Below, one piece after another: positions 1-47,940 of a stretch of 47,940 nucleotides of DNA. The notes beneath the pieces were generated by a model. The model had not been told where the DNA came from, ran no database searches, and saw only the letters and a list, made by a program, of their open reading frames with translations. Source of the stretch: a bacterium (GTDB taxonomy: Bacteria; Verrucomicrobiota; Verrucomicrobiia; Limisphaerales; UBA8199); NCBI GenBank assembly GCA_021784555.1, contig JAJYHY010000013.1:1-47940 (forward strand). Direction: 5' to 3'. Positions within the stretch are counted from its first letter, which is position 1. Every line of letters begins with the position of its first letter. The translations under genes and the position numbers were made by a program.

Positions 1-31
1 CCGCCTCAGACCGTTTTTCCCACGTCATTGA

Positions 32-107
32 GCATTTTTCATTAGGCATTGGGCATTGGGCATTGCCAATGAGTAATGCTAAATGCCCAATGCCTAATGA
101 AAAATGC
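32..107. repeat. Perfect 26-bp inverted repeat hairpin (family A, CATTAGGCATTGGGCATT words)
   Basis: Positions 32-57 and 82-107 are exact reverse complements (26 of 26), separated by 24 nt that repeat the same 7-nt words (CATTAGG, CATTGGG, CATT). The whole element would fold into one long hairpin. Related copies built from the same words lie at 30487-30577 and 37261-37338, so it is a dispersed family and not a one-off terminator. Confidence 0.9.
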
Positions 108-640
108 CGCTCCGCGCGACTCAGGCTCAAATCGCCCCGCCCTCGCCGCAGACGCCGCAGAATTTGACCTGTCCGGAAGATGTTTTGGAATTCAAGGACT
201 CTAGAGCCATGATGTTCCAGCCCGCCGAAACCCGGTTCCACCAGATCGAGAAGCGGCGCCGGCCAGCCGGGGTGGCGATCTCGCTCGCCTCACTCATCCT
301 CGCCGCGGCGGCCCCGCCATTGCGGGCACTTCGGGCGCCCGGCGCCCCATCACCGACAGGCCCCGTCTGCCGGAGCGACAGAGGACCTCGCCGCCCGGAG
401 CCGGGTCGCGGGTATGAACCACCAGCTTGTCCTTGGAGCTGGTATGCTCGCGGATGAGGGCGGCCATTTCTTTCGGAGTTGGGCGGACCTTGCAAAGTCC
501 GCCTGCCCGCTGCCAGCTCTCAAGAGTGGCAACGACTTTGGCCGTAACCGGGTTCTCGCCGATAGAGCGCCTGAAAAATGCCGATGAAGAGCCTGAAAAC
601 TCCCTTGCCCGCCGTCGGGCCAGCGACATAGGATGAGCGG
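108..640. other. Gene-poor stretch
   Basis: Short frames are open on both strands here, but none has a convincing start context, domain or bias. I see no repeat or RNA in it. It holds nothing I can name. Confidence 0.5.
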
Positions 641-802
641 ATGCGACTGTTTTCCAGGTTCCGGAGGAAACTGCGCAGGTTCGCCCGCAGTAATGAAACG
701 TCGATGTTTGTAGTGGTTTTTGTCATTCTTGCGTTAGGGATCGTTGCGCTCCTGATGTGGATGCTGACCAGCATCCGGTTTCGCGCTCATTATCACTATT
801 AG
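641..802 (+). CDS. Small membrane protein (53 aa), hypothetical
   Basis: This short frame encodes an Arg/Lys-rich, cytoplasmic-looking N-terminus (residues 1-17), then one strongly hydrophobic segment at about residues 22-43 (FVVVFVILALGIVALLMW core), then a short His/Tyr tail. A purine-rich AGGATGAG lies just before the ATG and could serve as ribosome binding site. The positive-inside pattern supports a single-pass inner-membrane protein. No family is recognised and function is unknown. It is short enough to be chance, but the combination of RBS, basic head and clean membrane helix makes it plausible. Confidence 0.45.
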   Translation: MRLFSRFRRKLRRFARSNETSMFVVVFVILALGIVALLMWMLTSIRFRAHYHY

Positions 803-970
803 ACATATCCCGGTCCTGAGCCAATCAGACTGGCTGGGCCATGCCCGAGATTTGCCCTCCGGCCTCGCACGTCAGCCAAACACCGACACCGCCGTGTCAC
901 GCGCGCCGACAAATTAACCGGACGCACCCCGATTCCGATTTCTGGGCCGCTTCTTCACGATAGGGGCGTT

Positions 971-2857
971 ATGCGGAACGTTATCAGTGTCGCCGCCTGT
1001 GTGCTGTTGCTGAGCTTGGCCGCCCCATCGGCCCTCGGGGACAGCACTAAGGAGTTCTCTGTCCAGCTTAGCGCGAGCGTGGAGGCCGTGCCGCCCGAGA
1101 TCACGCTGAACTGGCCCCAAGACACTTGCCTGACGCCGATCCGCTACACCGTTCACAGGAAGGCACTGAGAGACACGGCCTGGGGGCCGGGGATCCCCCT
1201 TCCAGGCACGGCCACAACCTACACCGATGATTCGGTAAGCCGCGGAGTCGGTTACGAATACGAGGTCGTCAAGACAACCGCCGAGTACACCGGCTACGGC
1301 TACATTTACTCGGCCATCGACCTCCCGCCGACTGAAGACCGCGGCAGACTCCTGCTTGTGGTGGACAGAACCTATGCAGCCCAACTCGCCAATGAATTGG
1401 ACCGGCTGCAACAGGACCTGGTCGGTGACGGCTGGACCGTCACGCGTATCGACGTGGGTCGCCACGATTCGGTTCCCAGCGTCAAGAGCCGCATCAAGGC
1501 CCTATACGAGCAAGACCCCGCCGACACCCAGGCCCTGTTCCTTTTCGGGCACGTTCCCGTGCCCTACTCCGGGGACATCGTCGAGGACGGCCACGCACCC
1601 AGCCACCAAGGGGCCTGGGCCTGCGACGGCTATTACGGCGACATGGACGGCGCCTGGACCGACAATACCGTCAATGACACCAACGCCGCGGACCCTCGCA
1701 ACCGCAACGTGCCCGGCGACGGCAAATTCGATCAGTCCTACTTCCCCGCCCCAATCAAGCTGATGGTCGGACGCGTCGATCTGGCCAACATGCCGGGGCG
1801 TCTGAGATGGGATGGTCCGCCGACGTTTCCCAGCGAGTTGAGCTTGCTGCGGAATTACTTGAACAAGGACCACGCCTACCGGCAAAAGCAGTTTGCCCTG
1901 CCCCAGCGAGCGATCGTTGGTGATTTCTTCGGAGTTCGGGACGGAGAGGCCTTTGCGGCCAGCGCGTGGCGCAATTTCGTCCCGTTCTTCGGCGCTCGCC
2001 ATGTGATCGAGGTATCCAAACCGGGGGCTTGGGTCACCACACTCAGAACTAACGCGGCTCTGTTTGCCTACGGCGGGGGTCCGGGTTGCTACAACAGCAT
2101 TGAGGGGCTGGGCAATTCGGATGGCTTCAACGACATCTTCACCACCGAAATGGTTTCGAACAACGTAAAAACGGTGTTTGCGCTCTTGTTCGGCAGTTGG
2201 CTGGGCGACTGGGATTCACAAGACAACATTCTCAGAGGGGTGCTGGCTCTGCCCAGTTACGGTCTGGCCAGCGCCCTGTCCGGTCGCCCCCACTGGTTCC
2301 TCCAGCACATGGCTTTGGGAGAGCCGATTGGGTTCGACGCGCGCCTGACCCAAAACAACGGCCCGAACGGATTATACCGCAGCGAGATTAACAATTGCGC
2401 CGGCGAGATTCATATCGCGTTGATGGGAGACCCGACGCTTCGGCTCCAAATGGTGGCGCCGCCCACCGGCCTAACCGCCTCCACCCTGGGCCTGGGGACT
2501 GACCTGGCCTGGAAGGCCTCCGCCGAACCGGTCATCGGTTATTACGTCTATCGCGCGCCAACGTCCAACGGCCCATTTTTACGCCTGACACCCGCGCCGG
2601 TCATCGGGACAAACTGCATTGCCGCCGCGGCCCCGGAATTCGACACGGGCACTTACATGGTCCGGGCGCTCAAGCTGGAGACCTCCGCCAGCGGCACCTA
2701 CTACAATCTGAGCCAGGGCGCGTTTGTGACGCCGCCACGCTTTGCGGCCACAAGCATTGCCGCAGCCACGCCGAGCGGGCGGCGGGCGCCGAGCGCGCGG
2801 ACCAAGGAAGCAAAAACAGCGAGAGCGCGAACCGGGAATGGCTCGCGCTCCACGTAA
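971..2857 (+). CDS. Secreted C25 (gingipain)-like protein with FN3-like domains
   Basis: The 628-aa product starts with a clear Sec signal peptide (residues 1-23, AxG cleavage before Asp24). An FN3-like segment (about 30-118) precedes a caspase/gingipain-like alpha-beta core (about 125-490). A second FN3-like segment (about 495-590) carries the WKASAEPVIGYYVYR pattern typical of FN3 strands. Within the core are a hydrophobic strand ending in LFGHVPVPYSG (His194), HAPSHQG (His208, His212) and YGGGPGCYNS (Cys373). A His/Cys dyad is the usual C25 active site, but which residues serve here is inferred. The last 40 residues are Arg/Ala/Ser-rich and may be non-native, for example after a late frameshift. 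It is a monocistronic gene followed directly by a palindromic repeat. Likely an exported or surface protein; its substrate is unknown. Confidence 0.7.
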   Translation: MRNVISVAACVLLLSLAAPSALGDSTKEFSVQLSASVEAVPPEITLNWPQDTCLTPIRYTVHRKALRDTAWGPGIPLPGTATTYTDDSVSRGVGYEYEVVKTTAEYTGYGYIYSAIDLPPTEDRGRLLLVVDRTYAAQLANELDRLQQDLVGDGWTVTRIDVGRHDSVPSVKSRIKALYEQDPADTQALFLFGHVPVPYSGDIVEDGHAPSHQGAWACDGYYGDMDGAWTDNTVNDTNAADPRNRNVPGDGKFDQSYFPAPIKLMVGRVDLANMPGRLRWDGPPTFPSELSLLRNYLNKDHAYRQKQFALPQRAIVGDFFGVRDGEAFAASAWRNFVPFFGARHVIEVSKPGAWVTTLRTNAALFAYGGGPGCYNSIEGLGNSDGFNDIFTTEMVSNNVKTVFALLFGSWLGDWDSQDNILRGVLALPSYGLASALSGRPHWFLQHMALGEPIGFDARLTQNNGPNGLYRSEINNCAGEIHIALMGDPTLRLQMVAPPTGLTASTLGLGTDLAWKASAEPVIGYYVYRAPTSNGPFLRLTPAPVIGTNCIAAAAPEFDTGTYMVRALKLETSASGTYYNLSQGAFVTPPRFAATSIAAATPSGRRAPSARTKEAKTARARTGNGSRST

Positions 2858-2864
2858 GACCTGA

Positions 2865-2938
2865 TTTGCCGGTGTCCCACGCGGGACATTACACCGGCAA
2901 ACCGGTTGTTTGTCCCACCTGGGACATGGCAAACCGGC
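2865..2938. repeat. Nested palindromes downstream of the C25-like gene
   Basis: TTTGCCGGTG (2865-2874) pairs perfectly with CACCGGCAAA (2892-2901) around a loop that is itself the palindrome GTCCCACGCGGGAC. A second, similar unit (GTCCCACCTGGGAC, then GGCAAACCGG) follows to 2938. It sits 7 bp past the stop codon of the upstream gene and 3 bp before the convergent gene's stop. It could act as a bidirectional terminator, but there is no T-tract and the doubled structure looks like a repeat element. Confidence 0.7.
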
Positions 2939-2940
2939 GT

Positions 2941-3513
2941 CTAAAAGACCACCCTGATGCCCGCCCTCAAGAGCAGTTTGTCCGTGCTAATGTCCGGCCA
3001 CATATAGCGGCCGTCGATGAAGAAACCGGTCACCGGGCTCATCCGGACTTCGAGGCCGATACCGGCGTCGCCGAACCATTCCCATGACGGATCAAACCCT
3101 CTGCCGCCACCGCCAAAGATGTACGGCGCGATTCCAGCGGATTGGATGGGCCAGCGCGCGATCAAGTTCCCGTCCAGCGAGTCGATAAAACTTCCGCCGT
3201 TATCGGGGATGTTAATGTCCCCGCCGATGCCCAGTTGCGGTATGAAGAAATAGTTCAAACCCACACCCCCGCCCCATTTCCCGTGCCGAATATTGGTGTC
3301 AAACAGGTGCTCTATATTCCGCTCCGGATTGAGATAACTGCCGAACAGGTCCAGCGATAACTCGCGGGAGGTGAAGGTGGCGCCTTCGCCGCGTTGATAG
3401 GCCATGTGGCTGTTAATCCAGCTAGTGGTCGCCATTGATTGGGCCGAAACCTGGGTCAGTGGCGCCGCCAAGACCAGGGTGGTTAGTAATCGAACGATTG
3501 TTCTTTTTGTCAT
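2941..3513 (-). CDS. Outer-membrane beta-barrel protein
   Basis: The 190-aa product has a Sec signal peptide (about 1-24, ending VSAQ). The rest alternates polar and aromatic or Gly residues in amphipathic strands (GVGLNYFFIP, GIGGDINIP, APYIFGGGGRGFD, GFFIDGRYMW) and ends in a terminal Phe (RVVF). This is the pattern of small OmpA/OmpX-like eight-stranded barrels, and the C-terminal aromatic residue is the usual BAM recognition signal. It is probably anchored in the outer membrane; its ligand cannot be read. It reads toward the convergent C25-like gene and lies downstream of the DUF883 operon, separated by about 70 bp. Confidence 0.7.
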   Translation of the reverse strand: MTKRTIVRLLTTLVLAAPLTQVSAQSMATTSWINSHMAYQRGEGATFTSRELSLDLFGSYLNPERNIEHLFDTNIRHGKWGGGVGLNYFFIPQLGIGGDINIPDNGGSFIDSLDGNLIARWPIQSAGIAPYIFGGGGRGFDPSWEWFGDAGIGLEVRMSPVTGFFIDGRYMWPDISTDKLLLRAGIRVVF

Positions 3514-3581
3514 ATATGTTTTGGTTTATTGGGATTCAGTCTAACGAATTGGCCGGATCTCTCCGGCCATAAAGTGAGGGC

Positions 3582-3947
3582 TCACTCGACAGGCGCGCGC
3601 GAACGCCCCCGGGCCAGGCCAGCGAGTCCGGTCCGGCGCAAACGGCGCCCCAGGAAGACTTCCAATAGCGGCGCAAGCATCTTGTAAAGGCTCCAGGCCT
3701 TGACCAGCTTTCCAACGAGCGTTCGGGACCGGAGCCGAGGTTTGCGTGGAACGGCGCCCGCGATGGCCGCGCCAATGGCCAGGAACGGCTCGAGCTTTCT
3801 CAGGACCGAGACCTTGCTCTTGAGACGCGCCCCATGGACTCGCAGGTTGTAGAAATCGACGGCTAGCGCCTGCCGGTAAATATCGCTTTCCGCGATTAAC
3901 GCCCGCTTCTTTGCCTCCAATTCTTCTACTTTAAAGAATCGAGCCAT
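3582..3947 (-). CDS. Small hypothetical protein, third gene of a YqjD/YqjE-type operon
   Basis: The 121-aa product starts at MARFFKVEELEAKK, overlapping the 3' end of the holin-like gene by 22 nt, which indicates translational coupling. The first half is charged and helical (possible coiled coil to about residue 50). A short hydrophobic stretch follows (FLAIGAAIAGA, about 55-65), then a very basic tail. The position matches the small third gene (yqjK) of yqjDEK operons, but I see no sequence identity that settles this. The role is probably structural at the inner membrane. Confidence 0.6.
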   Translation of the reverse strand: MARFFKVEELEAKKRALIAESDIYRQALAVDFYNLRVHGARLKSKVSVLRKLEPFLAIGAAIAGAVPRKPRLRSRTLVGKLVKAWSLYKMLAPLLEVFLGRRLRRTGLAGLARGRSRAPVE

Positions 3948-4306
3948 TCGCGGTCTTTCTCGACCTCGTGCAGGGTTTCGGAAAAGGGCTGGTCCTGGAG
4001 CAGCGTTTTGAGGACAAACCAGGCTCTCACGGCTCCTGCCAGATACAAGATGGTGAACCCCCCGGTCACATAGGGTCGCCATGCCGGCGGGAACAGGAAG
4101 ATAACCGTTGCCGTCAGAAGCATCGCCGCCATCATGACCAAAAACGCCAGGCTCACTCCCCACATCAGCACCTCGGCGGCGCGGAGCCGCTCCTCCTGCC
4201 ATTCGACCGAAAGCAACTCGACACGGTTCCTGAGCAACCCCAGGCACGTCTCCCCCATGCGGTGGAGCACGCCGCCCAGGCCGGGCCGATGAGTGTTGCC
4301 GGACAT
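3926..4306 (-). CDS. Phage-holin-superfamily / YqjE-like membrane protein
   Basis: The 126-aa protein begins with an amphipathic helix (LLRNRVELLSVEWQEERLR, about 25-43). Two transmembrane helices follow (about 47-72 and 80-101), with the polar tail ending DREWLDSLK. This is the architecture of the YqjE / actinobacterial phage holin III-6 family, whose members are usually chromosomal envelope proteins and not lysis genes. It sits between a DUF883 protein (20 bp upstream) and the small basic gene that overlaps its end, giving a three-gene operon. No phage gene is near it. Confidence 0.75.
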   Translation of the reverse strand: MSGNTHRPGLGGVLHRMGETCLGLLRNRVELLSVEWQEERLRAAEVLMWGVSLAFLVMMAAMLLTATVIFLFPPAWRPYVTGGFTILYLAGAVRAWFVLKTLLQDQPFSETLHEVEKDREWLDSLK

Positions 4307-4329
4307 TGGTTGCTTGCCCTTGGGGGGCT

Positions 4330-4641
4330 CTATCGGCGGTTAAGGAGGATCCCGATGAGCATCCCGGCGCCGAAGGCCATTCCCAGCGCCTGGTACGGGT
4401 ATTCACGCACCGCGCGGTCGGTAGCGCGGGCGCCTCGAGCGGCGCCCTCTTCAAGACGCTTTTGCGTCTGACGCGCCACTTCCAGGGCGGCCGCCAATCG
4501 CTCGCGCGCTGCCGCCCCGCTCTCGCTAAGGGTCTGAGCGCCGGCTTTGAGCAATTCCTCGCCATCCTGAACCACGGCCTTCAAATCGCGCAGCAATCTC
4601 TCGGTTGATTCTTCGATTTCCTCAGGTGATCGGCTTTCCAT
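4330..4641 (-). CDS. DUF883 (YqjD/ElaB-like) membrane-anchored protein
   Basis: The 103-aa product is an almost uninterrupted charged helix (Glu/Arg/Ala-rich, about 1-78) with a single C-terminal membrane anchor (about 84-100) containing the Gly-rich GMAFGAGMLIGILL and ending NRR. This matches the DUF883 family; the E. coli members YqjD and ElaB are C-tail-anchored, ribosome-associated, stationary-phase proteins. It is first in the operon with the YqjE-like gene. Paired palindromes about 70-100 bp upstream of its start could be its control region. Confidence 0.8.
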   Translation of the reverse strand: MESRSPEEIEESTERLLRDLKAVVQDGEELLKAGAQTLSESGAAARERLAAALEVARQTQKRLEEGAARGARATDRAVREYPYQALGMAFGAGMLIGILLNRR

Positions 4642-4710
4642 ATAATCGGTCGAGCATTGATGGTCTCCAGGACGAGCGCCATCAGACCAGACTTTCTCTT
4701 ATAGTACAAC

Positions 4711-4745
4711 GGTGACTTTCACCCAAACTATAGGGTGCTTCACCC
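4711..4745 (-). promoter_or_regulatory. Two adjacent operator-like palindromes upstream of the DUF883 operon
   Basis: Read on the minus strand, GGGTG-AAG-CACCC (4733-4745) and GGTGA-AAG-TCACC (4711-4723) are two perfect 5-bp-arm palindromes with the same AAG spacer, 9 bp apart. Just downstream lies TACTATAAG, a possible -10. The equal geometry suggests a dimeric regulator bound twice. The regulator is unknown, and stress-type control would fit DUF883 genes. Confidence 0.4.
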
Positions 4746-4835
4746 ACAAACTGCTACACCAGTCTCGAAACGCCGCACACTTTGCGGAATCTGCCCGCCG
4801 TAGTCAAGCGCCGGACGCACTGTTCAGCTTGACAC

Positions 4836-5924
4836 CTATATTGTTCCCAATGGCAAACGGACGGTAACGGTCGTTCGTTGGCTTGGCACGGAGTCGATTC
4901 GAATGGTTCCGTTGTGCGCCGAAAGGATCCACTGCGCGATGCTCAAGCCCAGGCCGCATCCATCCACGGCATCACTGTGCGCCGGGTCGCCCCGAAAGAA
5001 GCGGTCAAAAACGCGCGGCAAAACCTCCGCCGGGATTCCTGGACCGCTGTTGGCGATGGTGAATTCCGCCATCGCACCCGTTCTCTGCAAAGCCATGATA
5101 ACCCAACCGCCCTGGGTGTTGTACTTGATGGCGTTGTCCACCAGATTCAGCAAGAGTTGGCGCAGGCGATGCCCGTCGCCATTGACGGTCATGTCTTCGC
5201 ACGTCGCCAGCTCCACACGAATACCCTGCGGCTCGGCAAGTATCTGGGCATCGGCGAAACTGTCTCGAAAGACCTCATCAAGGCGGACGGGCGCCATCGC
5301 CAATGCCACCATGCCCGCATCCGCCTTGGCCAGAAGCGTCAGGCCGTCCACGATTCGCGAAATCCTTCGCAATTCGTCGAGCTGGCCGGCGTGGTATTCG
5401 CGGTCGGCGGGTGTCAACGACGCATCCTGCGTCTTCGTTTCGGCCTCGCCACAGAGAATCGTCAAGGGCGTCTTCAACTCGTGCGAGGCGTGTAACGTGA
5501 ATTCGCGGATGCGATTGAAGGAATCGTCCAACCTCGCGAGCATGCCGTTGAAAACCTCCGCAAGCTGATCGAGTTCGTCGCCGTTGGCGGTGCGCGGAAG
5601 ACGGTCATTCAGATTGTGAGCCGTGATCTTTCCGGCGGCCCGGGCCAAACCGGCGACGGGCGCCAGCGACTTGTGCATGAGCCACCAGCCGCCGGCCAGC
5701 GCCAGCAGTGCCGCCGGTATGGCGCACCAGAGCACAATCCCCGTGACGTCCTCGAAAACGTCGTCGGAACGGTCCCGCCTCCTTCGGTCAAGGTTCTCGT
5801 GGTGCCGGCGGGCCCAGTGGCGCGGTTCGATGACCAGCTCATTGTAGAGCAGCACGCCCATCAACATCAGCGCGGCAAACATGATGGCGGCGTACCAGAG
5901 GCTGAGCCGGGCGCGGATGGTCAT
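4836..5924 (-). CDS. Sensor histidine kinase of the efflux operon (CusS-like)
   Basis: The 362-aa product has TM1 (about 9-29), a very short periplasmic loop (about 30-59) rich in His and Arg, and TM2 (about 60-83). A HAMP domain (to about 138) leads to the dimerisation/phosphoacceptor box ASHELKTPLT with His148, the N box LVDNAIKYN, and the G boxes NSGPGIP and GCGLGLSIA of the ATPase domain. All catalytic motifs look intact. It overlaps the response regulator by 4 nt and is last in the RND efflux operon, so it probably senses a substrate of that pump. The loop is too short for a classical CusS metal-binding domain, so the signal may be membrane-borne; this is inference. Confidence 0.88.
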   Translation of the reverse strand: MTIRARLSLWYAAIMFAALMLMGVLLYNELVIEPRHWARRHHENLDRRRRDRSDDVFEDVTGIVLWCAIPAALLALAGGWWLMHKSLAPVAGLARAAGKITAHNLNDRLPRTANGDELDQLAEVFNGMLARLDDSFNRIREFTLHASHELKTPLTILCGEAETKTQDASLTPADREYHAGQLDELRRISRIVDGLTLLAKADAGMVALAMAPVRLDEVFRDSFADAQILAEPQGIRVELATCEDMTVNGDGHRLRQLLLNLVDNAIKYNTQGGWVIMALQRTGAMAEFTIANSGPGIPAEVLPRVFDRFFRGDPAHSDAVDGCGLGLSIAQWILSAHNGTIRIDSVPSQRTTVTVRLPLGTI

Positions 5925-6601
5925 GGGGCCTCCTTCAGGACATAGCCGATGCCGCGGACGGTGTGCAACAGTTTCAGTTCCGAGTCGGCGTCAATCTTTT
6001 GGCGAAGCCGCTTGATATAGACATCCACCAGGTTTGTGCCCGGATCGAAGTGGTACTCCCAGACCTTTTCCAAAATGGCCATGCGCCCGCAAATGCGTCC
6101 TGCCGAGCGCATGAGAAACTCGAGCAGGCGATATTCGCGAATGGTCAACTCGATCCGGCGGCCGCCCCGCCAGGCTTCGTGACTCACCGTATCGAGAGTC
6201 AAATCAGCCACGCGCAGCACGGTGGATTTACTTTCGCTGCCGCGGCGCGTCAGCGCGCGCACGCGAGCCACTAGCTCCACCAACTCAAACGGCTTGGGCA
6301 AATAGTCCTCGGCGCCGGCGTCAAGCCCCTCGACCCGTTCGTTGAGTTCACCCCGGGCGGAAAGCAAAAGAACGGGCGTGTTATTCTTGCGCTCACGCAA
6401 CTGCCGCAGCACGCTCAGGCCGTCGCGGCCCGGCAGCATGATATCAAGCACAATGCCGTCGTAGGGCGTGGCAGTGGCGACCGCCAGCGCCTCCTGGCCG
6501 TTGCCGCAGACATCCACGGCAAAGCCTTCAGTCTGGAGAGCCTTTCGCACAAACGAGGCCGTTTTCGTTTCGTCTTCAACCAGGAGAATGCGCATGGGCA
6601 T
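5921..6601 (-). CDS. OmpR-family response regulator (CusR-like)
   Basis: The 226-aa protein has a receiver domain (1-120) with the acidic pocket Glu9/Asp10/Glu11, phosphoacceptor Asp53 (GIVLDIMLPG) and Lys103 (YLPKPF). A winged-helix DNA-binding domain follows (about 130-224, ending HTVRGIGYVLKEAP). Its stop codon overlaps the kinase start by 4 nt, so the two are translationally coupled. It lies 48 bp after the RND pump gene, so the pair is cotranscribed with the pump and probably autoregulates the operon. The CusR/CopR resemblance is to the family; the inducer is not known. Confidence 0.88.
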   Translation of the reverse strand: MPMRILLVEDETKTASFVRKALQTEGFAVDVCGNGQEALAVATATPYDGIVLDIMLPGRDGLSVLRQLRERKNNTPVLLLSARGELNERVEGLDAGAEDYLPKPFELVELVARVRALTRRGSESKSTVLRVADLTLDTVSHEAWRGGRRIELTIREYRLLEFLMRSAGRICGRMAILEKVWEYHFDPGTNLVDVYIKRLRQKIDADSELKLLHTVRGIGYVLKEAP

Positions 6602-6649
6602 TACTCGGCCGCCATTTTGGCCGAATCGTTGTACAAAGGTAACCGAGAT

Positions 6650-9600
6650 TCATACCGCGGGTGCGGGTTCAGGGTGCCTGCTGACAAATCGAAGATGCAT
6701 CCGCATCAGCAGAAGATAAACCACTGGTGTCGCGATGAGCGAGAGCAGCACGGAAATAAACAGCGCGCCGATGACGGCGATGCCCAGCGGTTGGAGCATT
6801 TGCGCGCCCGTGCCGGCGCCGTAAGCCAGCGGCAACATGCCCAGCGCCGCCGCCAGCGAGGTCATCAGCACCGGCCGCAAACGGCGAAGGCCCGCCTGCA
6901 CGAGCGATTCAATCATTTCCACACCTTGCGCCCGCAATTGCTGGAAATAATCAAGCACCAGGATGCCGTTCTTAGCGACGATTCCCACGCCGATGATCAT
7001 GCCCAGGTAGGAGATGATATTGAGCGAAACGCCGGTCAGCCACAGCGCCGCCAAGGCGCCGAACAACGCCAGCACGGAGCCGAAGACAATCGCAATCGGC
7101 TCGTAAAATGAACGAAACTCAATCAGCAGCACAGTGAACACCAGCAGGATGGCCGAGAGCAACACCGTCAGTAAATTGCGGAAGGATTGCTGTTGCTGCT
7201 GATACAGCCCCCCGTATTCCACCGAGCCTGCCGGCAGCCAGTTGTCCCGGCTCAACCTGGCCTGGACTTCCCTCATGGCCGTGCCGAGGTCAACGCCCTC
7301 CAGTCGCGCGACCACCATGTCCTCCTGCCGCCAATCCTTGCGGTTCAGTTCCGACTCGCTCGGCGCCACGCTCACGTCGGCCACCTGCCCCAGCCGCACG
7401 AGGGCGCCATCAGGGGTGCGGAGGGGCAAATTGCGAAGCTTGGCGATGGTATCGACGGTTTTCGGCTCCGCCAGGACCCGGATGTTCACGATGCGGTCGC
7501 CTCGAAGCACGTAGGAGGACACCCGGCCGAGCAGCGCCGTGTTGACCGCGTTGGCGATGTCTTGCGCGGCGAGGCCAAAGCGCTCGGCATCCACGGGCCG
7601 CACGCGCAGGTCGATCGACGGCCCGGTCAGCGTCAGCCCGTCAAACGTGTCCACGACGCCGGGGATTTTCTTGATTTGCGCCTCGACGCGCGGCGCGTTC
7701 GCCTCCAGCCACGCCAAATCGGGTGAATACAGATAAATTTGGATCGGGTCCGGCGCCATCTGTAAATCGCCGATCAGGTCCTCCAGGTAGCCGTGGAAAT
7801 CCCAACGGATCATCGGGAACCGCCGGTTGAAATCGTGGCGCATCTCGGCAATGACTTCGTCGGTTGAATGTTTCCGGCTGGCCTTGAGTTTGATCAAATA
7901 ATCGCCGCGATACGGCTCGGTGATGAACGGTCCCAGTTGGGTGCCCAACCGGCGAGAATAACCTTCCACGTCCGGATTAGCCTTGATGCTTTGTTCGGCC
8001 TCGTCAAGGACGCGCGCGGCTTCGGCGAGGCTGGTGCCCGGATTTGCGTTGTAATCCATCACGAATCCCCCCTCGTCGAAGGCCGGCAGAAAGTTCGTCT
8101 CCAAGTGCCGGAAAACAAAAAGGCTGCAAACGAAAATGAGCGCGCACGCCAGCACCGCCAGCCACGCGTGCCGCAACGCCCAGCGGACGGCGGCTTCGTA
8201 AATGCGGAGCACCGGTCGCAACACAAAACCGGCCTCTTCGCCGGTCGAGGCCGCTTTGGTCCGGCCGCGAATCAGCCATCCGGCCAGCGAGGGGGTCAGC
8301 GTGACCGCCAGCAGCAAGGAGACCAGCAGCGCCACCACCATCGTCATCCCCAGCGCGCGGAAGAACACGCCCGCCATGCCGCTCAGATAGGCCAGCGGCA
8401 GAAACACGACTACGGGCGTCAGCGTCGAGCCGATGAGCGCGGTGAGGATCTCGCCCATCGCTTGGTGAATGCACTGCAAACGCGGCCCGCCCGCCGCCAA
8501 CCGGTGGCACATCGCCTCCACCACGACGATGGCGTTGTCAATGATCAGCCCGATGGATGCGGCGATGCCGCCCAGCGTCATCATGTCAAAGCTCATGTTC
8601 ATGAGATACATGAGGACGATCGTAATCAGCACGGAGATCGGGATGGTGACGATGGCCGTCCAGACGCTGCCCCAGCTCTTCAGGAAGAAATAAAGAATGA
8701 AGACCGACAGAATCAGCCCGAAGATGATGGCGTCCCAGACGCTGCCCACTGAGTCGCGCACGAATTGCGACTGGTCGTAGAAGAAGGCCATGCGCATGTC
8801 CGGCGGCAGTTGCCGGCGTAATTGTGCCATGTCCTCTTTGAGCTTCGCGGCGATTTGCAGGATGCTGGCGCCGGGCTGGCTTTCAATGTTGAACAGCACC
8901 GCGCGGCGGCCCTGGGCCGTGATGTCGGTGAAAGCCGGCGCCGGCCCGCGCTCCACGGTCGCGATGTCCCGCACGCGGATGGGATGGCTGCCCCTGACCG
9001 CGAGTACCACGTTGCCGATGTCCGCCGGCGAATGCACGCGGCCATCCACCATTGTCAGGTAGAGGTGATAATTCTCCACAATCATGCCGGCGGAGGCGAT
9101 GAGGTTGTTCTTCGTCAGCGCACCACTCACGTCCGACAAGGCCAGGTGGGCCGCCTGCAATTTCAGCGGGTCCACCACGACGTGGAATTCCGGCTCGTAG
9201 CCGCCCAGGATGTCCACCGCCGCGACGCCGGGGATTTGCAGGAACATCGGCTTGATGGTGTAGGTCGCGGTGTTCCACAAATCCATCTGGTTGCGCGTGG
9301 AGCTGGTAAGGCTGATGCCGATGATGGGATAGCTCAACGAAAAGGCCACCCGCGAGACGTCGGTGGACGCGGTAGCCGGCAGGTCGCTGCGGATTCCCGA
9401 CAACCGGCCCATCACATAAAGTTCCGCGCGCTCCATGTCCGTGCCCCAGTTGAAAATCACGTTGATAGCCGCCGAGCCGCGCATCGTGGACGATTGCACG
9501 GACACGACGCCCGGAATGCTCTTCATTACCTCCTCGATGGGTCGCGTGATGGCGGCTACCATCTCGTTCGCCGGCATGATGCCGTTGCTCACCATAACCA

Positions 9601-9763
9601 CGACGCGCGGGAAATCGGTCTTGGGAAACACGGAGGATGGCGTGTGCAGCGCGCAAAAGATTCCGGCCAAACACAGTACCGCCGCGATGAACGTGATGGA
9701 GATGGCGTGGTGGGTGGCGAACCGGCCCAGCCGGGAAGAAGAATGGCTCAAGGCAGTTGGCAT
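6650..9763 (-). CDS. RND-family efflux pump, inner-membrane transporter
   Basis: The 1037-aa product is full length for AcrB/MexB-type pumps. There is TM1 near residues 20-40, a large periplasmic loop with the N-terminal pore/docking repeats, a central TM bundle (about 335-545), a second loop and a C-terminal TM bundle (about 860-1020). The relay motif in TM4 reads IGLIIDNAIVVVE, with the first Asp kept and the second an Asn. This is common in HAE-type pumps but unlike heavy-metal (CzcA) pumps, so a drug or other organic substrate is more likely despite the CusRS-like regulators. It is driven by proton influx and works with the adaptor (10842-11852) and TolC-like protein (11849-13288). It is separated from them by the inserted GxxExxY gene. 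Confidence 0.88.
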   Translation of the reverse strand: MPTALSHSSSRLGRFATHHAISITFIAAVLCLAGIFCALHTPSSVFPKTDFPRVVVMVSNGIMPANEMVAAITRPIEEVMKSIPGVVSVQSSTMRGSAAINVIFNWGTDMERAELYVMGRLSGIRSDLPATASTDVSRVAFSLSYPIIGISLTSSTRNQMDLWNTATYTIKPMFLQIPGVAAVDILGGYEPEFHVVVDPLKLQAAHLALSDVSGALTKNNLIASAGMIVENYHLYLTMVDGRVHSPADIGNVVLAVRGSHPIRVRDIATVERGPAPAFTDITAQGRRAVLFNIESQPGASILQIAAKLKEDMAQLRRQLPPDMRMAFFYDQSQFVRDSVGSVWDAIIFGLILSVFILYFFLKSWGSVWTAIVTIPISVLITIVLMYLMNMSFDMMTLGGIAASIGLIIDNAIVVVEAMCHRLAAGGPRLQCIHQAMGEILTALIGSTLTPVVVFLPLAYLSGMAGVFFRALGMTMVVALLVSLLLAVTLTPSLAGWLIRGRTKAASTGEEAGFVLRPVLRIYEAAVRWALRHAWLAVLACALIFVCSLFVFRHLETNFLPAFDEGGFVMDYNANPGTSLAEAARVLDEAEQSIKANPDVEGYSRRLGTQLGPFITEPYRGDYLIKLKASRKHSTDEVIAEMRHDFNRRFPMIRWDFHGYLEDLIGDLQMAPDPIQIYLYSPDLAWLEANAPRVEAQIKKIPGVVDTFDGLTLTGPSIDLRVRPVDAERFGLAAQDIANAVNTALLGRVSSYVLRGDRIVNIRVLAEPKTVDTIAKLRNLPLRTPDGALVRLGQVADVSVAPSESELNRKDWRQEDMVVARLEGVDLGTAMREVQARLSRDNWLPAGSVEYGGLYQQQQQSFRNLLTVLLSAILLVFTVLLIEFRSFYEPIAIVFGSVLALFGALAALWLTGVSLNIISYLGMIIGVGIVAKNGILVLDYFQQLRAQGVEMIESLVQAGLRRLRPVLMTSLAAALGMLPLAYGAGTGAQMLQPLGIAVIGALFISVLLSLIATPVVYLLLMRMHLRFVSRHPEPAPAV

Positions 9764-9782
9764 GACGAGTTAACCACCGACA

Positions 9783-9864
9783 ATTCGACAGAGGAATGGG
9801 GACAGAGGAATTACCCCCAAACAATTCCCCTGTCCCGATTCCCCCGTCAGAAATTCCATTGTCA
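9783..9864. repeat. Palindromic repeat (family D) 3' of the GxxExxY gene
   Basis: A 20-nt arm starting GGAATGGGGACAGAGG pairs, with two mismatches, with a second arm reading AATTCCCCTGTCCCGATTCC across a 10-nt loop. A further degenerate word (CCCGTCAGAAATTCC) extends it to the stop codon of the GxxExxY gene at 9868. The same GGAATGGGGACA words recur on the other side of that gene (10655-10795). Confidence 0.85.
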
Positions 9865-9867
9865 TGT

Positions 9868-10701
9868 TCATCGTTTAATGGTCACGAGTTGGGTTTCGTG
9901 GTGGTGGAGGTTGATCCAATGCACTGCGGCGAGCGGTGTCAAGGCGAGGAGGCGGTGTAGGTGCGGTTCGTAACCGTCCCGTGCTTCTGGTGCCAAGGCG
10001 GTCAGCCGGAATCCGATCGAGTCGGCAATCACCGGGACGGTTTGTGTGCCAAGAATGGTGCCGGCGCGTTTGAGCGGAACCTTTTGCAAAACCTCGCTCT
10101 CGCCGCCCAGAAAATGAATGAGCCCCTCCTGGTACAAATTGGAGTCAAGGAACGCGCCCCAGGCGACGAACAACTCCGAAAGGATGTCCCGCAGCAGTTC
10201 GCATTGGGATGTCTGCGGCCGCCAGCGTTCAGTCACAAACCGAACGCGCCGCCGCTCCGCCTCAGACACCACAGCGTTGACGGTGCGGTATTCGACAGAG
10301 GCGGGACGCAGATTGATCAGCTTGCCATGTAGCGCACCGGCCATGAGCAGATAATTCAGCAATTGCGCATCGTGTTCCGCCAGCAAGGCGAGCACGGTTT
10401 TCAGTTCAACGATAAACGACTCCTGGACGACCAAATCGAGCCGATAGGTTTTGCTAAAATCGCGCAGCGAAACAGAGAGCGGAACTTCGGTCGCCACTGG
10501 CCCTAGACCCGCCGCCTTCAGACGCAGAGCAATGTCGTTCTGATAGACTCCCTCGTCGCACAGGCGGCCGAGTTCATTTTGCGAAGCGAAGGCGTGCGCC
10601 ATGACTTGCTGCGACAGCAGGTCAAATTCTTGGCGCGACGAGCCCTTCAGGGAGATCGGACAGTGGAATGGGGACAAAGGATTCAGGGTTGAGGGTTTCA
10701 C
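9868..10701 (-). CDS. GxxExxY-family protein (PD-(D/E)xK nuclease-like), long form
   Basis: The 277-aa product carries the GxxExxY core at about residues 40-150. The eponymous motif is degenerate, ELGRLCDEGVYQ. After it comes the PD-(D/E)xK-like strand pair YRLDLVVQESFIVELKTV (Asp, then E-x-K) and LLNYLLMAGALHGKLINL. The extra C-terminal domain (about 160-277) ends WINLHHHETQLVTIKR. The family is widespread and often multicopy in Verrucomicrobiota; no function is established. The gene sits inside an RND operon between adaptor and pump, with family-D palindromes at both ends. Its apparent N-terminus (NPLSPFHCPI) is itself encoded by such a palindrome. A downstream start would remove that tail. 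The layout suggests acquisition as a unit with its repeats. Confidence 0.75.
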   Translation of the reverse strand: MKPSTLNPLSPFHCPISLKGSSRQEFDLLSQQVMAHAFASQNELGRLCDEGVYQNDIALRLKAAGLGPVATEVPLSVSLRDFSKTYRLDLVVQESFIVELKTVLALLAEHDAQLLNYLLMAGALHGKLINLRPASVEYRTVNAVVSEAERRRVRFVTERWRPQTSQCELLRDILSELFVAWGAFLDSNLYQEGLIHFLGGESEVLQKVPLKRAGTILGTQTVPVIADSIGFRLTALAPEARDGYEPHLHRLLALTPLAAVHWINLHHHETQLVTIKR

Positions 10702-10795
10702 GGCGATTATGTCCGGTCAGATAACTCCACTGTCCCCATTCCTTTGTCGGCTTCCGAGAATTGGACAAAGGAATGGCGACGGAGGAATTGGTTTG
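10655..10795. repeat. Palindromic repeat (family D) 5' of the GxxExxY gene
   Basis: The words GACAGTGGAATGGGGACAAAGG (10660-10681) and the near-complement CCACTGTCCCCATTCCTTTGTC (10727-10748) form a long imperfect hairpin. The GxxExxY start codon lies in its loop. A third word, GGACAAAGGAATGGCGACGG, follows at about 10764-10783. The words match those on the far side of the gene (9783-9864). Confidence 0.8.
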
Positions 10796-10841
10796 AGATT
10801 CTCATCAAAAGAACTCTCGCCAAGAAAGTTGCCCTTTAATT

Positions 10842-11852
10842 TCATTGTTGAACCTGGATCTTTGTTTTCGCCGGCAGCCCATAGGCGCCGACGGTCACCA
10901 CCGTGTCGCCGGCTTTGAGTCCCTTGCCCTGAACTTCCACCCAGCCGTTTTCATGAAACCCGGTTTGCACCGGCGTTTGGATGGCTTCATCGCCTTGAAC
11001 CAACGAAATGACACTGTGCCCGGCTTGGTCCGTGACGACGCTTTGCTCCGGCGCCGCCAGGCAATTGGTGTGAACGGCCGTGACGATTCGCAGCGACACA
11101 AACTGGCCGGGCCGCAATCCGCTGTTCGCCGGCAACGCCGCCCGGGCGCGCACGGTGTTGTTGTTCGTGTTCACCGTCGGGCTGACATAGGTGATCGCCG
11201 CCTTCACGGGGGGATCGGTCAGCACCTGCATTTGCTGGCCCGTCTCCAGTTCGCCCGCCTGCGACACAGGAATGGCGGTGTTGACCACCAACCGGCTCAA
11301 ATCCATCACGTCCGCCACCACCGTGTTCACGTCCACCGCCGCCCCCGGCTTGACGTTGAGGCTCACGATGGTGCCGGACAGGGGCGCGACGACCTGGAGT
11401 GAATCCAACTGGGCCTGTGCGGTCTGCAGGTTGCGCAAGGAGGTGTTGTGCTGGGTGTAGAGTGTCTTCTGCCGGGCCAATTCCTGTTCGGCGTAATCGA
11501 GCGTGGCGGCGCCGGAATTCAATTCCACGACCACCTCCCCCTTCTTTACCATCTGCCCTTCGACAGCGTTGATCTTGGCTACGACTCCGGCCACAGCCGC
11601 CGCCAGCGGCGCGTTGGCGGCGGGGCCGGAAGCGGTGGCGGGGGCGGGATTGACGATGCCGTAGCCCGCGATGTAGTGGTGCAGTGTCATCCGCCGGAGC
11701 GTCCCGGTTTGAACGCTTACCAGTGTGGATGTGTCGCCTCCGTCTCCTGCAACGCCGGAGGCGGCCGCGTTGTGCCAGTGCATCCATGCGAAAAGGCCGG
11801 CGCCCCCACAGACAAGGATGAGGAGGCCGATGATGATTTGCTTGGGCTTCAT
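10842..11852 (-). CDS. RND efflux periplasmic adaptor (HlyD/MFP family)
   Basis: The 336-aa product has an N-terminal membrane anchor or uncleaved signal (about 5-25). A lipoyl half-domain follows (about 90-112, VVAKINAVEGQMVKKGEVVVEL), then a short alpha-helical hairpin (about 113-148, AEQELARQKTLY), the second lipoyl half (VVAPLSGTIVSLNVKPG), a beta-barrel and a membrane-proximal domain. It bridges the inner-membrane pump to the outer-membrane channel. Its start overlaps the TolC-like stop by 4 nt (ATGA), so the two are translationally coupled. The pump gene, normally adjacent, is displaced by about 1.1 kb carrying the GxxExxY gene. The short hairpin is unusual but seen in some RND adaptors. 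Confidence 0.85.
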   Translation of the reverse strand: MKPKQIIIGLLILVCGGAGLFAWMHWHNAAASGVAGDGGDTSTLVSVQTGTLRRMTLHHYIAGYGIVNPAPATASGPAANAPLAAAVAGVVAKINAVEGQMVKKGEVVVELNSGAATLDYAEQELARQKTLYTQHNTSLRNLQTAQAQLDSLQVVAPLSGTIVSLNVKPGAAVDVNTVVADVMDLSRLVVNTAIPVSQAGELETGQQMQVLTDPPVKAAITYVSPTVNTNNNTVRARAALPANSGLRPGQFVSLRIVTAVHTNCLAAPEQSVVTDQAGHSVISLVQGDEAIQTPVQTGFHENGWVEVQGKGLKAGDTVVTVGAYGLPAKTKIQVQQ

Positions 11853-13288
11853 TTCGGTTCCAATTCCACGACCGGCCTCGCCTGCATGGCCACCCCCCCG
11901 CTTTCGGCACCCCGGATGGTGTTTGGCGGGAGAGTCAGCGGGCTCTGGACGGCGTCCTCCAGAAAGCCCAGGGCCTGCTGGGCTCTAATGAGCGCCGTAA
12001 GCCGGTTTTGAACCCCGATGTCGAAGGCGACTTGGGCGTTGGCCACGTCCAGGGAGGCGGCCTCACCCGCCTGCTCCTGGGCCTGGACCGAATCCAGGCG
12101 CTGGCTCAGGCTTTGCAACAGGGATTTGGCCGTCGCCGCCTCCCCCAGGGCGGCATCGTAGGCGGCCAGGGCGCTGTCAATTTGGCCGATAGCGCTGGCT
12201 TGCACGGAGAGGAACTGGGCGGCAGCCTGGACGCGCCTGGCCCTGGCCTCGGCGATGGGGCCTTGATTCTGGTTGAGGACCGGCAGAGTCAGGCTCAGGC
12301 CCAGGTCCCATTCGCTGTCCCCCGAGCTGCCGGCATTCCAGGCATAGCCCGGCCCCAGGTGGAGGTCCGGATATTGATTGGCGATTTCGAGCTGGAGGGC
12401 GGACTGGCTGGCGGCGTATTGGGCCAGGGCGGCTCGCACGTCCGACCGGTTCAACAGGGCTTCACGCCGCACTTCCGGTTTGGTCAAGTTGCGCGGGAAC
12501 TGATCCAGCCCGGCGAAGGACAGCTTCACACTCTCTAGCGCCGATAGCGGCACGCCAACCGCGCTGGCCAGCAGCGCCCGCGCTTGGCGCGCTTGGCCCA
12601 TCGCGGCTTGCCAGTCCAGACGTGTCGTGTCCCGCGCCACGCGCGCCTGTGTGACCTCAAAACTGGAAACGCTCCCGGCCTCGAACTGACCTTCCAGCAG
12701 TCTCACGACGTTGCTCTCGGCGGCTTCCTGCCGGGCTAAAAGCGACTCGGTTTCCTGCGCCGCATAAAGGTTCAATAACGCCGCCCGCACTCGGCTGCGC
12801 ACCTGCCAGACAGTGCCGACCAGGCCCCAGCGTGCCGCCTCGGCCAAGTGCTCTGCTTCGGCAATGCGCTTGCCCCGTTTGCCGGCGGTCTCAATGGGCC
12901 AATCCATGGTCACTGGCACCAGCCAGGGGCTGGGGTTGCCCGCAATCCCGGAATCGAATCCCGGCGTCACGGAGATGCTTGGATTTGGGCGTTGCCCGGC
13001 CGTGATTCGCGCCGCCTGTGCCGCGAGCAACTGAGCGCGGGCCACCGCAAGGTCAGGCTGGTAATAAAAGGCGGCGAGGGTCAGGGCGCGCAGGTCCCAA
13101 CTCGGCAACGGCCATTCTCCGGCGACCTGATTTGTCTCCAGAAAGGCGTGCAGCGATGGGTTGGCGAGAGACCGCTCCTCAAAACCCGCCGCGCTGCTTG
13201 CCGCCGATAGAGGCCGCGGATGGAACCGGGCGCAACCGCCCGCCGCGAGTATTCCGGCCGCCAGCACGATTGGAAACGTTTTCTTCAT
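11849..13288 (-). CDS. TolC-family outer-membrane efflux lipoprotein
   Basis: The start is set at MKKTFPIVLAAG (13288), because it gives a lipoprotein signal with the lipobox-like AAGG-Cys at about residue 19; longer starts add an implausible basic tail. The 479-aa mature-type protein shows two internal repeats of long Ala/Gln/Leu-rich helices (YQPDLAVARAQLLAAQAARI and a second copy around SDVRAALAQYAASQSALQLEIA) typical of outer-membrane factor proteins. A trimer would form the beta-barrel plus periplasmic tunnel for the pump encoded downstream. It is first in the operon (TolC, adaptor, GxxExxY insertion, pump, RR, HK). Confidence 0.85.
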   Translation of the reverse strand: MKKTFPIVLAAGILAAGGCARFHPRPLSAASSAAGFEERSLANPSLHAFLETNQVAGEWPLPSWDLRALTLAAFYYQPDLAVARAQLLAAQAARITAGQRPNPSISVTPGFDSGIAGNPSPWLVPVTMDWPIETAGKRGKRIAEAEHLAEAARWGLVGTVWQVRSRVRAALLNLYAAQETESLLARQEAAESNVVRLLEGQFEAGSVSSFEVTQARVARDTTRLDWQAAMGQARQARALLASAVGVPLSALESVKLSFAGLDQFPRNLTKPEVRREALLNRSDVRAALAQYAASQSALQLEIANQYPDLHLGPGYAWNAGSSGDSEWDLGLSLTLPVLNQNQGPIAEARARRVQAAAQFLSVQASAIGQIDSALAAYDAALGEAATAKSLLQSLSQRLDSVQAQEQAGEAASLDVANAQVAFDIGVQNRLTALIRAQQALGFLEDAVQSPLTLPPNTIRGAESGGVAMQARPVVELEPK

Positions 13289-13449
13289 ACATGCAAACAT
13301 GGAAATGAGCCTCAAGGCCCGCATTCCTATCCCCATTGGGATCCGCATTGAATGAATCTGACTTGAGCCGGAAAATCAAGAACTGGAGAATGACAATGTT
13401 GTCACGCGGCCCGCAGTCCCCCAATGGTCGCATTAGGGGTGGGCACCCG

Positions 13450-13637
13450 AACATCGAGCATTCAACATTCAACATTCAACATTCAACATCGAACAACCAA
13501 CATCCAACAACCAACATCCAACAACCAACATCCAACAACCAACATCGAACAACCAACATCCAACAACCAACATCCAACAACCAACAACCAACAACCAACA
13601 ACCAACAACCAACATCCAACATCCAACAACCAACATT
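13450..13637. repeat. 7-nt tandem array (AACATCC/AACAACC/AACATTC)
   Basis: About 26 head-to-tail units of 7 nt run without a slip, all of form AACAnnn with four main variants (TTC, TCG, TCC, ACC). Units alternate in places to give a 14-nt higher-order period. There are no unique spacers, so it is not a CRISPR. On the minus strand the array has no stop codons and would read as Cys/Trp/Val/Gly repeats. It fills the gap between the TolC-like gene and the M56 gene. Confidence 0.92.
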
Positions 13638-13651
13638 GGGCAGGAAATATC

Positions 13652-13743
13652 CAACAATCCATCCACCATCCACCCGTCACCCCGCCACTCCATCACTCCA
13701 CCACTCCGTCACTCCACCACTCCATTAATCCATCCATCCAACC
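13652..13743. repeat. Word repeat (CCACTCC / ATCACTCC / ATCCATCC)
   Basis: Directly after the 7-nt array come iterations of CCATCCACC, then CCACTCCATCACTCC (13685-13723), then ATCCATCCATCC. An 18-nt stretch of this block (GGAGTGGTGGAGTGATGG on the minus strand) is identical to a word inside the large terminase gene at 42861-42887. Confidence 0.85.
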
Positions 13744-13779
13744 GCTCGGTGGCCAAAGCCGATCAAGAAAGGAAAACCA

Positions 13780-15643
13780 ATGATGAACGCCGTTGTGAAT
13801 GCTTTGAATCGTCTCTCGCCCGCTTGGTGTGAATTCACGCGGCACCTTTCCTGGCAGGCGGCGCTGACCGCCGCACTTCTGCTGCTCGTGGCCACCCTCG
13901 GACGGAGGTGGCCGGCGCCGTGGCGTCATTGGGCTCTTGCTGCTGGCGCTGCTCAAGTTCGCCATCCCGCCTTTCCTGTCCGCGCCATCGGGAGCTTTCA
14001 GCCGACTCGGCCCGGAGGTGGTCATGACGGCTCCAAGTCGCCTGGCGCCAACGCCGGCGCCGGCGCCTCTGCCGGCCCCGCACGCTGCTCCGTCGCCGGT
14101 CCAGAGCGATCGCGCAGCGTTGCCCGGAATCCGCTCCAGGAAAACAGGGCGGGCGGCCGCCTCTGCCAGCGCGGGAGGCATACGGGAAGCCCAGCTTCCG
14201 GCTGCGGCCGCTGCCGCATCGGGACCCACTCCCGTCATGCAACCGCTCCATCTAACGGCCTGGCTCATGCTGCTGCATTTGGCCGGCACTCTTGGGCTGT
14301 CCATCTGGATTGGGCGCAAACTGCTTCGTCTGCGCCGCGCCACCCGTGATGGTCAGTTGGTTGCCGAAGGGCCTTTGCGCCAGATGCTTGAGAGTCTGGC
14401 CTCCCACCTGCGCATGAATCGAATCCCAACGCTGCGGCTCTTCCCGCGAATAACCGCCCCTGTCGCCCTCGGAATCCTTCGCCCAAGCATCTTGATCCCT
14501 TCCGCCAAGTTTTCCCGGCTTTCGGAACCGGAAGTCCGGGTGATCCTGGCGCATGAATTGGCGCACTTCCGCCGAGGCGACCTTTGGGTCAACTGGGCGC
14601 AAATCCTCCTCCAAGCCGTTTGGTGGTTCAATCCCTTGCTTTGGCTTCTGAACGCGGCGATTTGCAGAGCGCGCGAGGATTGTTGCGACGACCTCCTGCT
14701 GGCTGGCGGCCTGACCTCCAGCGACCATTATTGTGACACGCTCCTGCGGGCGACTGCCGAGTTTGGCGATCCGGAGCCATTGGCCGGCGCACTTGGTTTT
14801 GCGGAGCCGCTGCATCCCCTGGGCCGCCGGTTTAAGCGCATCATGGACCAGCGCCTGCCCCGGGCTTATCGCCTTTCGGCCCTGGGCACCGTCGCGCTGT
14901 TTGGCTTGGGCTTTCTTGTGCTGCCAGGACTTCGAAGCCAGACAACGCCGCGTTCGTTTATCCCGAAATGGATCATCGCCTATGCCGGCAAAGGCCACAA
15001 GCTTGGAGAAACGACCGCGGCAGCGGCGACTCCAGCCCAGCGCGCCGCCGCGTTGCAATTTCGCTTGGTGCTTCCCGATGGAGCCGCTGGACCGGCGGAG
15101 GTGCTCCCCTATCCTGCGCTGTTGTGGGTCGCCCCGAAAGTCCTGCTCGACGGAACTGCCGTGAGTGAGGCTGGCCTTCAGTTTTCGCCGGATTGGCAGC
15201 CCGAGATCATGCTGCAATTCACCCCGGCGGGAACGCGAGCCTTTGCCGAAGTTACGGCCACGAATATCGGCCGCCAACTTGCCGTCGTCTATCACGACAA
15301 GCTGCTTTCGGAGCCTGTGATCCGGAGTCCAATCTCCAGCGGAAAAGCCGAGATTATCCCGTACCCGTCCGTTATGCTGCGCGAGGTTCGCGTACCAAGA
15401 CTGCGTCCCAAATTCCTATTGCCCAGGGGTTCGAATGAGGCAAAAATGGGGTATGACTGCCTCTGCCTTGACCGAGTCGAAGCCGCGCCTCTTGGATCTC
15501 TTGCGGAAGAAGTCCGTCTTCCGCGGCGACTTCCTCCTGGCGTCCGGCGCCCGAAGCTCGTTCTACTTCGACTGCCGGTTGACGACACTCGACCCGGACG
15601 GAGCGGTGTTGGTTGGCCAGGCCATGTTCGAAATGATTCTTGA
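13780..15643 (+). pseudogene. M56 (BlaR1-type) metallopeptidase, frameshifted
   Basis: The N-terminus (MMNAVVNALNRL, with TM1 through ALTAALLLLVA) reads from 13780 to TGG at 13930-13932. One extra G at about 13933 then puts the natural continuation LLLLALLKFAIPPF into the next frame. That frame continues with a Pro/Ala linker, a TM helix, the zinc motif HELAH (VILAHELAHFRRGD), the third-ligand region RAREDCCDD and a last TM (about 14880-14940). The frame then stays open about 190 nt into pyrE, so the true stop is probably also lost; the real product likely ended near 15450. M56 proteins sense or cleave at the membrane and normally pair with a BlaI/MecI repressor, but none lies upstream, where there is only a tandem repeat array. 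Either a decaying gene or two base errors in the assembly. Confidence 0.7.
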
Positions 15644-16109
15644 CCATGCGAGTAGAAACCATCTCCAGATAGATGCGGTCGGCGGTCTGACCATGGGGGC
15701 GGACCCAGTCGCCTTGGCCATCGGGATACACTCCAAGCTTTCCGGCGCATCCATGAAGCTGCAAGTGTTCTCGGTTCGCAAATCCCCCAAAGCCCACGGA
15801 CAACAGAAGCTCGTCGAGGGCAATTTCAAAGCCGGCGACCACGTGGTCATCGTGGAGGATGTCATGACACGGGGGGAATCCGCCTTGGCGGCCGCCCAGG
15901 CGGTCGAGCAGGCTGGCGGCCGCGTCGAGTTTGTTGCGGTTTTAGTGGACCGTGAGGAGGGAGGGCGCGAACAGCTCGAGAGCCGAGGCTACAAGGTCGT
16001 CTCCCTGTTCCGCGGGAAGGACATCCTTGGCGAGGGTGAGCAAGCGGTTACTGACGGCGCTCAGACGCGGGCTTCGAAGGCGCCGGCGTCCTTGGCAAAA
16101 TCCGACTGA
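15453..16109 (+). CDS. pyrE: Orotate phosphoribosyltransferase
   Basis: The 218-aa product converts orotate and PRPP to OMP in de novo pyrimidine synthesis in the cytosol. It shows the N-terminal FRGDFLLASGARSSFYFDCR block, the DAVGGLTMGADPVA loop, SVRKSPKAHG (catalytic loop Lys and His) and the PRPP-binding signature VVIVEDVMTRGESALAA with its paired acidic residues (Glu-Asp). The length is normal for the family. The start at 15453 (MTASALTESK) is preferred; an in-frame ATG at 15435 is the alternative. Its 5' end overlaps the overrun of the broken M56 frame. Confidence 0.9.
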   Translation: MTASALTESKPRLLDLLRKKSVFRGDFLLASGARSSFYFDCRLTTLDPDGAVLVGQAMFEMILDHASRNHLQIDAVGGLTMGADPVALAIGIHSKLSGASMKLQVFSVRKSPKAHGQQKLVEGNFKAGDHVVIVEDVMTRGESALAAAQAVEQAGGRVEFVAVLVDREEGGREQLESRGYKVVSLFRGKDILGEGEQAVTDGAQTRASKAPASLAKSD

Positions 16110-16197
16110 CCGGGATGCCATCCCGAGTCTTTCATGCCATGAACCAAACGGCAAGCGTGTGCGGGCGGGCCGCAGCAATTCTCATTGTGATAACGGC

Positions 16198-16356
16198 AAA
16201 GCGAAAGCGGCGGTCCGCGCCGCACTCCAAGGGCTCCGCCAGGTTCGACGCTGGCGCCACCCTCGATGGCGTAGCCGGTTTTCGGCCGTTTGGCTGGGCT
16301 ATCGGGTGTATCTCGCGCAGCGTTTGGAGTGCGGCGCGGACCGCCGCTTTCGCTTT
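16198..16356. mobile_element. MITE-like element with perfect 33-bp terminal inverted repeats
   Basis: The arms at 16198-16230 (AAAGCGAAAGCGGCGGTCCG start) and 16324-16356 are exact reverse complements over all 33 bp, around a 93-bp centre with no gene. Arms this long and this perfect are not expected of a terminator, and the centre could in part encode a meaningless peptide read through the repeat (ending near SPLQGQNENCW). No target-site duplication is obvious. It is probably a non-autonomous, dispersed element lying between pyrE and the acyltransferase. Confidence 0.85.
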
Positions 16357-16430
16357 TTCTCCTCTCCAAGGCCAAAATGAGAATTGCTGGGCAGGCCGCG
16401 CGGTACGGTAAGTTTAGGTGACGCAGGTTC

Positions 16431-16500
16431 CTTGCTCTTGCTCTCAATCCTTGAAGGCGAGCAAGAGCAAGAGCATGATCAAGAGCAAGAACGTGACCCG
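16431..16500. repeat. Hexamer word repeat/hairpin (CTTGCTCTTGCTC ... GAGCAAGAGCAAG)
   Basis: CTTGCTCTTGCTC pairs with GAGCAAGAGCAAG around a 15-nt loop, followed by further AAGAGC/AAGAAC words to about 16495. It lies just before the preferred start of the acyltransferase, and upstream in-frame starts would translate it (SKSKSMIKSK). This is a reason to prefer the later start. Confidence 0.7.
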
Positions 16501-16522
16501 CCCTCAACGTCATCCAGACTTA

Positions 16523-17431
16523 ATGGCAACCGGGCGCGCAGTCCTCCGCGCGCCGCCGCCCGGCCCCTCCTCGCTTTACCGGTCCATCCCGTGGCGGGTT
16601 GGGATTCAACTGGCTCGAGTCTTCCCGGAGCGCCTCTGCGGTTCGTTAAGCCGGGGCCTGGCCTGCGTCTATGGCGCACTGGCCCGGCATCGGCGGGAAG
16701 TCGTGGTCCGCAACTTGATGCCTCCGCTCAATCACGAGCGGGCCGCAGCCGCGCGGAAGGCCGGCGCGCTCTTCCGCCAGTTTGGGCAGAAGCTGGCGGA
16801 CCTGTGGCGTTATGAGGCGGGTCTGCCAATCGGGCATTTGCTCGGAGCGTCTAGCGGCTGGGAACACTTCGCCGCCGCGCAGGCTCGGCGGCGTGGGGTC
16901 CTGCTGCTTACCATTCATCTTGGAAATTGGGAATTCGGTGGGCCGTGGCTGACAGGCCGGGGCGTCGCGCTCCAAGTGCTCACGCTTCCGGAGCCAGGAC
17001 GCGGTTTTACCCAAATGCGGCGGGCCGCCCGGGCGCGGTGGAATATCCGGACACTAGTCGTGGGAGAGGACCCATTTGCCTTTGTGGAAGTCATTCGGCG
17101 GTTGGAGGCGGGCGCAACGGTTGCGTTGTTGATGGACCGTCCGGTGGCTTCAGCCGCCGCGCGGGTCGAGCTCTTTGGCCAGGGTTTTGCCGCCTCCTTG
17201 GCGGCGGCGGAGTTGGCGCGGGCTTCGGGGTGCGCCCTGGTGCCGGTCTATCTGCCGCGTGTGGGAAGGAGCTATGAAGCGCGCGTCTTGCCCCCGGTCG
17301 ATTATGATCGCTCCTCACTCCGCGAGCGGGAGGCGCGCCAACAACTGACTCAGCGCATCATGAGCGTCTTTGAGCCGGTCATCAGAGAACGGCTCGATCA
17401 ATGGTTCCACTTCGTGCCCCTGTGGGATTGA
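16523..17431 (+). CDS. LpxL/HtrB-type lipid A acyltransferase
   Basis: The 302-aa product from MATGRAVLRAPP carries the LPLAT catalytic motif HLGNWE (H-x4-E, His132/Glu137), the substrate block LLMDRPVA and a late VPVYLPR strand, as in the Kdo2-lipid A acyltransferase family. There is one hydrophobic N-terminal anchor region (about 25-55). It would add a secondary acyl chain to lipid A (or act on a related lipid) at the inner membrane's cytoplasmic face, implying an LPS-type outer membrane. Starts at 16418 (GTG) and 16475 (ATG) are open but would translate an intergenic word repeat. It converges on the MacAB-type operon. Confidence 0.85.
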   Translation: MATGRAVLRAPPPGPSSLYRSIPWRVGIQLARVFPERLCGSLSRGLACVYGALARHRREVVVRNLMPPLNHERAAAARKAGALFRQFGQKLADLWRYEAGLPIGHLLGASSGWEHFAAAQARRRGVLLLTIHLGNWEFGGPWLTGRGVALQVLTLPEPGRGFTQMRRAARARWNIRTLVVGEDPFAFVEVIRRLEAGATVALLMDRPVASAAARVELFGQGFAASLAAAELARASGCALVPVYLPRVGRSYEARVLPPVDYDRSSLREREARQQLTQRIMSVFEPVIRERLDQWFHFVPLWD

Positions 17432-17436
17432 GCCGA

Positions 17437-18699
17437 TCACTCATACCGGAGGGAGTCAATGGGATCGAGATTCGCGGCCTTGTAGGCCGGGTAGGTGCCG
17501 AAGACGATGCCGACAATGGAGCAGATGATCAGGCCGATAGCGACCCAATCGAACGGGATCACAGGCGAGAGTTTGAGAAAGTAAGCCGTGGCGTTGCCTC
17601 CCAGGATGCCCAGCACCACGCCGAAGGCCCCGCCAACCTCGCAGAGCACAATGGCCTCCATGATAAACTGCACCATTACGTTGCGCTTTTTGGCCCCCAC
17701 CGCCCGCCGGATGCCGATCTCGCGTGTCCGTTCGGTGACCGAGACGAGCATGATATTCATAATGCCGACGCCGGCCGCCAGCAGGGCAATGGAGCTAACA
17801 ACCGCCACCCCGATGCGCACCGCCATGGTAAACGTGTCAAACTGCTGGATGAGCGAGTCATTTGAAAAAATCTCGAAATCGTCTTCCTTGCCCGGTGGGA
17901 CTTTGCGAATGACGCGAAGGATGCCCCGCACCTGATCGACGGTGTCGTTGTAACTAGCCTGGTTCCGAGCGCAGACCAGAATGCTCAGACTCCGATGCCA
18001 GGGCCCGAAGCGGTTCAAGGCCGTCGTCACGGGGATAACGACGAAATTGTCCTGATCGCCGCCGAGCGCGCCGCCCTTGGGCTGCAGCACGCCCACCACT
18101 TGGTAATCGAAACCGTTGACCTTCAGCCGCTGGCCCACCGGCGATCCGTACGGGAACACGCTCTTGGCCAGGCCGGCTCCCAGCACGCATACATCTCGGG
18201 CGCCGTCGATGTCCATGTCCAGCAAGAGCCTGCCCTCAGCCAGGAACCAGTTTCGGGCGGCGAAACTGCCTGGTGTCTCGCCGAAAAGTTGGACGTTGGG
18301 GGCCGTCTTCTTATATCGCGTCTGGACCTCGCCCTGCCAAAGGACAGCCTCCAGGCCGATGCTTAGAGGCAGCGTTGCTTTTTGCTCGAGTCGAAGTCCC
18401 TCCCGGAGTGTGATGTCCTTTCGGCGCCAATACTTTTCGAAACCCTCCGGCCCGCCAAAATAAACGGCCGGCCATTTCTGGACCATAAAAGTCGTCGATC
18501 CCAATTGGCTCATCTGTTTGTCGATGTCACTCTGCAAGACGCGTACCGCCGTCATGACGACGATGATGGAGAAGACGCCCACCAGCACCCCCAGCAATGT
18601 CAACGCCGAACGGAGCTTGTGCGCGGTCAGCGCGCCCATGGCCATGTAGAAGCTCTCGCGCAACTCGGCCAGAAGGATGGTGACGCGTCGGGTGCTCAT
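17437..18699 (-). CDS. MacB-type ABC transporter permease (second copy)
   Basis: The 420-aa product has TM1 near residues 30-52 (LTLLGVLVGVFSIIVVMTAV), a large extracytoplasmic MacB-PCD domain (about 55-280), and three C-terminal TM helices of the FtsX domain (about 297-410). The FtsX domain includes the hallmark TRERTREIGIRRAVGA-like turn and ends PIDSLRYE. It is a mechanotransmission-type permease and not a substrate channel. It starts immediately after the stop of the sister permease with no gap. Two adjacent, diverged permeases suggest a heterodimer on one ATPase. Substrate unknown. Confidence 0.88.
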   Translation of the reverse strand: MSTRRVTILLAELRESFYMAMGALTAHKLRSALTLLGVLVGVFSIIVVMTAVRVLQSDIDKQMSQLGSTTFMVQKWPAVYFGGPEGFEKYWRRKDITLREGLRLEQKATLPLSIGLEAVLWQGEVQTRYKKTAPNVQLFGETPGSFAARNWFLAEGRLLLDMDIDGARDVCVLGAGLAKSVFPYGSPVGQRLKVNGFDYQVVGVLQPKGGALGGDQDNFVVIPVTTALNRFGPWHRSLSILVCARNQASYNDTVDQVRGILRVIRKVPPGKEDDFEIFSNDSLIQQFDTFTMAVRIGVAVVSSIALLAAGVGIMNIMLVSVTERTREIGIRRAVGAKKRNVMVQFIMEAIVLCEVGGAFGVVLGILGGNATAYFLKLSPVIPFDWVAIGLIICSIVGIVFGTYPAYKAANLDPIDSLRYE

Positions 18700-19929
18700 C
18701 TATTCGTTCCTCAGGGCATCGACGGGGTTCATGCGAGCCGCGCGCCAAGCGGGAAAAAAGCCTGAGAGCACGCCGGTTAAAAGCGACACCCCGATGGCGA
18801 TGCTGACTACGGTCAGCGACATGCTGACCGGGACGTATTTATGCACAATGAGCATCAAGGCTCGAGCCAGTCCGAGGGCGATGGCCCCGCCAATCAGGCA
18901 GATGCTGGCCGCCTCGATGAGAAACTGGAGCAGGATCGTCCGGCGCTTTGCTCCGATGGCCTTGCGAATGCCGATCTCGCGCGTCCGCTCCGCTACCGAC
19001 ACGAACATGATGTTCATAATACCGATGCCTCCAACAAAGAGAGAGAGGCCGGTAATGAACAGGCCGACGGCCGCTATGGTGCCGCCCAAGCGATGAAAGA
19101 TCCGGAGAAACTCGTCCTGTTGATTGATGGCGAAGTCGTCGGGGTCCGTCGGAGCCAGGTGCCGGATAACGCGCATGGCGCTGCGGACCTCCTCCTTGGT
19201 TTCGGCGAGTTGCTGGAGGTCCCTGGCCTTGACCTGGATGACACAATCAGGGTTGCTCCAGAACTCGGCCATGAACTGTTTCAAGGGAACGATGACTTGA
19301 TTGTCCAGGCTGAACAGGCCCAGAAACCGGCCTTGCTGCGCCATGACGCCGATCACTTCGAAATCGCTGCCGCCAACGCGAATCTCCTTGCCTATCGGCG
19401 ATTCCAGTCTGAACAAATTGGTGGCCACCTGCCAGCCGATGACGCACACCGGTCGGCCACCGTCCGATTCGGCGGGAGAGATGAATCGGCCCTGGGCGAG
19501 TTCAAAACTCGTCGTGTAGTAGAATTGATCGGTGGTGCCCACCACCCTGACGTTATTGGACTGCCGCTTGCCGTACTTGACCGCGCGCCCGGTGTCCGCC
19601 TCCGGGGCCACGGCCCGCGCCAGGGTCAGGCGTTTTGCCAATGCGGTGGCCTGATCGAGGGTGATGCGTGGCCGCTTTTGCATCTTGGCCCATTCTTCGT
19701 GCGAATTGACAAACCAGTTCTGCCGGCTCACGTAGAGCACATCGGCCCCAATGAAGGAAATGTTCTTTAGAAAGGCGGCGTTCAGCCCCGCGATGGCTGT
19801 GCCCATCAGGGTGACGGTCACCACCCCAATAACGATCCCCAAGGTCGTCAGTACCGAGCGCATCTTGTTGGCCCGGATGGCGCTCCAGGAGATGCCTAAT
19901 CCCTCCTTGAATTCGCCGAAAAGGGTCAT
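18700..19929 (-). CDS. MacB-type ABC transporter permease (first copy)
   Basis: The start is set at MTLFGEFKEGLGIS (19929), because upstream residues are a basic, Trp/Cys-rich non-native tail. The 409-aa product has TM1 (about 22-45), the periplasmic MacB-PCD domain and three TM helices of the FtsX domain, with TREIGIRKAIGAKRR at the coupling region and the end PVDALRNE. It is paired with the following permease and the ATPase 49 bp upstream. It has lower similarity to its neighbour in the periplasmic domain than in the FtsX part, consistent with old duplication. Confidence 0.88.
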   Translation of the reverse strand: MTLFGEFKEGLGISWSAIRANKMRSVLTTLGIVIGVVTVTLMGTAIAGLNAAFLKNISFIGADVLYVSRQNWFVNSHEEWAKMQKRPRITLDQATALAKRLTLARAVAPEADTGRAVKYGKRQSNNVRVVGTTDQFYYTTSFELAQGRFISPAESDGGRPVCVIGWQVATNLFRLESPIGKEIRVGGSDFEVIGVMAQQGRFLGLFSLDNQVIVPLKQFMAEFWSNPDCVIQVKARDLQQLAETKEEVRSAMRVIRHLAPTDPDDFAINQQDEFLRIFHRLGGTIAAVGLFITGLSLFVGGIGIMNIMFVSVAERTREIGIRKAIGAKRRTILLQFLIEAASICLIGGAIALGLARALMLIVHKYVPVSMSLTVVSIAIGVSLLTGVLSGFFPAWRAARMNPVDALRNE

Positions 19930-19978
19930 GGGCGCCTCTCCTGGGCGGCATCCCCACGGTACGCCTGAACAGTTCCGC

Positions 19979-20713
19979 TCATTCGTTCCAAGGCGATGCC
20001 ACGGCTGCTTCCAAGGCCGGCCCACGCTCGGCGAGCTGCTGTTCGTCGCTGGCGATAAGGCCGTCGCGAATGCGAACGATGCGGCGGGCGTGCCGGGCCA
20101 CGTCCTCCTCGTGCGTTACAAGGATGATCGTGTTTCCATGCTTCCACAATTCTCCAAACAAGGCGAGGATCTCCACCCCGGTCTTGGTATCCAGGTTGCC
20201 GGTCGGTTCGTCAGCCAGGAGAATCGAGGGCCTGTTGACCAGGGCGCGCGCGACGGCCACGCGCTGGCGCTGGCCGCCGGAAAGTTCGTTGGGCTTATGA
20301 TGCATCCGCTCCGTTAAGCCGACGCTGGCCAGGGCTTCAAGCGCCCGCTCCCGCCGCTCCTCCGCCGGCACGCCGGAATAGATGAGCGGCAATTCCACGT
20401 TGCGCAAGGCGTCGGAACGCGGGAGCAGGTTGAATGTCTGAAAGACAAACCCGATTTCCTTGTTGCGAATGTCGGCCAGTTCGTTGTCATCCATCTGGCT
20501 GACCAGAACCCCATTGAGTTCGTATTCGCCCGAGGTCGGCGTATCGAGGCATCCGATAAGATTCATCAGCGTCGATTTGCCCGAGCCGGAAGGGCCCATA
20601 ATGCCGACATATTCGCCGCGCTCGATTTCCAACGACACCTCGCGTAACGCATGGATAGTCTCGGCCCCCATCTGGTAACGCCGCGAGATACAGTTGAGCC
20701 GGATGAGCGCCAT
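19979..20713 (-). CDS. MacB/LolD-type ABC transporter ATPase
   Basis: The 244-aa product from [13 protein letters not shown] has Walker [10 protein letters not shown] (40-48), Q-loop [11 protein letters not shown], signature LSGGQRQR, Walker [13 protein letters not shown] and H-loop LVTHE, all intact. This is the stand-alone ATPase of the MacAB/LolCDE exporter group, here separate from the permease (in E. coli MacB they are fused). Its ATG overlaps the adaptor's stop codon by one base (TGATG), so translation is coupled. It powers the two permeases encoded directly after it. Confidence 0.92.
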
Positions 20714-22131
20714 CAGGAGGCTCCTCCCTTCTGCTGGCCTGGTTCGGGGCCAATATGGCCTATCCTCACCTTTGAGCCATCCTCCAAATCGCGGCTGATG
20801 GCCCGGTACCCGCCGGAGACGACTTGCTCTCCGCCGTTTAGCCCATCGGTGATCTCCCAATAATTGTCGTCGCAAATGCCGATCTTCACCGGGACCATTC
20901 TTACGTGGTCGCCATCCAGAACGAAGACCACGTCGATTGGCTTGGGCGGTTCTTTCGACTTTTGGTCATTGGTCTGGGCCACGGTGGTCCCACTCGCGGC
21001 ATTGGTGGCCGGGGCGCCGTTGGTCGCGCCGCTGGCGCAGTTAGTGGCTGGCGGGTCCAGCTCAGCACCCTGCGCCGGGGCGTTCTGGCCGGCCTTCGGT
21101 TCGGCATTCCTCAGACTCCTGACTGGCTTCTCTTTCGGCAATCGCGTCGTCACGCTCGCTATCGGCACTGTCAGCACATTCGTCCTCATCCGGGTCTCGA
21201 TGGCCGCCGTCACGGACATCCCCGGACGGAAAGGCTCCTTCTGCTGGATCCGAATTCTGACTTGGAATTTGATCGCCTCCTGGCTGGCGCTACTCGCGGT
21301 TCCCGCTCCCTCGGCCGAATAGGCGATCTGAGTGACGGTGCCGTCAAATTTGCGGTCCTTGAAGGCATCGACCTCCAGTCGCGCGTGCTGCCCGGGCTTC
21401 ATCAGAACCACATCCATCTCCCCGACATCGACCCGCGCCTCCATCCGGGTCAGATCCGCAATGGTCATGACATCCGAGCCGGCCATCATGGCCGTGCCCA
21501 CCACCCGCTCACCCTTTTCGACATTCAACTGGCTGACTGTCCCGGAGATGGGCGCCACGACGGTGGTTTTGTCCAGGCTGTCCTGCGCGCTGGCCAGCGA
21601 GGCCTTGGCCATGGCCACTTGGTCGGTGGCGCTGGCCAACTGCGCCATAGCCACGTCGTAAGCCGCCTGTGCCGTGTCAAAATCCGAATCAGAGACCAGT
21701 TTCGTCTGATACAAATCCCGCTCACGCTTGAATTCCGCCTCGGCCTTCACCAAGTTTGCGGCCGCCGTTGTCTTACCCGCCAAAGCCACCTGATAGCTGG
21801 CCTCGCTTTGGTTGACGGCGGCCAGGTAGGCGTCCGGCTTTATTTTAAAGATGAGATCCCCCTTCTTCACGTATTGGCCTTCTTTGACCGGCAAAGCGAT
21901 GATCTCCCCGCTGACCTCCGGGCTAATCTTCACCTGCGTCACCGGCTGGATGGTGCCGTTGGCTCGAACGACTTCAGTGACGTTCCGCCGAACGACTTTC
22001 TCGGTCTGGATCGTGATCACCGGCTCGCGCCTTCTGAAGATAGCCAAAGCCCCCAAAGCGGCCAAGACGACCACGATGCCCGAAAACACGACTATCTTCT
22101 TCCTGCGCTTCTTACGTTTGACTGTTTGCAT
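20713..22131 (-). CDS. MacA-like periplasmic adaptor (HlyD/MFP)
   Basis: The 472-aa product has a very basic N-terminus (VKRKKRRKK), one TM anchor (about 14-31), a lipoyl half ([15 protein letters not shown]), a long alpha hairpin (about 105-185) and the second lipoyl half ([18 protein letters not shown]). A beta-barrel, membrane-proximal domain and C-terminal [13 protein letters not shown] complete it. A low-complexity Ala/Thr/Asn/Gly insertion (about 350-395) interrupts the barrel and may be a recent expansion. It is the first gene of the operon (adaptor, ATPase, permease, permease). No TolC is encoded beside it, so it may use the channel of the RND operon or another one. Confidence 0.86.
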
Positions 22132-22391
22132 CTCAACTCGTTTCTGTTGCGCCCGTCCGCATTGGCAAGGCCATGGACCATCGCGTTGGCTCGGATGCCG
22201 CTTCGGCGCCTTGACCGAATCGGTTTTGGTGAGGCGGCACGACTCTCGTTGTTACTTTAGTTATGACACTGCTCGTTCGATTTTGTTTCACGGCATCCAG
22301 TCGAACCCGGCGGCCCAAACCTTGGGTTGGCCCTCCGGGGCCAGCCCGCTTGCCGCCTTGAGGGAGGCTGAAGGCGAGCGCCATTGCTATC

Positions 22392-22426
22392 GTTATGATA
22401 TCATACTGAAATCGTATTGCAACCCC
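22392..22426 (-). promoter_or_regulatory. Possible sigma70-type promoter for the MacA-type operon
   Basis: On the minus strand TTGCAA and TATCAT are 16 bp apart. The -10 region is embedded in the perfect 12-bp palindrome TATGATATCATA, which could be an operator. It lies about 260 bp upstream of the adaptor start, in a gap otherwise without features. Weak, single-site evidence. Confidence 0.3.
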
Positions 22427-22428
22427 TT

Positions 22429-23220
22429 TCATTTCCCAAATGCCACCCGCGCCGCCGCACCCACGCCAAAGAAAAACGCCGTGTAGGCGGCCCAGATTCC
22501 GAACACCCAGATGCCCGCCTTCACCAGTGAAACGCTCGCGAGCCGGGCTAGCCCGATGGCGCGCACCGCCAGCAGCCAGAATGTCATTATGTTCACCAGG
22601 GCCAGCAGGGCATGGAGGGAACTCTGAGGGTCGAAATGCTTCAGGAGCAACGCCGCGCTGGGCGAGGCGTAGAGATTGCCCATGATGACAACCAAGAGGG
22701 TCTTGAGGATGGCATCCAGGACCAGCAGCACATTGCCCAGGCCGACCACCTCGACTGCCTTCATATAGTCGAAATTGCCCTTGAGCGCCTTTGTTCCCGC
22801 CAGCCATAGGAACAACCCCCATATAAACGGGGAACTGAAGCCGGCCACAACCGGTACTGCGACTGCGCCCGCCTTCTGGATCATGCCCGCGTATTTGGCG
22901 CCCACCTCCTCGGCGCGCTCCGCCTGTTCCTGCGACATCTGACCCCTCTGGACCTGTTTGTGGATGGCCTGCTCGGTGATGTCATTCAACTGCTGCTTGA
23001 TCGCCGGCTGGGAGAAGATCAGCGAGGCCCCAACCCAGCTCGCCAGGATGAATGCCAGAGCAGGCGCGGCCCAGTTCCAGGCCGAAGGGGCGCTGGTCTT
23101 CACCGCGTCGAAGACGTCAGTCGGAGCGGCGAACACGTTGACCAGGCGCGCGGTTAGCGTCATGCCGGAAGGCTCTGCTGATTCCGGCTGCGATTCTGTG
23201 ATTTCAGGCGGTTGTTCCAT
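22429..23220 (-). CDS. YIP1-family membrane protein
   Basis: The 263-aa product is set to start at MEQPPEITESQPE. A polar N-terminus precedes a short amphipathic part (LVNVFAAPTDVFDAVK) and TM1 (about 57-75). A charged helical loop with QRGQMSQEQAERAEE follows, then four more TM helices to the C-terminus. The layout and the VFxxP-type entry match YIP1-like proteins of bacteria, whose function is not established. It is divergently placed to the LytS-like kinase gene, with about 255 bp between that holds a DUF433 remnant. Confidence 0.7.
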   Translation of the reverse strand: MEQPPEITESQPESAEPSGMTLTARLVNVFAAPTDVFDAVKTSAPSAWNWAAPALAFILASWVGASLIFSQPAIKQQLNDITEQAIHKQVQRGQMSQEQAERAEEVGAKYAGMIQKAGAVAVPVVAGFSSPFIWGLFLWLAGTKALKGNFDYMKAVEVVGLGNVLLVLDAILKTLLVVIMGNLYASPSAALLLKHFDPQSSLHALLALVNIMTFWLLAVRAIGLARLASVSLVKAGIWVFGIWAAYTAFFFGVGAAARVAFGK

Positions 23221-23348
23221 AAGGTGCTGCGATGCTCCCACAACCCACACCCGAAGACGAGTACAAAACCGCGCGCCATTTGGAACGTACCGGGGATGCG
23301 CGCCTGCTAATTCTTGAAAACCCATGCGAGGTCCTTAGATTCCGGGTG

Positions 23349-23459
23349 ATGAAGTATGCTGATCGCATCACTCTTGACACCGAACAGTGCGGAGGGCGCC
23401 CCTGCATTCGGCATTACCGGAATAGGCTGACGAGGCCTGTTGGCTTGGGCTGCTTTTGA
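23349..23459 (+). pseudogene. DUF433 (antitoxin-like) gene remnant
   Basis: The 36-residue frame begins MKYADRITLDTEQCGGRPCIRH, which is the characteristic start of DUF433 proteins (RIT-D-x-CGG-PCIRG). It then loses similarity and stops after about 14 more residues where the helix-turn-helix part should follow. A full DUF433 protein is about 75-80 residues. I read it as the 5' stump of a deleted or interrupted toxin-antitoxin-type gene in the gap before the kinase gene. Confidence 0.6.
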
Positions 23460-23475
23460 ATGCATTTACCGTGAC

Positions 23476-24705
23476 ATGAACCGGACGAGCGACCACAGAC
23501 GCATCGCTCGCAAAGTGGCGATGGTGGCAACGGCACTTGGGCTGTGGGGCGCCCTCGTGCTGCTGTTTGCGGCTCCAGTCGCGTTGACCAGCCGCGTTTC
23601 ATGGCGCCAAGCAATTAGCTTCGGAGCGGGCTTTTGGGCGCTTTGGCTGTTGTTCGTGCCTGCCGTGGCGTGGCTCTCTTTCCGCTTTCCCATCGAACGG
23701 AGGAGACTCCTTCGGAATGTCGGTCTTCATCTGTTGGCCTGCCTCCTGGTGGTCGGCACCAACCACGCTGCCTTTCGCGCTCTCGCCCGGCTCTCTCCTC
23801 GTCCGCAAACCGAGCGGCGCCTTCCACGTTTGGGACCGCCAGGGCGACCGCCTGATTCGAGAACTTATAGGCCGGAGCCACAGCAGCAACGCCGACGCCT
23901 TCCGCCGCTTCGTCCCCGGTCGCCTGACTCGAAGGCTGATAGGGTGGGGCCGCCCGGTGCGCTCGGCGTGTTTCTTGCTCTGCGCGCGGCCTTGGACGTT
24001 CTGGTCTATTGGTCTTTAGTGGGCGTTTGCCAGGCAATCACGAATTTTCGAACCTCGCAGGAGCGGGAAAGGCGCGCGGCCGAATTAGAGGCAAGGCTCA
24101 CCAGCGCCAAACTGCAAGCGCTACGCAGGCAGATCAACCCGCATTTCCTTTTCAACACGCTCAACTCGATTGCCACCTTGCTTTACATCGACCCGAGAGC
24201 GGCCGACGAGATGCTGGGCGACTTAAGCGAGTTGCTACGCCGCTCTCTCGATTCGATCGAGGAACAGGAGATTCCCCTGGCGCAAGAGCTCGAATTCATC
24301 GGGGCATACCTCAGCATTGAGCAAAAGCGTTTTGGCGAACGGCTTCGAGTGGAACAAAGCGTTCCCGATGAACTCATGAAAGCCCTCGTTCCAGCTCTCG
24401 TTCTGCAACCGCTGGTCGAGAACGCCATCCGCCACGGCATCGAACCGCGGCGAGGCCCGGGGCTCATCGCAATCGAGGCAAAACTGGAAGATAAGCATCT
24501 GCACCTCATTGTCCGGGACAACGGCAGGGGATTGCCAGGCGCGGACTTAAACAGCTCCGTACGACGTGGTATCGGGCTTGCCAACATACAAGCAAGACTG
24601 CGGGAACTCTATGGCCAGGACCAAAGTTTCTCTTTCGGGAGGGCTGAACCTCAAGGTTGTCGAGTCGATATTCGCCTCCCCTTCCACTTGGGATGTCAGT
24701 CATAA
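23476..24705 (+). CDS. LytS/YehU-type sensor histidine kinase
   Basis: The 409-aa product is set to start at MNRTSDHRR. Membrane helices lie at about 14-38, 46-68, 78-100 and 163-188, with a Pro/Arg-rich insertion (about 106-162) between the last two. The His_kinase domain contains QINPHFLFNTLNS with His223 as the likely phosphoacceptor, and the ATPase domain has PLVENAIRHGIE and DNGRGLP. Family members pair with LytTR regulators; the partner here is at 25189-25968. A one-exon small gene separates them. The Arg/Pro insertion is unusual and could be an acquired repeat. Confidence 0.85.
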   Translation: MNRTSDHRRIARKVAMVATALGLWGALVLLFAAPVALTSRVSWRQAISFGAGFWALWLLFVPAVAWLSFRFPIERRRLLRNVGLHLLACLLVVGTNHAAFRALARLSPRPQTERRLPRLGPPGRPPDSRTYRPEPQQQRRRLPPLRPRSPDSKADRVGPPGALGVFLALRAALDVLVYWSLVGVCQAITNFRTSQERERRAAELEARLTSAKLQALRRQINPHFLFNTLNSIATLLYIDPRAADEMLGDLSELLRRSLDSIEEQEIPLAQELEFIGAYLSIEQKRFGERLRVEQSVPDELMKALVPALVLQPLVENAIRHGIEPRRGPGLIAIEAKLEDKHLHLIVRDNGRGLPGADLNSSVRRGIGLANIQARLRELYGQDQSFSFGRAEPQGCRVDIRLPFHLGCQS

Positions 24706-24809
24706 ACGTACATGCCGCCACTGCGCCTCGCGCGGTGTTTGCTCCTTGTTGGCAACGAAGCCGGCTCTTGCCTCCAACTCTGTTTGGGGCTAACTAAACT
24801 GGAGAAACG

Positions 24810-25046
24810 ATGAATATCGAAAACATTAAGACCGCCCTGAAGGAGGGCATTCCGTTCGAAATCACCACTGCGGCGGGCGATAAATTCCGCGTTGAGGACG
24901 AATTCCAGGTCGCGCTGAACACAAAACGTGGAGTCGCTATCCTGCTGCGAGAAGATGGAAGCCCCACGCTCGTATCTTTGTTAACGATCACGAGTTTGGA
25001 GTACCTGAGTCCAACCCCGCCAAAACGGAAGCCGCGCTCCAAGTAG
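24810..25046 (+). CDS. Small hypothetical protein between LytS-like kinase and LytTR regulator
   Basis: The 78-aa soluble product (MNIENIKTALKEGIPFEITT...) has an N-terminal helix and then alternating strands (FRVEDEFQVAL, VAILLREDGSPTLVSLLTITSLEYL), ending in a basic tail (PPKRKPRSK). GGAG lies about 10 bp before the ATG. I recognise no named family. Its position between the two partners of a two-component pair suggests an accessory role, but nothing in the sequence shows it. Confidence 0.6.
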   Translation: MNIENIKTALKEGIPFEITTAAGDKFRVEDEFQVALNTKRGVAILLREDGSPTLVSLLTITSLEYLSPTPPKRKPRSK

Positions 25047-25188
25047 CGCGACAAGGATCCCGGCGAGTGCGGGCCTGTCATTATGTCTTATTCTAACAGC
25101 AATTCATTCTTCTAAAGATTGGAAACACAGGAGCAAAGACTTAAACAATTCTCAAATCATTCGGTCCCGTCTCGAACGAGCCAGCCGC

Positions 25189-25968
25189 ATGAAAATCCGA
25201 GCGCTCATCGTGGATGACGAACCGTTGGCCAGGCAGCGTGTTCGCTTGTTATTGGGTGAAGGGCCTGACGTGGAGGTCATCGGCGAAAGCGGGGACGGTT
25301 TTGAGGCGGTGGACCAGATCCAAGCCACCAGGCCGGACCTGCTCTTTCTCGACGTGCAGATGCCCGACATGGATGGATTTGAGGTGTTGCGACGAGTGCC
25401 GCGGGCATTGCTGCCCGTCGTGATCTTCACCACGGCTTATGATCGGCACGCGCTTCGGGCGTTCGCGGTGAATGCGCTGGATTACCTCTTAAAGCCATTC
25501 AAGCCCACCCGGTTCAAGGAGGCGGTCCAGCGGGCGCGGGAGCTGATTGCCAACAAACAGGCCAGCGTTGCCGCCCGCGGGCTTCTCTCCCTCTTAGGTC
25601 AGACGCCGGCGCCGGCAGGTCAGCTCACTCGATTGGCTGTCAAAACCCCGGGCAAGGTCACCTTTGTGGAGTTGCACCAGATCCAGGCCATCGAGGCCGC
25701 CGGAAAATACGCCGTCGTGCATGTCGGGTGCTCGCCGCACGGGTCACCGCAGAATCATGTCCTGCGCGAGACCATGAATTCGTTGGAATCCCATCTTCCC
25801 CCGCAACGATTCTTGCGCATCAGCCGCTCGGTCATCGTCAACCTTGACCAAGTCCAGGAGCTTCAACCTATGTTCAAGGGCGAGAACCTGGTCGTGCTGA
25901 AGAACGGAAAGCGCTACCCCACCACGCGCCCCATTCGCGAAATCCAGGAAAGACTCCAGTTCTGGTAG
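25189..25968 (+). CDS. LytTR-family response regulator
   Basis: The 259-aa protein has a receiver domain (1-120) with Asp9/Asp10, phosphoacceptor Asp55 (LLFLDVQMPD), the Thr/Ala switch TTAYD and Lys105 region (LLKPFKP). A LytTR DNA-binding domain follows (about 150-258; LPPQRFLRISRSVIVNLDQV, NGKRYPTTRP). It binds direct-repeat DNA in its targets. Regulation with the LytS-like kinase 480 bp upstream is inferred from family pairing. Its targets in this window are unknown. Confidence 0.9.
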   Translation: MKIRALIVDDEPLARQRVRLLLGEGPDVEVIGESGDGFEAVDQIQATRPDLLFLDVQMPDMDGFEVLRRVPRALLPVVIFTTAYDRHALRAFAVNALDYLLKPFKPTRFKEAVQRARELIANKQASVAARGLLSLLGQTPAPAGQLTRLAVKTPGKVTFVELHQIQAIEAAGKYAVVHVGCSPHGSPQNHVLRETMNSLESHLPPQRFLRISRSVIVNLDQVQELQPMFKGENLVVLKNGKRYPTTRPIREIQERLQFW

Positions 25969-26548
25969 AGCGACAACTCGCCCGGCAGGCCGAAACCTTT
26001 CAGAACTTCCTTAACCGCGTGGCGTCCGCGAATCGAGAAAGCCAAGACCGACCCTGTAACGGCGCCCCTGCCGCAACTCGTCGCAAAACCCACAACCTTC
26101 CAGCGGCTCGCTGGCGCCGAAGGAAGAGGAACTGAGCGTTGGCGGGAGTTTGCGCTAACCCCGCCTTCTGGCGATTGTAAACATTCGGCTAAACAGGAGG
26201 TAACAGAGGAAACCGAGGCAAGGAGCCGAGCGAGGGCCCGGTTGCCGCGGGCTCGCAATTGCGCACGGGCAAGTGACCTGCGTGGGCCATCGCGCCCTGC
26301 TGGAAGCCACTAATGCCCTTCTCCGTTTTCTCTGTTTTCTCCTGTTTGCCCGAATACTTACTGGCGATTGATGAGGGCGAACCAGCCTTCAAACGTCTCT
26401 GGGCAGTGATCACCGAGGCAAAGCGTTGCAGGTAACGGCTTAACTCCTCGACTCCACAGTCGAAGGCAAAATCGGGACCGCCGACTGAGAGCGGGCAGAC
26501 TTGCGCGAAGGAAACGGGCATTGGGGAAAAGTTCGATGTTCCCCTCGG
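25969..26548. repeat. Gene-free stretch with an imperfect inverted repeat (AAACAGGAG words)
   Basis: Within this 580-bp gap, AAACAGGAGGTAACAGAGGAAACCG (26191-26215) pairs with the block ending in CTCTGTTTTCTCCTGTTT (about 26322-26347), about 21 of 25. Flanking ATTCGG words extend the arms. The rest holds only weak open frames that I could not assign. No gene or RNA is supported. Confidence 0.6.
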
Positions 26549-29500
26549 TTATGGGGAGGGCAAGCGCCTCTGCTCGGCGGCGATGATCCGCACCGGGCCC
26601 AGCAGCCCGGAATCCAGGAGGGGGCTGGATTTCTTCCAGAGGCGCCAGGTGGTGAATGTGAAGCGTCCCGTGGGGCTGGGCTTGTCTTCCAGGACCCATT
26701 GCGGCCAGCGCTTGAGGGTACCGTTGGGATTGCGCTGGGAGTCTTCGGGCAGTTGCTGGTCCCCAATCATCCGGTTGGGCCAGAGATTGGTCACTTTCAC
26801 TTCGAGCCGGTTGTCTCCGGCCACCGCCGCGCGGGTGATGTCCAGGCGGAAAGGGGGTTTCCAAAGCAGGCCGAGGTCCTGGCCGTTGAGGCTGACGCGG
26901 GCGATGACATCGACCTGGCCCAGGTCCAGAAAGAGCCGTTTGCCCCTGCCCTTCATCTCTGGCGGAATCGTCAGGGTGCGGGTGTAGGTGGCGGTGCCGG
27001 AGAAGTATTTGACGCCCGGTTCCGCGCAATCGGTCCAGGAGACGAGGTGGTCGAGGGTGATGTCATCAGGAGCGCCCCAACCCGGGGCAAAACGCACATC
27101 CCACGGGCCTGTTATCTCTTCAGAGCGGATGGGGCCGACAGCAAAGTCGCGATGTTCGCCCGCCGCCGTTTGGAATTCATAGTGCCCGGATTGAAACGCG
27201 ATCAGACGCACACGGCCTCGCGAGTCGGTTCTCACCGCGGCAATGGGCGGCGCCAGATAGGCCGGGCCTTCAAGATCAACGGTATCGGGGTCGGTGGCCG
27301 AGAGAGAAAACTGCTTGCCGTTGCGCGTGTAGGTCACCTCGAGCGTTTTGACAACCATGTAGGCCGGGTCATCGCCTTGCGCCAGGCGCGCCACCTGGAA
27401 CTCGGTCTCCCCGGCATCGACCATGCGCTGGAGCTTCGTTCGAACGTTGCGGGTGCGCGCGGGGTCGTCGAGAACGCCATAGCGCGCCGTTTTGATTTCG
27501 ATGCGCACCGGTGGCAAAGACGCCGGCGTCATCGCTCCCCCGAAGAAGGAGCTATGAATCTCCGGCGCCGTGGAGAACAAGGTCCTGCCGTTACGAGTGA
27601 CGCGGACAATCGGCGCCGGCGCGCCCGTCTCAGCCCGGAACACCACAAAGACCGAGCCGGAAGGGCCGAGTGAAAGACTGACGCTGGTGTGTCCCTTCGC
27701 CTCCTGGTAAATCGGGGCACGTTCCATCCGCCCGGTCTCAGGCCACCACAAATGCGGCACCTTGCCGCTGACCCGGAACGTGGCGCTGGTAGTCACGGGG
27801 CGCTTGGATGAACTGGCGACGAAATAAATGTCGTCTTCCTCGGTCGCGCGATGGATGTAGTGAAGTGGCTGGCCGCTCTCGAAATCGGGTTCAACGCCCG
27901 AAGAACGCAAGAATCTTGCCGGGTCATGCCCCCAGACGATTCGCCCCTTGCCGAGTTGGCGCTGGAGAACGGACTTTCCATCGCAATCCCCCCAGATTTC
28001 CGAGGCGAGTCTATTGACCTCGTCGTCGCATTGCGGGTAGTCGCTGAGGCTGGGGGAGGCCAGTGGAGGCGTGCCGAGAACGGTCGCGCCGGCCATGGCC
28101 AGCGTCTTGACCTTGCTGAGCAGTTGCGGGGTCATGCGCGGCGTTTGGGGCAAGACCAACACCCGGTAGCTCATGCCGTCGGGCAAAACGATCCGGCCAT
28201 CTTTTACGGACATCAGGTTCAACACGACGTCGGCGTCGCACTCGTCCCAGTCGTAGCCATCGGGGGAATGCATGGTGAAACCTTGCGGCGCCTCTTCAGG
28301 CTGGAGGTAGCAGATGTCGGCGACGAATTGGCCCTGTCTGAGCAAGTATTGGCAGCGGGCCAGGTAGCGGTGCCAGGGACGCGTCTCATTCCACCAAGTT
28401 TCGGTCCGTTCATAGTGCTGGCCCCAAGGCCCCATGGTCATGCCCGGGCGGTACTCCCGCGACCAGGGCTGGAGGGCGTAACGGTGAAAGACAAACCGGT
28501 TGATGCCTTCGCAGAAGGCGCGGTCGCCCAGGGCCTTGAGCGAGCCGGGATAGGAGCGCCATCGCTCGCCATCCCCCGCGGTAAAGGACTCCGCCCCGAT
28601 GATGCGTTTGCCATAGAGATGCCCCGCGCAGGCCATTCCCCGGCACGTCTCAATCGCCCCGCTGGGACTCCAGAACTCGCCCATCGGCTCGTCCGCCTGC
28701 CCTCCGTAAGGGATAGAGTCGCACGGGCCGCCGTAGGCCTCGCAGGTAAAGCGGAGGCCATGGGCGTGGGCCAGTCGATGCATCTCCCCGGCGTAATTCT
28801 CGATAACCAATTCGGAAACCGTCTGGCGCAAGTCCCAAAGGAATCGCTCGGAAACTTCCAGGCTCTCGACTACCCGCCCGGTGAAGACCGGCAGGAAGGG
28901 CAGGAGGTCGTAGCCGCAACGCTTTTGGAATTCCCAGCGCATATTGGCCGTCCAGTTCTGCGCCCCGTTCTCCCAACTGTCGATGTGCGTGGCCACAAGG
29001 CCGGGACTGGCCATGCCCGGTTTAATGCCGTTGTCCTTCACCAGCTTGGCCATCATCCCGGCGAAGTTCGCGTCGATGCCTCTCTTGCTGAGCTTGTCAC
29101 ATTCCAATCCGAGCCCGGTCTTAGGGGCGGGGTGGTTATCGACGCCGGTGCTCGTATGGCCGAAGCGCAGGATGGTCCAGTGCCCGGCGGGGACATCCCA
29201 CGAAAGGTGACCGTCAGGGGCCATTTTTGTGGAGAGATTGATGATGCGCTGCCACGGGATGACCACCCGCTGCGGGAGCGGCTTTTCCTCGATGGCGCCG
29301 GCATCCCCGACGTTGTAATCGGCCCTGGCGGCTAATTTGTCGATGCGGAAGGAGGAACCGACGGAGGGGACCGCCAGCACCGCGATGTCCCGGTAGTAAC
29401 CCGCCACCGCCTTGGGCTGGTCCAGTTTTCCGTCGAAGTGGGAGGGGCCCGACACTTTGGTCTCGCTCCAAACCACCTTCTGCATCGACTCCTCGGGCCG

Positions 29501-29884
29501 TATCCACGGTCCGCCGCTTCCATCCCACCCGGCGTCGTTGTTCATGTTCACTTTCAGACCAAGGCGGCGCGCCTCCGCCACCACGTGCTGGAACAAGCCG
29601 CGCCATTTCTTCCCCACGAAATCAACGGGGCCGACCGGCGCTCCCTGGTCCACTTCCATGATGAGCACACCGCCAATGCCAACGCGCTGCATCGCCTCCA
29701 GGTCGGCCGTAATGCCGTTGCTGGTGATATTGCCGTTGAGCCAGAACCAATAGACCCAGGGCCGCGCCTCCAGCGGTGGCTTGGAAAAGCCCTTTGCAAG
29801 GCTATCCGCCGATGAGGCCGGAGAGGGGTGGAGGTTCAAGAGAAGCGTCAGAACGCCGAGCAGAGTGTGAAGCGCCGTTTTCAT
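26549..29884 (-). CDS. GH106-type alpha-L-rhamnosidase
   Basis: The 1111-aa product from MKTALHTLLGVL has a Sec signal (about 1-26, SPASSADS). It opens with FSKPPLEARPWVYWFWLNG and then ADLEAMQRVGIGGVLIMEVDQG, the hallmark start of the GH106 family. Aromatic barrel segments (NMNNDAGWDGSGGPW), the TCEAYGGPCD region with a conserved Glu, a GAESFTAGDG block and C-terminal beta-sandwich domains complete it. Length about 1100 is normal. It should hydrolyse alpha-L-rhamnosyl bonds in plant or microbial polysaccharides outside the cytoplasm. There is no SusC/D-like or transporter partner next to it. Catalytic residues are inferred from family similarity. Confidence 0.85.
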   Translation of the reverse strand: MKTALHTLLGVLTLLLNLHPSPASSADSLAKGFSKPPLEARPWVYWFWLNGNITSNGITADLEAMQRVGIGGVLIMEVDQGAPVGPVDFVGKKWRGLFQHVVAEARRLGLKVNMNNDAGWDGSGGPWIRPEESMQKVVWSETKVSGPSHFDGKLDQPKAVAGYYRDIAVLAVPSVGSSFRIDKLAARADYNVGDAGAIEEKPLPQRVVIPWQRIINLSTKMAPDGHLSWDVPAGHWTILRFGHTSTGVDNHPAPKTGLGLECDKLSKRGIDANFAGMMAKLVKDNGIKPGMASPGLVATHIDSWENGAQNWTANMRWEFQKRCGYDLLPFLPVFTGRVVESLEVSERFLWDLRQTVSELVIENYAGEMHRLAHAHGLRFTCEAYGGPCDSIPYGGQADEPMGEFWSPSGAIETCRGMACAGHLYGKRIIGAESFTAGDGERWRSYPGSLKALGDRAFCEGINRFVFHRYALQPWSREYRPGMTMGPWGQHYERTETWWNETRPWHRYLARCQYLLRQGQFVADICYLQPEEAPQGFTMHSPDGYDWDECDADVVLNLMSVKDGRIVLPDGMSYRVLVLPQTPRMTPQLLSKVKTLAMAGATVLGTPPLASPSLSDYPQCDDEVNRLASEIWGDCDGKSVLQRQLGKGRIVWGHDPARFLRSSGVEPDFESGQPLHYIHRATEEDDIYFVASSSKRPVTTSATFRVSGKVPHLWWPETGRMERAPIYQEAKGHTSVSLSLGPSGSVFVVFRAETGAPAPIVRVTRNGRTLFSTAPEIHSSFFGGAMTPASLPPVRIEIKTARYGVLDDPARTRNVRTKLQRMVDAGETEFQVARLAQGDDPAYMVVKTLEVTYTRNGKQFSLSATDPDTVDLEGPAYLAPPIAAVRTDSRGRVRLIAFQSGHYEFQTAAGEHRDFAVGPIRSEEITGPWDVRFAPGWGAPDDITLDHLVSWTDCAEPGVKYFSGTATYTRTLTIPPEMKGRGKRLFLDLGQVDVIARVSLNGQDLGLLWKPPFRLDITRAAVAGDNRLEVKVTNLWPNRMIGDQQLPEDSQRNPNGTLKRWPQWVLEDKPSPTGRFTFTTWRLWKKSSPLLDSGLLGPVRIIAAEQRRLPSP

Positions 29885-30117
29885 GGTTTGCGGCCTTTTT
29901 ACCACGATGCCGGACGGAGCGAAAGAAGTAAGTTCGGGGTTGGCATCATTCGAGTTGACATCGGCCGAACTTTTGGTAAAAGACCAGAGTCCGTTCAAAG
30001 AACGAACGTGTCGGTGTCAGAAGACAGATTGTCCGTGAACCTAGAACCAGACGACATTCAGAGATCCTGCCGGTGCAGTCCCTCCCCACCGTAGTTTTGT
30101 TGAGCAGACGCATTGTT

Positions 30118-30390
30118 ATGAACCCCAAGAGACTCTTCGTCGGTAATTTGTCTTACCAGACGATGGAAAACGACCTTCAGGATTATTTTTCCCAGGCTGG
30201 CGTGGTAACGTCAGTCAACCTGATGCTCGACAAGGTGACTGGGCGGTCGCGCGGCTTCGCCTTCATCGAATTCTCCACTCCCGAGGAAGCCAGCAAGGCG
30301 GTCGAGCAACTCCATAACCAGGAATTCCAGGGCCGTTCGCTGACCGTCAACGTGGCCCGGCCGCGCGAAGAACGCGTTCCACGCGCATAG
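30118..30390 (+). CDS. RRM-domain RNA-binding protein
   Basis: The 90-aa product from MNPKRLFVGNLSYQT is a single RNA-recognition motif. RNP2 is LFVGNL and RNP1 is RGFAFIEF, with aromatic residues in both, and a short basic tail REERVPRA follows. Such short RRM proteins are common in cyanobacteria and Verrucomicrobiota, often cold- or stress-linked. It has no cotranscribed partner. The 230-bp gap upstream, from the divergent GH106 gene, is long enough for a 5'-leader control region, but I see no specific structure. Confidence 0.9.
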   Translation: MNPKRLFVGNLSYQTMENDLQDYFSQAGVVTSVNLMLDKVTGRSRGFAFIEFSTPEEASKAVEQLHNQEFQGRSLTVNVARPREERVPRA

Positions 30391-30486
30391 CGCCGCCCGA
30401 GAAAGAACATACGCAGGGTGATGAGGCTCGCCGGTGTTGTAGGGGCTTGCCGGGCAGGCCGCCAGCCGAATAGGCAACCGCCGCCT

Positions 30487-30577
30487 CATTGTACATTGAG
30501 CGTTGCGCATTGATCATTTGGCATTGGGGCAAGTGCCGACCCCGAAAGGGCCTGGCCAATGCGCAATGAGAAATGCC
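30487..30577. repeat. Family A word repeat, degenerate copy
   Basis: CATTGTACATTGAGCGTTGC followed by GCATTGATCATTTGGCATTGGGGC, then GCCAATGCGCAATGAGAAATGCC, forms an imperfect hairpin with the same CATT-word vocabulary as 32-107 and 37261-37338. Confidence 0.7.
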
Positions 30578-30711
30578 TCTGCGCCTGCCAGCGGGGCCCA
30601 GGCCCCAGACCGGTTCCCGCTTTTTGCGGGCGCGGCGGTTTTCTCGGTTTTCCCTGGCGCGCGCCAAGGGGCTCTGCCAGACTGCACCTTGGACGAAACA
30701 GTCGGTATTTG

Positions 30712-31662
30712 ATGAGACCATTATTCTTTGATAGAGCAGGCAACAAGCGGGAGGCCCCCTCTTGGGCCCCACTCCGGGCCGCGAGCGGAGAAGCCAATCT
30801 CCGGTTGGTTTTCGTGCTTTTGGGCGTGTTCCTGCTGGGCGTCGGCGCCTGTGCCCTATGGTTCGGGCGCGGGGCCATAGGCGGCGAGCGGCGCCTCAGC
30901 CACTCCAATAGCAGCCCGCACGCCGTCTCCTTATCGGAGAGCACGATGGCCGTGTTGAAAAGGCTGAAGTCGCCCGTTCAGTTCCGGTTTTACTTGATAT
31001 TGGACCCCGCCGGAACGACCAAGCCGCTTAGTGTCCTGGCCAAGCGGGCAAGCCGGTTATTGGCGGAATACCAGCGCCAGTCCGGCGGCCACATCACTTT
31101 GACGGAGTATCGTTCACGCACGGACGCAGCCTTGGCGGCGGCGGACGCGGACGGCATCACGGCCTTCAACCTGGACAAAGGGGATGGATGCTACTTGGGC
31201 TTGGCCATGGCCGGCGCCGGGCGCAAAGAATCGTTGCCCCGGCTTTCACCGGATTGGGAACAGGCGCTTGAGCCGGATATCACTCGAACGCTCATTCAAC
31301 TAATAAGCCCTCCGCGGACCAACACCGTGGCGGCTGTTCCGCCAAACCCGGCCGCCATTGAGGATGTCAAACGTCTCATCCCCAATATCGCTTCGGTCTC
31401 TCAACAGCAAGGAAAGGAAATCCTCCGCAAGGCGGCCCTGGACCAATTCACCGCCGTGGTGAAGGCAACCAATGCCAAGGTCAACGAGGCTCAACGCAAG
31501 CTGGCTGAGGCCCAAGTGGGGAAATCCAAGGCCGAGATTCAAGCGGCATTGAAGCAGCTTCAGCAAGCTAGGGCGGAGCAGAACGAGGAGCTCCAGCAAG
31601 TTGCCGCCAAAACGCAGGCGGATATGCGGGCCCTGGAGCGGATAAAAGCCTCCAGCCAGTAA
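30712..31662 (+). CDS. GldG-like (ABC-transporter auxiliary) protein, orphan and short
   Basis: The 316-aa product from MRPLFFDRAGNKRE has one TM (about 31-52) followed by SHAVSLSESTMAVLKRLKSPVQFRFYL. This resembles the periplasmic part of GldG/ABC_transp_aux proteins, in which the secreted domain follows a TM and the phrase LSESTxxVLxxL. An Ala/Gln/Lys-rich coiled coil fills about 240-316. A complete GldG is about 450-600 residues and is preceded by ATPase and permease genes; none is present here. It is a candidate truncated or independent relative. Start chosen because upstream residues come from a repeat-rich leader. Confidence 0.55.
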   Translation: MRPLFFDRAGNKREAPSWAPLRAASGEANLRLVFVLLGVFLLGVGACALWFGRGAIGGERRLSHSNSSPHAVSLSESTMAVLKRLKSPVQFRFYLILDPAGTTKPLSVLAKRASRLLAEYQRQSGGHITLTEYRSRTDAALAAADADGITAFNLDKGDGCYLGLAMAGAGRKESLPRLSPDWEQALEPDITRTLIQLISPPRTNTVAAVPPNPAAIEDVKRLIPNIASVSQQQGKEILRKAALDQFTAVVKATNAKVNEAQRKLAEAQVGKSKAEIQAALKQLQQARAEQNEELQQVAAKTQADMRALERIKASSQ

Positions 31663-31666
31663 GTCT

Positions 31667-31726
31667 TGGTCTGACCCGTCAGACCAGTCCGACCTGTCCG
31701 ACGCGTCAGACCGGTCGGACTCACGG
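31667..31726. repeat. Word repeat (GTCAGACC / GTCCGACC)
   Basis: Tandem variants of GTCAGACC and GTCCGACC in both orientations (GTCTGACCCGTCAGACCAG then GTCCGACCTGTCCGACG) fill the space between the convergent GldG-like and nfnB genes. It would fold into alternative hairpins and may serve as a terminator, but its word structure matches the other dispersed families. Confidence 0.75.
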
Positions 31727-33142
31727 CCGCCGCGCCCCGCCCCGCAGAAACTCGTCCATCGCCTTCGCGGCGCTTTTCCCGTCGCCCATCGCCAGGATGA
31801 CCGTGGCGGCGCCCCGCACAATATCCCCACCGGCAAACACGCCGGTCAGGCTGGTCTGGCCTTTGTCATCGACGATGATGTTACCCCATTTATTGAGCTT
31901 CAAGTCCGGGCAGGTGGAGGTTAGCAGCGGATTGGCGCGCGTTCCTATCGCCACCACCACAATGTCGCACGGAATCACAAACTCCGAACCGGGGATGGGG
32001 ATCGGGCGCGCCCGCCCGGAGGCGTCGGGCTCGCCCAACTGCATGCGAACACATTTGAGGCCGGTCACCCATTTCTTTTCGTTGCCCACCACCGCGACCG
32101 GAGCGACCAGGAACTCAAACTGGATGCCTTCTTCCTCGGCATGGTGAACCTCCTCGGCCCGAGCCGGTAGTTCCTTGTGGGTGCGGCGATAGACAATCAT
32201 CGAGGTTTCCGCGCCCATCCGTTTGGCGGTGCGGGCGGAGTCCATAGCCACGTTGCCGCCGCCGACGGTGGCGATGCGCTTGCCCTTGAGGACGGGTGTA
32301 TCCGCCCGAGGAAACTGGTAGGCGGACATGAGATTGACGCGGGTGAGGTATTCATTGGCTGAATAGACCCCCTTGAGGTTCTCGCCAGGCACGTTCATAA
32401 ACTGGGGCAGACCGGCGCCGTTGGCGATGAACACCGCGTCGAACTGTTCCCGCAGTTCCTGCAAGGTGTAGGTGCGCCCGATCACGGTGTTGCACACGAT
32501 CTTGACCCCCACCTGCTCGAGCCGAGCGACTTCGGCTTGAACGATCTTCTTGGGCAGGCGAAATTCCGGAATGCCATACACCAGCACCCCACCCGGCTTG
32601 TGCAGGGCCTCGTAGATGGTAACGTCATGGCCAAACTTGGCCAACTCGCCGGCCGCGGTCAGCCCCCCCGGGCCGGAACCGACAATGGCCACCTTCTTGC
32701 CACTGGGCGGCGCGACCTGGAGGGCTTGCGCCGCGCTGTGGCCCCGTGCCCAATCGCCGACAAAACGCTCCAGGTAACCAATCGCCACCGGCAGTCCCTT
32801 GTGCCCGCGAATACATTCCACTTCGCATTGAGTCTCTTGCGGACAGACCCGTCCGGTGATGGAGGGCAGGGCGTTGTCGTTGAGCAGGCTGCGGGCGGCG
32901 TCAGAGAGTTGTCCCTGGGAGAGAAACTCGATGAATCGCGGGATGTTGACCATCACCGGGCAGCCGGAGACGCATTTGGGGTCCTTACACTGGAGGCAGC
33001 GTTCGGCTTCGAGCAGCGCCACCTTTTCCGGCAGCCCAAGATTGACTTCCTCAAAATTTGCGTTGCGAATCAAAGGCGCCTGCTCGGACATCTTCTGCCG
33101 GTTAATTTGGAGCCGTTGTTTGGTGGTCAGTTTGGTGGTCAT
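31721..33142 (-). CDS. nfnB: NfnB / glutamate-synthase-small-subunit-like flavoprotein
   Basis: The 473-aa product from MTTKLTTKQRLQ has two [4Fe-4S] cysteine sets (Cys49, 52, 57, 61 and Cys100, 106, 110). It also has an FAD-binding VGSGPGGLTAAGELAKFG motif and an NADPH-type VGGGNVAMDSARTAKRMG motif, ending with GGDIVRGAATVILAMGDG. This is the GltD/NfnB fold. The 4-nt-overlapping NfnA gene upstream makes the electron-bifurcating NfnAB complex (NADH + NADPH + ferredoxin) the best call; the alternative is a plain NADPH-dependent glutamate synthase small chain. Cytosolic. Confidence 0.86.
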   Translation of the reverse strand: MTTKLTTKQRLQINRQKMSEQAPLIRNANFEEVNLGLPEKVALLEAERCLQCKDPKCVSGCPVMVNIPRFIEFLSQGQLSDAARSLLNDNALPSITGRVCPQETQCEVECIRGHKGLPVAIGYLERFVGDWARGHSAAQALQVAPPSGKKVAIVGSGPGGLTAAGELAKFGHDVTIYEALHKPGGVLVYGIPEFRLPKKIVQAEVARLEQVGVKIVCNTVIGRTYTLQELREQFDAVFIANGAGLPQFMNVPGENLKGVYSANEYLTRVNLMSAYQFPRADTPVLKGKRIATVGGGNVAMDSARTAKRMGAETSMIVYRRTHKELPARAEEVHHAEEEGIQFEFLVAPVAVVGNEKKWVTGLKCVRMQLGEPDASGRARPIPIPGSEFVIPCDIVVVAIGTRANPLLTSTCPDLKLNKWGNIIVDDKGQTSLTGVFAGGDIVRGAATVILAMGDGKSAAKAMDEFLRGGARRP

Positions 33143-34047
33143 TGGAGGCTGGCTATGGTGACGCGGGGGGCACTTCCGGGATGCGCCCCGGCAGGCGTCG
33201 GACCCAGGCCGACCCTGCACTCGGCTTCTTCGCATGCCGCCAGGGCCTGCTGTTCGAACTCGCGGTAGGTTGTGAGGCGATCCATGAGCAGGTCAAAGTC
33301 AACCAGATGGCCATCAAACTCCGGCCCATCCACACATGCGAACTTGGTCTCGCCGCCAACCGCCACTCGGCAGCCGCCGCACATGCCGGTTCCATCGACC
33401 ATCACCGGGTTGAGAGAAACAATGGTCCGCACGCTGAGGGGGCGGGTGAGGTTGACCACCGCGCGCATCATTGGAACCGGGCCGACGGCATAGACCACGT
33501 CAATCTTGGATGCGGCAAGCGCGTCTTTGGCCGCGTCGGTGACGAATCCGTGCCGGCCATAACTCCCGTCATCGGTGCAGACGGTGACCTCTCCCAATCG
33601 CCGCAGTTCCTCTTCAAAAATCACCCATTCCCGGGAGCGCCCGCCGATGATGCTCAACACCGAGACGCCTCGCCGGTGCAGGGCTTGGGCAATCGGATGC
33701 ACAACCGCCGTGCCGACCCCACCCCCAATACAGAGAGCGCGACCGGCGTCAATCAGCATCGTCGGATGCCCCAGCGGCCCGGCAATGTCCATAATGGCCT
33801 CCTCCGGCTCCAACGCCACCAGTTCACGCGTGCTCTTTCCCACTGCCTGGATGACCAGCGTTATCGTGCCGGTCGCCGGGTCGCCATCGGCAATCGTCAA
33901 CGGAATTCGTTCCGCCCCTTCTCCGCGCCGCACGATGACAAACTGGCCCGCCTGGCGGATCTCGGCAATGCGGGGCGCCTCAACATCCAGCCGTGTGACG
34001 TTGGGACTCAATTGGGTTTTGGCGACAATTCTATGCATGAAATTCAT
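33139..34047 (-). CDS. nfnA: NfnA / sulfide dehydrogenase-like ferredoxin-NADP reductase subunit
   Basis: The 302-aa product binds FAD through the RRGEGAERIPLTIAD block and NAD through IGGGVGTAVVHPIAQALHRRG. It coordinates a [2Fe-2S] cluster with the Cys set in DGTGMCGGCRVAVGGETKFACVDG. This is the SudB/NfnA (dihydroorotate dehydrogenase electron-transfer) family. It is the first gene of the nfnA-nfnB operon, overlapping nfnB by 4 nt. An internal ATG 9 nt in (MHRIVAKT) is an equally good start. In bifurcation the complex couples NADH and reduced ferredoxin to NADP+ reduction. Confidence 0.85.
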   Translation of the reverse strand: MNFMHRIVAKTQLSPNVTRLDVEAPRIAEIRQAGQFVIVRRGEGAERIPLTIADGDPATGTITLVIQAVGKSTRELVALEPEEAIMDIAGPLGHPTMLIDAGRALCIGGGVGTAVVHPIAQALHRRGVSVLSIIGGRSREWVIFEEELRRLGEVTVCTDDGSYGRHGFVTDAAKDALAASKIDVVYAVGPVPMMRAVVNLTRPLSVRTIVSLNPVMVDGTGMCGGCRVAVGGETKFACVDGPEFDGHLVDFDLLMDRLTTYREFEQQALAACEEAECRVGLGPTPAGAHPGSAPRVTIASLQ

Positions 34048-34128
34048 TCCGGTCCGAGCAGGGAGGAAGCTAAGTTGGCCAACAATTTCTCCACCAGCCC
34101 ATCTTCAAGCTCGTAAAGCTCACAAAAC

Positions 34129-34249
34129 GTAACTGCTCAGGTCAAGCTGCCAGACGCACGCGATAGGAGCGCCGACGCCCTCGTCCGCGACTGCGGCCTT
34201 CCGGGGACGCGGACGAGGGCGTCCGGGCTCCTATCACCTGAGCAGTTAC
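34129..34249 (+). repeat. Nested-palindrome element (family B), copy 1
   Basis: The outer ends GTAACTGCTCAGGT (34129-34142) and ACCTGAGCAGTTAC (34236-34249) are a perfect 14-bp inverted repeat. Inside, 34162-34188 and 34209-34235 pair 25 of 27 (GATAGGAGC...GAGGGCGTC words). A second copy with the same ends and the same extra CAAGCTxxCAGACGCACGCG insert, in opposite orientation, lies at 44577-44702. Insertion between nfnA and leuS. Confidence 0.9.
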
Positions 34250-34704
34250 CATAGAACGATGGTGATAAGCCGGCAGGAAGTCAACCTTTTCGGGTTAGGA
34301 CCGCGAAGCACGCGAAATACGCGGAAAAAGAGAGGAGAACCACGGGATACACCGAGTACACGGAAAGAGGTGATTTGCTATCGGCTCATGGAGTAGGCGC
34401 CACGCCTCAGCGATTTATCGATGAGAACTTTGGGGTTGACGCCATCGCGGCAGCAACTTGGCACGAGCACACCTTGCAAGGTGTGCTCATCGAGTCATCC
34501 ATCCTCCGGACTGCTCTTTGCCGCCGCGCTTGCGGTCGCTTTTCCGTGTGTTCTGTGTATTCCGTGGTTCGCTTCCCGTTGGGCGGCCGGGTTTGAGCAT
34601 TTCTCCTGGCCGTATCCGAGATTGTTTCGGGTCTCGAGCTTCGGATCTCGAATTGTTTCTAAAACTTGGCAACCGACCGGTTTCAATGCATCATGTTCCC
34701 CTCT
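34250..34704. repeat. Gene-free stretch with ACACGG word repeats and a perfect 24-bp palindrome
   Basis: AACCACGGGATACACCGAGT (34338-34357) and a complementary block ending TATTCCGTGGTT (about 34541-34569) form an imperfect long hairpin. Further GCGAAGCACGCGAAATACGCGG words lie at 34306-34330. In the middle 34465-34488 is an exact palindrome (GAGCACACCTTG plus its complement). Nothing coding is convincing; leuS begins at 34705. Confidence 0.65.
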
Positions 34705-37133
34705 ATGGCATCTGGTCGCAGGCAGTACCCATTTCACCTGATTGAGCCCAAATGGCAGCGCTTTTGGGAGGAGCAACAGACTTTTCGCGCGTGGAATCCG
34801 GGCGAAGCGGTTCCGCGCGAGCATCCCTTCGCCCAACGCCACCCTGATGTCGAGCCGGGGGCGCTGCCGAAGTTCTATATCCTGGACATGTTCCCCTACC
34901 CATCCGGGGCCGGGCTGCACGTCGGCCATCCGGAGGGTTACACCGCCACGGACATCCTGGCCCGCTACCGGCGCGCCCGGGGTTTTCACGTTCTTCATCC
35001 GATGGGCTGGGACGCCTTTGGTCTGCCGGCGGAGCAATATGCCATCAAAACCGGCCAGCACCCGCGCCAGACAACCGAAGAGAATATCGCCACGTTCAAG
35101 CGGCAGATTCAATCGCTGGGTTTCAGCTATGACTGGTCGCGCGAACTGGATACCACCGATCCGGCCTATTTCAAATGGACCCAGTGGATCTTTCTCAAGA
35201 TGTACAACTCGTGGTTCAATCCGGCCACGAACAAAGCCGAGCCAATTGAGACGCTTCCCTATCCGCCGGAACTCCAGGGCGGCGGTGGCCGTGCCCCGGC
35301 GGAGATGGAGGCCAAGCGCCGCGCCTATTGCGATTCCAAACGATTGGCTTATGTCACGGAGGCGCCGGTCTGGTGGTGCGAGCAACTGGGCACTGTCCTT
35401 GCCAATGAAGAGGTGGTGGATGGCAAGAGCGAGGTGGGCGGCTTCCCGGTGGTGCGCCGTCCGATGCGCCAATGGATGCTGAGAAGATCCCGATTTGGAT
35501 CGCCGATTATGTTCTCATCTCTTACGGCACCGGGGCGATTATGGCGGTGCCGGGGCACGACACGCGTGATTACGAGTTTGCGACCAAGTTCAATCTGCCC
35601 ATTGTAGAGGTGGTCCGACCACCCGAGGGGAAAGATTGGCGCGGTTTTGTCGATGACGGGGTGTCGGTCAACTCGGCTAACGCGGAGGTTTCGCTCAATG
35701 GTTTGGCCACGCCCGAAGCCAAGACGAAGATCATCGCGTGGTTGGAGGCCAAGGGCCTTGGCAAAAGGACCATCAACTACAAGTTGCGGGACTGGCTTTT
35801 CAGCCGGCAGCGGTATTGGGGCGAGCCATTTCCCATTATATGGAAAACCGGGCCCGACGGGCTGGCCTATCACGAGGCGTTGCCGGAATCTGCCCTGCCT
35901 GTGCTGCCTCCTCCATTGGAAGATTACAAGCCCACCCTGGACGGCCAACCACCTCTGGCCCGCGCGCGGGACTGGGTTGAGTTGCCCGACGGGGCCAAGC
36001 GCGAGACCAACACCATGCCGCAATGGGCGGGGAGCTGTTGGTATTACCTGAGATACCTGGACCCAAAGAATCCCGGCTGTTTCGTCAACTCAGACGCGGA
36101 GAGATATTGGATGGCGTCGGGGTCAGTCCTCACTTTTTCCGCAGAAATGGAAGGCGAAGCGGCGGAAAAAGGCGCAGGGCTGACCCCGACGCCTTCGGGC
36201 GTTGATCTCTATGTGGGCGGAACCGAACACGCGGTTCTTCACCTTCTCTACGCTCGATTCTGGCATAAGGTCCTTTTCGATCTTGGCTGCGTCTCCAGCC
36301 CGGAACCGTTTTATCGGCTGGTGAACCAGGGCCTGATCCTGGGTGAAGACGGCCAGAAGATGTCGAAATCTCGAGGCAACGTCATCAACCCGGATACCAT
36401 CCTGGCCGAATATGGCGCGGATGCTTTTCGCCTCTACGAAATGTTCATGGGCCCGCTGGAGATGGTCAAGCCCTGGAGCACCAAGGATGTCGAAGGGGTA
36501 TATCGCTTCCTGGGCAGGGTGTGGCGGTTGTTCATTGACGAAAAGAGCCATACGGATTTTGAGCAGGATGTAGCCGCCGAGCCGAGGCGCGCGGCTGAGT
36601 TCCTGGGCGGAATCAATTTGAGTTCAAAGCTCCAGGAGGTGACGCCCGCGCGCGCGCAACTCAAGGTTCTCCATGCCTGCATCAAGAAGGTCACCGAGGA
36701 CCTTGAGGGCTTGCGCTTCAATACCGCCATTTCGGCCCTCATGGTCTTCGTCAATGAGGCCACCGTGTGGGAGCAGAAGCCGGCCTCGGTCCTGCGCCAG
36801 TTTCTCATTCTCTTGCAGCCATTCGCGCCCCATATCGCGGAGGAATTGTGGGAGAAGCTCGATGCGGCATTTCCTGCTGCGCTCCCGGCGTTGGGCTACG
36901 CCCCGTGGCCTGAGTTTGACCCGAGTTTGCTGGTGGAGGACACGCTCGAAATCCCGGTGCAGGTCAACGGCAAACTGCGCGACGTCGTTAAGGTGCCTGC
37001 CGCCATTTCGCAGGCCGACCTGGAAGCAGTGGCGAAAGGCTCCGAGAAGGTCAGACCATTTATCGACGGCAAAACCGTCAAGCGCGTGATCGTCCTGCCC
37101 AAGAAGCTGGTGAATATCGTGGTGGCGGGATAG
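34705..37133 (+). pseudogene. leuS: Leucyl-tRNA synthetase, interrupted by an internal deletion
   Basis: From [18 protein letters not shown] the gene reads normally through the HIGH-type motif HVGH and the block RRPMRQWML to about 35481. The frame then changes (frame 1 to frame 3) at ATGGATGCTGAGAAG and resumes with [16 protein letters not shown]. Comparison with known LeuRS order shows roughly 110-150 residues missing. That region is the first half of the CP1 editing domain, with its Thr-rich TTRPDT editing pocket. The second part has [23 protein letters not shown] (EDGQKMSKSRGNV), the anticodon domain and the end NIVVAG. A separate 81-bp palindrome interrupts it in frame at 36113-36193. Essential-gene loss is unlikely, so an assembly error or an additional copy must be considered. 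Confidence 0.8.
36113..36193 (+). repeat. In-frame palindromic element inside leuS
   Basis: GGCGTCGGGGTCAGTCCT (36113-36130) plus CACTTTTTCCGC pairs with 36162-36193 (GCGGAAAAAGGCGCAGGGC then TGACCCCGACGCC), one long hairpin with a 19-nt loop. It is read in frame between YWM and GVDLYVGGTEHAV of LeuRS, adding about 28 residues (ASGSVLTFS...GLTPTPS) absent from LeuRS as I know it. No stop or frameshift is caused. REP-like in style. Confidence 0.85.
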
Positions 37134-37260
37134 AATCCGACCTCGCGCGGCGAGGGTCCTCGAATACCGAGGCGAGCTGCAGACGGGTCGGGTTTTGCGG
37201 CTCGTGCGAAGACGGCGAAGCTGTCGAGGATCTCCGGCCCCGCTCAGTAGCCCCGCCGGC

Positions 37261-37338
37261 ATTTCGCATTAGGCATTGGGCATTTACCATTCATCGCAAT
37301 GCGAAATGTACAATGCCTAATGCCCAATGCTCAATGAG
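37261..37338. repeat. Family A word repeat, third copy
   Basis: ATTTCGCATT (37261-37270) pairs with AATGCGAAAT (37299-37308). The words CATTAGG and CATTGGG (37267-37284) recur complementarily, in swapped order, at 37312-37329. It sits between the convergent leuS and phage connector genes and could double as a terminator. Confidence 0.85.
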
Positions 37339-37383
37339 ACTGCAGCTTTCTGCACGGAAACAACGATCTGAGGCCGAGCCTCG

Positions 37384-37965
37384 TCAAAGTTGCCACCGGG
37401 TGTAGCGTCCCAGGACAGCCATGACGCTGGGCAGAAGATCGGAGCCGGCGAATTTCTGAAACACGCCGCCCGCTGGCCAGAGCTCCAGCACGCCAACGGT
37501 GTTGCGGTTTTGAAACCAGAACGCGAGCTGCTCAATAGCGGCTTGCTCGATCTCGTCCGGAAGCGGGGTCTGGCCGGCGGCAGGAACAGAGCCGGGCAGG
37601 ACGTAACCGCCGGTGTAGGTGAGGCGTGCCTGGTCACGGGGGCTGCCCAGAGGCTCGGAGAGGGAGACGAAGCAGGAGTGACGGAGGAGATAGTCAACGC
37701 CGGTCTGCTCTTGCCAGCCGTCCTGCTCCGAGGACTTCAGTTCGAAGCGAGTAACGGTCTCGAGCGGATAGCAGGCGAGGCTGATTTCGGTGGAATCCGC
37801 CTCGAACTCCTGGAGGAGGCTCTCGGTGCGGGCCAGAGTGCGGGAGCATTGAAGGTCGAAGCGCCTGGAAACGGCGACGATGGCATTGGTGAGGATGGTA
37901 TCGTAGGTAAGGTCGGTCTCGAGGATGGCGAGACGCGTCTTGACGGATGAGAGTTGGGTAAGCAT
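37384..37965 (-). CDS. Phage head-tail connector (gp6-like)
   Basis: The 193-aa product (MLTQLSSVKTRLAILETDLTYDT...) has the N-terminal helical pair and TNAIVAVSRRFD block of the HK97 gp6/phage connector family, then a beta part with VDYLLRH and TGGYVLPG and a C-terminal helix. In phages it forms a ring under the portal to which tails attach. It is the last gene of the head module, and no tail gene follows: the next gene downstream is the convergent leuS. The 245-bp gap upstream to the capsid gene consists largely of word repeats. Confidence 0.78.
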   Translation of the reverse strand: MLTQLSSVKTRLAILETDLTYDTILTNAIVAVSRRFDLQCSRTLARTESLLQEFEADSTEISLACYPLETVTRFELKSSEQDGWQEQTGVDYLLRHSCFVSLSEPLGSPRDQARLTYTGGYVLPGSVPAAGQTPLPDEIEQAAIEQLAFWFQNRNTVGVLELWPAGGVFQKFAGSDLLPSVMAVLGRYTRWQL

Positions 37966-37969
37966 AGGG

Positions 37970-38167
37970 GATTTTAGATTTTAGATTTTTGATTTTTGAT
38001 TTGCGATTTGCGATTTGGGAACCGGCCACTTGGGATCTGAGATTTGAGATTGGAGATTCGGAATGGGCGGTTGGGGGCCAAGTTGGGGGTTCGCTCGAAG
38101 ACATTCACACATCGGCGGACGGGGCCGTTTTGAATCCCAGTCGCAAATCTAAAATCTAAAATCGAAA
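37970..38167. repeat. Word repeat (GATTTGCGATTTG / TTTTAGATTTT)
   Basis: Iterations of TTTTAGATT, GATTTTTGATTTGC and GATTTGGG run to about 38062, with the reverse-complement words TCGCAAATCTAAAATCTAAAATCG at 38141-38167. The two can pair. The same vocabulary returns at 39666-39823 and 42302-42336, always between genes of the head module. Confidence 0.9.
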
Positions 38168-38170
38168 GCC

Positions 38171-38195
38171 GCTGCCCTGGCCAAGCCAGGGCAGC
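38171..38195 (-). terminator. Perfect 11-bp stem hairpin after the capsid gene
   Basis: GCTGCCCTGGC (38171-38181) pairs perfectly with GCCAGGGCAGC (38185-38195) around a 3-nt loop. It lies 16 bp past the stop codon of the major capsid gene and is followed on the minus strand by a T-rich, but mixed, stretch. It is possibly a terminator that would lower expression of the connector gene. Confidence 0.5.
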
Positions 38196-38211
38196 GCACT
38201 TTGGGGGTTGG

Positions 38212-39567
38212 TTATGCCGCGGCGGTTAGCAGGACGGCCGTGGCGTCAGTAGCGGCGTAGTCGAAGTCGATTTCTTCGATGAAGCGGACCGCGAGCTGGT
38301 CATTGGCGAACCAGACGTGCTCGGAGGTGTCGATGCGCGGAGTACCGTGCTCGCCCATCCACCAGAAGGAGAGGGCGCCGAAGACGGCGAGTGGGACGTC
38401 GGGGGAAGCGCCGGTGCCGTAAGGGGTGAGGACATCGGTCCACACGACAGGGTAACCGTCGAGAACGGCGGAGCCGTCCGGCAGGCGCTGATAGACGTTG
38501 GGCTCGGCGGCGGTTTTGAAGGCCGGGAGGCGTGCCTCCCAGGTGCTGTCGAGGTAGTAGGCGGAGAGGCGTCCGTTGAGGGCAGCCTTGCTGACCTGCA
38601 ATCGAAGGGCGCGGAGGTCATCGAGGGTGGCGTCGGAGGGCTTGGTCTTGCCCGCGGCGAGGGTAACGGTTTTGCCATTGTCGCGAGCGACCTGGACGAC
38701 ACCCTTCACCGTTTCGAACGAGACGCCGCCGTTGGCCAGGAAGCCCCAGCTATCCTCAGCGCGTGCGAATTCCACGGCGCCATAGCGGGCCAGGAACTGA
38801 CCCATAGCGACGATGCTTTGCTCGTCGATTTCACGCGGCAGCCGGACGATGCCGCCCACCTTGTGGGATTCGAGCGAGGCGAAGGTGATCGAGGGCGACT
38901 CCTCCGCGAAGGCTCCGGACATGGCGACCGAACCGAACGCCGGGCGGGCGCCCATGCGGGCTGGCCGAGCCGTGCCCATGCCGATAGGGTAGGGAGACAT
39001 CCGGCGGCGGACAACCCCGAACTCCGAGATGAGCTCGCGCACTTCGCCGCTGTACTGGCTCGGCAATGGAATTTCGGCGGTAGTCAGCGCGGAGCGGGTG
39101 GTGAGGTTAAGGGCCTGGCAGGCGAAGCGGGTCAAGGCATCGCGCTGGGCCGGAAGCGAGCAGAGCGCGTCGAGTTTGCCGCTCTTTTCGCAGTGAGCAA
39201 TAAAGGAGGCGGCGAAGTACTCGGCGCACCCGTCGGTGACGCAGCCGGGGAGGCGGACACGCGGGGTGGCGAGGGCGCGGGCGGCGGACAAGCGGCGCAC
39301 GTCCTGCAGATGCTGGCGCAACTGGGCCGTGTCGGCTTCGAGGGCCTTGAGGCCGCCCGGCAGCGCCTTGATCTCGCCCCAGCCCTCCTTGATCTCACCA
39401 AGGAGGCCCTGGAATTCCTTGACCTGCTCCTCGGTCAAGACCAGCGGAGCCAGGGCGAGCATGAAGCCGGAGGCCGCCAGGTCGAGGCGCAACGTGTGAA
39501 GGCCGAAGTACGCCAGCGCGGTTAAGAGCGCCAGCCCGATAATACTAACGATCGTTTTTTTGTTCAT
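38212..39567 (-). CDS. HK97-fold major capsid protein with N-terminal hydrophobic segment
   Basis: The 451-aa product has a Leu/Ala-rich membrane-like segment (about 5-24, IVSIIGLALLTALAYFG) and a second hydrophobic stretch (about 32-45). A coiled-coil delta-like region follows (about 48-95, EEQVKEFQGLLGEIKEGW). The HK97 capsid body comes next (about 130-451; MSGAFAEESPSITFASLESHKVGG, LNGRLSAYYLD, VVWTDVLTPYGTG, IDFDYAATDATAV). RBS-like GAAAGAAAGA precedes the chosen ATG; the internal start MLALAPLVLTEEQ would drop the membrane segment. A delta domain is normally cut off by the prohead protease, which is encoded upstream. A membrane-like N-terminus is unusual for a capsid protein. Confidence 0.82.
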   Translation of the reverse strand: MNKKTIVSIIGLALLTALAYFGLHTLRLDLAASGFMLALAPLVLTEEQVKEFQGLLGEIKEGWGEIKALPGGLKALEADTAQLRQHLQDVRRLSAARALATPRVRLPGCVTDGCAEYFAASFIAHCEKSGKLDALCSLPAQRDALTRFACQALNLTTRSALTTAEIPLPSQYSGEVRELISEFGVVRRRMSPYPIGMGTARPARMGARPAFGSVAMSGAFAEESPSITFASLESHKVGGIVRLPREIDEQSIVAMGQFLARYGAVEFARAEDSWGFLANGGVSFETVKGVVQVARDNGKTVTLAAGKTKPSDATLDDLRALRLQVSKAALNGRLSAYYLDSTWEARLPAFKTAAEPNVYQRLPDGSAVLDGYPVVWTDVLTPYGTGASPDVPLAVFGALSFWWMGEHGTPRIDTSEHVWFANDQLAVRFIEEIDFDYAATDATAVLLTAAA

Positions 39568-39849
39568 AGTTCTGTCTTTCTTTCTGTGCCCCGGATGACT
39601 CCGAGGCGGGTTTCTTGATCAGCCGTTTGAGGGCGGACCGGGTTTTTGGTTTATGCGGGAAGATGGGAGATTTGCGATTTTTGATTTGCGATTTGCGATT
39701 TGGCGTTCGCCATTTGCCATTTGAGATCTGAGATCTGCGATCCGAAATTCGAGACCTGAGGCCTGAAGCCGAGACCTGACCTCTGATCTCTGGCCTCTGA
39801 CTTCTGACTTCTGACCTCTGATGTCGTATATTTCACTTTACGTACCTTT
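39568..39849. repeat. Gap filled by word repeats (GATTTGCG, GATCTGA, CTTCTGACTTCTGACCTCTGA)
   Basis: From 39666 to 39823 the gap is a run of related words: GAGATTTGCGATTTTTGATT, then ATCTGAGATCTGCGATCC, then GACCTGAGGCCTGAAGC and TGACTTCTGACTTCTGACC. It lies between the capsid and protease genes. No gene. Confidence 0.85.
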
Positions 39850-40734
39850 TTATGCGGCACGGAGGATGCGGCTCAGCTCGCGCGCCAGCCCCAGCCACTC
39901 GGTCTCGAAGCCCGGCGGGGCTGAGAACCCGGCCAGGCTTTCCGAGGCGGCATGGGCTTCAGAACCAGAAGCATCGGACGAGCGGCGGCTGGAGAATTGG
40001 CGGAGGAAATCGAGGAGGTCTTCCAGGTCGGACTTGTGAAGCGCACCGGCTCGGAAGGCAAGCTGGAGGGCATCCGGATTGGCGGGCAGGCCAACCGCCG
40101 AGACTTCGAGCAGTTCTTGCTCAAGGTAGCGGCGGCGGAACCCGGCCTCCGGTCCGCCCTCTTCCCAGCGCAGAGGGATGAAGCCGACGGACACGGCGTT
40201 GAGGAACCGGTCGCGGTAAAGGCCATAGGCGATTTTGGCGATGGGGTTGGCATCCGTAGCGAATTGGATGCGCTGGAAAAGAAAGGCTGAAGGCTGAGGG
40301 CTAAAGGCTAAAGGAGAGGGAGTGTCTTGAGATGCGGTTGGTGGGCTGTCTTGCGGGGCAGGGGCGTGTTGTGCTGGTGTCGCGTCCGCCGCCGGCAGGG
40401 GGCCGGAGCGGACCTCGGTAATGAGGGCCTTGCCGAGGGTGAAGAGGACGTCGCCGTACTGGTGGGCGTTTTGGAAGACGGGGTTGCGACGGTAGTTTTC
40501 CAGGCGCCAGCCGCTGGCGAGGATGATCTCGCCGTAGCGATCGAGGGTTTCGTTGGAAGCGATGAAGTCGATGACGGGCAGGCTCGGCGCTTCGCCGGGA
40601 GAGCCGGGGGATGGGGCGCGGGTTTGGACTGAGAGGGTGCCGCGCAGGCCGGGGCGTCCGTCGGAGAGGGCGACGAGGCGGTCATGAAGCGGGGCGAGGT
40701 CGGGCGTAGGAGATAAGGGAGTAATGGAGTTCAT
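39850..40734 (-). CDS. HK97-type prohead protease with an in-frame word insertion
   Basis: The 294-aa product has the S78-like core: FIASNETLDRYGEIILASGW, NPVFQNAHQYGD (His91), YRDRFLNAVSVGFIPLR (Ser182) and the block YLEQELLEVSAVGLPANP (Glu210). Together these form a plausible His/Ser/Glu triad. Between His91 and Ser182 is a 40-residue Ala/Pro/Gln/Ser insert (about 111-152), the last part of which (SPLAFSPQPSAFLFQ) is encoded by a word repeat at 40282-40314. Without it the His-Ser spacing is about 49 residues, ordinary for the family. A Glu/Pro-rich N-terminal tail precedes the core. Should cleave the capsid delta domain during maturation. Confidence 0.8.
   Translation of the reverse strand: MNSITPLSPTPDLAPLHDRLVALSDGRPGLRGTLSVQTRAPSPGSPGEAPSLPVIDFIASNETLDRYGEIILASGWRLENYRRNPVFQNAHQYGDVLFTLGKALITEVRSGPLPAADATPAQHAPAPQDSPPTASQDTPSPLAFSPQPSAFLFQRIQFATDANPIAKIAYGLYRDRFLNAVSVGFIPLRWEEGGPEAGFRRRYLEQELLEVSAVGLPANPDALQLAFRAGALHKSDLEDLLDFLRQFSSRRSSDASGSEAHAASESLAGFSAPPGFETEWLGLARELSRILRAA
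40282..40314. repeat. Word repeat inside the prohead protease gene
   Basis: AAAGGCTGAAGGCTGAGGGC followed by TAAAGGCTAAAGG are five variants of one 7-nt word (AAGGCTG/AAAGGCT). It lies in frame in the protease coding region and encodes the repetitive LAFSPQPSAF peptide. Confidence 0.8.
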
Positions 40735-40766
40735 GGGAGTTATGGGAATTATGGGATGACTGGGAG

Positions 40767-42296
40767 TTATGGGTTGGGGGTTTGGGAAAGTAATTGGTCG
40801 CCCGGGGTGGACGCTTCAGCGTTGGTGACTGTGTGTTTGGGCTCGCTGGTCGCAGGTGCGGTCGCGGGAGACGCGCCATCAGCCAGTGTGGTTCGGGGCT
40901 GCGGGCGGTCGAGCAGCCGCTCGAGACGGGAGAGAGCGGAAGGGGGCTCGGGCGTCGTGGATTCGGCGGCTGGCGTGGATTTGGCGGGTGGAGGGGCAGG
41001 CGGAGGCAATTCGCCGGCTTGGATGAGGCCCGAAGGCAGATAACCGCGGTTGCCCCAGGGCAAGGGCTTGAATCCGAGGTCAAACACGCGATTGAGCTCG
41101 TTGAGGGGGATGCCCATGTCAAAGCCGGCTTTGGCGGTCTTCAGGCGGTCGCGGCGGGCTTGCTGAAGCAGCGGGAGGCTGTCGGTGTCGAACCAACCGA
41201 CGGCGCGCGAGTCAAGGGCCTTGACGGTGGCGGCCTCGGTGGCCTCCAGGCGGCGGCAGAGGGGCAGGACGCGGTTTTCGATGAAGTTGAGCCGGGCGCC
41301 GGCCATCACGTTATACTTGGCGGTGTCGGTGGTGGTGACGATTTCCTCGGGAACCCCGAAGGCGGCGCAGATTTCACCACGGGAGAACTTGCGGTTGTCC
41401 AGAAATTGGAGGTCGGTGCTGGAGAGGGTGGGCTGCACAATTTCGGCGCCATCAGCCAGGAGCATGGGGCGATCGGGGGTTCCGGCCTTGCGTTTGCGCT
41501 CGCGCAAGGCGCCCAGGATCTGCTCGCGCTGCTCGGGGCCGAGAGCCTGCTGGGTGCGAACGATGACGCCGACGTCGCCGTTGTTTTCCATGAGGCCCTT
41601 CATGAAGGCGCCGGCGGCGTAATCGGTCTTGCAGGCCAGCGCGGCGGCCTGGAGCGGGGCCAGGCCACGCCAGAGGCTGAAGGGGTCCGGCAGCTTCTCG
41701 AACCAGACTTCTTCCGGGAGGAAGAGGCGGTTCTCCAGCGGCGTATCCGGGCCGAGGCCGGTGTAGAGCCAGCCGACAAGCTGATGGTCCTGGATGATGT
41801 GCTGGAAATGGGCCGGGTCGAGGATTAGAACGGAGCGGAGCCCGGAATGGGGAGCGCGGAATGCGGAATGGGGATCGGAGGGGACAGAGGGCTGGGGGTT
41901 GGCGGGGTCGTCGAAGATGGGTACGCGGAAGCATTCACCGCGGAGCATGAGCCATATCACGCGCAACTCCCAATACTGGAACCGATCGATCTGCGGATGC
42001 GGGCGGGAGTAGAACTCGTGCAGGGGACCGTCCTCGATAACGCGCTCATCGCCGGGACGATCGATGGAGAAGCGGAAGGGAATGTTGGCGACTTGCTCGG
42101 CGAGCACGTTGACGGCGCGATAGACCCAGACGACCTGCTGATAGGCGTTGGACAGGACGGCGCCGCCGGCGTCAATGTCCTGTCCGCTGAGCCAGGCGGC
42201 GGCGGTGGAGGAAAGAGACCTGGTGCGGGGTTGGGCGGCTGCGGCAGGGCGGGCGCCCGGACGCGAGACTTGGATGTTAAGGCCGAAGAGTTTCAT
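40767..42296 (-). CDS. Phage portal protein (HK97 family)
   Basis: The 509-aa product carries the portal core: NAYQQVVWVYRAVNVLAEQVANIPF, RFQYWELRVIWLMLRGECFRVPIFDD, HIIQDHQLVGWLYTG and ENNGDVGVIVRTQQALGPEQREQIL. The DLGFKPLPWGN region follows, then a long Pro/Ala-rich C-terminal tail (about 415-509). The tail is longer than usual (typical HK97 portals are about 400-430 residues). The word repeat at 41831-41880 is translated in frame as the peptide after RVPIFDDPANPQPS. A ring of twelve would form the DNA entry vertex and dock the terminase. Starts 49 bp after terL, a gap made of word repeats. Confidence 0.86.
   Translation of the reverse strand: MKLFGLNIQVSRPGARPAAAAQPRTRSLSSTAAAWLSGQDIDAGGAVLSNAYQQVVWVYRAVNVLAEQVANIPFRFSIDRPGDERVIEDGPLHEFYSRPHPQIDRFQYWELRVIWLMLRGECFRVPIFDDPANPQPSVPSDPHSAFRAPHSGLRSVLILDPAHFQHIIQDHQLVGWLYTGLGPDTPLENRLFLPEEVWFEKLPDPFSLWRGLAPLQAAALACKTDYAAGAFMKGLMENNGDVGVIVRTQQALGPEQREQILGALRERKRKAGTPDRPMLLADGAEIVQPTLSSTDLQFLDNRKFSRGEICAAFGVPEEIVTTTDTAKYNVMAGARLNFIENRVLPLCRRLEATEAATVKALDSRAVGWFDTDSLPLLQQARRDRLKTAKAGFDMGIPLNELNRVFDLGFKPLPWGNRGYLPSGLIQAGELPPPAPPPAKSTPAAESTTPEPPSALSRLERLLDRPQPRTTLADGASPATAPATSEPKHTVTNAEASTPGDQLLSQTPNP
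41831..41880. repeat. Word repeat inside the portal gene
   Basis: Variants of GGAATGGGGAGC/GGAATGCGGAATGGGG in tandem are read in frame and encode SDPHSAFRAPHSGLRS. The segment falls in a surface-like loop between FDDPANPQPS and VLILDPAHFQ. Confidence 0.8.
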
Positions 42297-42345
42297 GATG
42301 GATTTTCAATTTTTGATTTGCGATTTGCGATTTGGGGTTAGCGGT
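42297..42345. repeat. Word repeat between terL and portal
   Basis: GATTTTCAATTTTTGATTTG followed by CGATTTGCGATTTGGGG (42301-42337) fills nearly the whole 49-bp intergenic gap. Same family as 37970-38062. Confidence 0.85.
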
Positions 42346-43737
42346 TCATCCTACGGCGGCCCAGACGCCATCGAGCCGCCGGGCGGCGTGCTGGCGCAGG
42401 GCCAGCGCCCAGGTGCGATCACAATGGCTATCCTCGGTGTCGCCGACGAAACGGATGTTGCCGCTCAAGCTCACTTCTTTCCTGAGGCCGTGCAGGTCGG
42501 CGCGCAGACGCTGATCCGGCGCCAGGCGCAGCCGGGCATTCTCCAGGTCGCGCTTGAGGCCGAAGGCGAGTTGTTCTTTGACGGACGGGGTGAAGGTGAT
42601 GGGCTCGACTTTCCAGCCGAACTCCCGCTTGGCTTCCTCGGCCAGTTGCATGCCCAGGCCGGTGGCGTCAACGCAGCAGCGGCGCAAGCCGGGCAGGCGC
42701 AGGAGACGGTGGAGTGCGGATTTTATCTCGGCGAAAGGCCGGTCTTGGAGTTCGAGCCGGAGGCGGTCCCAGAGAATCTCGTCCAGTTTCTCGCCCAGGT
42801 CCAAGACACAAAGGTCTTTCTTGCGGGCGACATCCACGCCCAGGTAGAAAAGGCCGGATCGGAGTGATGGAGTGGTGGAGTGATGGGAACCGGCGCATGA
42901 GGCATTACCGGTCGAGGGGGAAGCCGAGTGGTGGGCGAGCAGTTCCTCGATGGTCATCAGACGGAGGTTGGGGTCCTCGCAGGCGGTGATGAGGTCGTAG
43001 GACAGGAAGGCGGCTTTCTCGGAAGCGGGCACGCAGCAGTATTCCTGGAGCCATTGCTCCTCGTCGATGCATTGGGCGCGAAGGCGCTTGAGGAATTGCT
43101 CGCGGGATTCGTGGCCGCCACTCTTGCGATTGATGCGCTCGACCAGGCCCTGGGCGACGGCTTCATGCACCGGCACCGAATGCAGGCTCCAACCCATCGG
43201 GTTGCCGCCTTCTTTGATGGAGCGCGCCAGTTCATTGAAGAGGGTGTTCTCGCCGCGATGAGTGGAGATGATGGCCAGTGTGCCGCCCCAGGTAGTGACC
43301 GGCTTGGCTACGCGGTAGAGCAGCCGCTGGTCGTGGTGGAGGGCGAATTCATCGAGCTTGACATGCCCGCGTTTGCCGGCGAGCGCGTTGGGGTTTGACG
43401 AAAGAGAGTAGATGCGAGGACCACTGGCGAATTCGAGCACGTAAGCGGAGCCGCCGCTTTGCTCGCCGAGCATGAACTGGCCCAGGTCCTTGGCCGCCAG
43501 GTGCAGGAGCTTCGCCCATTTGCGACAGTCATCCAGATAGAGCTTGGCCTGGGCTTCGTCGCGCGACGAAATCCATACGTCCAGCCGAGCGCCGCGCATG
43601 CCGGCCTTCATGACCGACTCGTGCGCGTCGGTCCAGGAGGCCCCGATCTGGCGCGACTTTTCCATGAGCTTGAGCGGGGAGGCATCGAGGAGCCAGTCGA
43701 TCTGGTAGGGCAGAAAGTATTTGCGGTAATGTTTCAT
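42346..43737 (-). CDS. Phage terminase large subunit with in-frame word insertion
   Basis: The 463-aa product has the ATPase domain with Walker A-like MEKSRQIGASW (about 25-36), Walker B VKLDEFAL (about 128-135), a coupling motif STHRGENTLF and a C-terminal nuclease domain with LGVDVARKKD and CCVDATGLGMQLAEE. It cuts concatemers and pumps DNA into the prohead. Between MTIEELLA and LFYLGVDVARK is an extra 30 residues (HHSASPSTG...HHSTTPSLRS), part of which is encoded by a word repeat (42861-42887). The ATPase motif order is normal. It lies 17 bp downstream of the small-terminase candidate. Confidence 0.86.
   Translation of the reverse strand: MKHYRKYFLPYQIDWLLDASPLKLMEKSRQIGASWTDAHESVMKAGMRGARLDVWISSRDEAQAKLYLDDCRKWAKLLHLAAKDLGQFMLGEQSGGSAYVLEFASGPRIYSLSSNPNALAGKRGHVKLDEFALHHDQRLLYRVAKPVTTWGGTLAIISTHRGENTLFNELARSIKEGGNPMGWSLHSVPVHEAVAQGLVERINRKSGGHESREQFLKRLRAQCIDEEQWLQEYCCVPASEKAAFLSYDLITACEDPNLRLMTIEELLAHHSASPSTGNASCAGSHHSTTPSLRSGLFYLGVDVARKKDLCVLDLGEKLDEILWDRLRLELQDRPFAEIKSALHRLLRLPGLRRCCVDATGLGMQLAEEAKREFGWKVEPITFTPSVKEQLAFGLKRDLENARLRLAPDQRLRADLHGLRKEVSLSGNIRFVGDTEDSHCDRTWALALRQHAARRLDGVWAAVG
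42861..42887. repeat. Word repeat inside terL
   Basis: GGAGTGATGGAGTGGTGGAG followed by TGATGGG is read in frame between the ATPase and nuclease domains and encodes HHSTTPSLRS. Eighteen consecutive bases are identical to the intergenic repeat at 13685-13723, 29 kb away. Confidence 0.88.
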
Positions 43738-43754
43738 GATGCGCGTGCCCCGGT

Positions 43755-44222
43755 TCAGAGCAATTCCAACTCCTCCTGTATCCGCTTGAGCGTCTCGGGA
43801 GTAATCCCACCCGGCTGGGCTGGGGCGGCTCCGTTCTGCCGCGCTTCACGTTCCAGAAGCCGCGCCCGCTGCCATTCGCGTTTCAGTCCCGCCTCACTCA
43901 GCCGGGCCAACGCGTTCACCAACCGCGTGAACTTGGTGACGTCCTCTTCCAGTTCGGCTTTGAGCCCGCTCGCATCCAGCGAACTCAGCACCTGGTGAAC
44001 CTGGGCGGCGGCCTTGCGCAGGCTCGACTCCACGGCCTCGTCGAAGGCAGTGTCCGGGTTGCGGCTCGGTGTGTCGGGCACACCGCGCGGCGCTGGCATC
44101 TCGCCTGCGGGTCCCTTGGGCGTCTCGACCGAGGCCGCCTGCACGTCGCCCGCCGGTTCCAGTCGCGCCCCAGTGTCTGGGTTGGCGTTTTCCGCGCGGC
44201 TCTGAGTGTCTATCGCGTTCAT
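43755..44222 (-). CDS. Candidate small terminase subunit
   Basis: The 155-aa product has an Ala/Pro-rich N-terminus (about 1-58). A long charged helical region with VESSLRKAAAQVHQVLSSL and LARLSEAGLKREWQRARLLERE follows (about 60-130), and the C-terminus is LKRIQEELELL. No DNA-binding domain is obvious. Its position 17 bp upstream of terL and its helical content are what suggest TerS; I cannot confirm this from sequence. It is the first gene of the head module. Confidence 0.5.
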   Translation of the reverse strand: MNAIDTQSRAENANPDTGARLEPAGDVQAASVETPKGPAGEMPAPRGVPDTPSRNPDTAFDEAVESSLRKAAAQVHQVLSSLDASGLKAELEEDVTKFTRLVNALARLSEAGLKREWQRARLLEREARQNGAAPAQPGGITPETLKRIQEELELL

Positions 44223-44576
44223 AGGTTGCTTTGGAGCATGAAGGCCTTCTACCCGAGGCAGACCGATCGGACGCCCGCGCCTTGAATGCCTTGGTGGGGA
44301 AGATTGCCATGGCCTTCCGCGGCGGCCGGGCGTCGGTTCAAGCTGAATACGAAACGAGTTTGCACGATGTTCTTTTTTCTTTCAGGAACCGCGGTTTCGA
44401 ACCTCTGGTTCCTAGAGAGGGTGAGGTGTTACGCGAAAGAAAATTCGGTCTTTTGTAAGGCATTGGTTTGAAGGCATTTACAGAAAATGTAACCGTTACG
44501 CGATCGTTACACTTTGATTGACATAACGCCGCCGTCGCCGAGCCTCGCAAGCCTGGCGCCAGGGCCTCGTTCGGCG
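44223..44576. promoter_or_regulatory. Leader region of the head module with GTAAC palindromes
   Basis: No convincing gene here. On the minus strand at about 44490-44511, GTAAC-GATCGC-GTAAC-G-GTTAC places three copies of GTAAC (one inverted, making the palindrome GTAACGGTTAC). It is a possible operator for the head module, whose first gene starts about 270 bp downstream. No clear -35/-10 pair was found. Confidence 0.35.
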
Positions 44577-44702
44577 GTAACTGCTCAGGTGGCGATAGGA
44601 GCGCGGACGCCCTCCTCCGCGACCGCAGCCTTCGGGGGATGCGGACGAGGGTGTCCGGGCTCCTATCGCGTGCGTCTGCGAGCTTGACCTGAGAGCAGTT
44701 AC
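44577..44702 (-). repeat. Nested-palindrome element (family B), copy 2
   Basis: Same GTAACTGCTC...GAGCAGTTAC ends and same GATAGGAGC/GCTCCTATC inner arms as 34129-34249, in opposite orientation, with a few differences (one extra pair of bases near the right end: CTGAGAGCAG). It lies between the head module and the tRNA fragment. Confidence 0.88.
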
Positions 44703-44866
44703 GTTCGGAGTTCGCGGACGGCGTCCAGCCCGCGCTCCCCATTGCGCGTGGAGCGGGTCGCGGTCGGGAGCTTAATGGCGCGGACGGGTCCGCCAACCTG
44801 GCTGGTCCGGCAACTTATGCTTGCGCGGGAGTGAGCGGGCGGCTAGGTTCGAGTTGTTTCTTGGGC

Positions 44867-44906
44867 GCACCCATAGCTCAATTGGATAGAGCATCTGACT
44901 ACGGAT
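44867..44906 (+). tRNA. 5' half of tRNA-Arg(ACG), truncated in the anticodon stem
   Basis: GCACCCA (acceptor arm), TA, the D-stem GCTC/GAGC with loop AATTGGATA, the anticodon stem TCTGA and loop CTACGGA (anticodon ACG) are all present and correctly spaced. After two bases of the 3' anticodon stem (TC) the sequence departs into unrelated DNA, and no T-arm or 3' acceptor appears in the next 300 bp. Not a functional tRNA; it looks like one end of an insertion or deletion. Downstream lies the Wadjet system. Confidence 0.85.
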
Positions 44907-45282
44907 CGAAAATTGCCCTTTTTGCCATTTTTATCAAGGGGAATCAATCGGCTGCTTCATTCACAGCTTCAACGACTTACAACGGATTTACCCTCGCTAT
45001 GCTTATCTTCGATTTGCTCGAAAACGGGCAAACAGTATAGAAAAGCAGTATAGAAAAATTGGAGTCCTCGCATTGACAACCTGAGCGCCAAAAATCAGTC
45101 GGCCACATTCGCGACGAAGCACGTCCCGGCGCTCGACGAAACATGAAATTGCGGAAGACCTTGGAACCCCACCCCCGTCCTGCTCCAGACTGGCTGATTT
45201 CGCGAAGCCCAAAATCAACTTTGCTACGAAGTTGGACTGTATCTGGCCAGGCAAACCTGATAAAACCAATTCCCGATTCAGG
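44907..45282. other. Region between the tRNA fragment and jetA
   Basis: There is no convincing gene. The open frame through the tRNA fragment (APIAQLDRAS) is only a translation of the tRNA itself. Some AT-rich sequence lies just past the tRNA junction. No integrase gene is present on this side. Confidence 0.5.
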
Positions 45283-46716
45283 ATGGAATTTCAGGAATTT
45301 AACCTGTTGCTGAAGCTGCCAACGCTTCAATTGTTGAGGGCGCAGAACGCGCCAATGGTGATGGCTTTTCTTCATCGAACATTCAAACGTGAGCACAAGG
45401 TAACGATTCCAGAAGGACAACTGCGAGCCGCATTGACGGCGTATCTTGACGAGCTTCGGGAAGAAGCCCCTTTGGCCTACCCGAAATCTTCCGTGGAATA
45501 CCTTGCTGACTGGTGCGACGAGGGGCACGGATTTCTCCGGCGGTATTACGGCAATGATGCGAATGAACCGCTGTTCGAGCTTACGACCGGTTCTGAAAAG
45601 GCGCTGCTCTGGTTGGAGTCGCTTCGGGAGGCCCGCTTCGTGGGCACGGAATCGCGCTTGGAAAGTATCTTTACCGGGTTGGACGAGATTTTGAAGTACG
45701 CTTCAGCCGACCCGGATGAACGCATCCGCCGACTGGAAAAAGAGGCCGATGAAATCCGGGCCGAGGTTGACCGCATTCGAGCCACGGGCGCAGTCGTATC
45801 TTTTTCGCCGGTTCAGATCAATGAGCGATACGCACAGGTTCTTGCAACGGCACGTGAATTGTTGAGCGATTTTCGTCAGGTAGAGGAAAACTTCAAACGC
45901 ATCGCTCGAGAAATAGCCGAGCGTCAGACGCAACCTGGCGTTACCAAAGGCGCAATCGTCGGACATCTTTTAGATTCGCATGATGCCTTGCGTGAGTCGG
46001 AACAGGGCCAGAGCTTCTTCGCGTTCTGGAACCTGTTGCTCTCGACGGACCGGCAGGAGCAATTTCAGGAGCAGGTGGACCACGTCGTTGCGCTGGCCGC
46101 GTTGAGTGACGATCATCGCAGCAATCAATTGCTCAGGCGGCTGATTTCTCATTTGCTGCGTGAAGGTGAGAAGGTGGTGGAGTCTCACCAGCGAATGTCC
46201 ACGAACCTGCGCCGCGTTTTGGACACCGCGCACTTGAATGAACGGCGGCAGGTCGGCGAATTGCTCCAAGCGATCCGAAATGCCGCGCTCAGACTCCGCG
46301 ACGCGCCGCCTGCGGATGAAGATTTCTTTCACGTTGAAGATTTTCCAGATGTCTTTTCCGCGATGAGCCGTCCCCTCTGGCAAGCGCCGGAATCCCTGCC
46401 GCTGACCGGCAATATCGAAAATGATGAGGACCAAATCGGTCTTGATGACCTGCGCCGCTTTCGCAATCTGCCCCAGGTCCGATTGGAGGAATTGCGACGC
46501 AATGTCGCGGCTTGTCTGGAGCGGGAACCCACCGTCACCTTGCAACAGGTGTTGGATTTCTTCCCCCCGCGAAACGGGATGATGGAGGTTGCAGGTTATA
46601 TGATTGTCGCCGCCGGCGAACCGCACCACTACATCGGCGATGACACACAAATTTTGGAACTGCCGCCACACGGCCGGTGCTGGCGCGTGCCGCGAGTTCT
46701 ATTTTGCAAAGCATGA
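45283..46716 (+). CDS. jetA: Wadjet component JetA (DUF3375)
   Basis: The 477-aa product from MEFQEFNLLLKLPTLQLLR matches the DUF3375/JetA pattern. It opens with an LRAxNAPxVMAFLHRTF winged-helix-like start, then TGSEKALLWLESL and VGTESRLESIFTGLDEIL. A coiled coil follows (about 140-180), then ERYAQVLATARELLSDFRQVEENFKRIARE, RQEQFQEQVDHVV and a C-terminal LPPHGRCWRVPRV. JetA is the kleisin-like subunit of the SMC-related Wadjet complex that restricts plasmid DNA. A TTG start at 45232 is also open, but this ATG fits family length better. Its stop overlaps the jetB ATG by 4 nt. Confidence 0.88.
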   Translation: MEFQEFNLLLKLPTLQLLRAQNAPMVMAFLHRTFKREHKVTIPEGQLRAALTAYLDELREEAPLAYPKSSVEYLADWCDEGHGFLRRYYGNDANEPLFELTTGSEKALLWLESLREARFVGTESRLESIFTGLDEILKYASADPDERIRRLEKEADEIRAEVDRIRATGAVVSFSPVQINERYAQVLATARELLSDFRQVEENFKRIAREIAERQTQPGVTKGAIVGHLLDSHDALRESEQGQSFFAFWNLLLSTDRQEQFQEQVDHVVALAALSDDHRSNQLLRRLISHLLREGEKVVESHQRMSTNLRRVLDTAHLNERRQVGELLQAIRNAALRLRDAPPADEDFFHVEDFPDVFSAMSRPLWQAPESLPLTGNIENDEDQIGLDDLRRFRNLPQVRLEELRRNVAACLEREPTVTLQQVLDFFPPRNGMMEVAGYMIVAAGEPHHYIGDDTQILELPPHGRCWRVPRVLFCKA

Positions 46717-47297
46717 GCAATCCTTCGTCCAGCTTTCCGCCTGCGGCTTTTGTGAAAGCGAAGCTATTGCGCGAGCCGATTTACCGCGAGGATGGCGACC
46801 TGTGGTTGACTGTACACGGCCCGCAGCAGGATGAAATTCGGCATTATTTCCGCCAAATCGGGCAAGAACTCGTCGTGGATGAAGGCGAAGGCTATGCCTT
46901 TATCCGGCAACTGGAAATTGAAGGCGAGGAGCGCGTCCCACGCCTCGTTCAGCGGCGTCCGTTAAGCTATCTGGCCACGCTACTTCTGACGGCATTGCGC
47001 GAAGAGCTCCTGCGGTTCGATGCTTCGGCGAGTGATTCGACGCGGCTGGTGAAAACACGCGACGAGTTGCGAAACCTCGTTGTGGATTTCCTACCTGAAA
47101 CGACGAATCAGGTGCAGGACACCGCTAGGATTGATACCGCGATTGCCCGTCTTGTGGAACTAGGTTTCCTTCGTCAGTTGGGCACTGCGGAGCGTGACAC
47201 GTTCGAGGTGATGCGCATCATCAAAGCGCGCCTCGCCGTGGTGGATCTCGAAGGAATAAGAAACCGCCTTTTGAACCATGCCGAACCGGGAGCTTGA
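46713..47297 (+). CDS. jetB: Wadjet component JetB (DUF4194)
   Basis: The 194-aa product from MSNPSSSFPPAAFVKAKLLREPIYREDG carries the DUF4194 signatures: ELVVDEGEGYAFIRQLE, PRLVQRRPLSYLATLLLTALREELLRFD and TRDELRNLVVDFLPETTNQVQDTARIDTAIARLVELGFLRQL. JetB is the kite-like winged-helix partner of JetA in the Wadjet core. ATGA overlap with jetA and a 20-nt overlap with jetC show one translationally coupled operon. Confidence 0.88.
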   Translation: MSNPSSSFPPAAFVKAKLLREPIYREDGDLWLTVHGPQQDEIRHYFRQIGQELVVDEGEGYAFIRQLEIEGEERVPRLVQRRPLSYLATLLLTALREELLRFDASASDSTRLVKTRDELRNLVVDFLPETTNQVQDTARIDTAIARLVELGFLRQLGTAERDTFEVMRIIKARLAVVDLEGIRNRLLNHAEPGA

Positions 47298-47859
47298 TTT
47301 TCCGTTGCCAAACGGACGCACGCCACTGCCGGGTTTCCGGCTGCGGCGGCTGGAAATGTTGAATTGGGGCACTTTTCACGAAAAAGTTGCGGTGTTGGTA
47401 GCGGACGGTCGTTGGACACTTTTGGTCGGCGAAAACGGCAGCGGCAAATCAACCGCTGTGGACGCCCTGCGCACGTTACTCGTGCCTCCGCGATTGCTAA
47501 ATTACAACGATGCTTCCGCCGATCAAAAGCGGCGCGGAGACCGTACTCGGCGTACGTACATTCGCGGTGCATGGGCGACCACAAGCCAGGAAGAATCCGC
47601 CAAAGCCCGGCTGGAGTATCTCCGACCGGAGGGTGTGCAGTCTATTTTGCTTGCCGTTTTTGCTAATGAACATCGCGGCGAAGCTCTAACGCTCGCCCAG
47701 GTTTTGTGGGAATTGAACGAGAAGGTGGACGAGCGATTCGCCATCGCGCGCGCAGACAAAACGATCAAAGACCACCTTGCCAACCTTGGGCAAACGCGCG
47801 AACTGAGCACGAGCAAAGTAGGTGATGGGAAAGTGCGCTTCCCTTTTCACGCAGTGTGA
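47278..47859 (+). pseudogene. jetC: Wadjet component JetC, SMC-like ATPase, broken after the head start
   Basis: The frame from MPNRELDFPLPNGRTP has the SMC N-terminal head: LRRLEMLNWGTFHEK, WTLLVGENGSGKSTAVDALRTLLVPP (Walker A, 51-59), and SILLAVFANEHRGEALTLAQVLWEL. After about residue 180 (RELSTSK) the likeness to JetC ends and a stop follows at 47859. Full JetC is about 1,000 residues, so this is truncated, probably by an insertion near 47818. jetD would lie beyond the window. A complete system may still exist if the inserted sequence excises or if this is a misassembly. Confidence 0.82.
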
Positions 47860-47940
47860 GGGAAACACCTTTTGGCCCCTCAAATACCTCGCCCCAACCT
47901 GGGAATTTGCGGATTCGCCTGGGCGGATACATCGTGTGTT
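47820..47940. other. Foreign sequence interrupting jetC
   Basis: From about 47820 the sequence no longer resembles JetC. It contains the inverted repeat GGGAA-AGTGCGC-TTCCC (47828-47843) and GTGTGAGGGAAACAC. It may be the end of an inserted element (an IS, or an intron starting at GTGCG); the window stops before this can be told. Confidence 0.45.

Follow-up and report, generated by a model that had tools for sequence, protein, structure and literature searches.

Selfish palindromes that are translated as part of proteins are best known from Rickettsia, bacteria with small genomes, in which such palindromic elements were reportedly described by Ogata et al. in 2000 and 2002. In the available part of a review (PMC10969869), Rickettsia palindromic elements (RPEs) are ~150 bp long and lie in frame within genes, a precedent also named in an initial annotation of the locus studied here. 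Among REPs, the RAYT-associated GTAG type is a hairpin of 20-40 bp that has GTAG at one of its ends. The CGTC type, as described in the accessible text of PMC3733652, has a terminal CGTC, a stem of 8-9 bp in which AT pairs nearly always come first, and a loop of 4-5 bp. In the same text, Di Nocera et al. (2013; PMC3733652) report REPs and REP dimers inside ORFs, where dimers or groups code for 20-30 aa; the number of intragenic GTAG repeats is highest in the verrucomicrobium Opitutus terrae, genes with REPs include those for DNA polymerase I and tRNA synthetases, and two Xanthomonas hold different REPs at about the same recB site (PMC3733652). In-frame palindromes as a phenomenon are already known from these accounts of Rickettsia and O. 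terrae, and because the latter is a member of the Verrucomicrobiota, the remark in the initial annotation that no description was known in this lineage is not supported. The PBECR family of domains has been described in phage and conjugative-element proteins (Iyer et al., 2017; PMC5512222); in the main text of that paper, as available, neither 'tRNA synthetase' nor the name PBECR3 occurs.

The palindrome described here lies in the gene for leucyl-tRNA synthetase (LeuRS), leuS, of an uncultured member of the Verrucomicrobiota, in a stretch of DNA of 47,940 nt that was analysed as a whole (the window). With an RPE it shares its palindromic repeat structure, an in-frame position within genes that are unrelated to one another and a predicted translation, the likeness being one of behaviour only; unlike the ~150-bp RPEs, which belong to another phylum, it is 81 bp long and comes from the Verrucomicrobiota. 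It differs from the GTAG and CGTC REPs, as characterized in PMC3733652, in being an 81-bp single hairpin without a GTAG tag, whereas six of the inserts found in leuS of relatives resemble GTAG REPs in having GTAG and CTAC near their two ends. Unlike the REP sites given in the available text of Di Nocera et al., the LeuRS gap that holds the palindrome is common to many families and also holds 7-bp repeats and a protein domain, and the RPE descriptions, in their accessible portions, do not mention that unrelated repeats fill the same gap time and again in many lineages. That domain, PBECR3, here lies inside an essential tRNA synthetase, unlike in the PBECR contexts of the published main text. 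We conclude that the leuS palindrome is very probably a REP/MITE-like non-autonomous mobile element, belonging to a family of at least 150 copies in this genome, that sits in a likely tolerant surface loop of LeuRS and is predicted to add ~28 extra, probably unstructured residues to the enzyme.

An 81-bp palindrome is read in frame within a split leuS gene

The positions of the palindrome and of the parts of leuS are listed in Table 1. The gapless arms (inverted repeat I13) measure 21 nt, are 90% complementary and are spaced by 45 nt, and with bulges their inward extension in the fold reaches roughly 31 bp, in agreement with the arm length first proposed. The 121 bases at 36093-36213 fold with a minimum free energy of -64.2 kcal/mol, compared to -41.5 +/- 4.0 kcal/mol for 200 dinucleotide shuffles (z -5.7), none of which (0/200) folded as well. 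The arm sequence GGCGTCGGGGTCAG has two exact occurrences in the window, one in each arm. Within the ORF of the leuS 3' part the palindrome is free of stops and reads ASGSVLTFSAEMEGEAAEKGAGLTPTPS, ~28 residues with YWM on one side and GVDLYVGG on the other, just as the initial annotation had it. In T. thermophilus LeuRS (1h3n, phmmer alignment) the corresponding gap position falls between M530 and V532.

Table 1. Features of leuS and of the palindrome in the window (positions count from the first letter of the window)
Feature	Position	Strand	Basis or remark
leuS 5' part, 313 aa, another frame	34666..35607	+	TIGR00396 272.9 bits; tblastn of five relatives' LeuRS
Deletion and frameshift join, editing region	35470..35483	+	QWML directly into DAEKIPIW
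leuS 3' part, 553 aa	35472..37133	+	ORF; TIGR00396 leuS_bact 511.7 bits, curated cut-off 548.4
Palindrome left arm	36110..36130	+	inverted repeat I13; pairing extended inwards by fold
81-bp palindromic repeat element	36113..36193	+	fold z -5.7; model R1 match 105.2 bits, positions 1-81
LeuRS hot-spot gap, 29 codons	36114..36200	+	flanks YWM (36105-36113), VDLYVGG (36201-36221)
Palindrome right arm	36176..36196	+	inverted repeat I13

The leuS gene is split in this assembly, and its deletion and frameshift constitute a second lesion that had been overlooked: 123-149 residues are absent at the join compared to LeuRS of five relatives. A second sequence, P0004 (ENA, contig of 9402 bases), encodes 659 aa that are 99% identical and include the same palindrome-coded residues, and the palindrome is therefore seen in a second contig. 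In P0004 the editing region and the palindrome-coded segment are in one frame and the window's deletion is missing; this deletion is therefore either strain-specific or an assembly error, and it may be the latter because the assembly is 87% complete and consists of 658 contigs. The N-terminus of P0004 (MAVRRRNWIGR) is odd and unlike that of LeuRS, so that a complete leuS of this species is contained in neither sequence. Given the separate deletion and frameshift in the window, translation of the palindrome in this strain is a prediction.

The lesion also suggests another reading, in which the leuS of this strain is decaying as a pseudogene and dead DNA is all that the palindrome lies in. This would account for the frameshift and the loss of about 123-149 aa, and it fits with the genome searches, in which the assembly yielded no other LeuRS and no second location for the missing editing piece (the latter search run without a positive control). 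However, LeuRS is an essential enzyme for which a second copy is lacking in the assembly, the frame is open from the join to a normal C-terminus, P0004 joins the editing region to the palindrome segment with no deletion in between, and the deletion itself may stem from assembly; we therefore give decay of leuS a small chance of being correct and favour a mobile element carried within LeuRS.

Modelling had been expected to place the palindrome-coded residues in a surface loop. In a model of the window's own LeuRS piece (44-row alignment, mean pLDDT 74), residues 216-241 had a pLDDT <50, but so did six other segments, and the model is poor because half of the catalytic domain is missing.

The palindrome belongs to a dispersed repeat family with at least 150 copies

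Allowing at most one mismatch, the arm sequence occurs 97 times in forward and 98 times in reverse orientation in the 8.8-Mb assembly, compared to 1 and 4 times for a reversed control. BLAST with the element gave at least 42 near-full-length matches with E <= 3.8e-20 (40 of 261 candidates scored), and a covariance model, R1, built from 33 copies of which the leuS copy is one, matched 150 of 150 scored candidates over positions 1-81. The hairpin, which had been predicted to recur elsewhere in the genome, is thus present in at least 150 full-length copies, a number that is a floor as 150 of 5147 candidates were scored. The copies are not identical (mean column identity of 89% among the 33). A 22-base arm pattern had 153 matches with at most one mismatch in this genome and 0 in 12 further genomes from its family. 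Furthermore, 6 of 146 copies were recognized, at <=3 mismatches, as a longer version that measures about 130 bp and is bounded on each side by outer inverted repeats; at <=4 mismatches the outer repeat was present on the left side in 26 and on the right side in 13 of the 146.

As a short palindrome with many dispersed copies in one genome, the element is REP/MITE-like in the broad sense, which is also consistent with an 81-bp core too short to encode its own mobilization. It is not a GTAG-tagged REP, the consensus of the 33 copies starting with GGCGTCGGGG and finishing with CCCCGACGCC, nor a CGTC-tagged one: CGTC does occur close to the end, but GGGG and a long stem enclosing a large loop come after it. 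In 10 of 143 copies the flanks contained repeats of >=9 bp, compared to about 0.6 expected from shuffled pairs, with varying lengths and offsets; among these copies there was no constant target duplication, and the element thus does not fit a classical DDE-transposon MITE, which has a target-site duplication of constant length.

The genome contains 17 Y1_Tnp matches above cut-off. No full copy of the element was present in the ~1.5-kb flanks (less at contig ends) of 18 Y1_Tnp matches, where only weak arm-like bits were seen, and we rejected a transposase adjoining the element since no Y1_Tnp has a full copy beside it. By analogy to the REP/RAYT pair, the Y1_Tnp proteins, none of them beside a full copy, are candidate movers of the element. 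A phage or viral source was likewise rejected, as phage records gave no match and viral contigs no exact match to a 24-base arm, and so was a known RNA family: none reached the gathering score, and three weak matches to animal or plant RNAs were taken as chance matches on a hairpin. No description of the repeat family was found in the open-access literature among the matches listed.

Copies of the element lie in frame within unrelated genes

The 146 distinct copies with flanks were scored for codon use, with this genome as the training set, and a copy was called coding-like when an open frame of >=150 nt and a coding-like score were present on each side. By this measure 28 of the 146 copies, including that in leuS, were coding-like. 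They lie in 22 ORFs, with polA, queA, hypF and NRPS genes among them, and this genome of 8.8 Mb thus has copies in coding-like places that include core genes. The element sits in genes in several reading frames and is in frame in several unrelated ones. When the 21 ORFs other than leuS were searched against Pfam, 18 had a domain at E <= 1e-5 (10/10, 5/5 and 3/6). The domain match spans the insert in four of them (RVT_1 of an RT-Cas1 ORF, HypF_C, Apiosidase and an NRPS AMP-binding domain), and the domain is split or ends beside the insert in QueA, the 3'-5' exonuclease of PolA, a condensation domain, GH106 and ADDB_N. Three copies each were present in one NRPS ORF and in one alpha-amylase-family ORF, which we take to be TreY.

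In a second classification of the same 146 copies, with a stricter cut and 240-nt flanks, neither side was coding for 71 copies, one side for 51, 4 lay at contig edges, 3 had coding on opposite strands, and 17 had same-strand coding on both sides. Within the last class, 14 copies (that in leuS lying outside these) had the same open frame on both sides and 3 had different frames. The latter were considered as frame-changing insertions, an interpretation that we rejected because their translations place all of them between two different genes. No gene-breaking copy was found among the 17 (0/17), as would be expected if frame-breaking insertions were purged; the number is small and covers same-strand cases, and the homology searches covered the ORFs of the 28 coding-like copies. 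The codon score is rough and not free of antisense matches, because copy L012 passed on both strands.

We also considered an element adapted to coding, that is, with a length divisible by three and with frames that are open only in genes. The length was divisible by three in 17 of 28 coding copies vs 64 of 118 others (Fisher p = 0.67). Open frames in the element were about equally frequent in the two groups. Coding and other copies do not differ in these respects, and the element is therefore not itself adapted to coding.

In a separate observation, copies L020 and L016 showed the element in tandem with duplicated flanking residues inside queA and polA (FAAQRSDRG... and EAHDMEGRGQ...).

The YWM/VDLYVGG gap of LeuRS is a hot spot for unrelated repeats

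The size of the gap was read in the window, in 80 named loci and in 125 loci that come from genomes in its order, with success in 205 of 206 (L142 was unparsed). It ranged from 1 to 197 residues in these 205 loci and was commonly a single residue outside the Verrucomicrobiota (YWMPVDLYVGG), as judged from 78 of 80 relatives, and it measured 11 to 196 aa in 123 of 123 LeuRS proteins (the best 120 of 7998 plus three proteins from the PBECR3 search described below). At E <= 1 the palindrome had no counterpart in the LeuRS of relatives (0 of 215 loci, some of which overlap), as the initial annotation had proposed. Its status as an insertion in LeuRS therefore stands as far as the palindrome itself is concerned, but the gap in the relatives' loci is not empty and holds 1 to 197 other residues.

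Inserts were scored as hairpins at z < -2.5 (mononucleotide shuffles) and as 7-bp periodic at a lag-7 identity >=0.5. The relatives provided 79 distinct inserts with a length of 13 to 60 aa, of which 34 were repeat-like by one or the other measure and 45 reached neither threshold; control windows of equal size in the same genes gave 1/79 at 15 nt upstream and 0/79 at 15 nt downstream. Among 82 distinct full-length LeuRS, 23 of 36 long segments at the YWM/VDLYVGG gap were hairpin or 7-bp segments, compared to 8/24, 0/47, 0/5, 0/4, 1/48 and 1/5 at the other variable gaps (those in which >=4 LeuRS have >=12 residues, with inserts >200 nt excluded). By kind, six inserts have GTAG and CTAC near their ends, 26 are made up by 7-bp repeats, and four, including that of the window, are other hairpins. 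At least 10 of 16 relatives (G007, G120, G109, G014, G021, G025, G095, G017, G028 and G087) have further genomic copies of their own leuS insert among the matches listed. On a FastTree tree of LeuRS (196 rows, insert left out), which rests on at most about 370 residues, the repeat-like state would have been gained or lost at least 28 times in all. The YWM/VDLYVGG gap is a hot spot that the palindrome shares with unrelated repeats. Since the same spot holds unrelated repeats or a nuclease-like domain in relatives, it is likely a tolerant surface loop.

The gap with 8/24 repeat-like segments lies at about residue 220 (L065 numbering), corresponding to about 35250-35320 in the window, which has 20 residues there.

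Hairpins recur at the YWM/VDLYVGG gap in relatives, and that of leuS is strong and lies in the middle of the gene, as might be seen if the hairpin were retained for what it does in the mRNA, be it pausing, an effect on co-translational folding or the regulation of LeuRS, instead of being tolerated in a loop. Such a role is very unlikely, in our judgement, when many relatives have unpaired 7-bp repeats, low-complexity linkers or a folded domain in the gap, when the gap is commonly a single residue outside the Verrucomicrobiota, and when the same element is found in many unrelated genes and gives no RNA family match at the gathering score. We favour instead a loop that tolerates insertions of mobile elements. 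Nothing on palindromes at this LeuRS gap was found in the open-access literature among the matches listed, and neither was a case of one gap in an essential enzyme being refilled by unrelated repeats and a nuclease-like domain.

A PBECR3-like domain occupies the same gap in five relatives

In five relatives from five families of the order (L373, L374, L375, L378 and L391; LeuRS ORFs L393-L397) the gap holds 189-197 residues, and Pfam PF18812 (PBECR3) matched above its curated cut-off in 4 of 4 inserts scanned (L378 being outside the scan). The LeuRS genes of these five relatives remain open over 1103-1182 codons. When proteins of LeuRS length were searched with the domain by itself, three were obtained (P0001-P0003), all of which are LeuRS with PBECR3 by precomputed annotation, one of them 98% identical to L394. 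In an AlphaFold model of the L394 protein (33-row alignment, mean pLDDT 82.9), the domain was mostly confident and its C-terminal linker was not; the best solved match of the model was LeuRS 2bte, with a TM score of 0.79 by target length. The gap thus accepts a whole domain, which among the present results speaks most strongly for a surface loop. Segments that are shorter but have a similar tail (P0046, 88 aa; P0018, 37 aa; L316, 49 aa) look like decay products, judging from their sequences. Nothing on PBECR3 in LeuRS was found in the open-access literature among the matches listed.

The large PBECR3-like domain that five genomes have at this point, confidently folded in the one that was modelled, together with a gap of 11 to 196 aa in every one of the 123 LeuRS proteins (the best 120 of 7998 plus three), might be taken to indicate that the insert is a selected new function of LeuRS, such as a docking or regulatory segment. 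This is extremely unlikely to be correct, as what is inserted differs in kind, without relation, from one LeuRS to another and the peptide encoded by the palindrome is the same as in polA, queA, NRPS and other ORFs. We maintain that the leuS palindrome is most likely a copy of a mobile element that is tolerated in this loop.

In addition, genome G048, in which the other LeuRS holds a ~190-aa insert (L378), contains a 1638-codon ORF (L400:2513-7426) whose N-terminus is 2-isopropylmalate synthase-like by eye and is joined to LeuRS.

A model for the filling of the LeuRS loop

We propose that palindromic elements may land anywhere in the genome and that, within genes, the survivors would be in-frame insertions in tolerant loops. 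The YWM/VDLYVGG loop, being tolerant, would then gather repeats over time, and these repeats may decay into low-complexity linkers. A more far-reaching possibility, which we consider rather unlikely, is that this loop is a true docking site for mobile DNA in the lineage, at which a palindrome, once placed, would attract the next one. REPs, 7-bp repeats and a phage-type nuclease domain would in that case replace one another at one codon position, and selfish DNA would there add segments and domains to a core enzyme. With copies in coding-like places of this genome and with a LeuRS position at which relatives have unrelated repeats of several kinds, the share that selfish repeats have in protein sequence becomes directly testable, and the gap can be compared over hundreds of genomes in which it is nearly empty, freshly hit, decayed or filled by a whole domain.

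Other repeats and a prophage-like region in the window

The window contains further inverted repeats. Those at 34157-34240 and 44592-44669 have common ends, GATAGGAGC...GCTCCTATC, and probably represent another repeat family. The 11-mer GCGATAGGAGC (<=1 mismatch) was found 23 times in 383 kb of this genome on both strands, with about 6 expected by a rough equal-base estimate. The inverted repeats at 32-107, 37259-37330 and 37980-38167 consist of roughly 7-bp units (GCATTAGGCATTGGGCATT; GATTTGCGATTTG), the same kind as fills the LeuRS gap in relatives. Finally, the region at 37384-42296 on the minus strand, which starts about 250 bp downstream of leuS, is prophage-like by eye, with portal-like and capsid-like ORFs.
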